From: Leucocoprinus leucothites
Taxonomy: Eukaryota > Basidiomycota > Agaricomycetes > Agaricales > Agaricaceae
Direction of reading: 5' to 3'
Length of the DNA: 64,000 nucleotides
NCBI GenBank assembly: GCA_013368445.1
Contig: JAACJO010000006.1
Location: forward strand, 1,922,001-1,986,000
The position numbers were made by a program, and so were the translations under genes. This document shows, piece after piece, positions 1 through 64,000 of the stretch. The notes under the pieces were generated by a model that saw nothing but the letters and a program-made list of their open reading frames with translations, had not been told where the DNA came from and ran no database searches. Positions within the stretch are counted from its first letter, which is position 1. The number at the start of each line of letters is the position of its first letter.

Positions 1-1184
1 ATATGTGGAAAACCACTCGGCCATCCAACAGTCGTTATATTGAATGAATCATGGGCTATTGTTGAGGGAAGCCTTTCGGACGGTCCTCATCATGAAATCT
101 CATTACTCTTCCTCCCTCTCAAGCACTTTGGAGGATTATCCTGGTGCTAAGTGTCGTCATATAGAAATAATCAATAGCAATTATGATTTTACTATCACCC
201 ACAATCGGTCTTCGATGAGCTGCGTCAACATATTCGGTGATACAATCAATCCTTTTTGGATCCACGGTTTGACAGGCTAGAGCGAGTAGCAGAGTATTTC
301 GGGGCACAATACACTAGAAACGTCTTCGACCGTTGTGTACCAGCGGTTGCAACCAGCGATGTTCAAACCGTTGGGGAGAGAAAAGCCGCAAACAAGTGCA
401 ATACCTACCGGCCTGGATCGAGAGCTCAATTCGGAAGAGAACGAAAAGTAAACCAATAGTTGTTGGGTCAAGTCGAGTCGAGTTGAGGGCTTGCCGCAGC
501 CTTGTCTCGGTAATCGCGGACTTCATGGGAGACGTCCCCGCCATCCCCGGGTAATAAGTCGAGCCCTCCCCCATCTTTCCCTTCTCATGTTCCTCTCCTC
601 TCCATATGCTTATGTTTATTGTTCCATGTTTATACCTTCGCACATTTATACCCGCCACGACAACCGGCTTATTCTCTATTATTTACATTCACAAACCCTT
701 CGGAACCCATAGACAGTAGCACACTCGCGCAGCTAGAACGTAATCAGTAGTTTGATTGCTGGTTGTTCACCGCGTCTTAGCACTAGCTTGCTTGTTACGG
801 TATAAAAATCTAGAATTCTCGCTGTCTTCTTGTCTGGGTATTTCCTGGACATGTGTCACGTATACAGCTATCCAGGCAAGATCCGAACTCAGCATTTGAT
901 GGTCACTATTTGCCAACGCTATACGTAGTCAGCCAGCTAAACTTATGAAATTCTTGGATAACTATTCCTCACATACTGACGGATATTTTGAATTCGAGAA
1001 AGAAGACCATATAGCCCGAGAGTTGACAACGTCGATTGAATGGACAAAGATCACTCTATACCAAAAGGAGGGGTAGACGAGAATATTTAAGATCACTTAT
1101 TTCGTTGGATTGCTAGTGATACAATGGATATGCTAAAGACGAGGTAACAGAATGAGATACAACAGCCTTAAGACATCAAGACCC
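1..1184. other. No gene supported
   Basis: Only short overlapping open frames on both strands, none with a recognisable domain, signal peptide or consistent splice pattern. It lies downstream of the CsbD-like gene and may hold its 3' end. Nothing else is supported. Confidence 0.5.
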
Positions 1185-1665
1185 TTAGATTTTGCGATTG
1201 ATGTCCTGTTGGGCTTCTCCCTTGTCCTGACGCATATTGCCTATGACAGACCGTCAGCCTCGTCATCAGCATTTTTGCAGATATAAACATACCTTGAGTC
1301 TGCTGAGTCTTGTCACCGGTAACGGAACCAAGCACCGAGTCCTTCACTCCACCGGCGCGGTCCTTGGTGCCCTCAGCATAACCTTGAGCGCGAGCCTGGT
1401 TGTACTCGGTCTCGCCCTGAGCGTGTTCCTCCTTTCCAGTCGTCTTAAGGTTGTCCGAGCCAGTCAAATTGCCGATCTAATAGTCCAATGGAGTTGTCTG
1501 AGAAAGGATCAAGAGCAGAAACGTTGCGACGCACAGTTTCCTTCAAGCTACCTTTGGTAGATTGGAATTGGCCGGAGGTCTTACTGTTAAACCAAAGGAA
1601 AACGTGTGAGCTCGTAACGACAACAGCGAAGTGAAGCATTTGACGAACCTGGGATCGCTGGACAT
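1185..1665 (-). CDS. CsbD-like stress protein (Hmp1-type)
   Basis: Small hydrophilic protein of 101 residues from four exons (1649-1665, 1535-1583, 1293-1476, 1185-1240), all with GT..AG junctions in phase. It begins MSSDPSKTSGQFQSTKGS and continues with the repeated G-(N/S)-(L/V)-TG pattern and the Lys/Glu/Gln-rich helices of the CsbD family. Fungal relatives include the Ustilago protein described as binding mismatched base pairs and cruciform DNA, and bacterial CsbD is a general-stress protein. The start is the only ATG that joins in frame to the second exon; a TATA-like box lies 76 bases upstream. Length is normal for the family. The biochemical role is not settled, so stress association is family knowledge rather than something visible here. 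Confidence 0.85.
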
Positions 1666-1740
1666 GTTGTAGAAAAGTTGTTCGTTGTGTAAAAGTGTAA
1701 ATGGATGTGTTTCTGTCGATACCAGGCTCGCAGAACCAGT

Positions 1741-1748
1741 TTATATAC
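1741..1748 (-). promoter_or_regulatory. TATA-like box of the CsbD-like gene
   Basis: On the minus strand this reads TATATAAA, 76 bases before the ATG at 1665. A CCCCT element (minus strand of 1772-1776), the core of the yeast stress-response element, lies about 25 bases further upstream. Five-base matches are common, so the stress element is only suggestive. Confidence 0.45.
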
Positions 1749-3315
1749 CCGTTTGTTGGAGCCCAAGGAAAGGGGGTATGAGCGCATGATGATTTGTTTA
1801 TGTGCGTCATCGCTCTGGGGGGAGCCTCTCGATCATTTTTGTCTTGTGGAGACTTTCAGGTCATTCGGTGACACCAGGACACGTTGTAATGTCTTGGCGG
1901 CATTTTTGTAGTCTGAGAATGCTATGACGGGTCAGTTTGGTCACTAAATCGTCATTGAGACGAGGACGAGTGTGACCTCAGCGAAGATGATGACGTATTT
2001 AAGCTCGACTCTTCGCACAAGTTCCCAGCTTGATGAAAGCGTAATTCCGGATGGATAGCAGGGAATTCCGAGTACTAGAAACCTTCCGACGTGTTTGCTG
2101 CCTCAGTCGGGTTCAGGATCGACGCTGCGAAACAATGCACTGGTGCGATCTTGGACCAGTAGGCTTGTGATGTTTCGGACCTCGGATCTCTGGGATCACT
2201 AATATTGATCGATTGATCGTCGCATGGTGTTGATCAGAAATTGTGATGATGCGTGGCCCGGGCGTCCCTTTGCCCCCAACTGAACCGAAGGCGAGCCATA
2301 CAGCAAAACTTCATTGAAAACGCTGGTGGCGGTGGATATCGCCTAGTATCGCAGAATGTACCTCTGAATGTCAAATTCATCCAATCATACCAATGGTAGC
2401 CTTCTACTTAATCGCACATAAGTATCAGATAATATCGTAAGATTCGGGGGTACTTGAGGAAGCTACTTACTGAGAACACCCACCAGATGCCCACAAGAAG
2501 CTCAGAGTTTCGTGAAGATACTTATGTAGTTGGATTTCATGGCTCCGAAACCCTGCAAACCCTAACCAAGACCCTGCAAGCTTCTGGTAAAGCTCTAATA
2601 TTCAAAAGGGGCTCCTTGTTCCCAACATATAGCTGTTATTTCACCAAAAGAAGTAATTCCAGCTCGAGGATGACTATTTAACTTGGGCGCAAGCCTTGAG
2701 GAGTTCGAGCGGCAGACTAGCGAATCTTCTGGTCTCCCCGAAGTTCGATTTAGCGCCTGAAACGAGACATTGATCACGGTAATTAACCAACGCTGGCTAC
2801 CACTATTTCATATATGAAAGAATTCTTCACCAGGCACCGTGCTCGAGTGCGAAGCAACTACCCAAACAATCATCTTATCTCTACCACCCACGTCATTATC
2901 TACTTACAAAGTATTATTGAAGATCCAAACAAGTCAACGCCACAATCGCTCCTTCGTGAACATCGTGAGTATGTACACGACAAGTAGACCCTGGGTGGAC
3001 AGCGAGCACCTGATGATGAAGCCTAGACGCCACTGAGGAGATTCCCAAGCCACAATTTCGAAGCCGTGGCGAGCCTTGAGAAGCGTATTGAGATTTGTAT
3101 TCACATCATGATGAAACAATTCTTCTCATCAGTTTCCAGCGAGACAAGTATATGTACCAACTATAGGGGTGACGGCTTGACATCAGGAGGAAGTAAGTCG
3201 AAGAAGTTTATATTGCCCGTAGGGACGGAGCAAAGGCGAAATATTACGACGTTCGAGTATTGATGTCGATACTTAATGGGCACATGCCGAATCTCATCCC
3301 CTGATGTGTACGACA
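1749..3315. other. No gene supported
   Basis: About 1.5 kb between divergently transcribed genes (CsbD-like to the left, dehydrogenase to the right). Only short unrelated frames on both strands. It presumably carries both promoters. Confidence 0.5.
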
Positions 3316-3322
3316 TATAAAT
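3316..3322 (+). promoter_or_regulatory. TATA-like box of the dehydrogenase gene
   Basis: TATAAAT about 95 bases upstream of the ATG at 3415, followed by a pyrimidine- and CA-rich leader typical of fungal 5' untranslated regions. Confidence 0.4.
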
Positions 3323-3414
3323 GAACGAACAGGTCCATCCAGCTTACCGCCGCTCTACGCCCCAGCAACCACCGTCGCAGAAGACAACACTCGACTTCAT
3401 CTCCCCAACAAATC

Positions 3415-4706
3415 ATGAAGAAGTCACTCTTCTCCTGTCTCGCGGATCAATTCAAACCCATTCCATCCCTCCCTTCTCCCTCTAACACCTCCCTTCACTC
3501 GAAAACGGTACTCATAATCGGGGCAAACACCGGTTTAGGCTTCGAAACAGCCAAGCAACTAGGGCACTACAAACCTTCCCGACTTATTCTCGCTTGTCGG
3601 AATCTAGATAAAGGGAATGCAGCTGCGAAGAGGATAAAGGAGGAGCTGGGAGCAGATTTTGATGGGGCAATAGAGGTTTGGATTGTGGATTTGGCAGATT
3701 TCGCTAGTGTGAAGGCGTTTGTGGGGAACGTCATGGGTGGAGAAGGGGAAGAGGGAGGGCTAGCGAGGTTAGATCTATTAGTGTTGAACGCAGGCGTGGC
3801 GCAACATACGAATCTGGAGTATATTCCTACGAAAGACGGGTTTGAACATGCGTAAGTATTTAGTGAGTTTCGCATAGGGACAAAGGCGAGCTTACAACGT
3901 CGGAGACGATAGGTTGCAGATAAACAATATCTCACAGTCGTGGATCGCTTTGAGATTGATGCCACTGCTGACGAAGACATCGGAAACGTTCAAGGTGAAG
4001 CCGAGAGTCGTGGTGGTCAGCAGTGAAGTTCATTATTGGGGAGATATCCCGGACGCGGTGTTAAACAACTCCAACGCTTGGAAAGTGTTGGGCAGTAAAG
4101 AATATTGCTCTAGTTTCAGGTAAGCCTGTGTGTACATCGATGTCCTTGAACGAGCATACGAAAACTCGCAGTGTCCTTTTCCGGAGGTACCTCGATACGA
4201 AGTGTGAGCTTTTCCCATCCCTCGCACACCCGAAGGCTAACGCACCGTTGCAGTGCTAAACGTATGGCTCGTCCGCGCACTCAACAATCGGTTCAAATCC
4301 AATTCCGTTATTACAACTTGCATCAATCCAGGTCTGTGCAAATCCGAGCTTCGGCGAAACGTGCGAGGCATCTCAGGGGTGTTTCTCGCTATATACGAGA
4401 AGATCTTCGCTCGTAGCTCAGAGGACGGGGGTAAGTTGATAACTTGGGCATGTGTTGGTGGTGAAGAGGATGCCCTGAAAGGAGGGTATGTGAATCTGGG
4501 CCAGATCGACGAGCCAGCGGATTTTGTGCTTGGAGAGGAGGGGAAGAAGAGGGAGGATAAGCTATGGGTGCGCTTCCATTATCATATTCGCCTGTATGAA
4601 GTTGACAGATATTTTGTAGGACGACTTGATAGATCTGCTGGTGGACCTGGACGTAGACCTCAAAGAGGCCTTGCGCGTCTCTTTCCTGTCGACTAATACG
4701 GAATGA
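3415..4706 (+). CDS. Short-chain dehydrogenase/reductase (retinol-dehydrogenase-like)
   Basis: NAD(P)-dependent oxidoreductase of the SDR superfamily, 358 residues, five exons (3415-3851, 3913-4119, 4172-4203, 4254-4567, 4620-4706). The Rossmann signature is the glycine-rich loop of TVLIIGANTGLGFETAK near residue 35. It is followed by LACRN and by the LDLLVLNAGVA strand (the NAG motif), then VVVVSSEVHYW, where the second serine sits at the catalytic position. The YxxxK motif is RYLDTKLLNVW and is only seen after joining the 32-base third exon to the fourth. INPGLCKSEL is the usual motif after the active site. Substrate is unknown. Reading through the last intron would give a longer, unlikely tail, so I prefer the spliced end. 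Confidence 0.85.
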
Positions 4707-5050
4707 CGTCACGCGACGACATCACGTGTGATCTAACCCATTTTTCTCGTGTATAAAAAATATAGAAAAAGTGTGACTCGAACGGAATAAGACGTTATCG
4801 ATATTATCTTTTACCGCAAGGTCCTAATCAATCCATCCTGGCTTCCAATCTCTTCCAAAAACGTCCATTCCCTCTTCTCCTGCGTCCGCCCCCCTTCTGT
4901 TCAAATAAAAACTATTCGAGTCCTCTAAGTCATCTTCTGAGGCAACGACATACTTGCTGCCAACGACAAGCTCTTGCCCGCTTATTCTCTCCTACTCCTC
5001 TTACTTCCATTGACTCGAGGAAATACCGGATATTTGACCAAAAGAAGAAA
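4707..5050. other. Intergenic, promoter of the synthetase gene
   Basis: 344 bases between two co-directional genes. The right half is C/T-rich and then CA/GA-rich, as in fungal 5' leaders. No coding signal. Confidence 0.5.
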
Positions 5051-7070
5051 ATGTCGACTACTACTGCTAGGACGCCGTTACCTACTGTACCGGATACAGA
5101 TCCTTCTCGTTTCACGCTAGATTCGTATAAAATTGCGATTGCGAAAGCCGTGGGTGATGCCCTCGGGTTGACGGTTGAGCAAGTGTATCCGGGCGTTGCA
5201 TGGGGAAAGAAGGGTGTGGATTTTACTGTTGCTTTGCCGAGGTTTAGGTTGCCTGGTAAAGTCGACGATTTGGCAAAGAAAGTCGTTGCCAGCGTGCGTC
5301 CTTCTCTCTCCTCTCTATCCATATCAAAGCTTAATCCAGTTCTTTTGCAACTGGGTTTACGCTAGTTCGAACCAAATGACTACCTCGCCTCTATCCAACA
5401 CGACAAAGCTTTCCTCCACTTTATGTGCAACACTGACAATCTTAATCGTGACGTCCTCACTCAAGTCCACGACCTCGGTGCCAATTATGGAAAGAACGAG
5501 TCGGGGAAGGGAAAGAAATTGGTGATTGAGTATTCGTCACCGAATATCGCAAAGAGTTTCCATGTAGGACATTTGAGGAGTACGATTATTGGTGCTTTTC
5601 TGGCGAATTTGTATCGCGCTTGTGGATGGGACGTTACCAGCTTGAATTATTTGGGTGATTGGGGCACTCAGGTACGTTTGGTTCTTCTCGCACTTGAGAG
5701 AAGAATTAAAGCTGACCAGGACACGCCGGTCCATCTAGTTTGGCCTCATCGCAGTCGGCTTCGAAAAATACGGCTCAAAAGAAGCACTCGAACAAGATGC
5801 GATCAAACACCTTTTCGAAGTCTACGTCAAAATCAACAAAGACGCCGAAGCAGACCCTCAAGTCAAAGTCGACGCAGCAGCATGGTTCCGCCGAATGGAG
5901 AACTTTGAACCTGAGGCGTTGGAGAATTGGAAAGTCTGGAGGGAGCTGTCGGTGAAGAAGTATGAAGAGGAATACGATCGATTGAACGTGCATTTCGATC
6001 TTTATACGGGAGAGAGTGCTGTGAAGCAAGAGAGTATGGATAAGGCGTTGGAGCGGTTAAATGAGATGGGGTTGATCGAGGAAAACAACGGTGCCAAGTT
6101 GATTAATCTGGAGAAGTGGAAGCTGGGAAAGGCTGTTGTTAGGAAACGAGGTGAGTTCGTTGTGTTTTCGAGATGACCTGGCTGATGAAAATTCCTCTCT
6201 TCTAGATGGGACATCGATATACCTTACTCGTGATATTGGCGGTGCGATCGAACGTTACGAGAAATACAAGTTTGATAAGATGATCTACGTTGTCTCCGCA
6301 CAACAAGATCTCCACCTCGCACAATTCTTCAAAGTTCTCGAGCTGATGGAATTTCCATGGGCGAAAGATCTCTTGCATATTAATTATGGTCTCGTGCAGG
6401 GGATGAGTACAAGGAGGGGTACTGTTGTGTTTTTGGATCAGATTATTCAGGAGACGACACAGGTTATGCATGACCAGATGCAGAAGAACGAGGAGAAATA
6501 TAAGGCGGTTGAGGATCCTGAGATGACAAGCAGGGAAATCGGCATTTCAGGAATTAAGGTTCAGGATATGGCCGCAAAGAGGTTCGTTCCTGCTCACTCT
6601 ACATCCATGATATCCAGCCTGACTGAATGATCCCTAGGATCAACAACTACACATTTAATTGGGACCGCATGCTCTCCTTCGAGGGCGACACTGGTCCATA
6701 CCTCCAATACGCACACGTCCGTCTCGCCTCCGTCGGCCGCAAAAACCCACACCTCCTCCCTCTCCCGCCTCCATCGCAAATCAACACCGACCATCTCTCT
6801 CAATACCAGCAAGCCAGGGAAATTGTATTCCTGCTAGGCCAATATCCGGACGTGGTGTTGACAGCGTTGAAGACGCATGAACCGAGTGGTGTGGTTACTT
6901 ATCTGTTTAGATTGACACATGCGGTGTCGAGTGCTTGGGAGACGGTTATTGTGAAGGGAGAACCGGATGAGGAGAAGGCGAGGGCGAAGTTGTTTTTGTT
7001 TGAGCAGGCGAAGGTTGTGCTTGGTGCTGGAATGGAGTTGTTGAGTATTAGGCCGTTGGAGAGGATGTGA
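5051..7070 (+). CDS. RARS1: Arginyl-tRNA synthetase, cytosolic type
   Basis: Class I aminoacyl-tRNA synthetase charging tRNA-Arg with arginine; 589 residues from five exons (5051-5293, 5366-5671, 5739-6150, 6206-6581, 6638-7070). The N-terminal part (about residues 20-110) matches the Add1 domain specific to this enzyme. The class I HIGH motif is HVGH within SPNIAKSFHVGHLRST, and GMSTRRGTVVFLDQ is at the KMSKS-loop position. The C-terminal anticodon-binding helical domain ends LLSIRPLERM. Length equals that of fungal cytosolic forms and there is no mitochondrial targeting sequence. Two decayed copies of its 3' end lie downstream (10.4 and 14.9 kb). This copy is intact. Confidence 0.95.
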
Positions 7071-7580
7071 GAGGGGTGCGCAGGGGGGTGTTTGTTTTTG
7101 GTATTGTAGAAAGTCAAAAGTAATATTCGTTAAGTACGTGTTCTGGAATCTTATTTGGATTACCTAGATATTTTTGGCTTGATGTTAAGCGCGTCGCGAA
7201 TGTTGCCTACTGGCGTGGATGACAAGTATAATTTGTTAGGCTGAAAAGTTCCATTCCCCAACGTCAACTCTGGACTTATGACCCCCTGTATTAGAAGTAT
7301 AGATTAGGAAGACGTATTTGCGAGCAGGAAACGGGGAAAGAATGATGGTGTGGGTGATGAAAACCGTCCATCTAGGTACTTTGATCGCCGGTGGCCTAAA
7401 TGAACGTAGCTAGAATCTTTTCTTTCAGTAATACAATACTGCAGCACAGCAACACGGCAGTGCGCATCATACTTACGAATGCTGTAGAGCAAAACTTCGA
7501 TCCTTCAAAGGTTCATCCTTTTCTCGACATCCTCCCCCTCTTTCTTACCTGTAACCACCCCTGTTGCTCACATCCGTGTA
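7071..7580. other. Synthetase 3' flank and NACHT gene 1 promoter
   Basis: 510 bases. The first about 170 bases after the stop are the 3' flank that is found again, degraded, in the two downstream copies. From about 7427 the sequence resembles the stretch upstream of the second NACHT gene (from about 12147), so the promoter was duplicated with the gene. Confidence 0.6.
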
Positions 7581-10202
7581 ATGCCCCAACACACAAGCAG
7601 GTCTTTGGCCCAGCCTTCTCGGGAGTTTCTTCATTCTTCTCCTCCGACTCAGTTTCCCGATCGTGATCCTGCTATAAAACTGGATCCTCCGCTACCCCGT
7701 CCTTTCCCCCCAGCACCTATCCTACACCCTCTCCCGGCTTGCATTTTTCCGACTTCAGCTCCTGCCCCCCCAATTGAGAATTCTTTTATTTCAACTTCAC
7801 TTTCCGCTCCCTCACTTCCCACGAATACTCTGTTACCCACTAGTATGTTCCCTCCACCGCCTCTCTTGCACCCTCTACCGGCTTGTATTCTTCCGATGTT
7901 ATCTCCTACCACTCTATTCTCCACACTTCCTTCTCGGAGCCATGATTCTCCGTCGCCGCCCATTCCTCCACTTCCTACGGATCCTACACAACCTCGTGCT
8001 GGTTCTTCATCTATGCCTCGTGTCGTTTCCCCACCTATGCCACGCATTGTTTCTTCATCTATGCCACACGTTGTTCCTACACCTCCTGGTGAGTCATGGC
8101 ATTTCCTATCTAATGCGTGATTTTCAATCCCGGTAATCATCCTTCTACATCATTTGTCATTATGTTAGATTCTGGGCACGGAATATTTCACGGCGCACAT
8201 CACTTTATCCTCAACAATGCCCGCTTCAACGACTTTTCCGTTGCGGGTTCTGGTTAGCCTTATAATGCCCTCAGCTCTTGCAAACGATCTCACTTTGCAA
8301 TTAGGTCTAAATGAACTCTTCAGAAATTCAATGCCGGACGCATTCCACGATTCCTCCAGTCGTGATCCACCTCCAAGATGTCACCTAGGCACTCGGAAAG
8401 ACTATATTGGAAAAATCACTAGTTGGGCGCATGGATACTCTGATCGTAAAGAACCTATACTCTGGATGCGTGGCCCTTTTGGCATCGGCAAGTCCGCCAT
8501 TGCCCAAAGCTGTGCTGAAGTGCTGGATGGGGAGAACAGGCTCGCTGCCGCCCTGTTCTTTTCCCGTTCCAACACAGACCGTGATGACCCTCGTCGAGTG
8601 TTTACCTCCATCGCTTATCAAATCGCTGCGAAATGCCAGTCGTTCAGTGATATCATTGATACTATTATTAGAAAAGACCCGGCCCTTGTGACGAAGACTT
8701 TGGCAAAGCAGTTTGAGGAGCTTCTTGTCCGACCGCTTAGGCGACTTGGTTCTGCGAGGCGAGAGATTGAAGGGCTCGTTGTCATCATTGATGGTCTTGA
8801 TGAGTGTCGGGGAACGGTGGAGCAGAGTGCAATCCTTAACATCATTGCGACTTCTACCAGAAAGCGGACAACTCCTTTTCGCTGGTTCATCACGAGTCGA
8901 CCGGAGGAGCATATTATACGGACCATGAATTCCGATGATGTGGTCTCCGTCTCATCCCGCATCAAGCTCCCTGTATCCCGTCACATCGACCACGAGATCT
9001 TGATCTACCTGACTGACGAGTTCAAGAAGATCCGCACAAATCATCGTCTACCTGACTCATGGCCGTCTGAAGGAGTCCTAGCTCTACTTGTTGAGCGCGG
9101 TGCAGGGTTGTGGATCTACGTTTCGACCATCATTCGCTTCGTCAACGATGAAAATTCATACGGACCCGAGGACCAGCTGCGCATTGTAATTAAGTTTGCG
9201 CGTGACGTTTCTTCGATAGTCGGCCCAAACAAACCCTTGGCAGAAATGGACTTTTTCTACACCCTGATCATGAGACGCATCCCATCGAACATCAGGACTA
9301 CAGTCCGCAAAATCCTTCTTCTTTATTCTATACCGGCATTCGACCGCCCAATTCGCATTTCCACTGCTTTATGTCTTTCTACGGAGCAATTTCGTCGCTC
9401 TTGTATTTCGATCCGATCGGTCATGGAGCTACAAGGCGGCACTGATATCAGGTCCATGAGGTTGTACTTCTACCATGCATCGTTCCTTGAATTCATGACG
9501 GACTCTGAGCGGTCGAAGGAACTATGCGTCTATGGCAGCTTGTTGGTGGAGCATCGAGGAGGACTTTTAAATTGGCTACATGAAGTTTGTTCTCGCAGTA
9601 CAGGTAATGTTTATGTCCGCGTCGTTATATCAGAACTCGTCCTGATCAGGTGGCATATCACTCGCAGATTCCTTGCACCTTGTATATCCATCGGATACAG
9701 TCGTTCATGAAGGCATCCAGCGCCACGATCATTATGCCCAAGTTTTGAGTTTGTTTTGGATACTCTGTGCTATGCCCAAACATCCATTTGATTTCCCAAC
9801 TGCCATGTCCCTTACAAAACTGCCATTCAGGAAAATGCTCAAGCTGCTGGTCTCTTCTTCTGGCACTGACATAGACTGCATACAGTTGAGAAACAATGTA
9901 AGCCTCTAACCCAACTTGTCCCCCAATATTTATTATTCATGATGTGACTTGTGATCATTGCAGCTTCCAACCGCACTTCGTGAAAAGATCATTCGACAGG
10001 GCGAGTTTGGATGGACAAGAACTAGGCTCTGGACCTTGGGTTATGGAGAAAATGGAATAGTCCCTGAGCAGACAGGTAACAATTTTTTGTTGGTTAACAA
10101 CCAAGATGTGAGTGATTATTTGCTTCTTCGTATTGGCTGGATGATCTAATTGCCCATATTCAGTGGGATGACGGCAGACGTCTATATGGGGCTGACGTTT
10201 AG
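7581..10202 (+). CDS. NACHT-domain NTPase (NLR-like), tandem copy 1
   Basis: Predicted STAND-type ATPase of 767 residues. Six exons: 7581-8088, 8169-8252, 8305-9603, 9668-9897, 9964-10107, 10164-10202. Residues 1-169 are proline-rich with two copies of LHPLPACI(F/L)P (about 48-57 and 96-105) and three S/P-MP(R/H)(V/I)V repeats. Next comes a short GAHHFILNNARFNDF segment of the kind found at the N-terminus of many Agaricomycete NACHT proteins, then HDSSSRDPPPRCHLGTR leading into the NACHT core. Walker A is GPFGIGKS (254-261) and Walker B LVVIIDGLDE (355-364). The C-terminal about 300 residues are helical, with no WD40, ankyrin or TPR repeats recognised. Family members act as regulated switches in heterokaryon incompatibility and immunity-like responses; the ligand here is unknown. 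It lies 511 bases after the synthetase stop. Confidence 0.85.
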
Positions 10203-10334
10203 AGAGGACATGGCAACACAAGTAGTAGCAGGGTGTTTTTGTAGGACTTGATTTCAGATCCCTAATGCAATATCGCCTACATTGCCGCAAGGCGCACTCT
10301 TCCTATTCCTGTGTCCAGTCTACAACAGGGACAC

Positions 10335-10810
10335 TTCAGAAATGTAAGTCAGACCATTGAGTCAACGCCAACATAACTTGAGCATGGTTCTGTTCTGCGA
10401 AGAACTACGTAGCTGGAGAAGTATAAAGTGACTGAGGATCCTGAGAAGTTGATGAGCGGAGAATCTGTCATCTCTGGAATCAAGGTTCAAGGTGGGCCGT
10501 AGAGGTGTTCCTCCCAAGCCAGAGAAACTACGTTACTATGGGCGATAAGGCGAGGGGGGTTGTTCTTGTTTGAGAAGGCAAAAATTGTGCCTGGTACCGG
10601 AATGGAGCTGTTGAGTATTAGGCCGTTGCAGAGGACGTGAGGGGGCGTAGGGTATGATTTATTTTTGTATGGCAGAGAGTCAAAAATAATATTCGTTTTA
10701 AGTACGCGTTTTGGAGTTCTAATTAATTTTGATTGTCTGGATACTTTGACTTAACGTCAAGTGTGCCGCGGACGTTGCGCACAGGTGCAAATGGCAAGTG
10801 TGATTTGTTC
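10335..10810 (+). pseudogene. Decayed 3' end of the Arg-tRNA synthetase gene (copy 1)
   Basis: The stretch around 10420-10640 is clearly related to the synthetase gene at 6500-7070. Shared blocks include GTATAAAG followed by GAGGATCCTGAGAAG, GGAATCAAGGTTCAAG, and the terminal block encoding LLSIRPL followed by a stop. Similarity continues into the 3' flank (to about 10810, matching about 7071-7240). In-frame stops and deletions rule out function. A similar but more decayed copy follows the second NACHT gene. The block marks a tandem duplication that carried the synthetase tail along with a NACHT gene. Confidence 0.8.
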
Positions 10811-12292
10811 GGCAGACAACAAATGAAAAGCTACACTATACAACTCTCCTATGGCCTCTTTTATCGGGGGCATAGGTTAGCCACTGAGGGGAGGCACACT
10901 TGCGGACGGGAGAAGAAAGATGACGGATTCCATCCGTTTACGGTAGTGTTTTGATGGTCTATGTCAGCTGAATCGTTATATCGTTTGTGTTTACTTATAT
11001 TTTTTGATTATAACTCGGTTATACAGTAATAGCTCATGTGACATCTCATTGACAGTCGCGATTTATGGCCAGCCTTTTGCGTTCATCCCACAATTTTTTG
11101 CTCTACAGATGAAAAACGGGTGTATAAATATATTATCAGCAATTTAATGAAAAGGACAGTCATTTTGCATGCATGGGGGAGAGATTTGTACTTTGATCGA
11201 AAAAAATGTGACTTGATGTGACAGAATGACTACTAAATATAGGAATAGCATAAATAATTTGTAATAGTGTCCAAATGAGTCGGATTGTCCAAAATCGACT
11301 TGCTTGATTGATTCTTGCACTACAGCCCGTAATCAAAAGTTCTCGATGCAAGTTTTTCCATGGTCATAGAATATATACCAAAGAACATCCATGGAAAATT
11401 TGGGACTCATATGCCTAATATAAGCCTGGAAAATGGTCGGCAGAAAATTCGGCGTCCAAATGGCCGGTCTATTACTGTAACAAGTTAGGCGGAGTTCTAA
11501 CGGTGTTCTAACTTTTGATTTCCGTTTTGGGATAGTTTCCCCTGAATTTTGGCCTCGGGATTGTCAGCGTTTCCTTTACCTTGGCAAGAATTGCATCCAT
11601 ATCATTATTCACCTTCAATGCATACGCCGACTTGAACTGACACAACTCAACCGACAGAATGTTTGTGCCTGGATTGTGTTGATTCGATGAGTTATTAACA
11701 TCATGGAGTGGCTCTTTGTACTTTACTCTTTCTGACTGTGTGTGGTTTCTCATGAATGATAAGCAATATGTACTACATGAATGATCAGTATAAGTAATGA
11801 ATAAAGAAGACTAGATAATAACTCACTTCAGTCTCTCGACGAGAACTGAAGTGTTAGTACATCATGTACACTATTATATGACACTATGAATACAAAGCCT
11901 GTTCGTAGACAACATGCTCGGTACACTAAGATGACAATGAATAAATGTAAGGAGAAATATACGGTCAGCATGGCGAGACGAAACTTAGATACATATACTG
12001 TACAATGAACCGATGTAATGCAGAAATTATGCAGACGGACTCGGCAGGGGTTTGCGATCCGACATCTCAGATCCCACACTATGTGGCAGTAAAGCAGTCC
12101 TTCTGAGATAAATCGATAATCAAGAATGATTTATGAGCATCACAATACTGTAGTACAGCAACACAGCATTACATCCTCATTATTTATAAGTGCAGCAGAG
12201 CAACACTTCTGTCCTTTACCCTTCTCCTCGGCGTTCTCCTCTTTCTTGCCTGCAATCATTATCGTTGTCCGTATCTCGTCCGTATCTGCACA
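10811..12292. other. AT-rich gap upstream of NACHT gene 2
   Basis: No coding signal. Compared with the gap before the first NACHT gene, this one is about 1.1 kb longer; similarity resumes near 12147. The extra DNA (about 10970-12130) is AT-rich, with a perfect 8-base inverted repeat (CACTTCAG..CTGAAGTG) at 11824-11853 that extends imperfectly inward. This is compatible with an inserted non-autonomous element, but no terminal repeats were established. Confidence 0.4.
11824..11853. repeat. Inverted repeat (hairpin)
   Basis: CACTTCAG at 11824-11831 pairs with CTGAAGTG at 11846-11853, and the pairing continues inward with one bulge (TCTCG against CGAGA). It sits in the extra DNA upstream of the second NACHT gene. 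Function unknown. Confidence 0.5.
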
Positions 12293-14796
12293 ATGCCTCA
12301 GCACGCAAGCTGGTCTTTCGTCCCTAATCGTGATGCTCCTACGAAATCGGATCTTACGCCTCCGAGCCCTTTTCCCCCGGCACCTATTCTGCACCCCCTA
12401 CCGGCCTGTATTTTTCCGACTTCAGCTCCTATTCCTCCTCCCACTCAGAGTTTCTTTCCGCGTCGTATTTCAACTTCATTTTCTGTTCCTCCATTTCCTA
12501 CGAATACTCTGTCAACCAGTAACGTGGTTCCTCCACCACCTATCCTGCATCCTCTACCGGCCTATATACTTCCGATCCTAGTTCCCACCGCTCCTTCTCC
12601 TCATCGTATTTCTCCACCTCCTATCGCTCCTCCACTTCTCACAGATCCTACACCACCTCGTGTTGTCTCTTCACTTCTTCCCCCTCCTAGCCTGAGTGCG
12701 TCGTGGCATTTTTCTATTTAATGCGTGATTTTCAATCCCGGTAATTATCTTTCTACCACTGCGTTAGATTCTCCTCAGCATGAAATGTTTCACGGTGCAC
12801 ATCACTTTATCCTCGACAATCCTCAGTTCAACGAGTTTTCTGTTGCGGGTTCTGGTTAGCCTTACAACACTCTTAGCTCGTACGAACGGTCTTAAATCTG
12901 CAAATAGGTCTAAACGAACTCTTCAAAAATTCAATGCCGAGCGCGTTCCACGATTCCTCCACTCGTGATCCACCTCCGAGATGTCACCTAGGCACTCGGA
13001 AAGACTACATTAGCAAAATCACTAGTTGGGCACATGGAGACTCCGATCGTAAAGAACCTATACTCTGGATGCGCGGCCCCTTTGGCATTGGCAAGTCCGC
13101 CATTGCCCAAAGCTGTGCTGAAGTACTGGATGGGGAGCATAAGCTCGCTGCCGCTCTGTTCTTTTCCCGCTCCAATGCAGACCGTGATGACCCTCGTCGA
13201 GTGTTTACCTCTATCGCCTATCAAATCGCTGCGAAATGCCAGTCATTCAGCGATATCATTGATGCTGTTATTAGAAAAGACCCGGCTCTTGTGATGAAGA
13301 CTTTGGCAAAGCAGTTTGAGGAGCTTCTTGTCCAACCGCTTAGGCGACTTGGTTTTGCGAGGCGCGAGATTGAGGAGCTCGTTGTCATCGTTGATGGTCT
13401 TGATGAGTGTCGGGGAACGGTGGAGCAGAGTGCAATCCTTAACATCATCGCGACTTCTACCAGAAAGCGGACAACTCCTTTTCGCTGGTTCATCACGAGC
13501 CGACCGGAGGAGCATATTATGCGGACCATGAATTCCGATGATGTGGTCTCCGTCTCATCCCGCATCAAGCTCCCTGTATCCCGTCATATCGACCACGAGA
13601 TCTTGATCTACCTGACCGACGAGTTCAAGAAGATCCGCACAAATCATCGTCTTCCTGGCTCCTGGCCATCTGAAGAAGCACTTGCTCTACTTGTTGAGCG
13701 TTGTGCAGGACTGTGGATCTACGTTTCGACCATTGTTCGTTTCATCAACGATGAAAACTCTTACGGACCCAAGGACCAGCTGCTGGTCGTACTCAAGTTT
13801 GCGCGCGACGTTTCTTCGATAATCGGGCCGAATAAACCCTTGGCTGAGATGGATTTTTTCTATACCCTCATCATGGAACGCATCCCATCGAACATCAGGA
13901 CTACAGTCCGCAAGATCCTTCTTCTTTATTCTATGCCGGCTTTTCAACGCCCAGTTCACATCTCCATTGCTTTATGTCTTTCTACAGAGCAACTTCGTCG
14001 TGCTTGTATTTCGATCCGATCGGTCATGGAGTTACAGGACGGTGGTGACATTAGGTTGATGAGGTTGTCCTTCTACCATGCGTCGTTCCTTGAATTCATG
14101 AAGGACCCGGAGAGGTCGAAGGAGTTATGTATCTATGGAGATTTCTTGGAGGAGCAACGGCGAGAGCTTTTGACTTGGTTGCATGAAGTTTGTTCTCGTA
14201 GTACAGGTAACAGTTTTTAGTCCATTTACCGGTTCTTGTGCTGATGAGATGTTATGTCACTCCCAGATTCCTCGCACCTCGTGTTTCCATCGGAGGCGAT
14301 TGTCCCTGAAGGCATCCAACGCCGCGATTACTATCTCCAAACTTTGCTTTCATTCTGGATGCTTTGTAGTATACGCGAACATCCGCTTGATTACTCGACT
14401 GCCGTTTCTATTACAAAATTACCGTTCAAGACAATGTTCAAGCTGCTGGGTTCGTTTTCTAGCATCAGTATAAACTGCAAACAGTTGAGAGATAATGTAA
14501 GCCTTTAATACTGCCTATTTTCCAATGGTTATCGCTCATGATATGACTGGTGATTACAGCTCCCGATTACGCTCCGCGACAAGATCATTCGCTGGTGTAA
14601 GAGAAATACGGCGTGGGTTTTAGGACATGGAGAAAGTGAAGTAGTCCCTGAACAGGCGGGGAATTATTTTTTCTTGACTAATAACCAAGATGTGAGTGAC
14701 TACTTTGCCTCTTTGTATTTGCGGGATGAGCTAACTGTCTGTATTTAGCAGAACGATGGTAGAAGCGTGCGTGTCGCTGACATTCTGAGAGAATAA
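12293..14796 (+). CDS. NACHT-domain NTPase (NLR-like), tandem copy 2
   Basis: Paralogue of the gene at 7581, 732 residues, six exons: 12293-12695, 12768-12854, 12908-14206, 14267-14496, 14560-14691, 14749-14796. The large NACHT exon has exactly the same length (1299 bases) as in copy 1 and is nearly identical in protein. Walker A (GPFGIGKS) and Walker B (LVVIVDGLDE) are intact. The proline-rich N-terminus is 35 residues shorter and more diverged, but keeps both LHPLPA(C/Y)I repeats and the MFHGAHHFILDNPQFNEF segment. The copy-1 donor after exon 1 (GGTGAGT) is lost here; I used GTGCGT a few bases downstream, which restores the frame. No C-terminal repeats are seen. Divergence concentrated at the N-terminus suggests that this part changes fastest. 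Confidence 0.85.
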
Positions 14797-14864
14797 GAGA
14801 ATACGTTACGTTGGTAGTACCATTGATTGATTTCTCCATCCATGGGCGCCACCCAAGAATCTAT

Positions 14865-15240
14865 CAAGGCGCCAGTCGGATTATCGAATCAGCGCCAACA
14901 CAGTTTGAGCATGGTTCTGTTATGCAAAAAAACTATGAGACTAGGGAAGTATAAAGTGATTAGGGATCTTAAGTTAGTGCGCGAAGAAACCGATATCTTG
15001 GGAATCGAGATTCAAGATAAGGACTGCAGAGATTTTCCTCTTAAGCCAGGGAAATCGCGTTCCTATGGACAAGAAGGTGAGGAGGAGGGGGAATAACTTC
15101 CCCCCCCCTGGTACTGTAGATGGCTAAGAAAATTATTTGCTCGATGCTTGAAATTATATTTGGATTTTCTAAACGCTCTTGAACCGACGACAGCACACGC
15201 TAGCGTGGATGACACGCGTTTTATTGATCGGGAAGGCTAG
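14865..15240 (+). pseudogene. Decayed 3' end of the Arg-tRNA synthetase gene (copy 2)
   Basis: Similar to the remnant after NACHT gene 1. Both share the block CAACAC/CAACAT..TTGAGCATGGTTCTGTT followed by a GTATAAAGTGA stretch and a GGAATC(A/G)AGATTCAAG-type block. Similarity to the true gene is weaker, and the terminal coding block is mostly lost. The 3' flank (GAAATTATATTTGGATT.., GCGTGGATGACA..) still matches the true gene's flank at 7145-7225. A short open frame here (14827-15096) is residual and I do not call it a gene. Confidence 0.65.
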
Positions 15241-15897
15241 AAGCGCGGTGATGTATTCGATAACTGCGGTGATGTAACCGACTTCGATCTCCGCCCGTAC
15301 TCGAATTTAGGAGAGATTCTCCTAAGGTATTATGATCATCATCAGTCAGTATCTCAGGTAGAGGAGCAAGAGAACCTTTCACGACATAGAGGAGGCTTCA
15401 TCAACTGCAAGTAAAGGCCTATGAGAACGATGCCGTTGGCCGAGGAGTCGAGCTAACGGAACAAATTTTACGTAAATCAATGCCAAGACCACACCAGAAG
15501 GCTAAGCTAGCAATAATGGGGAATATGTGGTCCAGCATATAATAAATAAAGTGTCCCACTCCTCGGCTTTTGACATACGACTTGTTGTATCAGCAGTGTA
15601 CATTAGCGAACGAGCGAAAATGCAGAGAGTGTGGTCAATGTATTTGACGACGAAGGACGGAGAGAGGGCGATTAGCTGGCAAACTGAGGTGCGCGGCCAA
15701 TTTTGAATAATGTATTAATTAAATAATTGATGGTTTGCTGGTTGTTCGTTTGCGGTGTCATCACAATTCTGTTTCGTATCTCGTCCGTTCTCTTCCTCTT
15801 AATACTGCTGGGCCTCGCCCTGTTCGCCTTGTCCTCCTTCTTCCTCCCCTACTCACTTCCACTCTCTCCTCCCCGTCCACTCTTTTTTTCTCCTTAG
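15241..15897. other. No gene supported; tetraspanin promoter
   Basis: About 650 bases. No third NACHT gene follows the second synthetase remnant. The last 100 bases are strongly C/T-rich, a typical leader before the tetraspanin start. Confidence 0.5.
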
Positions 15898-17806
15898 ATG
15901 GATCATGCCAATCGAAGCTCGTTCGTGTTTCTAACCTCCTGTTCCGATATTAAATTCGCTGACAACCAAACCTCCTCTTTCTCTTCCGGTTCTAAATCTA
16001 CCTGGGCGCGGACTTCGTTGGGATAATCTTACATTCGTGGCGATGGCGATATTTTTCTTCGTTCCTTGCCTTCTCCTGTGACCACCCCGACGACACCACC
16101 TCATTCCCACCGGCACCCTTGTCCGCGTGTGGTTGTCTCTTTCATCCTGCGGACAAAATCGCAGTCGGCCTTCGTCGATTGGATCTCACGACGACGATAC
16201 CAGTTCAAATTCGCAGACACCCTCGACACATCCCATTTACTCATCGGACAGGGACCGCTCTAAGGAACAAGAACGCGCGAGACTTATGAATAATAGTAAT
16301 AATACAGGTGCATTTGCTGTTGACAGGGACTGGAATATAGGTACTTATGTGACCATATAGCAATGCCTGCTGCTGCTTCGGGCTTTTACACCGCTCCAGC
16401 GAGTGGCGGTAATGGCGCTGGCGGAGCAGGAGGAGGGGATTTGGAAAAGCCCCTGCCGCCGTTTATGGGTATCACCTCGGGTGTAAAGATCTTCACGAAC
16501 AACAGTAGTACTGGATTGAACAGCGGGAGATCAAGTCCGGCATTGCACAGTCCTGGATCGGAACACAAACTTGTCGAGACGGAGTCCCAAATATCACTTT
16601 CGACTCATTACTTACCGAGCAAGTTTTCGAGTACGATGTTGAATCCTGGTGCTAGGAGAAGGAAGGGCAGAGGTGGGAAGGGAAAGGATGGTGCACCGCA
16701 TGTACCCAAGATGGGTGGGGGTGCGGAGGCGTTTAGGGATGGGGAGGCGAGGATGCCGGTGGAAGGGGATGAAGATTATGATGGTGTTAATATTGGAGGT
16801 CCAAAGACGAAGAAGATGCGTTGGACTAGGTTCAAGTGGACGATGTTTTTCGCAAATCTAGTGGTCAGTCATTATTGGCGGTTTTGTGTGATTTCTTACT
16901 GATCGACTCCTGGCGTTCTATCCTCATAGTTTACTGCGTACTCTGCTGTGGCGTTAATCATATGCCTGTTGACGTGGTTCAATGTTTGGACTAGGGCAGA
17001 TATCGTCCGCGTTGGGAACCACACCGAATTGATCATATCCACCTTCGCGTCCTGCATCGGCATCATCACCTCTACGATTGGCTGGGCAGGTATCCTTCTC
17101 AACAACCGCTCCTTCCTCGCAGTCTACAACCTCCTCCTCTGGATTACTTTCCTCTTCCTCGTCATGCCTGGCTACATCACATACAAGAGACATACATTCA
17201 ACCTCGAAGGCAAAATCAATGCCGAATGGTCACGTAATCTTGGTCCCGATGGTCGCCTTCGTGTACAAAATGCCCTTCGATGCTGTGGCTATTATTCCCC
17301 GTTTATTGAGGCGACCATCAGTGCGACTTGTTATGCGAGGAGTATCCTTCCGGGATGCAAATTGCATTATTTGCAATTTGAGAGGATGGTACTGAGCAAA
17401 TGGTATACGGTTGTGTTTTCGCTTGTACCCGTGCATGTGGGGATCATGGTGGTGGGTTTGTTGTGTAGCAATCATGTGACGTATAGGTTTGGGAAGGGGA
17501 TGATGCCAAAGGCCTATAGGTTGAGTATGAATAGTATGGCTGTGATCATGGATAATTATGCCAGGTATGTATTCCTTCTCGTTTTCGTGTCTCTGAGGTG
17601 GTGATTTTCTGAGTCTACTATTTTCTTTGTGCAGTCAACTGGCGGAACAATATGGTAATGATGTCGCCTCCGAGATATTGACCAAGTCGAAGTCGGGGTG
17701 GCAGTTGGATGGGCTGCCGGCTGTTGCGTATTCGCAGAGCTTGAGCCAAACGCCGAGCATTCAGATGGCGAGCAAATATGGCTCGATTGCGAGTAAGGGT
17801 GATTAA
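15898..17806 (+). CDS. Tetraspanin, fungal Tsp2 type
   Basis: Four-helix membrane protein predicted to organise membrane microdomains; 491 residues. Exons: 15898-15920, 16165-16307, 16361-16863, 16930-17564, 17635-17806. The first two exons are inferred from splice phase (MDHANRSSRPSSIGSH); a start at 16363 is the conservative alternative. The long N-terminal region is low-complexity with LSTHYLPSKFSSTM and ARMPVEGDEDYDGV segments. Helices: MFFANLVVFTAYSAVALIIC, the ISTFASCIGIITSTIGW region, the FLAVYNLLLWITFLFLVMP region and the VVFSLVPVHVGIMVVGLLC region. The large outer loop between helices 3 and 4 carries the tetraspanin CCG motif (LRCCGYYSP) and further cysteines (ATCYARSILPGC). A 60-residue cytoplasmic tail follows. 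Basidiomycete Tsp2 proteins have this layout. Confidence 0.85.
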
Positions 17807-19384
17807 CAAAGGGTGCGAATCTGTCGTTCTCTTTTTGGCTTCCCTGCAGTCGGGCCGCATTTCCATTTGAACACCAGGTTCCCTGTTCTTCCGTCTCCTT
17901 ATTCTCCCTCCGTTTTCAATCTCCTTTTTCCATCCAGCATTATCGTTTTGCGCATGCATGCATCTCCAGCCATCCTCGGACTCCCTCATATTCCACTACC
18001 TCACAATACCTGTACCATTTTCATGAGCATATTTCCTCATCCTCCCATCCTTTTAAGAGCTCAACACGGTCGCTTCTTTTCATGACTACACGTTTCTCGA
18101 ACCGAACCAGAAGGACTTTAGTTTTGTTGATGAACGGTAGACTACTATTACTACTTCTCTTATTTCTTTCCTTTCCTCTGGACTTGTCAAAGCCATACAA
18201 TAAGGATCTCAATACGCATTTCCCGTAACGCGTGGTTCCTTTCCTTTTTTCCTTCTTGTTTTTATCAGACTTTTTATCGTTCATGTCGTTTGATGCCCCA
18301 TTTCTATTCGATCATCTTCGGCTTTTTCTCCGAAGGTCTTCGTTTCTCTCGGACTCGGCTTGTTTTTCTTCACGTTACATTGTTGCATGATCTTCCCCCT
18401 CCCCCTCCTTTTTGTCATCCTCCTACTGTTATGATCAGGCAATAGTTTCCTAGCTACTTGGCTTTAGTTTTGTTTCTCAAGTTAGAGTATACTCGAGTGT
18501 GGACGGACGGTACAGACTCTTCTTAATTTAATTGAATTGGTGGTAGTCATCGTAGCAATGATATACGGTTTCGAGTGATCCTGATAGGAACAAGGATTTT
18601 TTTGCTTTTTTTGAGGATGAGCCCCCGAGATATGTGCGTTGCCTATCACTGGGTGGCATCAGCGTGCTCAGGCGCGCATTTATTTATTGCTCAAAGCTTT
18701 GCAAGAGTGATTTGAGTCCGAGGCCCGAGGACCCATTATATGCTATGCATCTCACTTTGTCCAATAATGGTGTCAAACCTGATATACGCACAGGCCCAAA
18801 ACTTGTTACTGTTATTTTTACTTTACCGGCTAAAACTGGGGCAGATGAATAAATGTTGATGCCGAAGGGACTCGTTCGAGCGGGTGATGTGGTAGTGGAA
18901 GGGAGTAAATGAGCAAGCTATATTAAAAGCGAGGGTAGAGCATTTATGCTACGGATATGAAGACCCGAAGGACTAATGGAGAAATTGGTCTGCCGCAAAG
19001 TAGATTATCAGAGTCCAATAGATTATGCACTCTGTTTAATGCTCTGAACGCTCTTTTTTGTATCCGATTGTGAAATAATAAGTACAAAATATATATTCAG
19101 CTTCTCAAAGGAGAGCTGAATGATATACACAGTCTGTACAGTACCTATACGACACTAGAATACACTGCAGAGTCAATAAATATCGGATACACCCATAGCA
19201 CAAAAAGAAGCGGAGGTGATAGGCGGCGGTAGTACTAATAAGCGGCGGAAGGAATATAACAAAGCACAAATGATGAGCATAAATTGGACATAGTACGAAA
19301 GGGAGAAAGCGGCTCGGGTGCGTGTTTGCAATCCCGACAGATTGTACGCAACATCGAAATGAACCTCCGTCGATGTTGAAAAGC
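17807..19384. other. No gene supported
   Basis: Between the convergent tetraspanin and seven-helix genes. The first about 650 bases are T/C-rich and probably include the long 3' untranslated region of the tetraspanin mRNA. Nothing coding is recognised. Confidence 0.5.
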
Positions 19385-20657
19385 TTAAGCCTCTTCCCGT
19401 AATCCGGCAGGAAGGGAAGCCTGAGTCACAGTACCGAGCTGTGTCGCTTGTGAGCGCTCATCCCGATTCCACTGCAACGAGCTGAGCTGTTGTTCAGTGT
19501 CCTTCTTCCAAGCTCGATTTGTGGTGACTCGGTAAGTAACAAGGAGATAGGCAAGTATCTGAAGAATATTCATGATTGGATCGACCTGGGAGAGGCAATG
19601 GGAGCTATTGCTCTACTTACCTGGATGAAAGGTCGAGTAATGGTGAAGAACCATCAACAGCAGTCACTTGGACAAATTCTTCGGTGCTATCTTTTCCCAA
19701 GAGCCTAAAAAGGTCGAGGATGATCATAACAAGCATCCACAAAGATTCAAGAGCAAATGATTCAACAAGCATGGAAATTATTGACAGGTATTGATTTGCA
19801 ATTTCTGGATCTGATTCACCTAAAGAATCTGGAGTTTCAGGAAAACCGAGAAAAATCTGCCGACTATAGGTAGCGGAACAAGGCGCACCCATGACTTTGA
19901 TGTGTTGTCTTCGTTGTCGAGCAATATGTGTACTAATCAGTACAGTGATAGTCATGGCAATACCAAAGAGAAGACACTCTGCCAGAATTAGCAGGACCCT
20001 AGCGGTTATAAGACCAGATCGTCCGGAGTTCGGTCCCCCGAGGTCGCACACACTAAATATCTGAATTGCTACAATCATAATCAGGACCACAGTCTAAGGG
20101 GATAAAATACTACACACTACATGTCAACGTACCTATGTATACAAGGAGTGACAGGATCAGCACCACCACGATGAAGAGGCGATATCGTGACACCCCCAGA
20201 TAACCCACAAACGCCAAATCTAAGAAATTAAATAGTCATGAGAAACCAAGTTGGAGCGGTAGGAAGAAAGGAAGTTCACTTGAATGCCAAATGTCAGCGA
20301 ATCAAGTAATATGTCAATGGTGTAGCCCATTAAAGCGACTTGTGATACTTCATAAACTTCTACAGCGTAACTAAAACCACCACCCGGATAATCTGCATGG
20401 TCAACTAAGGATAATTGTGCTGCTCTAGAGTCCGCGACAAGATTTCCCAGGAGCCCACAAGCCATAATAGTAGACATAAACAGGAGAGTGATGATGTTTT
20501 GCCTTCGCCGATGTGCATCCTTTAGTTGAAGGCACAGTGACCGACAGCAGAGGATGTATATTGTGAACGTGAGACCATAGAGGGTGCCCTCCACAGTTGT
20601 AGAGGTGATTACTTCAACCCTTTCAAGCAAGAGATGTCCAGGATTCGAGTCGGCCAT
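19385..20657 (-). pseudogene. Seven-helix orphan membrane protein, frame broken
   Basis: Belongs to the large Agaricomycete family of uncharacterised seven-helix proteins. Exons: 20280-20657, 20143-20219, 19668-20093, 19385-19585. Helices are found in order: TLYGLTFTIYILCC, ITLLFMSTIMACGLLG, TIDILLDSLTFGIQ with IWRLWVIWG, RLFIVVVLILSLL with VVLIMIVAIQIF, ARVLLILAECLLFGIAMTI, LVESFALESLWMLVMIILDL and IMNILQILAYLLVTYRV. The second exon opens in the family motif frame (IWRLWVIWG, compare YRCxxIW) and then changes frame at a run of five C (plus strand 20193-20197). One more base would restore VSRYRLFIVVV. It is either a recent pseudogene or a one-base sequence error. A frame without the break is possible, but loses the motif and needs an out-of-phase junction. 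Confidence 0.65.
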
Positions 20658-22165
20658 GGTAGAAGCACTGGTTGCTGGTTAACCGAGTGGAGATTCGGAT
20701 GACATGGGTTCAACCTGGGGATAGATATATAGCCCAGTCCTAACACCATCGACGTGACTTGTTCAACTGAGGTCCCGGCTATCAAGTCGAGGGATGATTG
20801 CAGCTGCGATGTTTACATGTTCTAATTCATTTTTCTTCTCAAACACCCGGAGGCTCACCCAGAGACTCGGTCGGGAACATACGTTCCCTTGTACTGGCCC
20901 TAGTTTACTTGACGATGTGAGACACAATAAATGTGTTATTACAAGAAAATCAGTATCTGTACCACTCACCGCGAGTTTTGTTATTTGCATCTGACTGCTC
21001 CACTACTATACCCGTATGGTACAGAATGCTCGACAAGGAGTTTGCTGGGAACTGAGCACTTTAACGAGGGGCTTCTCAGCGTCTTTCTGGAATGGAAGCT
21101 TAGTAAGTAGTAGAATCCTTGTATAGTACCCGAGATAAAAGGACTGCTGAGACAAGGAGTCATCCCACCATATGATGTGCGTTATTGGACATGCAATAAC
21201 TTCACCCTGAAAGACCTCACTTCCAACAGGGTCTTTGTCCGTAAATACCAAATGGGAGATTAGTCGTGCGACCGAAGGTTACCGACGCGTGAAGCTGAGC
21301 ACTCTTAAGAATGCGGCATACCTTAGTCTGATTAGCCTCTAGCTCGAAGATAGCACATCAAATTCATGGGTGCGTCGGATCACCCGCTCTGCTATAGCCG
21401 TGAGGTACGATCCCACAAGTTGTCAAGCCCATTGCTCTCGAATCTTCGTGGATGACTTTAGGAATTGCCCCATTATTACTTGTTCCGCCACTACATTGAG
21501 GCAAGCAGAATGGTAAGTCTCGTTGTTTTACTCTAACTGAGTCATCATTGAGCAGGTATGTCGAACTGGCAAGAGTCATGGTTGGAAGGCTGAACAGAAG
21601 CTCAGTACTGAGAGGTTCGTTATGTACCACGAGAAGTGCCTTGAACATGTAGTGCGGTGGAGATCTATCATCGAAGGGTAGGCGAATTAGAGACTCGGAA
21701 GATTTCGAAAGGGGATAATTTTGTAGCATAATCGCCAATTAGCCCATGCCAATTTGCGAGCCCTTTTTGATAACGTGGTTGCCAGTTACTGAGAATCATC
21801 TAGCGCTCAGCGTCCACAAACTTGGTGAGAAATGTCCAGACCGACAAGACTTGGCCGCGGGTGATAGAGTGACGTTATTAATAGTTCCCTGGATGTCGGG
21901 TTCGAGATGGTGGCTACTTTCCATTGACCATGCTTCGGGCGGACCTTGCGCGAGCCCTGGCACCGTGTATGTATATATAATACATTCACTCACTTTCTTC
22001 GTTCTTCTGTTGACTTCTTGTGTTCCCCAGTTACCGTCGGAGTCTTCATCACCGACGGCGCGTGCATTGCAGAGCACTTGGACGATACGCCATACTTGAC
22101 GCTTATTTCCTGTGAACCTGTAAGGATCTGGGTATATCTTTCACGAGCTCCGAACGACGAGGACG
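20658..22165. other. No gene supported
   Basis: 1.5 kb between divergent genes. A 124-codon frame on the minus strand (21364-21738) has no recognisable domain, no hydrophobic pattern and no matching splice sites, so it is not called. Confidence 0.45.
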
Positions 22166-25100
22166 ATGTATTTGGTGTCGAGACGCGCTCAGGCTGTGAC
22201 AAGGCCGACGAGGACTGCGTTTGCTAGTGCGGCTACGGCCACTTCGTTGAGGGTTTTGTATGCGGGCCTGGATGCTACGGTAGCTGCTCAGAGGAGAGGA
22301 TATCATGATGAGAGCTTTGGATATCGGCCTCCGCCTAGATACGTTTTTCCGGATTGTGAGTAGCCCCTATCTTAGCCGTTGGCTGTCTTTCGCCGTCATC
22401 ATCAGTGCCCAACTGTCACCATCGTTTTTCACTAGCTCATTCATTTGTTCTCGCTCGTTCAATTTCTGAGTATCCGTCATTAACATGCTGAGCTCATAGA
22501 TACCGAAAAACAACTCGCTAACAGACATCACAATGCAACTCTCCTGCGCTATGTCGACTCAATGCGTACCCACGGTCACAGAGCAGCGCGTATTGACCCT
22601 CTAGACTTGATTGCTAGAGAGGAAGTTGCAGCACTGAATCCTGCACGCTACGGTCTGGTAGATCGAGAGAAGAAATACGATGTTGATGGGATTCTGTGGA
22701 CGAAGAGGGTAGGAGAAGAGAGGCGGGGAGTTGAGAGAGAAGGGGAGATGTGGACGTTGGATCAGATTGAGAGACATCTGAAGAGCGTTTATGTTGGGAA
22801 TATTGGATACGAGGTGGGCCTTCGTATATTCCTCGTAGAGTTTGGACGGGTGCTGAAGATTTTTTTTGGTCCAGTACATGCACTCGCCGTCAAAGACGGA
22901 AAGACTGTGGTTCTCCCATTTGTTAGAGTCGCAGACATTACCCTCGCCAACGGATAAACCGCTACTCGGAGTCGACGACGAGAAGAAGAAGAGGATACAT
23001 GAGCTGTTGGCACGTAGTGAAGTCTTGGATCACTTTTTACAGGCCAAGTTTCCTAACCTGAAGCGCGTGAGTCTTTGTGCTTTTCTATTCTGTTTGTCGA
23101 GTGAGAAGCTGATCAAGGAGAAAGTATGGGTTGGAAGGTGGCGAGTCCATGTTACCTGCGTTGGATGCGTTGTTTTCGTCTGCCGCTCAAGGTAAGTGTA
23201 TGGTCATTTCATACAATCGACGCTAACACGTATCGTGAATAGGCGGAATTCAACATATCGTACTAGGTACGTTTCTTATCCATTATCGCCACTTCTAACA
23301 TATTAAATGACCGGGTTTACTTCTAGCTATGCCTCATCGAGGTCGCCTAAACCTCCTCACAGATCTTCTACAATACTCTCCAACGGCGTTGTTCCACAAG
23401 ATCAAAGGCGGCTCTGAATACCCTGAAGAATTATCCGCTGAGGGCGACGTGCTCAGTCACCTCGGTGCGCATTTCCGTTACTTTTCGCCTTTTGAATTGA
23501 GCTGAGGGGCGAATCTCACGCTTCGTTCGCAGTGTCCTCGCCGAGTCTTGTATACGAAGGCGCAGATAAACCAGTCAAAGTCTCGTTATTGCCCAATCCT
23601 TCTCATCTCGGTACGTTATCCTCCTCCTTACAACTCCCTTTCGCTCATATTCATAACTGCTTATATGCGACTGCCTTGTTGTTTGCAGAGGCCGTCAACC
23701 CAGTCGCATTAGGCAAAACTCGTGCTAAGCAATTTTCATTATTGAAGACATCACCGAAAGACTGTCAGTTGGGTGATAGAGTCATGTGTGTGCAGTTACA
23801 TGGAGATGCGAGTTTCACGGGACAAGGAGTGGTAATGGAGAGTTTAGGGTTAAGTAATTTACCGCATTATACGAGCGGAGGGAGCGTTCATTTGGTCGTC
23901 GAGTAAGTGATTCCTCTTGGTTTGGTTGGAGGTGTATGCTGATTTTGGGCTGTGTATGATAGTAATAAGTATGTTTTGCACTCATTGAATGGAAGAGCTT
24001 ACGCCGTTGACGCGACTTCTTTAGTATTGGATACACTACGCCCGCATCAGGTGCCAGATCCTCTGCGTATTGTTCGGATGTAGGAAAGGCGATTAATGCG
24101 CCTGTGCTTCATATAAATGGGGACCATCCTGAGGGTAGGAGCTCTTCTCTCCGTTTAATTGATCCATGATATTGATGATATGGATAGATGTTGCGCGTGC
24201 TATGGATATTGCATTCCGCTATAGGAATTACTTCAGGAAGGTGAATATATGCACTGTATTGACTCGCGATAATGGTACTCAAGGCTCTCGTAGGACATTA
24301 TTGTTGATCTATTGGTATACCGACGTTGGTGGTCTCTTATTACCCTCTCCACCGCCGGCGGCTGTATTGACTGGCTTGACGAGTACAGGGGCCACAATGA
24401 ACTGGACTTGCCGGCATTACTCAGCCGCAAATGTACGAGAAGATCGCGCAGAGGAAATCTGTTCCAGAGCTTTACGAGCACAAACTTCTCGTACGTTCTC
24501 TTCCTATCACAACACTCATCTTACCTTTCAATTCCATTAACACATGGATTATGTACAGTCCGAAGGCGTCCTCACACAAGAGAGTATAACCTCTGTCCGA
24601 TCAACGTACAAATCCCATCTCGAAACTCAACTTGCCGGTGTGCCAAACTACACGCCAACTCTCACATCTACCTTATCCTCAACCAATGCCCAACCGGTCA
24701 TGTTGAACCAACAATGGGAGGATATTGTTTGGCCTGGAAGTACGGAAGCCAGGTCGACTGTTGATATCAACACGGGCATAGATAAGGATGTGTTGAAGCG
24801 TATTGGACAAGCGAGTGTTTGGGTACCGGAAGGGTTTGAGGTTCACTCGAAGCTGGTTAGACACATAAAGAATCGAATGACAAGTTTGGAGAAGGAGAAG
24901 GGCTTGGATTGGGCTACTGCTGAGGTAATGAGCTCCTTCCATTTCTTGTGAAACACGATAACTGAGTTGGATCGGCTTTGTTTTTTTTTTTGTTCCGCTT
25001 GTTAGGCCATGGCTTTTGGGTCACTAATGCTGGAGGGGTATGATGTGAGGATTTCGGGACAGGACGTTGGGAGGGGTACGTTTAGTCATCGACATGCGAT

Positions 25101-26310
25101 GCTGGTCGATCAGAAGACAGAACGTGTGGTTGTGCCGTTGAATGAGGTGTTGGGTGCACAAGGGAAGCTCGAGTTGGCGAATAGTATGTATTCCTCTTCT
25201 CTCATGATGACAGCTGTTGATGTACTCATGGCGTTAGGTTCCTTGAGCGAGTTTGCTGTCCTCGGCGTAAGTTATCTTCGTTTCACGGACTTGAGAAGCG
25301 GACTGTTGACTATTTCTGTCTTTGGTGCTTAGTTCGAGTATGGCGCCAGTTGGGAACGGCCGACATTACTTCCTATTTGGGAAGCGCAGTTCGGCGACTT
25401 CTTCAATGGCGCTCAGATCGTGATTGATACTTACATCTCATCTTCCGAAAGTACGTTCTCCATCTTCTCCACCTCTACTTATCCACTTACCGCGGCTTCT
25501 TAGCTAAATGGCTTAAACAAAGCGGTATTGTCCTACAACTCCCTCACGGATTAGATGGTGCTGGCCCCGAACATTCGTCATCTCGCATGGAACGTATGCT
25601 GCAGTTGACGAACGACGGCAGCTATGAAATGGAGGTACACCCGACGAACATTAACATGCACGTCGTGTTCCCTACTACGCCCGCTCAGTATTTCCATTTG
25701 TTGAGAAGGCAGATGAAGAGGAATTATAGGAAGCCTTTGGTCATTGTTGGACCGAAGGGGTTACTGAGATTGGCGGTATGTCTTACCACCCACTCTGGAT
25801 GACGTTGCACGACGACTGACGATCTTGTAGGCCTCTTCCTCAACCCTTGCGGAACTAGAGCCCGGAACAAGATTCCAACCCGTTCTTCGAGACCCACTCA
25901 CAGAACCCACGCAGACCAAACGCATCGTCCTCCTCACAGGCAAACTCTACTACGAACTCATCAAAGAACGCGAAGCTCGCGACTTGGCCGGCAAAGTCGA
26001 TTTCATCCGCATTGAAGAGCTAGCACCATTCCCGTTCACTCAACTCCGCGAGTTGTTTGAGGGTAGTTATAATGGGTATCTGGATGGCATGGAGATTTGT
26101 TGGGTACAGGAGGAACCGAGGAATCAGGGAGCTTGGGGACATGTGAAGGAGAAGATTGAGAGTGTGTTGGAGGAGGTTGGTGTGGATATGAAGAAGAGTT
26201 GGTTAGGGTATAAAGGGAGGAGTCCAAGTGCTATTCCGGCCCCTGGAATTGGGAAGATGTATGCGCAGCAGCAGAAGGGGGTTATTGCGAGCGTTTTTGA
26301 GGGTCTTTGA
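22166..26310 (+). CDS. DHTKD1: DHTKD1-type 2-oxoadipate/2-oxoglutarate dehydrogenase E1
   Basis: Thiamine-diphosphate E1 subunit that decarboxylates 2-oxoadipate (lysine breakdown) and related acids in mitochondria; about 988 residues from 19 exons. The N-terminus is Arg/Ala-rich without acids (a targeting peptide). Then come [58 protein letters not shown], the [10 protein letters not shown] cofactor motif and its NN partner. [20 protein letters not shown] and the C-terminal [12 protein letters not shown] motif follow. Two unusual points: exon 9 is only 6 bases (23963-23968) and supplies the two asparagines; and exon 13 (24389-24490) lacks one base after [10 protein letters not shown] (near 24415), so the conserved [20 protein letters not shown] segment is out of frame. 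Apart from this break, all exons join in phase. Short length and sequence favour DHTKD1 over the larger OGDH1. Confidence 0.85.
24981..24991. repeat. Poly-T run in an intron
   Basis: Eleven consecutive T just before a 3' splice site of the DHTKD1-type gene. It probably serves as its polypyrimidine tract. Confidence 0.6.
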
Positions 26311-27885
26311 TTGCTAGGCGTCTTCTTAGCTTCCGACTGCGGTGTTATTGCTTTCGTCACTGAAGTCATCATTCTGAGTAGGGAAGCTCTAATCCGTCAA
26401 AGGTACCAACGGGTCGGGGACCTAGGAACCCTGTTCGGGTGTTGCTTTTTGTATTATGTATTTTGTGAGCACTACATTTCTGCATTCCTCTCCAAACACT
26501 GTCGCTACCGAGTCCATCATAACACCGGATTCCGCTTACTCCGTGACCCTTTCGGAGCTGTCATTCAGTTTGTTAGACCCGTTTCACTCCGTGCTTCTCC
26601 TGCAATGTAATACCTATTTATAGTTTCCGCAAATTGACATCAATATGCGCAAAGTATGAAAATGTTTGCAACATTATTACATTATTTCAGAAGAAAAGCT
26701 TGTGGAATGATTCAAGCCTCATTACAGGACGGCTGCAAGCTTCTCTAAAAGTAGGACTTTCAAGGGCTTACTGCTGTCGACCCTTAGGCAGCGCGTGTGC
26801 ATCAAGTTGTAGGTACTTTGGAATTCGGGTGCGCATATGACATCGATGACTTATGTTAATCACCGCAATGGCATAAATTATCTCAACAAGAGTTCCATTG
26901 ACGAGCTTACATCACTTGCCAAGATGGCGTAGCACAGCGAAGTACCACGACTTGGTGCGGAATGTCGATCGACCTCCTAAAACTTGACGGCTCACTTGAA
27001 GAATACCTAATAGATGAATCAATCAGTGTGATAGTCGATTTGACGCTGCCACTCACTCGCTCGCCTGTAATTAACCTCATCCGAATAAACAGTGCATAGG
27101 GGTCTCGAGGTTTAGAAAGGCTGATCTCATTGGCTCGAGGGAATGACTTGCAGCCGTCCAGGGCTTTAACTCTAGTTCACACTGGACAAAATGACTTACC
27201 CTCACTGTAGTGATGGCCATTTCTTCATTCGCCATGTTTCGTCAAACCTCGTTCTTGATGCTAGAAGTAGCATGTCGCCGGTTTGTCTTGGTCTTCACTC
27301 GAACTATTGTATCTTGTAATTTGATAACCTGAAAAGAACGGAAGCCCGGTCCTTCTGAACCCGCACGAACCAATCATATACGGACGATGCGACTCTCAAC
27401 TTTGAGGAATTGAACTGGTTCTGGCCCACCAATAAAAGGACCGGAATGGTACTCCAGCTTACTTCATTCGATCAGTTCAACCGATGAAAACGGCTGTAGG
27501 TACCCAGCTGATAATATCGAGAACCCTAGAAAATGGCGAAGGAGACCGTGTAACAACAGGGGCTGTAAAATTTTAAGCAAAGAAGCGTCTTTTCACGTGG
27601 GACAGCCGAGATCAGCTGTGGAAATATGACGCCAACACTCGAATGGTCATTCCCCGGAGAGACGGGGGGAAGTTCTGTGTTTCTGGAAGGAAGGGAATTG
27701 CATATCCTTTGAATTATATTGTCACCGGTACAGCCCACAGCGGAAGACTTGGAAAGTCCAAGTGAGAGTGGATATTCGACAAAGAGTAGAAATATAAGTT
27801 CATCGTGACGAATTAACTCATAACAAGTGTGCTGTGTTTATAAGGTACAATTACATCATACATTGAAGTCTTGGCTGATGCTTAA
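26311..27885. other. No gene supported
   Basis: 1.6 kb between convergent genes. The first few hundred bases look like 3' untranslated sequence. The short frames present do not resemble known proteins. Confidence 0.5.
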
Positions 27886-29242
27886 TTACCATTTGAGTTT
27901 CTCGGGGAAGAACTTGGCAATAAGACCCATGTAATATGGTTTCAGCTTCTCTGGATCGACCGGATTATCGCTCTTGCTATATAAGTCATAGGGATTGAAC
28001 GCCCGTACAGCGGCCAACGCTTGCTCGTCTTCATCGTTACAGAGATGCCTATAGGCGCCCTCTCGATGCCATCTAAAAGTTAATTAATTAAGTAGTATCC
28101 CGAGCTACCCGAGGACCCCGAAGTGAATGGAACTTACGGATAAAAAGAGTGATAACGGATCATCCATAGCCCCTCTTTCGGGAGGGTACATTGGTCCTTG
28201 AGGACGAGGTACAAGTACTAGAAAGGAGTTAAAGGGTCGCTGGAGCCAAGGCTTTGGCATGGACCTCACCTCATCATGGCCCCATGAGAGGAGGACGTTA
28301 TCAAGACCACAGTGTGGCTCATAAATCCCACACTCGGTCATAAGCCGATTATTGTTGAAGTCCGGATTGGACGAGAACGTCTCAGGATAGATGTTCTTGT
28401 CCGAGAATTGACAACCAACGGGGAAAGTATCCTGTAAACGGCGACTTAAATGAAGTTTCCTCAGAATTAGAGCGAACGTTACTCACGCCGACGATGGCCC
28501 ATTGACCCCTTTTGATAGGAATGGATAAGTTTAGTCAAACTACGAGATATGATGAAGCTACGCTTACTCGGGTTGGAAAGTTGCGAGGAGCTTCCCAAGG
28601 TCGTGCACAAGACCAACGACCTGCATCCATTCTGGCTTACCGTCTCGGCGAATCGCCTCGGCTGTCTGGAGAAGATGTTCAATCTGGGTCACGCTCGTCT
28701 GTTTAAGGTTGTGCATCAGTCCCTGTAACATGAGGAGCGGCGAAAAGCTTCTCACGTCTGGGTCTGAGTCGTCTTGCATTATATTGAGAAGCTCCATCGC
28801 TTCCCATATACCTGTGATTTAGAAAAAGCGGATTAAATATCAGAAAGAATCAGGTGCAAGCCGGAGGATGCTTACCCATTTCTGCATGATTCAGCTTACT
28901 GAAACGCTTTCGGATCTCAATGTTGAGTTCGAGTGTTTGCTTAGCTGTGAAGTCCTTTAAATATAAGTAGCCATGGTCAACAGTAGCATCGACATACCAT
29001 GTTGTTCCTGGTAGAAGTGCTTGACGCGATCACACGCATCGAGGTATTGCCTGAAGGTTGTGGTATCTTTCTCCTTCGAGAACTGCGCCTCTGAGTCCCA
29101 AAGGCGACTTTTCAGCTGATTAACTGTGGCGCGAGAGTTGGCTTAATTCTGGCACGAGACGCGGGTGAAATAGAGGGCATGACATACCCTCGTCAACAGC
29201 GTCAGAGGTCTCCTCAAAATTCTGAGACAAAGGCTGCTGCAT
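27886..29242 (-). CDS. MIOX: myo-Inositol oxygenase
   Basis: Cytosolic di-iron enzyme opening myo-inositol with O2 to D-glucuronate, the first step of inositol catabolism. 295 residues from nine exons (29188-29242, 28998-29123, 28876-28944, 28756-28811, 28568-28698, 28487-28508, 28270-28431, 28138-28217, 27886-28072), all in phase. The HD-domain iron ligands are all present: His in [13 protein letters not shown], His-Asp in VGLVHDLGK, His in [11 protein letters not shown], His in [10 protein letters not shown] and Asp in [15 protein letters not shown] and NHAEMG are also family motifs. It ends FFPEKLKW. Length is close to the animal enzyme (about 285). Exon 6 is just 22 bases. No other inositol-pathway gene lies in the window. 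Confidence 0.95.
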
Positions 29243-31598
29243 AGTAAAGTTCGAATGGGAGAGAAGGCGGAGGAATGATATTTGAATCCAAGCGGCGATG
29301 GTCCTTAAATAACAGTCCAGGCATTGTGCTCCAGTGATGACCCAATCAAGTTTTCAAAGCACCTGAGCTATCGGAGTCAAAGAAGCTACTTCTCAAACCG
29401 GGTGAAATAGTAACCAATTTCAGGGACCCAGCTTGGGTGTTCGTCCACACTGGGGATATCTAATGACGAGATCTTGGCATCAAGCCTAGCTAGACGATAT
29501 ATATATCACATACCACAATCAAAGTCCACTTCCATCAACTTCCTATGATCCAAAATGGGTCATAATGTTGGATGAATGCCCCACCTGATATGGCCACGCT
29601 TTGACGACTACTTTCATAACCTCACATGAACTGGACAGCAGTTCATCGCCTCGATTAACAGACTTTTCATAGACTTTCCACTTATGGAATGAGGACTGCC
29701 GAGTTTGGACACCAACGCATGGCCGGGTTTTTGTTCATCTCAAGCGGCGTAGAATTACTAGAAACAAGCTCCAAGCACTACAATAGAGAGATATAATTTA
29801 TGGAAATAAATCTCGCTCTCATATTACTGTCCTGTTTCTTGACACGAATTGCTGTTCGCTCCGCACGGGATGAATGCGCAGCATAGGAGGCGTCGTAACA
29901 CCGACGTTTCATAACACAAGTCCATTTGCACAAGTCTAGCGAAGGGAATTGTTTTCTCTTTGTCTTGTCGCCGTTTCATATGGCGAAGCCACGGAAGAAG
30001 AAATAATTCTCTGAGAAAGGGGGACATCATCGATCTATGCACGATGTGGCATTTGCGAATCACGAATGAATTGGTCAGTGTCGTGAGGATTTAATGATGA
30101 CGACATGAGATTAATAGGAAAAGATGGAGTTGAGGTTAAGCCACCAACCCTAATGCCCAGGTTCGCCGTGGAAAATTTTGGCCTCAAGAGTGAAAACCTG
30201 TGAAAACTAGACAGGAGATCGATGTCAAGTGATAGAAAGGCACAAACGTACCAACGCCACCGACTTTAACCGGAATATCTATTTTTAAGTCCCCTTCTCG
30301 CTGGCGCAATTCCTGTAGTTTATTTCAGCAGAAGGGTGCGATTCTACCACAAGTAAATGCCACTGACTCTATACCAGTGTGAACGACAATCAAACCGTTA
30401 GGCCGTACAGATCTTCTCTCAGTTGTGGCTCAGCTTTAGTGGCACAGTGTGTCTTCAAGTCTGCATGTTATTACCCTAAAAATCGTGCTGCTTGGTTTGG
30501 GTCCTTTGCATGATCGAACCTAGAATAAGCAAAGAACCAAGACACAGTGAACTTCTTTGAGAGTTATGTGGCGAATCACGATTTGATGAACCCCGTGAAG
30601 CACAAATGCATAATTCGGCGATACTTGCAGGATTGGTATAGTCACTATTGTATACGTGGCCTAAGCCACCTCAGCCCAAAAGAAACCGAGGTTTCCTAAC
30701 ACATGACCCGAGTCAAGCCTGGACAGAGACATTGCCGTTTCGAAGTTCTTCCCCGCCGAGCGCTAGCACACCATGGAGGCACTGGAGAGGAAAGAACTTG
30801 GCCACGATCTCCGTCTACTCGAGGCTCATGTGGAATAGACACCGAGCGTAGTAATACTGACTGCTTACAACGCTCACAGGCGCAAAATCAACCGTGCATT
30901 GTGTTGTAAACCGATAGGCGCTCCTAGCATGACACCTGTCGCCTGGGGAGATCCCACTCGAGTCCATTCAAGGAAGCTCGCTATCCCGGGCCTCCCAAGA
31001 GGTCAACTCCACCTCACTCCTAGGCCTCACTTGTGGGATAAGCTTAATGGACATGGCCCCGTACATTGTAATATCTCGAACCGGATACGACTTCTCGTAT
31101 GCTTTGATTCAGCGCCTGGAATAAGTCGATTAATAAATTCTAGACAAATAACAACGAATACTGAGTTCCTTTGAACGGAGGAGTGGAATGAAATACAACT
31201 GGAACATGAGATTTGTACTATCTCCTGATAAACACGCCGAGAGAACGTATTTTTATAAAGCATCAAAATAGTTTGAGCTCTTAGAACGGGGGACTAGATG
31301 TTTCATAGCGGTCGCACACCTTATTTTAGCCTGCGAGTAGCGATGACGTCGTCTCGGCTATTCTTCGCTTGCCTGCGGATACCCGGATTCATGAAATGAC
31401 ACACATTCGACTTCTTTAACAGAAAGCGAGTGGGTTCGGCGAATGGGTATGAATCATCCGCGGGTAATGAAAAATGCCCTTTCTACAAGGTTGCTTCGAT
31501 CGTTTTCTTCATTTTTCGAGTTTACTTGGGGACAGGGCACGGGCTGCGGCGGCTCAGCATCGGAGTTGAACGGGAAGGAACAGAATCACCTACGATAT
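29243..31598. other. Gene-poor gap
   Basis: 2.4 kb. A weak TATTTAA element (minus strand, about 29302-29310) may serve the MIOX gene. No frame has a recognisable domain; the frames near 30648-30909 and 31430-31745 are short, overlapping and low in coding character. Confidence 0.5.
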
Positions 31599-33002
31599 TC
31601 ACATGTATGCCCGATAAAAGTCTGCGACGAGATACAAGCTACCTGCAATCACAACCAAACCGGCATCGCTTATGCTCTCAGCTGCCCATGCGATCGCACT
31701 GGTAAGCTGCGTTCCTTGTTCTGCATCCCGTCTAGCGACCCATAGATCGACGTCGGGAAGCAGTTCCCTGACGGTCTTCGCGGTTTCCGTAGGAGGGACT
31801 GGCTTAACCCACGGCATGCCAGCTGGTTGGGAGAAATCGAGAAGTGCAACGTGAAACTTGATTCTATCACGTGCATCAGAGAGGTTGGGTGGTAGGAGGG
31901 GTGAAAGGGTTTCCAGAGGTGTCTTGGGCGGTGAGTGGGAGAGGGCGATGATGTATACGAGGTCAATGGCGGAATCGCTTGACCTAGATATGATCAAATT
32001 GATGTAATCAGCCAGTGTTTTGGCTGAGGCACGATTGTGAGCACCATCAACAAGAACCGACAGTGGTCGGGGTGATGAAATATGGTGAAAGGAGAGTCTT
32101 CCGCGCCACTGTACATTGTTGATACCGTGTTTTATCGTTGATGGAGTTACACGAGCGAGGAGCATCGGTTTCAGTGGAGTATCGTTCGTGAGCAGAACAG
32201 AAATTGCCGAGAGGGCAGTTGCCAGATTTTCAAGTTGATGCTGACCGTGAAGAGGGAGCTCTGCCGTAACGTCTTCATTAAAAGCGGGGAGGTGGAATAA
32301 CACCTGATTCGGCTGAGGTGGTTCGAAGGGCACTCCGCGAAAAGAGACCTCGGACACGACAGAGCTAACTTGACAAACCACGACAAGAGGCGCTAAAATT
32401 GAGCTCTTCTCCAACAGCGTGGTTTTAACAACATCAATCGCTTCGGGATACTTCTGGTGACCAAGCACAAATGATTTTCCGTGCCGGGCAATCCCAGCTT
32501 TCTCTCTCGCGATGGCTGAAACCGTGTCACCCAAGAAGGCCTGGTGATCAAGATCAACACTGGTCAGGGCAGAAACCAGGATAGCTTCATCCGGAATGAT
32601 ATTTGTAGCATCCAGCCTTCCTCCCATACCCACTTCCACGACGGCTACATCAACTTCGAGGCGCTCAAATATTTGTAAAGCTGTCAGGGTGAGAAGCTCG
32701 AAATTGCTGAGTTTAATGCCCAGTTCACCATCAATGCGCTCTACAGTGCTTCTAACCGAGCTGTATAGTTCAATATCGACAGGATCGTCGTTGATATTAA
32801 TGCAGTCGGTGACAGAGACTAGATGTGGGCTGTTGTATCTACCCACATTCAGAGGAGGTGAAGCTGATCGAAGAACTGATGATATAATTGCTGTAACGCT
32901 GCCCTTTCCGTTGGTGCCGGCAATATGACATGTGGGTCGGGTGTACTTTGGAAGATGTTGGATCGCAAGTTGCAGACGGTCCAAGCTGAGGTCGATTGAC
33001 AT
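31599..33002 (-). CDS. FOL3: Dihydrofolate synthase / folylpolyglutamate synthase family
   Basis: Mur-ligase-fold ATP-dependent enzyme adding glutamate to dihydropteroate (Fol3 type) in folate synthesis. A single uninterrupted exon of 467 residues. The P-loop is CHIAGTNGKGSVTA (residues about 26-39). SPHLVSVTDCININ follows, then VEVGMGGRLDATN, VDLDHQAFLGDTVSAIAREK and the C-terminal LVDGAHNRASA motif that carries the substrate-binding Asp. I start at ATG 33002 (MSIDLSLDRLQ), where fungal homologues start; the open frame extends 20 codons further upstream only from a GTG. Being intronless is unusual beside its neighbours. Fol3 versus Met7 (polyglutamation) is decided on length and the MSIDLSLDR start. 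Confidence 0.9.
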   Translation of the reverse strand: MSIDLSLDRLQLAIQHLPKYTRPTCHIAGTNGKGSVTAIISSVLRSASPPLNVGRYNSPHLVSVTDCININDDPVDIELYSSVRSTVERIDGELGIKLSNFELLTLTALQIFERLEVDVAVVEVGMGGRLDATNIIPDEAILVSALTSVDLDHQAFLGDTVSAIAREKAGIARHGKSFVLGHQKYPEAIDVVKTTLLEKSSILAPLVVVCQVSSVVSEVSFRGVPFEPPQPNQVLFHLPAFNEDVTAELPLHGQHQLENLATALSAISVLLTNDTPLKPMLLARVTPSTIKHGINNVQWRGRLSFHHISSPRPLSVLVDGAHNRASAKTLADYINLIISRSSDSAIDLVYIIALSHSPPKTPLETLSPLLPPNLSDARDRIKFHVALLDFSQPAGMPWVKPVPPTETAKTVRELLPDVDLWVARRDAEQGTQLTSAIAWAAESISDAGLVVIAGSLYLVADFYRAYM

Positions 33003-34109
33003 GTCCAAGGCCAAAGAAGATGTGTAATCCGCAAAAGGGCTGGAAGCAAGGATCCTGTTCACGTGACTTGCCGAGCCCGGCGCAATTCTGTCGATCCAGT
33101 ACTTAGTTTGGTTTTCTAAGTACGTCCGTCGTTGATCTCACTGGACAGTTATTTGTGCCTCAATATTTTTCGTGCTGGAAGAAGTGTACTATACCATTTT
33201 CCAGTTTTGTCCAATGTCTAATGGCAGGGTTTTGATCACCATCACCGATGACTCGGACAGTGTACAAATACGCCTCAAATAGGTGTCAAATCTTGTCGCT
33301 CGACAGAGAATTGGCAGTAATCCTATTCCTCCGAATGATTATCTGACCAAAAAATGTAATACTAGGAATGATTGTCTTGGAAGCATGTTGCATTTGTGGC
33401 TGACACTCGAGGACTGGTAGTTGAGTTCCTTGGTCAACCTCTACAATGATTGAAGAGTCACGGTGATCCCCCTTCCGTCGGATCAAACTCGCTATCAGCA
33501 ATAGGAGGTCGTATGCCTTTAGCTTCACATGAGATGTCTCTATCCATCACCTAATAACTTAGTGGGTGTTTCCTGCTCTCAAACTACACTCAATCGAAAT
33601 TTGATCCCGAATTCTACTGCTCGCCATGCGGCCAACGAGGTCAGATGCCCCGTCAACACCCAGTATCAGCATCAATACTGTTATCATTAGCTTGAAGAGC
33701 CTTCAGTGAATCATAGCATCTCAGTGCGAGGTAAGTGTGACAGAGCATGAGCTTGACCCTGTTCTGGCATTGGCTCCAACCTACTAATGTCGAACGAAGG
33801 GGAGTAGTAAGCTCCGACTTACTCGGGTTCGGCAGGTGCGATTTCGGAAGATTGTGGAAATTCAGGAGATGTTGCTACTATCACATATGGATAAGAAACT
33901 CAGATCATTAACACGAGTTCATTACGCTACTTCGAGCTGGTGTAATCTGCTTTTCCTCATATTTAACCTGACCACTATTTCCCGCAGACATTAATTTCGA
34001 CTCTCGAAGAGTCAGAGTCCAATATTAACGCCATTTCACCTCCAGACTGGGGATAATGTATTCGAATCCTTCAAGCCTCTTGATTTTCAGATACTCTGCA
34101 AAGTCCCCC
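33003..34109. other. No gene supported
   Basis: 1.1 kb separating the dihydrofolate synthase promoter from the 3' end of the repeat-peptide gene. Short frames only. Confidence 0.5.
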
Positions 34110-34562
34110 TCAATTGCTGTCACCACGTCTCCAGCCAGGTGCAGTGTCGGTGTCTCGCCTCCATCCCGGTGCAGTGTCGGTGTCTCGTCTCCATCCCGGT
34201 GCAGTGTCAGTGTCCCGTCTCCATCCCGGTGCAGACGCGACGTCTCTTCTCCAACCGGGTGCTGAAGCACTGTCCCGTTTCCAAGTAGGTGCAGTATCAA
34301 CATCCCTCTTCCACCCAGGCGCTCCGAGCTGAAAACATATATCTCGGTAAGGACGGTCATAAATCCCAAGGCCCTAAAGCACTTACGGCAACATTATCTA
34401 CATTGCCTGCGCCATTTGTATGGGACTGGAGGCTCTCCTAGAAGAGGTGTTAAGTGCGAAGAGTGGTCAATGAGCGAGGAGGGTGCTTACCACTGGTGCA
34501 GCACCGACCGCAGCTATCGAAAGTAAAGAAGCGAGAAGAGTAAAGAAGGTGGCGGGGCGCAT
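34110..34562 (-). CDS. Secreted kexin-processed repeat peptide precursor
   Basis: 113-residue precursor from three exons (34491-34562, 34387-34437, 34110-34328). Residues 1-22 are a signal peptide (MRPATFFTLLASLLSIAAVGAA). Residues 23-43 form a short propeptide. From residue 44 there are seven cores, AP(G/T)W, each followed by Lys-Arg or Arg-Arg (pairs at 48/49, 58/59, 68/69, 78/79, 88/89, 98/99 and 108/109). Consecutive pairs are exactly 10 residues apart with spacers DVDT, DSAS, DVAS, DTDT, DTDT and DTDT. The protein ends GDSN. This is the layout of alpha-factor-like pheromone, KEP and dikaritin precursors: secretion, cutting by kexin (Kex2) after the dibasic pair, and carboxypeptidase trimming, which would release octapeptides such as DTDTAPGW. 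No tailoring-enzyme gene (for example DUF3328/UstY) is recognised in the window. A TATA box lies 51 bases upstream. Product and role are unknown. Confidence 0.85.
34122..34328 (-). repeat. 30-base coding tandem repeat of the peptide precursor
   Basis: Period exactly 30 bases, each unit encoding four spacer residues, AP(G/T)W and a basic pair. The three promoter-distal units (DTDTAPGWRR) are nearly identical in DNA; the promoter-proximal ones have diverged. This suggests recent growth at the 3' end. Confidence 0.85.
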
Positions 34563-34612
34563 CGTAAAAGGCCTGGTGTTGTTGAGAAACGCATTGGTGA
34601 AAGAGGCAGAAT

Positions 34613-34619
34613 TTATATA
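34613..34619 (-). promoter_or_regulatory. TATA box of the repeat-peptide gene
   Basis: TATATAA on the minus strand, 51 bases before the ATG at 34562. Confidence 0.5.
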
Positions 34620-37600
34620 GCGCGCAAGTACAGACTTGGGACCAGACTAAGGCAGTCAGGGTGCCTGGGATCAAGAAGCATGCGTTACAGTTGCCTGGCA
34701 GAACTTTGGTTAAAGTCCCTATCCCCATGCGGATTAAGCGAGGCTTTCTATTCAGGTAGGATTTAGCAACACGATCTCCAGAATCGGTGAGCAAGCACAC
34801 AATCCATACCTATCGGGCTGCCTACACTGTTTGGCTACTAAGAACGCCGCTAGTCCAGCACTGAGATCGCTGGGAGAGGCAAATCCTTGAGTGAAGAAGT
34901 GTTCGGCGAGCGTTGCTCCGCGATATGTTTGGCTGCCGACTTGCCTATGGGTTATTTTGGAAGATAAACCCATGATCATAGGTTCTCTGTCATTTGGGCA
35001 AAGCGGCGGAGCATGTGCACCCGATGACGCGATCTAACACATGGCGTACATACGTGTAATCCGCCGATACGAACCTCTTTTGAGGCAGTTATACCTTTAC
35101 GGTCTGAGGACTGACCTCAGGAACCCGCCTTGTGGTGCTTCCATTCCAAGTTTTACTACCGGAGCCCAAGACAAGACAGGTGATTTGAGCTATTTCCTGA
35201 AGAGTTCTATAACGTTAGAGTGCCTGGTAGTCATCCATGCTCTCTATGACGAGGAGTAGACAGGTCCTTGCTGGCCCAGAGGACGTCGTTTGAATGAACT
35301 CTAACGATACATTCCATGGATTAATCTGGCGATGTAGATTAAAGTCATTCCGATTTGGGGCGCGCTGTCTGAACAGCCGGACATAAGAATGTCCGGTCGT
35401 ACGCCGCTCGACATTCAGTCGCGTCTATGACGTTTTATGGAGCGACATTCAAGTTATGTCCTCAAAGTAGCAATTGAGACAGCTTTACCAGGCACGCAGA
35501 AGGGTTTGGATAAGTGAACGGCGACCGTCTTTCTAGCATGTTCGTTCTAAGTCCATATTCCGGGGGACACAAGATATTCCCCTCGGTATAACCGTCCTCG
35601 GAGTTGTGGCAGACCGTAGGTTCAAGAAGCTCCGCGCTCCCGCACTTTCATCAGTCTTTGGTCACCGACCACAAATTCGTCGTCAAGGGGAAGGACAAAT
35701 CTGACAGCCCAAGCTTCATCCAGACGTGTTTAAGCAAGAGAACTTGTCGTGGCAGGTTGGTGTTGCCATAAATACCAGTCTGGTTACACGAACTTGGTGG
35801 AGATGTCATTCAACTGCAAATCACGTTGACATTTTATGAGATCATTCCACTTCGCTCGGACTCGGATAATGGCCTCAAAACCGAGGAAAGCGGATTGAGA
35901 GCCCCTGGAAGCCTAAAGCGGGATGGGGAGGCAATTTGGCGAACGATCTTGGCTGAATGGATTGTCTGCCGATAAAGATTGCCGCTGGAACTCGGAACTC
36001 GTACGCAAGTATAATAAGGCGCTGCATGTTTTCGTGGCAAATCTTATCGTTCAGTATGGTAGGGCTTGGCTCGGTGATTTCTATCAAGACAGTCTATCTT
36101 CGACTTTGATTGATAGTGTGGACAGCTGTTAGCAACTTTGGAGAAACTCCGGGCGATTGTTCCCGACAGGATACGGCGCCAAGGAGCCAGGTGGTGATAA
36201 TTCGTTAACCTTGACCGAAGATATGTATGTTCCGCGGACAATTGAGACCGGTGTACACATTAATACCGCTCCACCGTGTGCCGTTTGAGGGATTTGAGTA
36301 CACATACGGTAGGCGCCATACTACGAATCTCGACCAGCGGAAGACAGCGAGAAAGCTTCCGCGAAGTTGTTTACACCTGGAACTGATCTTATCGTTCGTG
36401 ATGATGAAGCTAGTTTTCATTAATCGATTATCAGGCAGGGCTTCTTTCGAGCAGTAGGCGCCTCTATTCTTGATTAATTCATCTCGAGGGCGTGAAGACG
36501 CCGTGCTGAGAGAGCCACTTTTGATTGAACGTACTAGACCGTCCCCTGGGGCGTTGGACGTGACAACTTCGATCCCGAAAATGGAGGAGCGCATGGCTAC
36601 AAGTGCTTCCAGCTGCACCTATAATGCCAGATTCGACACACCAGAGATTGAACGATCCCCCACGGAGCAGCCCTACGGTCAACAAGAAGGATATTGATCA
36701 GGGTCCTAGGTGCCCTAGACGAAGTCGAAGCTGGCCAGTCTGGACTGTAAGGGGATTTTACGTGAAAATGAGACCTTCTCTATGATTCTCTGTAGTAACT
36801 GCGTGAATTCGTGGCCCGATAGTGGAGCGGTGGTAGTAGGACGAGGGTGAGAGAGAAGAGGTGAGCCGAGGAAAATAATAGACTCCGAATGTTGCAGCGG
36901 GAGATCCCGACTTTTGGCTCGGAACAGGCCTGTAGTGCACTCGGAAAACTCGAACGTTGCAGGTTTAAAAAATTTCAAAGAACAGGCTTAGTCTTGTCTC
37001 TGTCCTTTGTATTTCGCCCCCCTGATGCTGTCCTATATGTAGACGTATGATAGCGACTGGGCCGAGGCCCCATCGCTATTTTCAGCGCAATATTAGTTGC
37101 TCCATAGGCCCGTTATTTATTTAAAGCACCATCGCCGGTGTACGTACCGAAGTAGTGTTAGGATCTCAACAATTTCGTAGATCCTGGATACATTGTACTG
37201 TGTATTTTTGAAACGTCGTTGATTACAGGGTGGATGAAGATCCAGCGTTCGGATGGGCCCAAGTGCAATGCCACATTAACATGGGCTCCCAATCCCCCCT
37301 TGAATGTCCAAAAGGTTGTACTTACCGGACCTCCGCCTGGTCTCCTTGCAAGTATGCAGTAAACTGTTTTTACATGTTTATAGGGACGGAAGTTGCATTT
37401 GATTTGGCTATGTTTATTTCAGACGATCACATTTAAGATTGGAGTTAAGTGAAGGTAGTATTCAACATTCTACAGAATACAGTTGGTATCAATAGCGATA
37501 GATAGATCAAAGAATAACCTCGATGCATCAGAGATCGAGGCGAAAAAGAGAGCTGAAACGGATAGGCTACATCAGGGAATCAAGAGACGATCAAGTATAT

Positions 37601-37825
37601 ATGGCTACAGTGGGAGTTGAGTTGCAAGAACACGACAGAGTCGACGACATTGAGGAAAGCGTGAATGGAAACAAACACAAACGAGGATTAAAAGGCAGGT
37701 GCATTCGCGATAAGCGAGCAAGTATAAATATGTAGTGAGAACAAACACGGGCGAAAGCCAAGAATCAGAAATGTCAAGGTCTTAAGAGGTGGGGAGGGGG
37801 CTTCTGTCCATCATCGAGAGGAGCA
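34620..37825. other. Long gene-poor gap
   Basis: 3.2 kb without a supportable gene. A 75-codon minus-strand frame (34752-34979) and frames around 36205-36618 have no recognised domain and no consistent splice sites. The gap contains the upstream region of the repeat-peptide gene and the 3' flank of the HMG-box gene. Confidence 0.45.
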
Positions 37826-39464
37826 TCAAGCTTCGTTCTTGACGAAATCACCAAAGTCGAAACCGTGGTTAAAATGGAAATCTGTTCCAGGGGCACAGCC
37901 AGTACTCTCTGAGACGTACCCGAGTTCCTGACCACCCCAAACAGAATCAGATGGACCAAGGTTGTCAACACCGCCGAACATGGCACTAGTGGGAGCATGT
38001 TCGGGATGGACCGGCTGTGGTGCGAAAACAGGGAGCGGAAGGTTCTTGTCAGAGGGTTGGGGAGAACCGGAATACGTCGACGATGTGTGGGAAGACGGTA
38101 ATGATGGACTATGCTGAAGCGAAGAGGATAACCATTGAGCGGCCATGTCCATCTCCGGGACATCGGGTACGTTATTATTAACTTGAGGAGACGTGTGACC
38201 GTTCGAAGCATTGTGGTTGTACATGTGCAAGATTTCTTGTGGTCCCAGGGAATCTAGTGGTCCCATGCCAAGGTGGGTATTGTGGACTTGCTCATGAGGT
38301 GGCAGGGTAGTCATCAATTCGTTCACATTGAAAGGAGGGGACTGGTGCTGAGATTGAGACGGTTGGAAGTTGAAGTTGCTGAAGGTGTTAAAGAGGGTGG
38401 GATCGGGCTCTGGCAGGACGTCGGTGGCATCATGGTGGAACATTTGACTTTGAGGAAGCTGAGGATTGGGCGTTGTCCATGAACGGAAGAATGCGGGTCC
38501 AGCGCTAGAGGGTCGCCGTTGGGATCCGATCATCATTCGCTGCTGGCGCGACATTGGTGAGACAGGACGAGAAGGCATGAAGACGGAGGGGATGGCAATG
38601 TTGGCGTAGGGATCGTAGTAGTCATGCGGTAAAGGAACGGATGAAGAGCGACGGTGAGTATATAGCGGCGCTGGCTGGGCTACAGGTGTCTGAGAGCGCA
38701 TCCTGTCAAGGTTCCGAACGGCCTCAGCGAGCTCGGCTCCCTTCTTCCCCTCTAGGAGAAGCTGGGCGACTTCTTCGCATCGACGCTCATCCTCAGGAGT
38801 GGGAAGAGCCTTGTCCTTTTTCTTCTCCTTATTCTTGTTGTGAACCGGGCGGAAGCGATAATTGGGATACTTTGCTTTGTGCTCGGCCTTTGCATGCTTC
38901 GCCTTTACCTCCCAAATGCGCTTCTCCTCGAGGGGTAAAGCCCTCCAGCAATTGCCTGAGGTAACGTCAGGGACCTATACATAAAAGGATAGATTAAGTT
39001 CTCACCAATGATCTTTGAAAGGGATCCATGGTTAGTTTCAATTGAACCCGGTACATGTTTCTGGCGAACAAAATCCGCTCGGAAAAGCATGAAAGCATTA
39101 GGGGGCCTGGGAATATAACCGAGAGACCGGCGCTTCCCGGGCGGTGCACGACGACGAGCGGGCCCAACTGATGGTATTTCCGAGGGAGGGAAAAGCGTTG
39201 ACTCGGGCGAGAAAGACTCGGCAGAATCAGGACCATCTTCAGGCTCAACATACGTCACTGGTGTCACGTTGGGTGCAAACATGAATGGTTTCTGAGATGG
39301 GGGTGGAAGACCAATCCCATAAATCCCAGGCTTAGCCGGATTCAAACCTATTAAAGGTAAGTCGGTGATTATGAAAATGGGGGTGTAGGTGCCTTACCAA
39401 TAAGCATAGCAGACGAACGTCGTCTGCGGTTGGCGGCGTTGGCGGCAAGGCGGAAGGCGGGCAT
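37826..39464 (-). CDS. HMG-box transcription factor
   Basis: DNA-binding regulator of the MATA_HMG/Sox-like class, 512 residues, three exons (39398-39464, 39006-39347, 37826-38955). The HMG box covers about residues 95-165: it opens with the RPPNAFMLFRADF helix 1, continues with HGSLSKIIG and is completed across the second intron by NCWRALPLEEKRIWE and AEHKAKYPNYRFRP. A basic NKNKEKKKDK stretch follows. The remaining about 300 residues are rich in Pro, Ser, Asn and Gln (FNFQPSQSQHQSPPF, SPSLPSSHTSSTYSGSPQ), as expected of an activation region, and the protein ends FGDFVKNEA. Agaricomycete HMG proteins of this kind include regulators of mating and fruiting; which one this is cannot be settled here. 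The repeat-peptide gene lies 3.3 kb downstream. Confidence 0.9.
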
Positions 39465-42400
39465 AATGATTGGAAGGCCTGCGGTCGAGAAAAGAGACGT
39501 GGGTGTAAATGAAACGAAGGGGATTTATAGGCGGTGGTAAGATTCCAGGGATGACTCTAACAGATGCTTCGAATGGAGACCCCGGCCACTGTTTTCGTAT
39601 TGAGCTATCAACGCTCTAGCGATACAGCCTCCACATCAGCCCCCTTTTCCTTGCCAGAGATATGGATGGACGCACCTCGACCACCGTGCAACGGCTGGTT
39701 ATGGATGATTAGAGATGGGGATTAATACGACAAAGCGTTCTGGTCCAGTTCTTTGTCTCTTTTATGGCGTGGGGTCCTGAAAAAGCAGGGCGAAGACTAC
39801 TTTCCTATTTCGGCGAATGGTTTATGCTCGGATTTGGCAAGTTGTTTATCTCAGCCATCTTGTTCTCTTCGAATATTCACCCATCGCCATCCCCGAAGAT
39901 CCTTCCTTCCTGATACGTGGCTCTGCCTGTTGCTCCCATGATCACCTCATGCACTTATGGGCTTGTCTAACAGGGATGTGATCACCTGAGAGGCCTACTT
40001 TTCTATCGTGGTGCCACTTCCTACAAACACAGACCCCACAGCCTGTGGCTTTTGGGTGGGCGGACGAGACAAGGACGCTTTTCTCGACTACGGGCGACGT
40101 GTGAAAAACGGCCATAATCAGGTTATTCCCCGTCGTTTACCCTGGTTTTCATATGTTTGGCTTTGGAATACGATGACAAGATCCAATGCCCCTGCACCTC
40201 CAATCAAGATCATTTCGAGAACTCTGATCCCGGCATCAAGAGCGCTCACACCCCTGGGTGTTCCGCATGCTTCATGCATCTGCCGGCGTGCTTTGTTCTT
40301 TTTTCTGAACTTGACCAGAATTTCAAGCCCAACACTCAGCCCTTGGGAATGGATATTCATTTCTCGGGTCCTGTTGAACTAATAGGCCCTCATCCACCCT
40401 TCCTGTAGAGCGGACCACTAACGTGATTACTACTTATAATCTTAATCTCACGATTTTACTGGAGCTTCAACCAGCATCATGTCATCAATCTTCAGTATGG
40501 TCTACCATCGAAATCAAATATGCAGTGACAAGGAGTGGTAATATGGTATATCACAACTTGAACCTACATTCTAGGTCACTTGATCTTGATCGTCTCCAGC
40601 CGCCTACATCCCCCGCTCTTCACGACGCACTGGATCCACAATAGCAAACCTTCCCATCTTGAGGTGTACGTGCTTGAGTGGTGCTTAACTTTGCAGTTGC
40701 CACTGTCCCTGCAACGCATGTTCCGTAATGACCATCCCCGTTCGGCCTCTCCGTTATCTCGGCAGCGCTAGTTTGCTTTATGTACGCCTCGCAACGCTTG
40801 GTAATAGCACTGCACTAATCCCGACTTACCATCGCTTTGATTCGTCCGCTTCGTTAATCAGAACTCTCAAGTCCTATCGCCATCACTTACTGCGGCGTAA
40901 GCTATAAAAATTTACGGCATATATACTTGGCTTGCTACTTTTAATCGGGCCATCGCGAGCTACTGCATATTCAGTCCCCAGTCCTCGTGGTGGCGCTATT
41001 GCTAAATCAACAGCAGTCGCTTCTTGGGCGTACTCAAGACTTGATCAACTTGATGATCGTAACGTATTGCTTACTCGCGTTAACCCTGGTATAATTGGCG
41101 AGAACCCCACGTGGCCTATTTTAGCTCGAAGGTACCCCAGAAACTGCTACAGCCTCGCGCCAGTGTCGAAATGGAGCGCGATGGACACGGAGCCAATAAA
41201 GTTGCGACCGGAGTCCGGCTTACACAGGGAGCTTTGATTGATACAGTACATTGCTTGTAGATGGTGCTGAGATCAGTAACTACTTCTTCCTTACTACTAT
41301 ACGCCCTCGTGGCTGATCTTCGTGGATTCTCTAACTCATCCTCGGTGACTTTGTACCTCATGCAGCTTTATTTAGTAGCCTGATTAGCAGCTCTTCGCAA
41401 ACATGCGAGAGTAATTTAAGGTCGGACGATATTCATATCATTCCTTCGAGCATGGTCCAGGCGCTGTTCTGGACGGAGCGCCACAGCGAGGCGAGAAGCA
41501 CCTCAAGAGCTTCTACCCCCGCCGCTGGACTGCCAGGAAGGTGCTCCAGTAACGTCATGGAATCGCGGTCTGCGAAAAATGGTCCCCAGACAGTGGCATA
41601 AAGCAGGATCGGTATTTTTTGCTATCCGTAATTTACCTGAATGATCACGGAAATCGCCGCTTCCTGGCAATCCGTTAGGATGCCGGTTATCGAGAAGACC
41701 GTTGACCACCATCGCGGTCATGAACCTCCTCAGTTGTGCTCGAGTTGCGATGTGGACTGGTAGAGGCCCGATGCCGGGAATGATGGCGATCGGACTATAC
41801 CCCGTTGGCAGAAACTGTCCAGATCCCCAGGATCCATGATTCTGCAATATCGGACGGTTTCCGGAGAGCTCTGGCTAGTGCGTACATGTGATGCATGCAA
41901 CGGGCGCAGTAACGCCTCGATAGATCCGGATTCATGATGAAGACCGATACTCTTGTACATCATGATATGACGCCTGGTTACGAGCCTTCCTGACATTTTA
42001 CCCGAGCCGCTCAGCTTGGAATGGAAGGTTGTCCGTGGCGTCATATGCAATGCTCTGTGTAGGTGAACATTGCACTGGTTCAGGCGGATTGTGGCGAGAA
42101 TTGGGTATGCTCGTCGCAGTGGCGCTTCATCATGATTCCACCGACCCTTCAAGTCCAAATCACCCGTCCGAGTGATCGTCGGCCAGGTGGCAAGGGCTAT
42201 TGAAGTCAGAAACACTACATGTTAGTGACTTAGTCGGCTTCGGATGGAATGAGCATTGCCAACTTATTGGAATAAAAAAGGTAGGCATAGCAACCCGTAG
42301 GAAGTCCCTAAATTCCGAAACCAGAATATTACAAGGACGCATCTAAAAACCCTAACTCCTGGAGCCGGTGCCCTTGTCCTCAGGTCTATTTGCTGGGAGA

Positions 42401-42584
42401 ACTCCCGAGCCGTGTCTTCTTTGTAATAGAGTTGGAACCTTAATTTTCCGAAATAGATCGTTGGAAGGGACAGAGGAAGTACACCACATAAAAGGAATTC
42501 CTTAAGTGGAACAAAGTCTTTAAATAGTCAAGCGATGACAGGTGTAGGTCCATGACATTCCGGCCCTTATAGCCGATGCTAGCG
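39465..42584. other. Long gene-poor gap
   Basis: 3.1 kb. Overlapping minus-strand frames at 41503-41847 and 41730-42215 encode unrecognised sequences, and no splice model joins them convincingly. The frame at 40008-40382 also has no family resemblance. Upstream sequence of the HMG-box gene occupies the left end. Confidence 0.45.
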
Positions 42585-42992
42585 TTAAGGAACCGAAGCG
42601 TCGATCAAACTAAACACATGGCTAGCAAAGATGTCAATTAGTCCATTTGGTCGAGCGTTTAAACTAATGACGATTTGTGGGTACGGTGTGACTTCCTTCG
42701 TTATCTCTTGTTTTGATTCATGTTTGAGGATTGTTCGATCTCCCATGCCATCGTGTTTCATCTGATAGTTCGGACCCTCTGGGCATTTATTTATCTCAGA
42801 ACCAAACATACATACTACACACTGCTCAGAGTGGAATAAGTAACAAGTGGAGTTGGTAACAAGAAGTAGAATATTAGAAGTGAATTGCGTGATCGGAAGC
42901 GGCTCTAAGAAAGGGGTATCATAAACAGGAGGAATAATAAAAAATAAGATAACTGCAAGCATAGGTAAGGAAGCGAGACTAAATATAGCCAT
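42585..42992 (-). CDS. Possible small secreted or membrane protein
   Basis: A 135-codon frame starting at ATG. Residues 4-22 (FSLASLPMLAVILFFIIPP) are strongly hydrophobic and could be a signal peptide or anchor; four cysteines follow (STCYLFHSEQCVVCMFG and NKC). No homologue is recognised and no introns are needed. It starts 28 bases after the stop of the glycine-rich gene on the same strand, so it could also be 3' untranslated sequence of that gene. Confidence 0.3.
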   Translation of the reverse strand: MAIFSLASLPMLAVILFFIIPPVYDTPFLEPLPITQFTSNILLLVTNSTCYLFHSEQCVVCMFGSEINKCPEGPNYQMKHDGMGDRTILKHESKQEITKEVTPYPQIVISLNARPNGLIDIFASHVFSLIDASVP

Positions 42993-43020
42993 AAGGCATA
43001 TGAAAAGAAATGGCTCAAGA

Positions 43021-44071
43021 TCAGCTAAAGCGCAGTAGCGCCCATAGGGCCCAAACTACGCTAATCAAACTGAAATAGGAAGGTGCCCAAGTGGCCATCT
43101 CTCCGTCAATAAGAGGTGCCGCAAGACCAATTGTCTCATTGAGACAGGTCAAGAGGGTCGTATCCAGACCAGAAGGCAGAGGACTGTCTACTGTTCCCTC
43201 CGGTGCATATGTGGCGGTATTGTTATACTGGTCCAGGGTGAGCGCAATAGAGCTCGCTCGATAGTACTGTATGACCTGTTCTGGCCTCGGAACCGATGCA
43301 CTGGAATTCAAAGGTGTTGAAGTAGGTGCTGGGTTTGTGGTAAACCTGGAAGAACAGTTCTGCGAAAGGTCGGAGATGAGGGAGACAATTGTGGCGTTGT
43401 CTGCTACAATTCGGAACGTATTGTTGAGAGACACCGCTTGGAAGGTTGCGGTTGACAGTGCTCCACCTGGACGTGTGCTGTTGTTCACATCACCATACTT
43501 TGAGATGATCAGTACATGAATAAGTAGGAAACCTGGTGTACTTACCTCTATCCGTGAGTCCAGATACGTGCCAGTCAAAACCAGTGCACCCCCTCCCCAT
43601 ACCACAGGCCAGAAATAGAAAGGAAAACCACGTCCTGCGACTCCTCGCGTCGTGTGAGCACTTCCATAGCCACTTCCATATGTGCTATACAATTTACGAG
43701 AAAGATGCCATGAGACAACTGTACGTGAATAATCGATGAAATGAAACTCACCGGGTGCCAAAGACCTGATTTCGTTGGCCTCCGCCTACTAGCCGTCCAG
43801 CAAAAGGTAGCCCTGCAGCTATCGCGAAAGGAGTCCCTCCGCCGCCACCATAAGCAGATGCAGACCTAGACTTTCCACCAAATTGGAAACCCGAAGAGGT
43901 ACTTATTGGGCGCGATCTGCTACCGCCCGAGCTGCCTTTGCTGCCACCACTTCTTCCACCACCACCGCGTCCCCCTCCACCACGTCCCCCTCCACCTCGG
44001 CCTCCGCCACCGCCACCTTTTCGTTTTTCGAGATTCGTTGAAGATCGCTTGGTAATACCAGGAATGAACAT
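43021..44071 (-). CDS. Glycine-rich membrane-anchored protein of unknown function
   Basis: 311 residues, three exons (43752-44071, 43546-43684, 43021-43497). The N-terminal part is KRKGGGGGGRGGGGRGG.. (about 35 residues of Gly/Arg), then Ser/Gly-rich. A middle segment with TYGSGYGSAHTTRGVAGRGF and FPFYFWPVVWGGG follows, then the IEYGDVNNSTRPGG block and a region with several NxS/T sites (NNTF, DNAT, QNCS, LNSS, YNNT, LNET). The C-terminus is hydrophobic (YFSLISVVWALWALLRFS) and may be a GPI or tail anchor. This architecture recurs as an uncharacterised protein in Agaricomycetes, usually with a signal peptide. Here the hydrophobic start MFIPGITKR is short, so an upstream exon may be missing. 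Confidence 0.7.
43925..44022 (-). repeat. Gly/Arg low-complexity coding repeat
   Basis: Nine-base-type repeats on the minus strand encoding GGGGRGGGGRGGGGR in the glycine-rich protein. Confidence 0.7.
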
Positions 44072-45083
44072 GATCAAGGTAATAGATGCCTCGTAGAGAA
44101 GTTCGACGATGGACACTCGCGAGAGTGCGTTGATGGGCGTTCAGCCTTTGGTCGTAAGAGCCACTTGGATTATTATAGTATTTGGCGTGTTGAAGTGGCG
44201 TAGTTGCTTAAGGGTAGCCAATGCAGTCTGAACTTCTTTTAGGAAGCCTAGGATCCTCAATCCAGTGCAGAAAGTTTGCTATTGTGACGTGAGGCAGTTC
44301 TCCGACCTGTGGTTCGTCAGGAAGGCTCCTTTGACTCCACTTCGCGAGCATGCCGAGCTATTCATTGAGCCAATGCACCGCGCCCGAGCCATGCAGAAGT
44401 CATTTCATGGACACTCCGAATTACGCTGATTGTTAACGCATCTGCCAAGTTTGGTCAGGTCCAAGGGCCAGCAAATACTAGCTTCATGATTTACACCGCC
44501 TCACCCGATTTATGCACCTTTTAACTTAAGACATGATGGCACAAGGCAACTAGTATCACGGATTGAGGTTACTTGAGAAGCGTTGAAAAAATTCCACATA
44601 GACCGTGAATCGATTATGCGACTGAACCAAAGAAGGTGGTTTATTTTTGAAAATTTCTCCGTTTGTTTGATCCTTGATGGCAATAGACTCTGTTTATCAC
44701 ACATGATTACCCTGTCAGATGACGTCTCGTCCTTCCCTTGGCACCTCCTACACTCTACGCTGCTCTACGTCAGCCTGCACCCATGTTACCTTATTCCATG
44801 CGACGTTTATCAGCACATGGCTTTAAGCTGGAGCTTTGAACCGGGCTTTCTTTGACCATAAGTGCTACCATTATCAATTTCATGGAAGCTCCGAGAATCC
44901 AGTCTAGCCACGTTGAACAGCCTCGGGTCCTAAGACAGGGGCCGTTCTTTTTGTAGGTTGCGAATCTTTGGACGCCGACAACGGGGCCGCAGGCAAAATC
45001 TCAACGGCCCGCTTCGTCACAAGACATCCCTCACAAACATCAGCTATGCTTCCTAACACTCCGTCGTTTTTCCTTGCCTTTGA
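44072..45083. other. No gene supported
   Basis: 1 kb between divergent genes. A 90-codon plus-strand frame at 44583-44855 shows no recognisable motif. Confidence 0.5.
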
Positions 45084-45090
45084 TATAAAG
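45084..45090 (+). promoter_or_regulatory. TATA box of the GH43-like gene
   Basis: TATAAAG 49-55 bases upstream of the ATG at 45139, the usual spacing in filamentous fungi. Confidence 0.5.
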
Positions 45091-45138
45091 CGGCCAAATT
45101 ATGCATAAAGCAGCGATTCAAACATATTCACAAGAACA

Positions 45139-46496
45139 ATGTTCGGCCTTTCTCGACTTGGATTCCTGGTTACGTTGGCGGGGGTGTCATGTAGCTTAGG
45201 CTTCGCGGTGCCTACTCCTAGCAACATCACGTCGACTACTCCGGCCTTATCTCCAGAGATGTTCAAGCGGGCTGTGTCGTCCCCTTATGTATTCACTGCC
45301 TTCACTTCAGCATCAGAGTCAAATCTCTACGTGTATACGTCAAACGATGGGACGAACTTCAGCCTCAGGAAGGGACCAGCGTATACGCCCCCGACAGGAC
45401 TTATTCGGGACCCTAGCGTGATTTTACACACCGAGTACGTAGATATTCCAACACCCAGTATTCAGAGATGGCAATGGTTAACATCTTTCTTAGTGGAAGA
45501 TATTACATTGCTTGTATGTCAATCCTATGTCTAACAAGAAGATGTGTTTTGTGACATATCTGGAATACAGATACCACAGACTGGACGGGAACTAATTTTG
45601 CGATTGCTGTAGGGATCACGCGGCTGCTATATTTATTGATTTCTAACAATAATCCTAGAGTAGCTCCGATATGCTGACCTGGTCGCTGGTTGCTACAATT
45701 CCAACATCGTCGTCAGTCATAACACCTGTTAATACTTGGGCGCCCGTAAGTATAGTCTGATACCTCTCACTCATACCCCTCGGAAAGCTTAGATGTTGGA
45801 TCTATCCAGGAATTCTTTAAGGATCCGAGGACGGGACAGCTTAACATCGTCGTATCATTGTCAACCGGGAGCTATGGTCCATTCCTGCCTTACGTCTTCA
45901 CCGCCCGAGACTCGTCATTGAGATCTTGGTCTGGGCCTGCCGTGATGTCCGGTATCTCCAACTCTGGCCTTGGTTACATTGATACATTCCCAGTGTTCTA
46001 TAAGTGAGTAGACGTTTGTATCTCGGGCGTTTTTCGAGCGCTGACATACATATACGACACAGCAATCAGTACCACATTTTCACCAAAGCCGAGTCCAATG
46101 GCAAGAAACACATCGAACATGCCGTGGCCTCGTCGTTAACAGGACCGTACTCGTTTGCTCAGACTGGCGACTTTGCTGGTTGGGGACAGGCCGAAGGAGG
46201 TTGTATCACCGTTCTCCCTAATGGGAAGTTCCGTCTGTGAGTTTTCATTCTCCTAGAACTCGGAGATAGTTCTGATGAAAATCATTTCTATTCTTTCCCC
46301 GATGTGACACAGGTATGCAGACGGATATAGCTCTGGTAAGATTGTCGCTTCTTTGTTCTTAAATTGTCCTAATGCACGTAAAATTACAGGGAAATATATA
46401 TACTCCGATTCTAGCGACCTATATAACTGGTCAGCTTATCAGACGCTCCCAGGCCTCAGTGGAGTAGTTAGGCATGGCACTGTTTTAAGGCAGTAG
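45139..46496 (+). CDS. Secreted glycoside hydrolase, GH43-like beta-propeller
   Basis: 312 residues from eight short exons (45139-45434, 45494-45513, 45571-45608, 45659-45745, 45810-46003, 46063-46236, 46313-46335, 46390-46496), all in phase. A signal peptide (MFGLSRLGFLVTLAGVSCSLGFA) is followed by a short propeptide ending MFKR, a possible kexin site. The five-bladed propeller shows the family landmarks: LIRDPSVILHTDGRYYI (general-base Asp), NTWAPEFFKDP, GYIDTFPVFYNNQYHIF (pKa-modulating Asp), GQAEGGCI (likely acid Glu) and the closing VVRHGTVLRQ. Such enzymes remove arabinose or xylose side chains from plant hemicellulose or pectin; the exact substrate cannot be read from the sequence. Active-site assignments are by motif position. 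Confidence 0.75.
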
Positions 46497-47250
46497 TGGG
46501 AGGTCCGGCTTAAACAAGTAGCCAGCTTGAAAGTTGTGTAAGACGGGTACTGATAAAGTTTCAAGACTTGCTTGTGATTCCTCAGGAGCCATGAATATAC
46601 TGTTCCATCAGAGGCTTCTCTCGCGAGCAAACTTCCATTTTCTTTGACTTCGTTGGACACAACCACGTAGCACAACTGGTTGCAGCCTGAACATCATACC
46701 AAGCGAATACCAAGACTTTATGGCTACCATGATGGTAGGTTACCTGATCATGAGGAGCTATCCTTGCTGGACGAGCGTTAAATTATAGCGCTTCATAATT
46801 ATCTCATTTCATTGATGCGTGGGGGTTATCGGTTCGAGTGGGTCATTGATCTTCTCTCACACCCTTCTAGGTCATCATAAACAGGGTTCTGTCGTTCAGA
46901 ATTGCTTCAAAATGAAGCTGATGGATGGTCATGATGACGGGCCGCACCATTCAACCAATCGGCCACCAATGAGCAGCCTCTCCTATTTCTAACCTGGTAA
47001 TTATGAACATCACTGACATCGCATCGACGATCAAGGGGAAATTGAAGTTGCCGAGACGAAGCTCTGGAAGGGTGAATCATATAGTTCCAGAAAGGGCGGC
47101 GGAGTACATCAAGAAACTAGATGCCCAGCATTGAAAACGGCCGAAGCGTCCTCCTCACTGTTGCCAGCACCTCTCTGTTATTTTCCATCTGCCGTGGCGC
47201 CTCCATATATACAGCTACTCTGTCCACATCATATTAGACTCGTAACACCC
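46497..47250. other. Intergenic
   Basis: No coding signal apart from an in-frame extension upstream of the Vps68 start (from 47131) that lacks family resemblance. Confidence 0.5.
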
Positions 47251-48202
47251 ATGTCATTCTTCTGGTCTCGCGACAACAAAACAACCGTGCCTTCGCGCAT
47301 AGAAATTGAAGTTCAGGTCGAAACTCAAGTCGAAGTCGACTATGCTCACAGTCTGGGGATGGGACAGGACTCAGGGTCAGAGGAGGAGAGACCATTTCTG
47401 GATTTATATTCCCACGACTCCTCACGACCACGCACAGCACCGCTCCTCCATCGTGTACCTACCGCAGTAACCTCCAGCTTATACCAACCCTCTCCATACC
47501 TCAGGCAACCTCGTTGGAGAAAGTACTTGATGTCGCTACCTAGATCTGACTATGACCCGCGTCGGGTGTGTTTGAACCCCTGTCCCAATTTCACACTCGG
47601 GAAACACAGGAGGACAATGGGGGTGTATCTTGCAGGTGCATTGGTACGTTTTGCTGAAATGTAAGGTCAGAGTATTCTGAGGGATACTAATATATTGTTT
47701 CTCATAGTTTGCTTTGGCGAATTGGACATTCTTGGATGCCGCTGTGCTATCGGCCCATGCAAAGCCCAGGTGGGGTGACGAGGTACCCGTCCACGTCTCC
47801 TTCGTTGATTGGGTGCCGGGAATCTGTTCGCTACTGGGATATTTGGTTATCAACATGATTGACAAGGACCGGATTAAGGGTGAAGAGGGATTTGGTGGTG
47901 ATTCTCGAGCTGTTTGGAGGGCGAGGTTGTTTTTGTTCATCGGATTTGCGCTCATGGCTGGTGGTCTTGCTGGGAGTGTGGTGCGTAATTGTTTGGATTT
48001 CATGTTTCTAGTGAGAGCCTGATGACTTACTCCATGACAGACGGTCTTGATCTTGAAATATATTTTGCCAGCCTATACGCCTCAGTTCACATACTATGGA
48101 TACGCCAACGTCTCGCAGAGCGTGGCGCTCATGCTATCGGCCGTCGTCCTCTGGATCGCACAGAATACCAGCAACGAATATGAGTACAACCTCACGCTGT
48201 AA
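47251..48202 (+). CDS. VPS68: Vps68 / UPF0220 (TMEM50) family protein
   Basis: Four-helix endosomal membrane protein; in yeast Vps68 forms a complex with Vps55 needed for late endosome-to-vacuole transport. 275 residues, three exons (47251-47643, 47708-47980, 48041-48202). The conserved core begins near residue 105 with PCPNFTLGKHRRTMGVYLAG, then FALANWTFLDAAVLSAHA, VSFVDWVPGICSLLGYLVIN, RARLFLFIGFALMAGGLAGS and VALMLSAVVLWIAQNTSNEY. It has an extra N-terminal region of about 100 polar residues (SRIEIEVQVETQVEVDYA, GSEEERPFLDLYS) that is longer than in yeast. The start at 47251 was chosen because it opens this acidic segment; a methionine 40 codons upstream is also open. Confidence 0.85.
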
Positions 48203-48579
48203 TTTCCACTGCCGTTTCTTTTGTTCATATGGATTAAGTGTACTTAATATTACTGTGCTTCTTTACGGAACATGCATCCCCGTTCTCTCAACAACTACCT
48301 CCCTGAGTGGTCGCTGGCATCGATGCGAGCCTGATATCGGCTGTGCGCTGTAACCGAATTCTTTTGACTCTCCCCTTCTAGGTCGTACGGGTCAGCTATA
48401 TTGTTCTCATTGATCTCGTGAACATATTCTTTGCTTCTGTGTCAAGGAGTGTGAAAAGTTTGACGGGTTTAATCCGACACTAAGGCGTTCCACCGGGTTT
48501 GAGGCGTAAGGACGGCTTGAAGCACAAGGAAAAGTATGGGTGAAGGGGTTGATGAAATTTCTAGGCTGAGCAGTGTGAG
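48203..48579. other. Intergenic
   Basis: 3' flank of VPS68 and promoter of the first GFA-fold gene. No coding signal. Confidence 0.5.
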
Positions 48580-48586
48580 TATAAAG
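48580..48586 (+). promoter_or_regulatory. TATA box of GFA-fold gene 1
   Basis: TATAAAG 57-63 bases upstream of the ATG at 48643. GFA-fold copy 3 has TATATAAA at 51103-51110 at a similar distance. Confidence 0.45.
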
Positions 48587-48642
48587 CTCTCTATCTCCTG
48601 TTCCGCCTATCAACACCTCCTTAACTTGTATATCCTCACAGA

Positions 48643-49276
48643 ATGCCGTCCAAGGGATCCTGTCTTTGTGGTCAAGTCAATATCGAGCTCAACCTTACCC
48701 CGGAGTACCAAGTAAGGTTGTTTTGAACGAGTCACGAACTACATATTCGTTATGATTGATTGATGATGTTCACAGTACGTGTGCTATTGTACGGACTGCA
48801 GACAAACCAGCGGAAGTGCTATGTCCACCAATTTCCTTGCTCCCAAGAGCAAGATTATGATCTCGGGACCGGTAAAAGAATATAGCTCTCCAGTGGCCTC
48901 TGGCAACATAGGTGCGTTATCATTCCAGGTTCCCTATGTTTCGCATTCTTAATTCATAAATCTTCTCTGTCAGTGACACGCTACTTTTGTAATAATTGCG
49001 GCAGTGCCATCGCCCATGGTTCTTCGATGATTCCAGATCTACAAGCTCTGCAAACTGGGAACTTTCCGGACTTTGCGAAGGTCAAGATTGAACATGAACG
49101 TGAGTGATCGTTCTGGCTTTGATGCTAGACGGCATGAGATTGATGATGGTTATGATGTAGTCTACGTGAAAGATCGTTGGACAGGCCTAGGGCCCATCCC
49201 TGGAGCAGTCCAAGTAGATGCCATGCCCAATCTCGATTTCATCCAACGTGCTAAGGATCTAGAAAAGGCCGAGTAA
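48643..49276 (+). CDS. GFA/CENP-V-fold zinc protein, tandem copy 1
   Basis: Member of the glutathione-dependent formaldehyde-activating (GFA) fold family, small zinc proteins of mostly unknown substrate. 148 residues, four exons (48643-48711, 48776-48911, 48974-49099, 49161-49276). The zinc-ligand cysteines are in place: KGSCLCGQV near residue 7, YVCYCTDCRQTSGSA, and YFCNNCGSAIAHG. FLAPKSKIMISGPVKEY and LYVKDRWTGLGPIPGAVQ are standard family blocks. Exons 2 and 3 have the same lengths (136 and 126) in all three neighbours, proving recent common descent. The C-terminal tail is the longest of the three (MPNLDFIQRAKDLEKAE). Confidence 0.9.
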
Positions 49277-49763
49277 AGGGAAGAAGAAGAGGACTCTGAG
49301 TTTTGGGTGGCGTTGACGCGGCCGAGTCGTTCCACTACCTATTACGCTCATAGCTGTTGATCCAGTGTGACTTTCAAAGCTGCACTACCAAGTTAGATTC
49401 CCAGATCGTGTGTCAACGTACACCCATATTCCGTAGCCTCAAAGGTCGGGCCGTTGACCATGAAATGAACCGGAAAGAGTAGGATCACTGCCATAATGGT
49501 CGCATTCATGTGCTCGCTTCAGAGCCTCATTGCTGAGTAAAAGTGAGAGAGATGGTTTCCAATAATAACATGGATGTGAAAGTTTTCTTGCCCCTTTACC
49601 TCTTTCTGGTCCCAATGAGGGACAGAAATACATTACGAGGAGGTAATATATAATCGGTTAGGTGGCTAGTGATTTGAGTGTCATTTGCGAGCAATTCCCG
49701 GTTTCAACTTGACTTCATACATACCTGGACTTACACCAGCGTCGTAAAGGCTAATAATTCAAA
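49277..49763. other. Intergenic
   Basis: About 490 bases, with a TATATAA at 49647-49653 that may serve the second GFA-fold gene. No coding signal. Confidence 0.45.
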
Positions 49764-50414
49764 ATGCCTCATACTGGTTCCTGTCTCTGTGGTCAGACGA
49801 AGATTGAACTTAATACAACACATACCGACCAAGTTCGTGTTCCCGTCTTCTCGAATATTTGCATCTGGACTAATGGCGTCGTTTAGTACACATGCTACTG
49901 TACCGACTGCAGACAAGCAAGTGGAAGTGCTTTATCCACGAACATCCTTGCTCCTCAGGAGGATATCAAGATTACTGGGCCTGTCAAGGAATACAAAGCG
50001 AAAGCCGCTAGTGGGAACATTGGTGATTTACCCAATAAATTGTGTTCCTTTAAAGCCGCATAACTGATACTTGGGACGTTTCTTTACACTTAGTCACCAG
50101 GATATTCTGCGAAAACTGCGGCAGTGCGATATCGCACAAGTCCCCGATGTTTAAAGAGTTGCAAGCGCTGCAGACGGGCAATTTTGCGGATTTCGCCAAG
50201 ATTCCTATTACGATGGAAGGTGAGTAACTGACTTGGTGGGTTTGATCATTGTGGATGGGGGCTCGGTTGTGGTTCGGGCGATGATCACTGGAAGGCAAAG
50301 GCTGATCTCTGCCGCTTTATTATAGTATTTGTGAAGGATAGGTGGTCGGTTCTGCAGCCGGTACCGAATGCAGAGCAGGTAGAAGCTATGCCGGCGTTCT
50401 TGACCCAAGGTTGA
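49764..50414 (+). CDS. GFA/CENP-V-fold zinc protein, tandem copy 2
   Basis: 139 residues, four exons (49764-49832, 49887-50022, 50094-50219, 50326-50414). Same zinc-site cysteines as its neighbours: TGSCLCGQT, YTCYCTDCRQASGSA and IFCENCGSAISHK. PITMEVFVKDRWSVLQPVP follows, where the usual Gly-Leu-x-Pro-Ile after the tryptophan is altered to SVLQPVP. Function in the cell is unknown; family members are often placed among small-thiol or aldehyde-handling proteins on weak evidence. No sign of decay. Confidence 0.9.
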
Positions 50415-51180
50415 AGGTTGTCAAAGCATTATCAAGGAGAGAGCTGTTCTCGTCTCCAAGCGACTAGAGGTAGCAATACTTGTAGACTTAGGGCTCCGAT
50501 GAGTCCTTGTATAATACCAAAGCTCTCCAATCAATCGGCCACAGCCGACTGCTTGAATATGATAAAGGAAATCATACTATTACTCCGATAATCAGACTCG
50601 GCGATTGCGAAGCACAACAAGGTTTTGGGGCAGTGGGTATTCTGACTGCATTGAACTGCATCTAGTATGTCCGACCTCTTTTTTCTAGGACTCAAGCTGT
50701 TCACATCAATGAGACGGATGCCTGGCTTCGAACTGTGATCATAAGAATGTTAAAATAGTTTCTGGTGTGAACAATCTCACCCAGCAGAATGGAAGTCTCC
50801 AATAGGAGTTGTGTCAGTAATGCGCGTGAACTCACGCTGGAGAGAGATATATCCTGGAAGGGGAATAAAGGTAGGATAATTGTTGATGCTGTGCTCACGA
50901 TAGCAAGAATTGTAGATGGTTGCGTTGAATATTGGCTACTTTACTCTTCCAGGAATACATCGATCAGGACGAGAGTGGATGTTATATTGATTGTTCGTCG
51001 TTCTCAGGTAACAAGGCCCCCTGATGTTTCTCAAAGGTATTCTGAAAGGGGATGATATCAAATCCCTGGGGTGGAATTGTCGCACTGAGTGAGGATGGAG
51101 AATATATAAAGGCCAGGCACTGGTAGTTGGAATTAATCTCACAGAACCATCCAACACTTACACTCAAAGCTACTCGCAAC
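50415..51180. other. Intergenic; promoter of GFA-fold gene 3
   Basis: 766 bases. TATATAAA at 51103-51110 is 71-78 bases before the third start. A search by eye for a fourth, decayed GFA copy in this gap was negative. Confidence 0.5.
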
Positions 51181-51748
51181 ATGACTCACACAGGAAACTG
51201 CCTCTGTGGAGCGACCAAGGTCGTGGTTGGAGGTGACCCGTTCAAGGATCAGGTGTGTGGCGATTCGCTTCCTGAACTCAAGGCATACATGCTGAGCATA
51301 ACCAGATCGTCTGCCACTGCACTGACTGTAGGCAGACCAGCGGTAGTGCTTTCAGCACCAACATCCTGGCGCCACAGAAGAATGTGACGATTACAGGCCC
51401 AGTCAAGGAATATAACATCAAAGCTGCCAGTGGAAACACTGGTGAGTTCATAGCAGCATTCGTCCTAGGACTCTCTGGGTTAAAGTTCTTGCACACAGTC
51501 ACCCGCATCTTTTGTAGTGAATGCGGTAGTGCCATCTCTCACAAGTCCGCCGTGTTTGGAGATGCCCAGGCGATCCAGACTGGAAACTTTGCCGACTTTG
51601 CCAATATTCCTATCAAGACTGAGCGTGAGTGTCGCGTTCTGTAAGGCGAGCAGTGACGCTAATAATGTGGGAAACAGTCTTCGTGAAGGACCGTTGGAGT
51701 GGATTAGCTCCCATCGCAGAAGCTACTCAAGTCCAGTCTATGCCTTAG
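51181..51748 (+). CDS. GFA/CENP-V-fold zinc protein, tandem copy 3
   Basis: 134 residues, four exons (51181-51252, 51306-51441, 51499-51624, 51678-51748). TGNCLCGATK, IVCHCTDCRQTSGSA and IFCSECGSAISHK supply the zinc cysteines. Note CHC in place of CYC of the other two copies. ELFVKDRWSGLAPIAEATQ ends the fold, with a very short tail. The first exon is one codon longer than in copies 1 and 2. It is closest to copy 2 (TNILAPQ, GPVKEYN.KAASGN, PI.TE). Confidence 0.9.
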
Positions 51749-52143
51749 TGAGTTTGGGCGCCTCAGATGCCCAGAAGTTACAGAAGTATGATGTATATTA
51801 TAAATAAGAGTGAATACAAGCAACATCCTCCCTCGCACCATGAAGTGATATAAGATGTGAAGAGGAGAGATAAACGTGGTAGATGTGTAGATTTAGAGCC
51901 CTTCATCGTGGCTTCCGAGTGAAAGCAGCATTGTTCCCGGCACGTGGGTTTCACGCGTGGCTGGCAAGATCATGTGATTCGACGTGATAATCGAACCAAC
52001 ACGTGATGATCAAAACGCGACTGCCTCGTGTTGGATTTGATTTGTCCTACTTTCCAACTCCTCCGTTTTTTCCGAAGACTACGACTATCCGGTCAACAAG
52101 ACCAGGCGTTAGGCCCAATACCCAGCAAGATACCTTTACTATT
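51749..52143. other. Intergenic; promoter of the Polo kinase
   Basis: 395 bases. The right part is open in frame with the kinase gene (from 52003) but has no family resemblance, so it is treated as 5' leader. Confidence 0.5.
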
Positions 52144-55100
52144 ATGAACGTCGACTACAAGCGCAGAATGGCTGTCATGCAGTCCCAGCAAGTCCAACCG
52201 CAGCTCCAGCCTCAGCGCAGAGCCCCACTTTCAACTACGAACAACGTACAACAGCCCCCACAACCCCAGCAGCAGACACCGCCGAAGCCACCGCCAAAGG
52301 GCGCCTCACCACCTCTACCTCGCCAGAACAGCAAAACGACACCCCCGACCCCCCCAAAGGTCATCGTCGACAGGCATAACCGATTTCAATTTACTCGTGT
52401 GGGCTTCCTCGGAGAGGGAGGTTTCGCTCGTGTATTTGAAGTTCAGGATCCACGCGAAACTAGGCTTGCCTGTAAAGTCATTACCAAAACCTCGCTCAAG
52501 ACCAAGAAGGCCAAGACAAAGGTCAGCATTGTCAGCCTCCGTCTGGGGTGAAAAGTTAACAAAGTCTGTGGAATAGCTTTGGGCAGAAATCAAGATCCAC
52601 CGCTCCCTCGAGCATCCCAACATCGTTCGTTTCCACGACTGTTTCGAGGATGGAGAAAACGTGTACATGACCCTCGAACTCTGCCCATCTGGTTCCCTCA
52701 TGGACATGCTCCGACGACGACGCCGTTTCACGGAACCGGAGGTCCGCTTCTTCATGGTTCAACTCATTGGAGCATGCCAGTACATGCACACGCACCAGGT
52801 CATCCATCGAGATTTGAAACTCGGGAATTTGCTTCTTGATGCCAATATGAACATCAAGGTCGCGGATTTCGGCCTTGCTGCGCTGATCGAGAATCCCGGA
52901 GAAAGGAAGAAGACCATTTGCGGGACTCCCAACTACATCGCTCCCGAAGTCCTCTTTGATACGGCAAATGGCCATAGTTTCGAAGTCGATACCTGGTCTA
53001 TTGGTGTTATTTGTTATACTCTAATCATTGGTAGACCCCCTTTCCAGACAAAAGACGTGAAAGAGATTTACAAGTGAGTAAGGTTGTTTCTCGTTTTGAC
53101 TCACTGCTAACTTGACCATCGCAAGACGTATCCGCGATAACGATTACGAATTCCCCACCGACCGCAGGATCGGTACCGCCGTGAAAACTCTCATTCAACA
53201 AATCCTTACCCCCGACCCTTCTCTGCGTCCCACTCTTTTTGAGATCCTCGAACACCTTTTCTTTACCCAAGGGCCCGTACCGTCCCATATTCCTTCGTCT
53301 GCACAAGATGTCGCCCCCGATTTTTCCAATATCACGTCCTCCATGTCCGAGATCAACCTTAGACGTCTACGACGATATGCCCTTCTAGATCAAAGTCCCA
53401 ATGTCACATCCAGTAACAGCGGCACAATACCTCAAAGCTCAAGTAGTAACACCAAAACCATTACGAGCACGATCCAACAGCAAGAGAAGGAGTTCCAGAA
53501 GGCCATCCAGCCTGGTTCTCCGATCTCAGCGTTGCTCAGCTCAGCCAGACAACCTCTGGTTATGGGCGTTCAGAATGGCTCAGACATGTCTCCGGGTCCT
53601 CATCACAAAGAGAGTGCTTTGTTGAGGAAGTTACAAGCGGCAAAAGAAAGTCCTCTGCGTCGCAACTATGTCAATGCCGATGATGAATATGCCGGAGAGG
53701 AAGAGAGGAAGGCTAGGAAGGAGCTTGAGGCCCAAAAGGCGCGTATCGTCGCACAGATGGCCCCTGTGCGAGAAGAGCCCGAGGATGAGGATGAAGGATC
53801 CAATCCGATGGCGCCAACGGAGAAATATGCCCATTTGACCGAAAGAATTGCTGCTACAGCAACTCCATCACCGGAACCCGCACCTCTATCCACTCGTCGT
53901 CCCCTTCCTCAGATTCCTATTCAGAAAGAACGCACAGCTCTTGCACCCTCGAGGACCAGGGAGAATTTGCCAATATCATCATCAGCGTTTGGTGCATCGA
54001 CGACTACGCTCCCCAGGATTGACAGTGGCTTGAAGGGTAAAGGCAAAGAGCGCGTTACGAGTGTAAGGGGAGAGAAGGAGAATGTACCGACTGCTTCAGG
54101 TTTGTTGTTGTTTCCTTTTCCGTCGATTAGGGGTTATATCTCACGTTTTTGTGCTTTGTTTAGCTACTGTCGTGCCTTCGGAATCACTCAAGGCGGAGAA
54201 GCGTCTCGATGGAGGCGTCGAGAAGCTCGGTGGCTTCGATGCAGCTGCTCAGGTGTTGACGTCCGCTTTTGAGGCGAAGGCTGCGGGACGCGTGTTCCGT
54301 GATTATTCGAATATCTCATTACCAGAGGAGAAGGTGTTTATTGTGAGCTGGGTTGATTATTGCAACAAGTATGGAATGGGGTATGCGTTGACCGATGGGA
54401 GCGTCGGCGTGTATTTCAACGATAGCACCACCTGTGTGCTGAGCCCTGATAAAATGTTCGTCCCTTCACACCTCTTCTGTATTCTGATATACTAATTCGT
54501 TCTTTAGTCACTTTGATTATATCACGTCGCGTCATCATGGAAGCGCGTACGTGCGGAAGTCGTATACACTCGACAACTATCCTGAAGACCTGAAGAGCAA
54601 AGTCTACCTGCTGAAGAGCTTCGAGGGGTATATCATGGATCGGTTGTTCAACAACCATGATTACGTTTATCAAGACACCGCACGGACGAAGGGCATGGAA
54701 TGGGTGCACAAGTACCTACGAATGAAGCATGTCATCGTGTTCAAGCTGTCGCATGATGTCCTACAGGTACGCATATATCCGAGGCCCTAATTGGACTCCA
54801 CCTCATCACGTCACAATTTCTATTAGTTCAACTTCTATGATCACTCCAAGCTCATCCTCTCATCGAATGGCCTCCTCGTCACGCACATCGACAAGAACTA
54901 TAACCTGACAAGACACAAGTTGTCGGATATCATGGCGCAGTCACTTAGCCCCAGCAGTAGCTCTGACTCAGAGCAAGTGAGGTTCAACCAGAAGTTGGTG
55001 GACAAGTTGAAGTATTGTAAGGAGGTGCTTGTGAGTATCAAGGAAGCGAGCGCAGGTGTTGCTGCGAAGCAGGGCCACGAGCAGGAGCAACAAGCAGCTT

Positions 55101-55282
55101 CGCCCCAGCCTCAGCCTCGTGCGCCACTTCAGCCTCAGCAACAAGAACGTGTGGAACGCACGCGGATGTCACCGCCGATGCAGAAGAGGACGGCTGGTGG
55201 CGAGGGTGCTGGTCGTGGGTATGGTACGACGGCGCAGCAGCAGGGATTGGTGACCAGGGCTTCGAGGATGACGCTTCGGTAA
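52144..55282 (+). CDS. PLK1: Polo-like kinase (Cdc5/Plk1)
   Basis: Mitotic Ser/Thr kinase controlling spindle poles, mitotic exit and cytokinesis. 951 residues, six exons (52144-52521, 52577-53073, 53126-54099, 54164-54455, 54508-54766, 54827-55282). The N-terminal 80 residues are Gln/Pro-rich. Kinase landmarks: [11 protein letters not shown] loop, ACKVI lysine, [11 protein letters not shown] in [10 protein letters not shown], activation-loop Thr in [15 protein letters not shown] and [13 protein letters not shown]. The Polo-box pair lies at about residues 640-840: [20 protein letters not shown] opens box 1 with its ligand-binding tryptophan, and the segment around [11 protein letters not shown] closes box 2. 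The linker of about 250 residues and the C-terminal tail ([14 protein letters not shown]) are low-complexity. Longer than animal Plk1 (about 600) because of these insertions, as is common in fungi. Confidence 0.95.
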
Positions 55283-55807
55283 AGCATGTCGTTGCTCATT
55301 TGCCCGTCTTTGCCCTTGTGCTTCCATATGGCCAAGTCTACTGGGATGTCCTCATTTCCTACATTAAGTCCTTTTTCTCTCCCCCTGCAGCAATTTCATA
55401 TCTTCCATCACGCATATCACGTTCAACTCTCATGTTTTATACCAATCCTGTACATATTATTTACTCTCATCTTTTCCTCGTCAGTTCGCCTGGAGCAGCC
55501 TTCCCTCTTTCTTGGTTCCTGGCTGTGTTGCCTCCTTATCTTATACTCTGCGCCTCGGTTCATGAATCACAGTGTTCCTTCTTATTCATCCTTGTATCGT
55601 ATTCTATGCACAGCGCTCCCCCACCCGAATCTTTCATTTTTGTTTGGAATCCTTTTTAATTCGTTGTGAGGAATCTGTCATGTTATGACGCACTAGCGGG
55701 TGAAACGTACATAGGTCATTGTGGCTGACGAATACGAATCAATGAATGAATGCGCTTGGATATCGACTCGACAAATACTGCTGGAATGTAACAGATTAAG
55801 ATCACGA
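55283..55807. other. Intergenic, convergent 3' flanks
   Basis: T/C-rich 3' untranslated sequence of the Polo kinase. Long open frames here on the plus strand reflect pyrimidine bias rather than a gene. Confidence 0.55.
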
Positions 55808-56790
55808 CTAAAACACGCGTGGAATAATCCTCCTAATCCTTCCGCCGCTAAGACCAGGAGTCGAATCACGGACGACAGCTTTACGCGGAATCTGAACGTT
55901 TGTATTAGTCATGGGCTCAGCTATAGCTCTTTGATTGTCAGAGATCTGTCTAAAGTCAGGGTATCGGCCAGATTTTTCAGACAGAATGGACGTGCTACTC
56001 GTGGTTCGATGGTGCACAGGACGGTATTGAGGTGTTTCTTCCCGGAGTGGCGAAACGGACTCCGAGTGGATATCCGAAAAGTCTTCGGAAGTCGAACTTG
56101 ATGAGTGAAATTCCACTGCGGATTTGGTCTGCCTATTGGGTGTTGCTGGACTTGCGTACGCTGGTGGTGGGGGTGTTACTTCGATCCGAGGTTGTGTTGG
56201 GGACTCAGAATTCGAGGGACACAGCTGGAATCGGTGGATTTTGTCCATCTCCGGCTTGGGCTTGGGGCTGTGATGAGCGCGGTTGCTAATGTCTTTGATG
56301 ATAAAGAATCTGCCGTGTGATATCCCTTGTATCCAGTTACGTAGCCTCTTCTTTTCGAGCATGTCGGTAGCCGCTTCATCGCAATTATCAGCGGTTTCTG
56401 GTTTCGTCAGTTCGGGTTCACCGGGTGCTGGGTGGCCTTTCTCCGAGTCTTTAGGCGATTGGAGGTAGGGCCCACTCGAGTGCGGTGCAACACAGTTGTT
56501 GTCTTTGGCGATCGGCGAGATCAAGAAATAGAGGTAGATGCAGAAAAGGAGCATGAAGCCAGACACAAGTAAGACTGCCAGATAAAAGCCCTATTCAGTC
56601 CACGTCGGAGGTCGATGCACCAATATTTCATTGACGCACCCAGAGGAGCATTGTTAGGTTTTGGAGGAGGCATAGGATAACCATCGGACCCAATTAACAC
56701 GTTTGTGGTGTCGGGGCTTAGGATTGAGTGACCAGAATCATCAAGGGCTTGGGGTATACGTTTGAAAAGAATGGCGGTGTTGGTGTACAT
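55808..56790 (-). CDS. Single-pass membrane protein of unknown function
   Basis: The C-terminal about 250 residues are certain: a transmembrane helix (YLAVLLVSGFMLLFCIYLYF), then a long polar tail rich in Ser, Pro and Glu (RIEVTPPPPAYASPATPN, EFHSSSSTSEDFSDIH). An N-terminal segment with MYTNTAILFKRIPQALDD and GSDGYPMPPPKPNNAPL lies upstream. An intron around 56584-56627 separates them, but the obvious donor (GTGCGT) is out of phase by one with the acceptor, so either another donor (for example GTGTTA near 56700) is used or the frame is broken. No family recognised. The promoter and first codons are duplicated at about 60575-60660, where the gene is only a stub. Transcribed divergently from the kinase at 57431. 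Confidence 0.5.
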
Positions 56791-57430
56791 GTTTAGAAAG
56801 AGCGTGTGATGAAGAATGGTAGAGGACAGGTAGTTTGAGAGTGCCTGGGATAGACGAATTGAGGCTGAGCGTAGCACTTAGGATGATTGGAAGAATAGAC
56901 TTAAATTGAATACTGAGACATATAGTGGACTTGTCGAAAAGTGGTACTCAGTTGGCGAGCTAATTTTAGTTTCATGACGATCTTGGTAAAAAGACGTAGC
57001 TTTATGATGATTTACGAGCAGCCGGTGGAAAACAGATCTAATAAAATGGCGGAACACCATTTGAACATCCCAAGGGATGAATGTTACGAGCGACTCTTAT
57101 CGAAACTACTGTAGGCTAACCGTCAGAAAACATGTACTTATTCGTATGTCCGGTTGGAGAAATTACCCCACGTAAGTTGGCGTGATATACTCATAAGGAG
57201 GCTGTGTTGGTCGGTGTTAGTGAACTGTGATCAGATAATTCCGGAGGCTTAATCAGTAGTCGGGCGTCTGGCTCCAATGGGGGTGACCCGTGATGGTGGC
57301 GCATTCAATCATAGCCCTTCGCGCATAGCATCGCTGAGCACTTATCATTGGAGCTTTTCTGTAACGTTCATCTTTCCTCTTTGAGAGCTTTACCCTTCAC
57401 TTTCAGCCCTTTGTGAGACTTGAATCCGCG
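56791..57430. promoter_or_regulatory. Shared divergent promoter region, copy A
   Basis: 640 bases between the divergently oriented membrane-protein and kinase genes. Similar in sequence to 60660-61225. No individual element is firmly identified. Confidence 0.5.
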
Positions 57431-60016
57431 ATGGCGAAGAAGACAGGTACGTCTTTGGTATGTTGATTTCAACGTTGGTCCAATTCAACGAGATCTTGTA
57501 TAGCGCCAAAGCCGCCGCCCAAAGTACCACAGCTACAGCTTCCATCCAACAATGCTGATCAATCCGCCAAAACCAAGACCACAGACACAGACCTCAATGT
57601 GCGTCGGTCTATGATACTGTCGTTGTGGTTGATATTGGAGTTTGAGTAACGACCACTCTAGGAAATTCTGCGGAAGAGGCTTCCTGGTTTACTCAAGGGC
57701 ACCGTAGCGCGAAAAGCCTTCTGTGAGTTGAAAGGGGACGAAGCCCAGTTAGTCATCGATTACCTAGACTCAGTAAGCTCTCGCTATATTGTACTCAAGC
57801 GAGTAGTCTCTCACTCCCCTTTTGCTAGACCTTGCAACAGTCGACTACGGCTGAGCTCCGGAAGAGCATCGTCTATACACTATATGGTATATGCAGGGCC
57901 TCGCTTTTATATCCACGCTGTTACGTCTTGAAAGACATTGACTTCGGTACACAAGTCACTGGTGGTGGATTCTCAGACATTTATCGAGGTCGCGCCGGAC
58001 AGCAAACCCTCTGCCTAAAAGTTGTTCGCCTATTTCAGAAATCGGAGTCAAAGGATTTGTTAAAGGTTCGAGCCTTAATCCCATATCGTTCCGCATGGAA
58101 GCTGATATCGTACTTAAACCTCAGATGTATGCCAAAGAAGCAGTATTGTGGGGCAATGCCCACCATCCCAACATTGTCCCATTTTACGGCATCTTTTTCC
58201 GCGACAAGGCGCAGAAACAAGTCTGTCTCGTTTCACCCTGGTTCCTCAATGGCAATCTTATCGAGTACCTGAAAAGCAATCCATCGAAGCCTCGCCTTCT
58301 CTATGTATGTGCCTCCAGGAAAATGGTTTGGACTTACTGACTTTACAGTGATTAGATAAAGGATGTCTCCCTGGGTTTGGAATATCTTCATAACCAGGGT
58401 TTTGTTCATGGCGATCTCAAGGGGGTAAATATAATCATTAGATCTTTGGAAGTTCAAGCCTGACATTCTTCAGGTTAACGTGCTTGTTGATGAATTCGGG
58501 AGGGCCTGCCTGACTGACTTCGGGTTATCTTCCATCCGCAGTGATGACAACATCGCCCAGTCGATAGCCACTTCTACGGCACAAGGAACAACTCCCCACT
58601 GGGCTGCTCCTGAGCTGGTAGAGTCCGATTCTGCGCGTTCCTCAAAGGCTAGTGATATGTGGGCGTTTGGATGTGTTTGCTACGAGGTGACCCTGTCCTT
58701 TCGAAGGATCAGCCAAAGATTAATGCCAACAAACTTCTAGATAATAACCGGAAAGCAACCGTTTTACTGGGTTGGTGGCATGCAAATATACGGTGTCATT
58801 TTGGGCGGTAAACTTCCGGGAGACCTCGACGACGTCGGTAAAGTGGAGGGGGATAATGTTGTCGTTAGAAGGGTTGTGATGGACTGCTGGTCGAAGGACC
58901 CAAAACGCCGACCCGAATGCAAGGAGATCGTAAAGCGTCTAGGGGCAACCCTGAGGCATGAAAAAGGGGATCAGGACAAGAATAATGTAAAAATGCAGTT
59001 CATCCAAGATGCAATGCGGTCCGGCGGCGAATCCCTAGACTTTCAAAAGATTTCCGGAATCTTGGACCGAGTCCGTATCTCTCTATTCGGTCCTATATCC
59101 CCATCTCATTGACGTACCTGGTTAGATTGAAAGTGCATCTAAAGACAAGGGGAAACCCCCTTCAACCCCTAAGCATAATTCAAAGCCTCCAGGGCAGAAA
59201 ACAGGCGGAAGTGCAGGGAAAAAGACGAATCGGGAGGAGGTTTCCGGCAAAAGTTCCCTTGATGTACCAACTGGATCACAACGACAACGTCCGGCATCTT
59301 ATCATGAATCGGGGTCAACCGACCCAAGTTCTTCGTTGCTGGCTGTTCCACAGCAGGAGCCCGGACATACCCGCAGGCACTCTTTTGGTGCAAGCAAACG
59401 CGTAAAGTTTGCGTTAGACCTGGAGAATCAGCAGTCGCCAGAAACTAGACCCCGTTCCAAAAGCGGAGGAAACCAGTTTACCCTTCATCCACTCCTTGAT
59501 CGCCACGCGCCTCAAAAGTTTCTCATGTTTGATCTCTCTACTCCTGAGTTTTTTGCAAAGAAATACTTGGGTTCAGGTCAAACAGAACGACTTTCCAGAG
59601 CTGAACTGACGGAGCCCGCTTCGTGGCCTGCGTTGAGTCGTCTCCGCATTGAATGTGACTTAGTTTCACAATGGCCACTTTCTTTTGAACCCGACCCAGA
59701 GTATTTGGCTCGAAAAAATTTATCTCCCAAGGACAAGATACCGCCAATCTCTCTGGGTGATATCTTGTTCAAGATTTACGAACATTTTGCGACAGGGGTT
59801 ACGTCCAAGGAATGGGAGGCTCTGTCGCTAGAGGATCAAGTAGCTATTGCACAGAGCTATACCAGGAGGTGTAAGGATCTGGGGCCCGGGGAGCAGATTG
59901 AGCGAAGTCAAGGTGTTAAAAGGATCGATTATTGCTTGGGGAAAGTTTGGTTTAGGGGATTGACGAAAGCTGGTGATAAGACGGATGTTTGGAAGTTGTA
60001 TCTAGATAAACCATAA
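57431..60016 (+). CDS. Tyrosine-kinase-like kinase fused to DUF6699-like domain, copy A
   Basis: 713 residues, nine exons (57431-57446, 57504-57598, 57662-57772, 57829-58065, 58125-58304, 58356-58424, 58474-58686, 58741-59070, 59126-60016). Residues 38-110 are a short helical region (LRKRLPGLLKGTVARKAF). The kinase domain (about 112-410) has loop TGGGFSDIYRG (118-128), Lys138 in LCLKVV, HGDLKG (231-236, a non-RD type catalytic loop), DFG (251-253) and WAAPELVES. All catalytic residues are present, so it is probably active. A basic low-complexity linker (about 418-534) follows. From about 535 the protein shows the DUF6699 pattern: FTLHPLLDRHAPQKFLMFDL, PASWPALSRLRI, ISLGDILFKIYEHF and a closing KTDVWKLYLDKP. 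The role is unknown; signalling is inferred from the kinase. Confidence 0.85.
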
Positions 60017-61225
60017 GTAATGTTCGAGCTTTATGGTTTCGGGTTAAGATAGCGCTGATTTGTCCTCCAGAATTCAGTTTCCAAGGATAGAACAAATATC
60101 ATGAAATTATAATTCTAGTAGTATCTCTCCACTCTGAAACCTATGCGGAGCAACGGATATTTAGGATTGGCTATGACTTTTGAAATAGTTAATCATTATG
60201 CAGCTTCAGTCAACGAGGAACCGACAAGCACAAGCTTGCTTTGGGTTCTCCGGGCCAATTGCACCCCTCTCCTCTTTGAAAATACATAGCAGTGCTGGCC
60301 GTCGGACATCGTGATTCGTTCAGGGTGATGCGACTGCTACGAACAGCAAGTGATTTCGTTCGGATTTCGCAAGCAAGACTTAAATCCGGATTGATGAGAA
60401 CGAAAAACCAATGTTTACGCGGTGCCAGCGTCTGACGTCCGGCCAACCCATGGGAGGCAAGAAGAGTTCCGCTTGTTCTAGGCATATTGCTTGGTTGTGG
60501 GATGGGGTAGACTGCGCATAAAGGACAGCTTGGAAGAATAATATACACTACACAAAGGAAAGAGAGGAACAGTAACCACCGGATCCGATCAACATGTCTG
60601 TGATAGAGCCAGGGCTTGGGAATGAGCTGCCAGAATCATGGGGGTATACATGTTTAGAAAGAGCGTGTGATGAAGAAAGGGAGAGGGCAGATAGCATGAG
60701 AGAACCTAAGACAGACGAATTGCGGCTGAGTGTAGTACTTAGAGTGACTGGAAGAGTAGACAAATCGAACACCGAAACATATGGACTGATTGAAAAGTGG
60801 TAGTTGGCGAGCTAATTTTAGTTTCATGATGATCATGGTGAAAAGATCTTGGCTTTATGATGATTTGCGAACAACTGGTGAAAAACAGATCTGATAAGAT
60901 GATGGAACCCATTTGAACAGTTTAAGGGATCGGTGTGAAGGGCGCCTCGCATCGGACCTGCTGCACGCCGACCGTCAGAAAACATGTATTCGTACTATGT
61001 CTGGGAGCAATTGCCTCACGGAAGTCACGACTCTATGCTCATAAGGAGGCTGTGTGGGTCGGTGGGTAAATATGACACATATGACATGATGCATTTCAGC
61101 TGGGCTCTTTGTGCGCTCGTTAGCATAGCTCTTATCAGTAGAACTTCACTCAAACCGTGACGCCCATCTTCTCTTTTTAAGAGCTGTATCTTTCAGTTTC
61201 AGTCCTTTGTGGCACCTGTTTTGAA
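60017..61225. other. Gap between duplicated units; divergent promoter copy B
   Basis: From 60017 to 60217 this is 3' flank shared with the end of the window; 60218-60574 is unique; from about 60575 it repeats the start of the membrane-protein gene and the divergent promoter of unit A. No complete gene. Confidence 0.6.
60575..60664 (-). pseudogene. Truncated copy of the membrane-protein gene
   Basis: Matches the promoter and first codons of the gene at 55808-56790 up to the GSDGY/GSGGY codons, where similarity stops. A deletion shortens the N-terminal segment; reading from the matching ATG gives fewer than 20 codons. No transmembrane helix or tail is present downstream, so it is a duplication stub. 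Confidence 0.7.
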
Positions 61226-63818
61226 ATGAAGAAAGGTGAGTCTTGGACATGTTGATTTCATTGTTTGTTCGGTTCAATGAGATCTTGTGTAGTGTCAAGA
61301 TCACCATCCAAAGCAAGCTGGTTTAAAGTACCGTGGCTGCGACTTCCATCTGGCGACGCTGGTTCATCCTCCAAAAGCTCTACGGCTATGGATCGAGATT
61401 TTAACGTGTGTCGACGACTCTATGTTGTTGTGACCATGACTTATACTGAAGCTTGAGCAACGGTCACTCTAGGAAACTTTGCTGAAGAGGCTTCCTGATT
61501 TACTCAAGAACGCCGTGGTGCGGAAAGCCTTCTGTGATTTGAAAAGGGATGAGGCTCAGTTAGTTATCGATTATCTAGACTCAGTAAGCTTAGATTACAC
61601 TCAGCGAGCAATCTCTCACTCCCATTTATCAGACCTTGCAGCAGTCGATTGCGGCCGGGCTCCGGAAGGACGTCGTCCATACACTGTATGGAATGTGCAG
61701 GGCCTATCTTTTATATCCACGCTGTTACGTCTTGAAGGACGTTGACTTCGGTACACACGTTACCGGCGGTGGGTTCTCGGACATTTATCGAGGTCGTGCT
61801 GGACAGCAACCCCTCTGCCTAAAAGTTGTTCGCCTGTTTCAGAAGTCGGAGTCAGAAGCTCTACTCAAGGTTCGAGTCTTGATCCCATCTCTTTCTGCAT
61901 GAAAGCTGATTTTATACTTAAACCTCAGATGTATGCCAAAGAAGCAATACTGTGGGGTAACGCCCACCATCCTAACATTGTCCCCTTTTATGGCATCTTT
62001 TTCCGCGACGAGGCCCAAAAACAAGTCTGCCTCATTTCACCTTGGTTCTCCAATGGCAATCTTATGGAATACCTGGGAAACAACCCATCGAAGCCTCGCC
62101 TCCCCTTTGTAAGTGTCTCTGGTAAGATGGTTTGAACTACTTAACTAACTTTACGGTGATTAGATAAAAGATATCTCCCTGGGATTGGAATATTTGCATA
62201 ACCAGAATTGTGTTCATGGTGATCTTAAGGGGGTAAATATGATCATTCATCTTTGTAAGGTCGATGCTGACATTCTTCAGCTTAACGTGCTTGTTGATGA
62301 GTTTGGGAGGGCCTGCCTGACTGACTTTGGGCTATCTTCCATCCGCAGCGATGATAGTGTCGCTCAGTCGATGGCCACTTCTACAGCACAAGGAACGACT
62401 TATCGCTGGGCTGCTCCCGAGCTGATAGAGTCCGATTCTGCGCATTCATCAAAGGCCAGTGATGTGTGGGCATTTGGGTGTGTTTGTTACGAGGTGACCC
62501 TGTCCTCTCGATCGATCACGTCAAATATTAACGACGAACTTTTAGACAATGACCGGAAAGCTGCCGTTCTACTGGCTTAGCCACATGCCGACAATTCGTG
62601 CCATTTTGGACGGTAAACACCCGGGAGACATTGACGACGTTGGCAAAGCGGAGGGGGGTAATATCACTGTTAGACGAATTGTGATGGACTGCTGGTCGAA
62701 AGACCCAAAACACCGGCCTGAGTGCAAGGAGATTGTAATACGTCTGGGAGCAACTCTGAGACGTGAAAAAGGGGATGAGGACAAGAATAATGTAGAAATG
62801 CAGTTCATCCGAGATACAATGCGGTCCAAAGGCGAATCACTGGACTTTCAAAAGGTTGCCCAAGTTTTAAACCGAGTGCGTATTCCCATTTCGGCTCCAC
62901 GATTCCCATCTAATGTACCTGGTCCAGATTGAAAGTGTCTCCAAGGACAAGGGGAAATCGCCTTCCTCCCCCAGGCTTAATCCAAAGCATCCAGAGCAGA
63001 ACACAGACGGGAACGCAGGGGAAAAGACGAATCGGGAGGAGGTTCCTGGCAAAGGTTCCCTTGATGTACCAGCTGGATCGCAGCGACAACGCCCGGCATC
63101 TTATCATGAATCGGGGTCAACCGATCCAAGTTCTTCGTTGCTGGCTGTTCCGCAGCAGGAGCCCGAATATCCCCGTAGACACTCTTTTGATGCAAGTAAC
63201 CGGGTAGAGCCTGAATTAGAGCCGGGGAATCGGCAGCTACCAGCAACTAGACCTCGTTCTAAAAGCGGTGGAGAAAATCAATTTGTCTTCCATCCACTCC
63301 TCGATCGCTATGCGCCTAAAAAATCTCTCATGTTTAACCTCTCTACTCCTCAGTTTTCCGCTGTGAAATACCTTGGTCCAGGTCGAACAGAGAGGATTTC
63401 CCGAGCTGAGCTGACGGAGCCCGCTTCTTGGCCGGTGCTGAGCTATCTCCGTATTGAATGTGATTTAATTCCACAGTGGCCACTTTCCCTCGAGCCCAAT
63501 CCAGGGTATTTCCCCCGAAAAAATCTATGTCCTGGGGACAGAATACCAATTTCGTTGGGTGATATCCTAGTCGGGCTCCATGAACACCTTACGACAGATA
63601 TCACGTCCGAGGAATGGAAGGCCCTGTCGCCGCAGGATCAAGTAGCTGTTGCACAGAGCTATACCAAGAGGTGTAAGGATATGGGACTCGGGGAGCAGAT
63701 CGAGCGAATTCAAGGTGTCAAAAGGCTTGATTATTGTTTTGGGAAAGTTTGGTTTAGGGGATTGACGAGAGCTGGTGATAAGACGGACGTATGGAAGTTG
63801 TATCTAGATAAACCATGA
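61226..63818 (+). CDS. Tyrosine-kinase-like kinase fused to DUF6699-like domain, copy B
   Basis: 717 residues, nine exons (61226-61235, 61293-61405, 61473-61583, 61633-61869, 61929-62108, 62164-62232, 62281-62493, 62546-62875, 62928-63818). Exons 3 to 9 have exactly the same lengths as in copy A (111, 237, 180, 69, 213, 330, 891). Catalytic residues are intact (TGGGFSDIYRG, LCLKVV, HGDLKG, DFG, WAAPELIES). The first two exons differ in length and sequence: copy A is proline-rich (APKPPPKVPQ) while copy B is basic/Trp-containing (SRSPSKASWFKVPW). The DUF6699-like part (FVFHPLLDRYAPKK to KTDVWKLYLDKP) is well conserved. No decay is visible, so both copies are probably expressed. Confidence 0.85.
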
Positions 63819-64000
63819 GTAATGTTAGATCTTTAGGGTTTTGGGTTAAGATAGCGCTGGCTTGTCCTTCAGATTTCGGTTCCCAAGACTAGAATAAGAC
63901 TCAGAAGATTACAATTCCAGTAGTATCTCTTCACTTATGCAGAGCAACGGATATTTAGGGTTGTTTTTGACTTTTGAATCAGTATGTAGATTCAGTCAAC
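63819..64000. other. 3' flank of kinase copy B
   Basis: Same sequence class as 60017-60217; the window ends inside it. Confidence 0.7.

Follow-up and report, generated by a model that had tools for sequence, protein, structure and literature searches.

A Leucocoprinus gene predicted to encode a KEX2-processed repeat precursor of Trp-ending APxW peptides

KEX2-processed repeat proteins (KEPs) are a class known across fungi, and one survey counted 7878 of them in 1345 of 1461 strains, 2560 without any homologue (PMC7329392). Fungal KEPs are predicted in their thousands, and very few have a function. KEPs resembling alpha-pheromone precursors have already been noted in Basidiomycota (PMC6339444), and the Trp-ending KEP peptides of mushrooms in print include GPPAPSW, DDDPEGPPAPSW and SGVAADW (PMC9769878). 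For Coprinopsis cinerea, the same paper describes the detection of two native peptides in the culture supernatant, the acidic DDDPEGPPAPSW and the trimmed GPPAPSW, the release of QYKAPSW from another KEP in Pichia, and six kep knockouts that gave no phenotype (PMC9769878).

The gene described here lies in a 64,000-nucleotide stretch of Leucocoprinus leucothites DNA (the window), on contig C6 of the genome that we searched (47.0 Mb, 110 contigs). It occupies 34110..34562 on the minus strand and, by translation and by comparison with a homologue, runs from an ATG at 34562 to a stop codon through three exons encoding a precursor of 113 residues. Exon 1 (34491..34562) encodes the signal-like N-terminus MRPATFFTLLASLLSIAAVGAAPV, in which a hydrophobic stretch after MRP reaches a peak of 2.5 over 11 residues, as judged by hydropathy only. 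Exon 2 (34387..34437) encodes the pro-region ESLQSHTNGAGNVDNVA, which has no dibasic site. Both introns are in phase 0, the first of 53 nt (34438..34490, GTAAGC..TAG) and the second of 58 nt (34329..34386, GTAAGT..CAG), and a Leucocoprinus birnbaumii protein aligns across each junction. Exon 3 (34110..34328) encodes LGAPGWKR, six 10-residue units ending in AP(G/T)W-(K/R)R, and a tail GDSN followed by the stop. The six full 30-nt units (units 2 to 7, 34125..34304) were recovered by repeat finders as well as by translation, with an exact period of 10 residues or 30 nt. Read in order, the precursor consists of MRPATFFTLLASLLSIAAVGAAPV, ESLQSHTNGAGNVDNVA, LGAPGWKR, DVDTAPTWKR, DSASAPGWRR, DVASAPGWRR, three copies of DTDTAPGWRR, and GDSN. 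Its seven cores are LGAPGW, DVDTAPTW, DSASAPGW, DVASAPGW and DTDTAPGW in triplicate; all seven end in Trp, placed exactly every 10 residues, and all seven are followed by a dibasic Kex2 site (KR in 2/7, RR in 5/7). Neither Tyr nor Cys occurs among the 113 residues. Our re-translation reproduced the coordinates, exons, seven cores, period and spacers of the preliminary description throughout. A TATA-like element (TATATA.., 34614..34619, minus strand) lies 57 nt upstream of the ATG and is, as a motif match, a candidate core promoter. Between this element and the gene there is an out-of-frame ATG at 34594 on the minus strand, 32 nt upstream of the start, which possibly opens an upstream frame or lies 5' of the transcript start.

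Searching 5.8 billion proteins (24 candidates) returned a single match at E up to 1, the L. birnbaumii hypothetical protein NP233_g7812 (P0001; E 6.5e-32), aligned across both splice junctions. At 76-77% identity, the two proteins share the signal-like N-terminus, the pro-region, the first unit LGAPGWKR and the 10-residue units with D1, APxW and dibasic sites. It differs in showing five visible units (APGW, APPW, APTW, APGW, APGW) with changed spacers and in a gene model that stops after the fifth APGW. A relative that conserves the 10-residue period and the dibasic sites, on which the preliminary description had made its proposal depend, therefore exists. The public L. birnbaumii model has a wrong start, with promoter region read as protein, and a truncated end: its first 44 residues represent a misplaced start, and for 27 of these, 22 of them identical, the matching DNA lies upstream of the window gene.

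Within its own genome, neither the precursor search nor the pattern searches found a second copy of the gene. The precursor matched the gene's own three exons and one place on C2, which we rejected as chance (E 0.0077, without the repeat layout). The pattern AP-x-W-[KR]-R-D occurs at eight places, six of them in the window array; the match on C6 outside the array falls in no frame of at least 30 residues, and that on C7 reads APLWNSD. A stricter pattern, AP-G-W-K-R, gave 0 places in the genome because the single APGWKR of the gene uses AGG for Arg. For two-unit P-x-W patterns, the genome gave 10 and 20 matches and a reversed control 12 and 20; on translation, the repeat layout appeared only in the array of the window gene (2 and 4 matches) and in one gene on C7 (3 matches). 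The pattern W-[KR]-R was dropped as uninformative (297 matches against 251 in the control), and the Mycena protein P0005, used as a query in a search that carried no positive control, had no match in the genome at E 10. The C7 gene (minus strand, around 1394843-1394958) likewise encodes a repeat precursor with units ending in Trp. Downstream of a likely intron, its sequence runs MQLAVFLSLFLAASASALP VAEPAAAVA NSPDWRR, then TNSDWRR three times, and continues with GSPDW, SPDW, NSPDW and NADW units, with eight W-RR in all; some of its spacers are SEAEA-like. By their sequence, its predicted cores are similar to the AADW peptides known from Pleurotus and Lentinula and are nearer to those than the window gene is.

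With seven near-identical internal repeats and dibasic Kex2 sites between them, the window gene is, on its sequence features, a KEP. We consider it likely that it makes a secreted KEP from which Kex2 and Kex1 release linear acidic octapeptides, such as DTDTAPGW, that act outside the cell. The N-terminus would direct the precursor into the secretory pathway, where, by analogy with the class, Golgi Kex2 would cut after KR or RR and Kex1 would trim the basic residues. The products would be six linear acidic octapeptides, D-x-(D/A)-(T/S)-A-P-(G/T)-W, whose C-terminal Trp is free. A longer peptide, likewise ending in APGW, would come from the N-terminal side, since the pro-region offers no dibasic site for cutting; the seven copies would raise the dose of peptide. 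The computed [M+H]+ values are 862.3577 for DTDTAPGW, 802.3730 for DVASAPGW, 790.3366 for DSASAPGW and 904.4047 for DVDTAPTW; forms trimmed at the N-terminus would have 646.2831 (DTAPGW) and 430.2085 (APGW). As to processing enzymes, the genome search found, on C2, a DPPIV_N (Ste13-type) gene and, on C5, a single match to P_proprotein (Kex2-type), which covers 57/86 positions and contains one stop, probably an intron.

The seven-fold KR/RR layout thus bears out the earlier view of a Kex2-type repeat precursor predicted to release a family of secreted octapeptides. The same account called the gene undescribed, which holds for the APxW core, not found in the literature that we searched, and does not hold for the class, for its presence in Basidiomycota or for Trp-ending peptides in Agaricomycetes (PMC6339444, PMC7329392, PMC9769878). 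Specifically, the APGW core did not appear among the papers listed for the fungal, Basidiomycota and Kex2 literature, and supplementary tables of the KEP surveys may list relatives; searches of Pfam and PDB found nothing related to the precursor (best Pfam match E 0.82). As far as this literature goes, what is new is the APxW core type, the Mycena precursors with P-x-W described below, and the second Trp-ending KEP in the same genome.

Could the product be an alpha-pheromone-like hormone, that is, a P-x-W peptide descended from or working like the ascomycete alpha-pheromones through a non-mating receptor? For distant relatives we used a typed chimeric query of 226 residues, which gave 3188 candidates and three proteins at E up to 10: the L. 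birnbaumii protein, P0002 from Mycena epipterygia (E 1.7e-3) and P0003, a Chaetomium fimeti alpha-pheromone precursor. The last match (E 2.3e-3 with the chimeric query) favors such a hormone, as the alpha-pheromone cores of filamentous ascomycetes end in PCW-KR, and so does the publication of Basidiomycota KEPs of alpha-type layout (PMC6339444). With P0002 as the query (853 candidates), five further Mycena proteins were found at E 8.1e-5, 9.4e-5, 0.018, 0.23 and 1.5. Across the six Mycena precursors (P0002, P0004 to P0008), 28/30 Trp residues stand in P-x-W, which again speaks for such a hormone; K or R follows 26/30 and two basic residues follow 18/30, and the cores include DAPGWK(K)R, PTPPPWKR and PTAPGWRR. 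The APGW in these matches was partly selected for, since they were found through words such as APGWK; independently of that selection, they are secreted-looking mushroom precursors with Trp beside basic sites. They share with the window gene a signal-like N-terminus and APGW- or PPPW-type cores and differ in their irregular spacing and in having two basic residues after only 18 of the 30 Trp; by E-value, their link to the window gene is weak. When N-termini were shuffled 2000 times, the real score was reached by 534 shuffles for P0002, 1009 for P0004, 6 for P0005, 0 for P0006, 65 for P0007 and 0 for P0008, and by 70 for the C7 gene against the window gene; we draw nothing from these mixed results because signal peptides resemble one another anyway.

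Orphan STE3-like receptors are reported in agaricomycetes (PMC8161036), which favors an alpha-like hormone. Against it, a review places STE2-class receptors only in Ascomycota (PMC13308352), and STE2 (PF02116) had no match in this genome, although the controls were equally silent. The precursors themselves also argue against the idea. Alpha-pheromone precursors of filamentous ascomycetes such as P0003 have a signal peptide (a signal-like N-terminus in the window gene), Kex2 repeats and a core ending in P-x-W, there P-C-W, but they also carry a longer Cys-containing core and XA/XP spacers, and both are missing here. The GQPCW-like Cys/Trp core is absent from the window precursor, P-x-W is all that the two cores have in common, and the remainder of the core is unlike alpha-pheromones. 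No Ste13 XA/XP dipeptide follows the Kex2 sites: residue 2 is V, S or T in 6/6 full units of the window gene (A or P in 0/6) and S, T, D and T in L. birnbaumii (A or P in 0/4), and by sequence the spacers do not read as Ste13 sites. A literature search on PCW ends of alpha-pheromones found nothing. We regard an alpha-pheromone-like hormone as unlikely. It is similarly unlikely that a mushroom family of P-x-W hormones (APGW, APTW and APPW here, with APSW from Coprinopsis and the Mycena forms DAPGW and PPPW) keeps the C-terminal P-x-W of alpha-pheromones in a non-mating role, with an orphan receptor that reads the C-terminal Trp. Should the P-x-W cores of Agaricaceae, Mycena and Coprinopsis go back to a common ancestor, a secreted peptide signal would be common to mushrooms, and its receptor could be searched for directly.

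The precursor is also not an a-type mating pheromone, as the preliminary description had held. Its C-terminus, GDSN, is no CaaX box, and no STE3 gene adjoins it; all 22 STE3 matches in the genome lie on C10 and C12, which places the gene outside the pheromone-receptor locus.

Turning from secreted linear peptides to modified ones, a dikaritin-like RiPP would depend on UstYa-type enzymes that cyclise or oxidise the core at its Trp before or after Kex2 cutting. The signal-like N-terminus and Kex2 repeats are laid out as in ustiloxin-type dikaritins, and an exon-wise search found at least 16 UstYa/DUF3328 matches in the genome, on C3, C11, C20, C26, C36 and C45. KEPs of type P-3, with W and P repeats, have UstYa neighbours in 4/7 members, but such neighbours were reported for only 103/1680 Basidiomycota KEPs (PMC7329392). 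Against a dikaritin, the same genome-wide search gave no UstYa/DUF3328 match on C6, in agreement with the earlier remark that no modifying enzyme lies nearby, and the precursor offers no Tyr for ether ring closure. A dikaritin-type RiPP is unsupported because of these two absences, and we consider it improbable, though an enzyme encoded elsewhere in the genome may act on the core; the suggestion of an ustiloxin-like or further-modified APGW core falls with it, there being no Tyr and no clustered UstYa. The UstYa/DUF3328 genes stand in small groups, candidate RiPP clusters unlinked to the window gene, and the matches on C20 and C45 have identical scores and spacing, perhaps marking a duplicated or haplotype stretch.

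The neighbourhood, scanned as 20 of the 117 window frames of at least 100 residues against Pfam, points the same way. The nearest neighbours with a Pfam match encode a Mur-ligase-type protein (31602-33137) and an HMG-box protein (37829-38974), and others encode 2-oxoglutarate dehydrogenase, myo-inositol oxygenase, arginyl-tRNA synthetase, a tetraspanin, NACHT and DUF6699 proteins. Among these 20/117 frames, those with a Pfam match resemble housekeeping genes, and the surroundings look unlike a biosynthetic cluster, which counts against a dikaritin. Elsewhere in the window, two similar NPHP3_N/NACHT frames (8169-9707 and 12877-14217, + strand; E about 1e-26), NLR-like, lie a few kb apart, and two DUF6699 frames (59126-60013 and 62871-63815, + strand; E 1.7e-23 and 1.7e-22) are probably duplicates.

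A more basic doubt is that the array might be tandem-repeat DNA that merely resembles a gene. Other frames of the array are also open, and an open frame alone proves little because the 30-nt period, a multiple of 3, keeps several frames open. The codon pattern, on the other hand, is frame-specific. With five copies compared, the proposed frame has a pN/pS of 0.29 and the codon-aligned antisense frame one of 0.48, whereas the remaining four frames range from 1.43 to 3.59. When differences are added up over all pairs of the six full units, those at A5, P6 and W8 number 0 nonsynonymous and 11 synonymous; for spacer residues 1-4 the counts are 37 and 28, respectively. Of the 10 residues of the unit, the numbers with a variable column are 4, 4 and 8 at codon positions 1, 2 and 3. 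Since pairwise sums count non-independent events, we put weight on shuffles: when the observed column variation was re-dealt over the 30 columns, A5, P6 and W8 were all invariant in 20/20000 re-deals, and at least 5 invariant residues, the observed number, arose in 40/20000. Selection thus holds D1, A5, P6, W8 and the basic pair and leaves residues 2, 3, 4 and 7 free to vary, and it acts on the peptide, as the codon pattern is specific to one frame. Together with canonical GT..AG introns, the TATA element and a protein conserved in another species across two splice junctions, this makes a bare DNA array very improbable, and a real gene with Kex2-type repeat layout is confirmed.

Amidation needs a Gly after the Trp as amide donor. 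Because Gly follows Trp in 0/7 units and K or R in 7/7, the fungal product would be a free acid, and that it mimics the molluscan neuropeptide APGWamide, aimed at mushroom-eating slugs and snails, is barely credible even with APGW as a common core, a repeat layout with cleavage at KR, a land snail (Theba pisana) precursor that also encodes AAEWamide (PMC5051934) and AADW peptides in mushrooms (PMC9769878), given that the cores vary (APTW, APPW, APNW, PPPW) and that a four-residue match is easily convergent. The joint presence of APGW and AAEW/AADW-type Trp-ending tetrapeptides in the Theba pisana precursor (PMC5051934) and in mushroom KEPs is probably coincidence. Dikaritin, a-type pheromone and APGWamide each fail on a feature that we tested.

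For the preferred reading, a KEP releasing linear octapeptides, recognition probably falls on the C-terminal APxW, since D1, A5, P6, W8 and the cut sites are kept while positions 2-4 and 7 are free to change. In the first unit, APGW is retained although the acidic spacer is missing, which likewise indicates the C-terminal tetrapeptide as the active part. As to the role, which is the weakest step of the proposal, we think an extracellular one likeliest, whether in signalling between cells or in interactions with other organisms, and not one in mating; the peptides may form a separate signalling system. Besides the gene structure and the codon pattern, the L. birnbaumii homologue, the similarly shaped peptides of C. 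cinerea, the Kex2- and Ste13-type matches in the genome and the Mycena cores speak for the preferred reading; the weakness of the Mycena links, with two basic residues after only 18/30 Trp there, and the incomplete P_proprotein match speak against it. A vital signal is doubtful, as the six C. cinerea kep knockouts gave no phenotype (PMC9769878). The gene offers a compact, single-copy and strongly patterned case, with six predicted octapeptides of exact mass and a core on which purifying selection is visible.

Among described systems, the AADW KEPs of Pleurotus and Lentinula differ in their cores (SGVAADW or SGTGEASAADW) and, for the Pleurotus precursors, in having Ste13 sites, and they are alike in encoding repeated Trp-ending peptides, detected there in fruiting bodies (PMC9769878). 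The C. cinerea KEPs 490115 and 447393, likened here through their described peptides, have Ser in place of Gly or Thr, and 490115 has Ste13 XA/XP sites; they resemble the window gene in the Kex2 layout, in Trp-ending cores (there APSW or PPSW) and in an acidic N-terminal part, as in DDDPEGPPAPSW.
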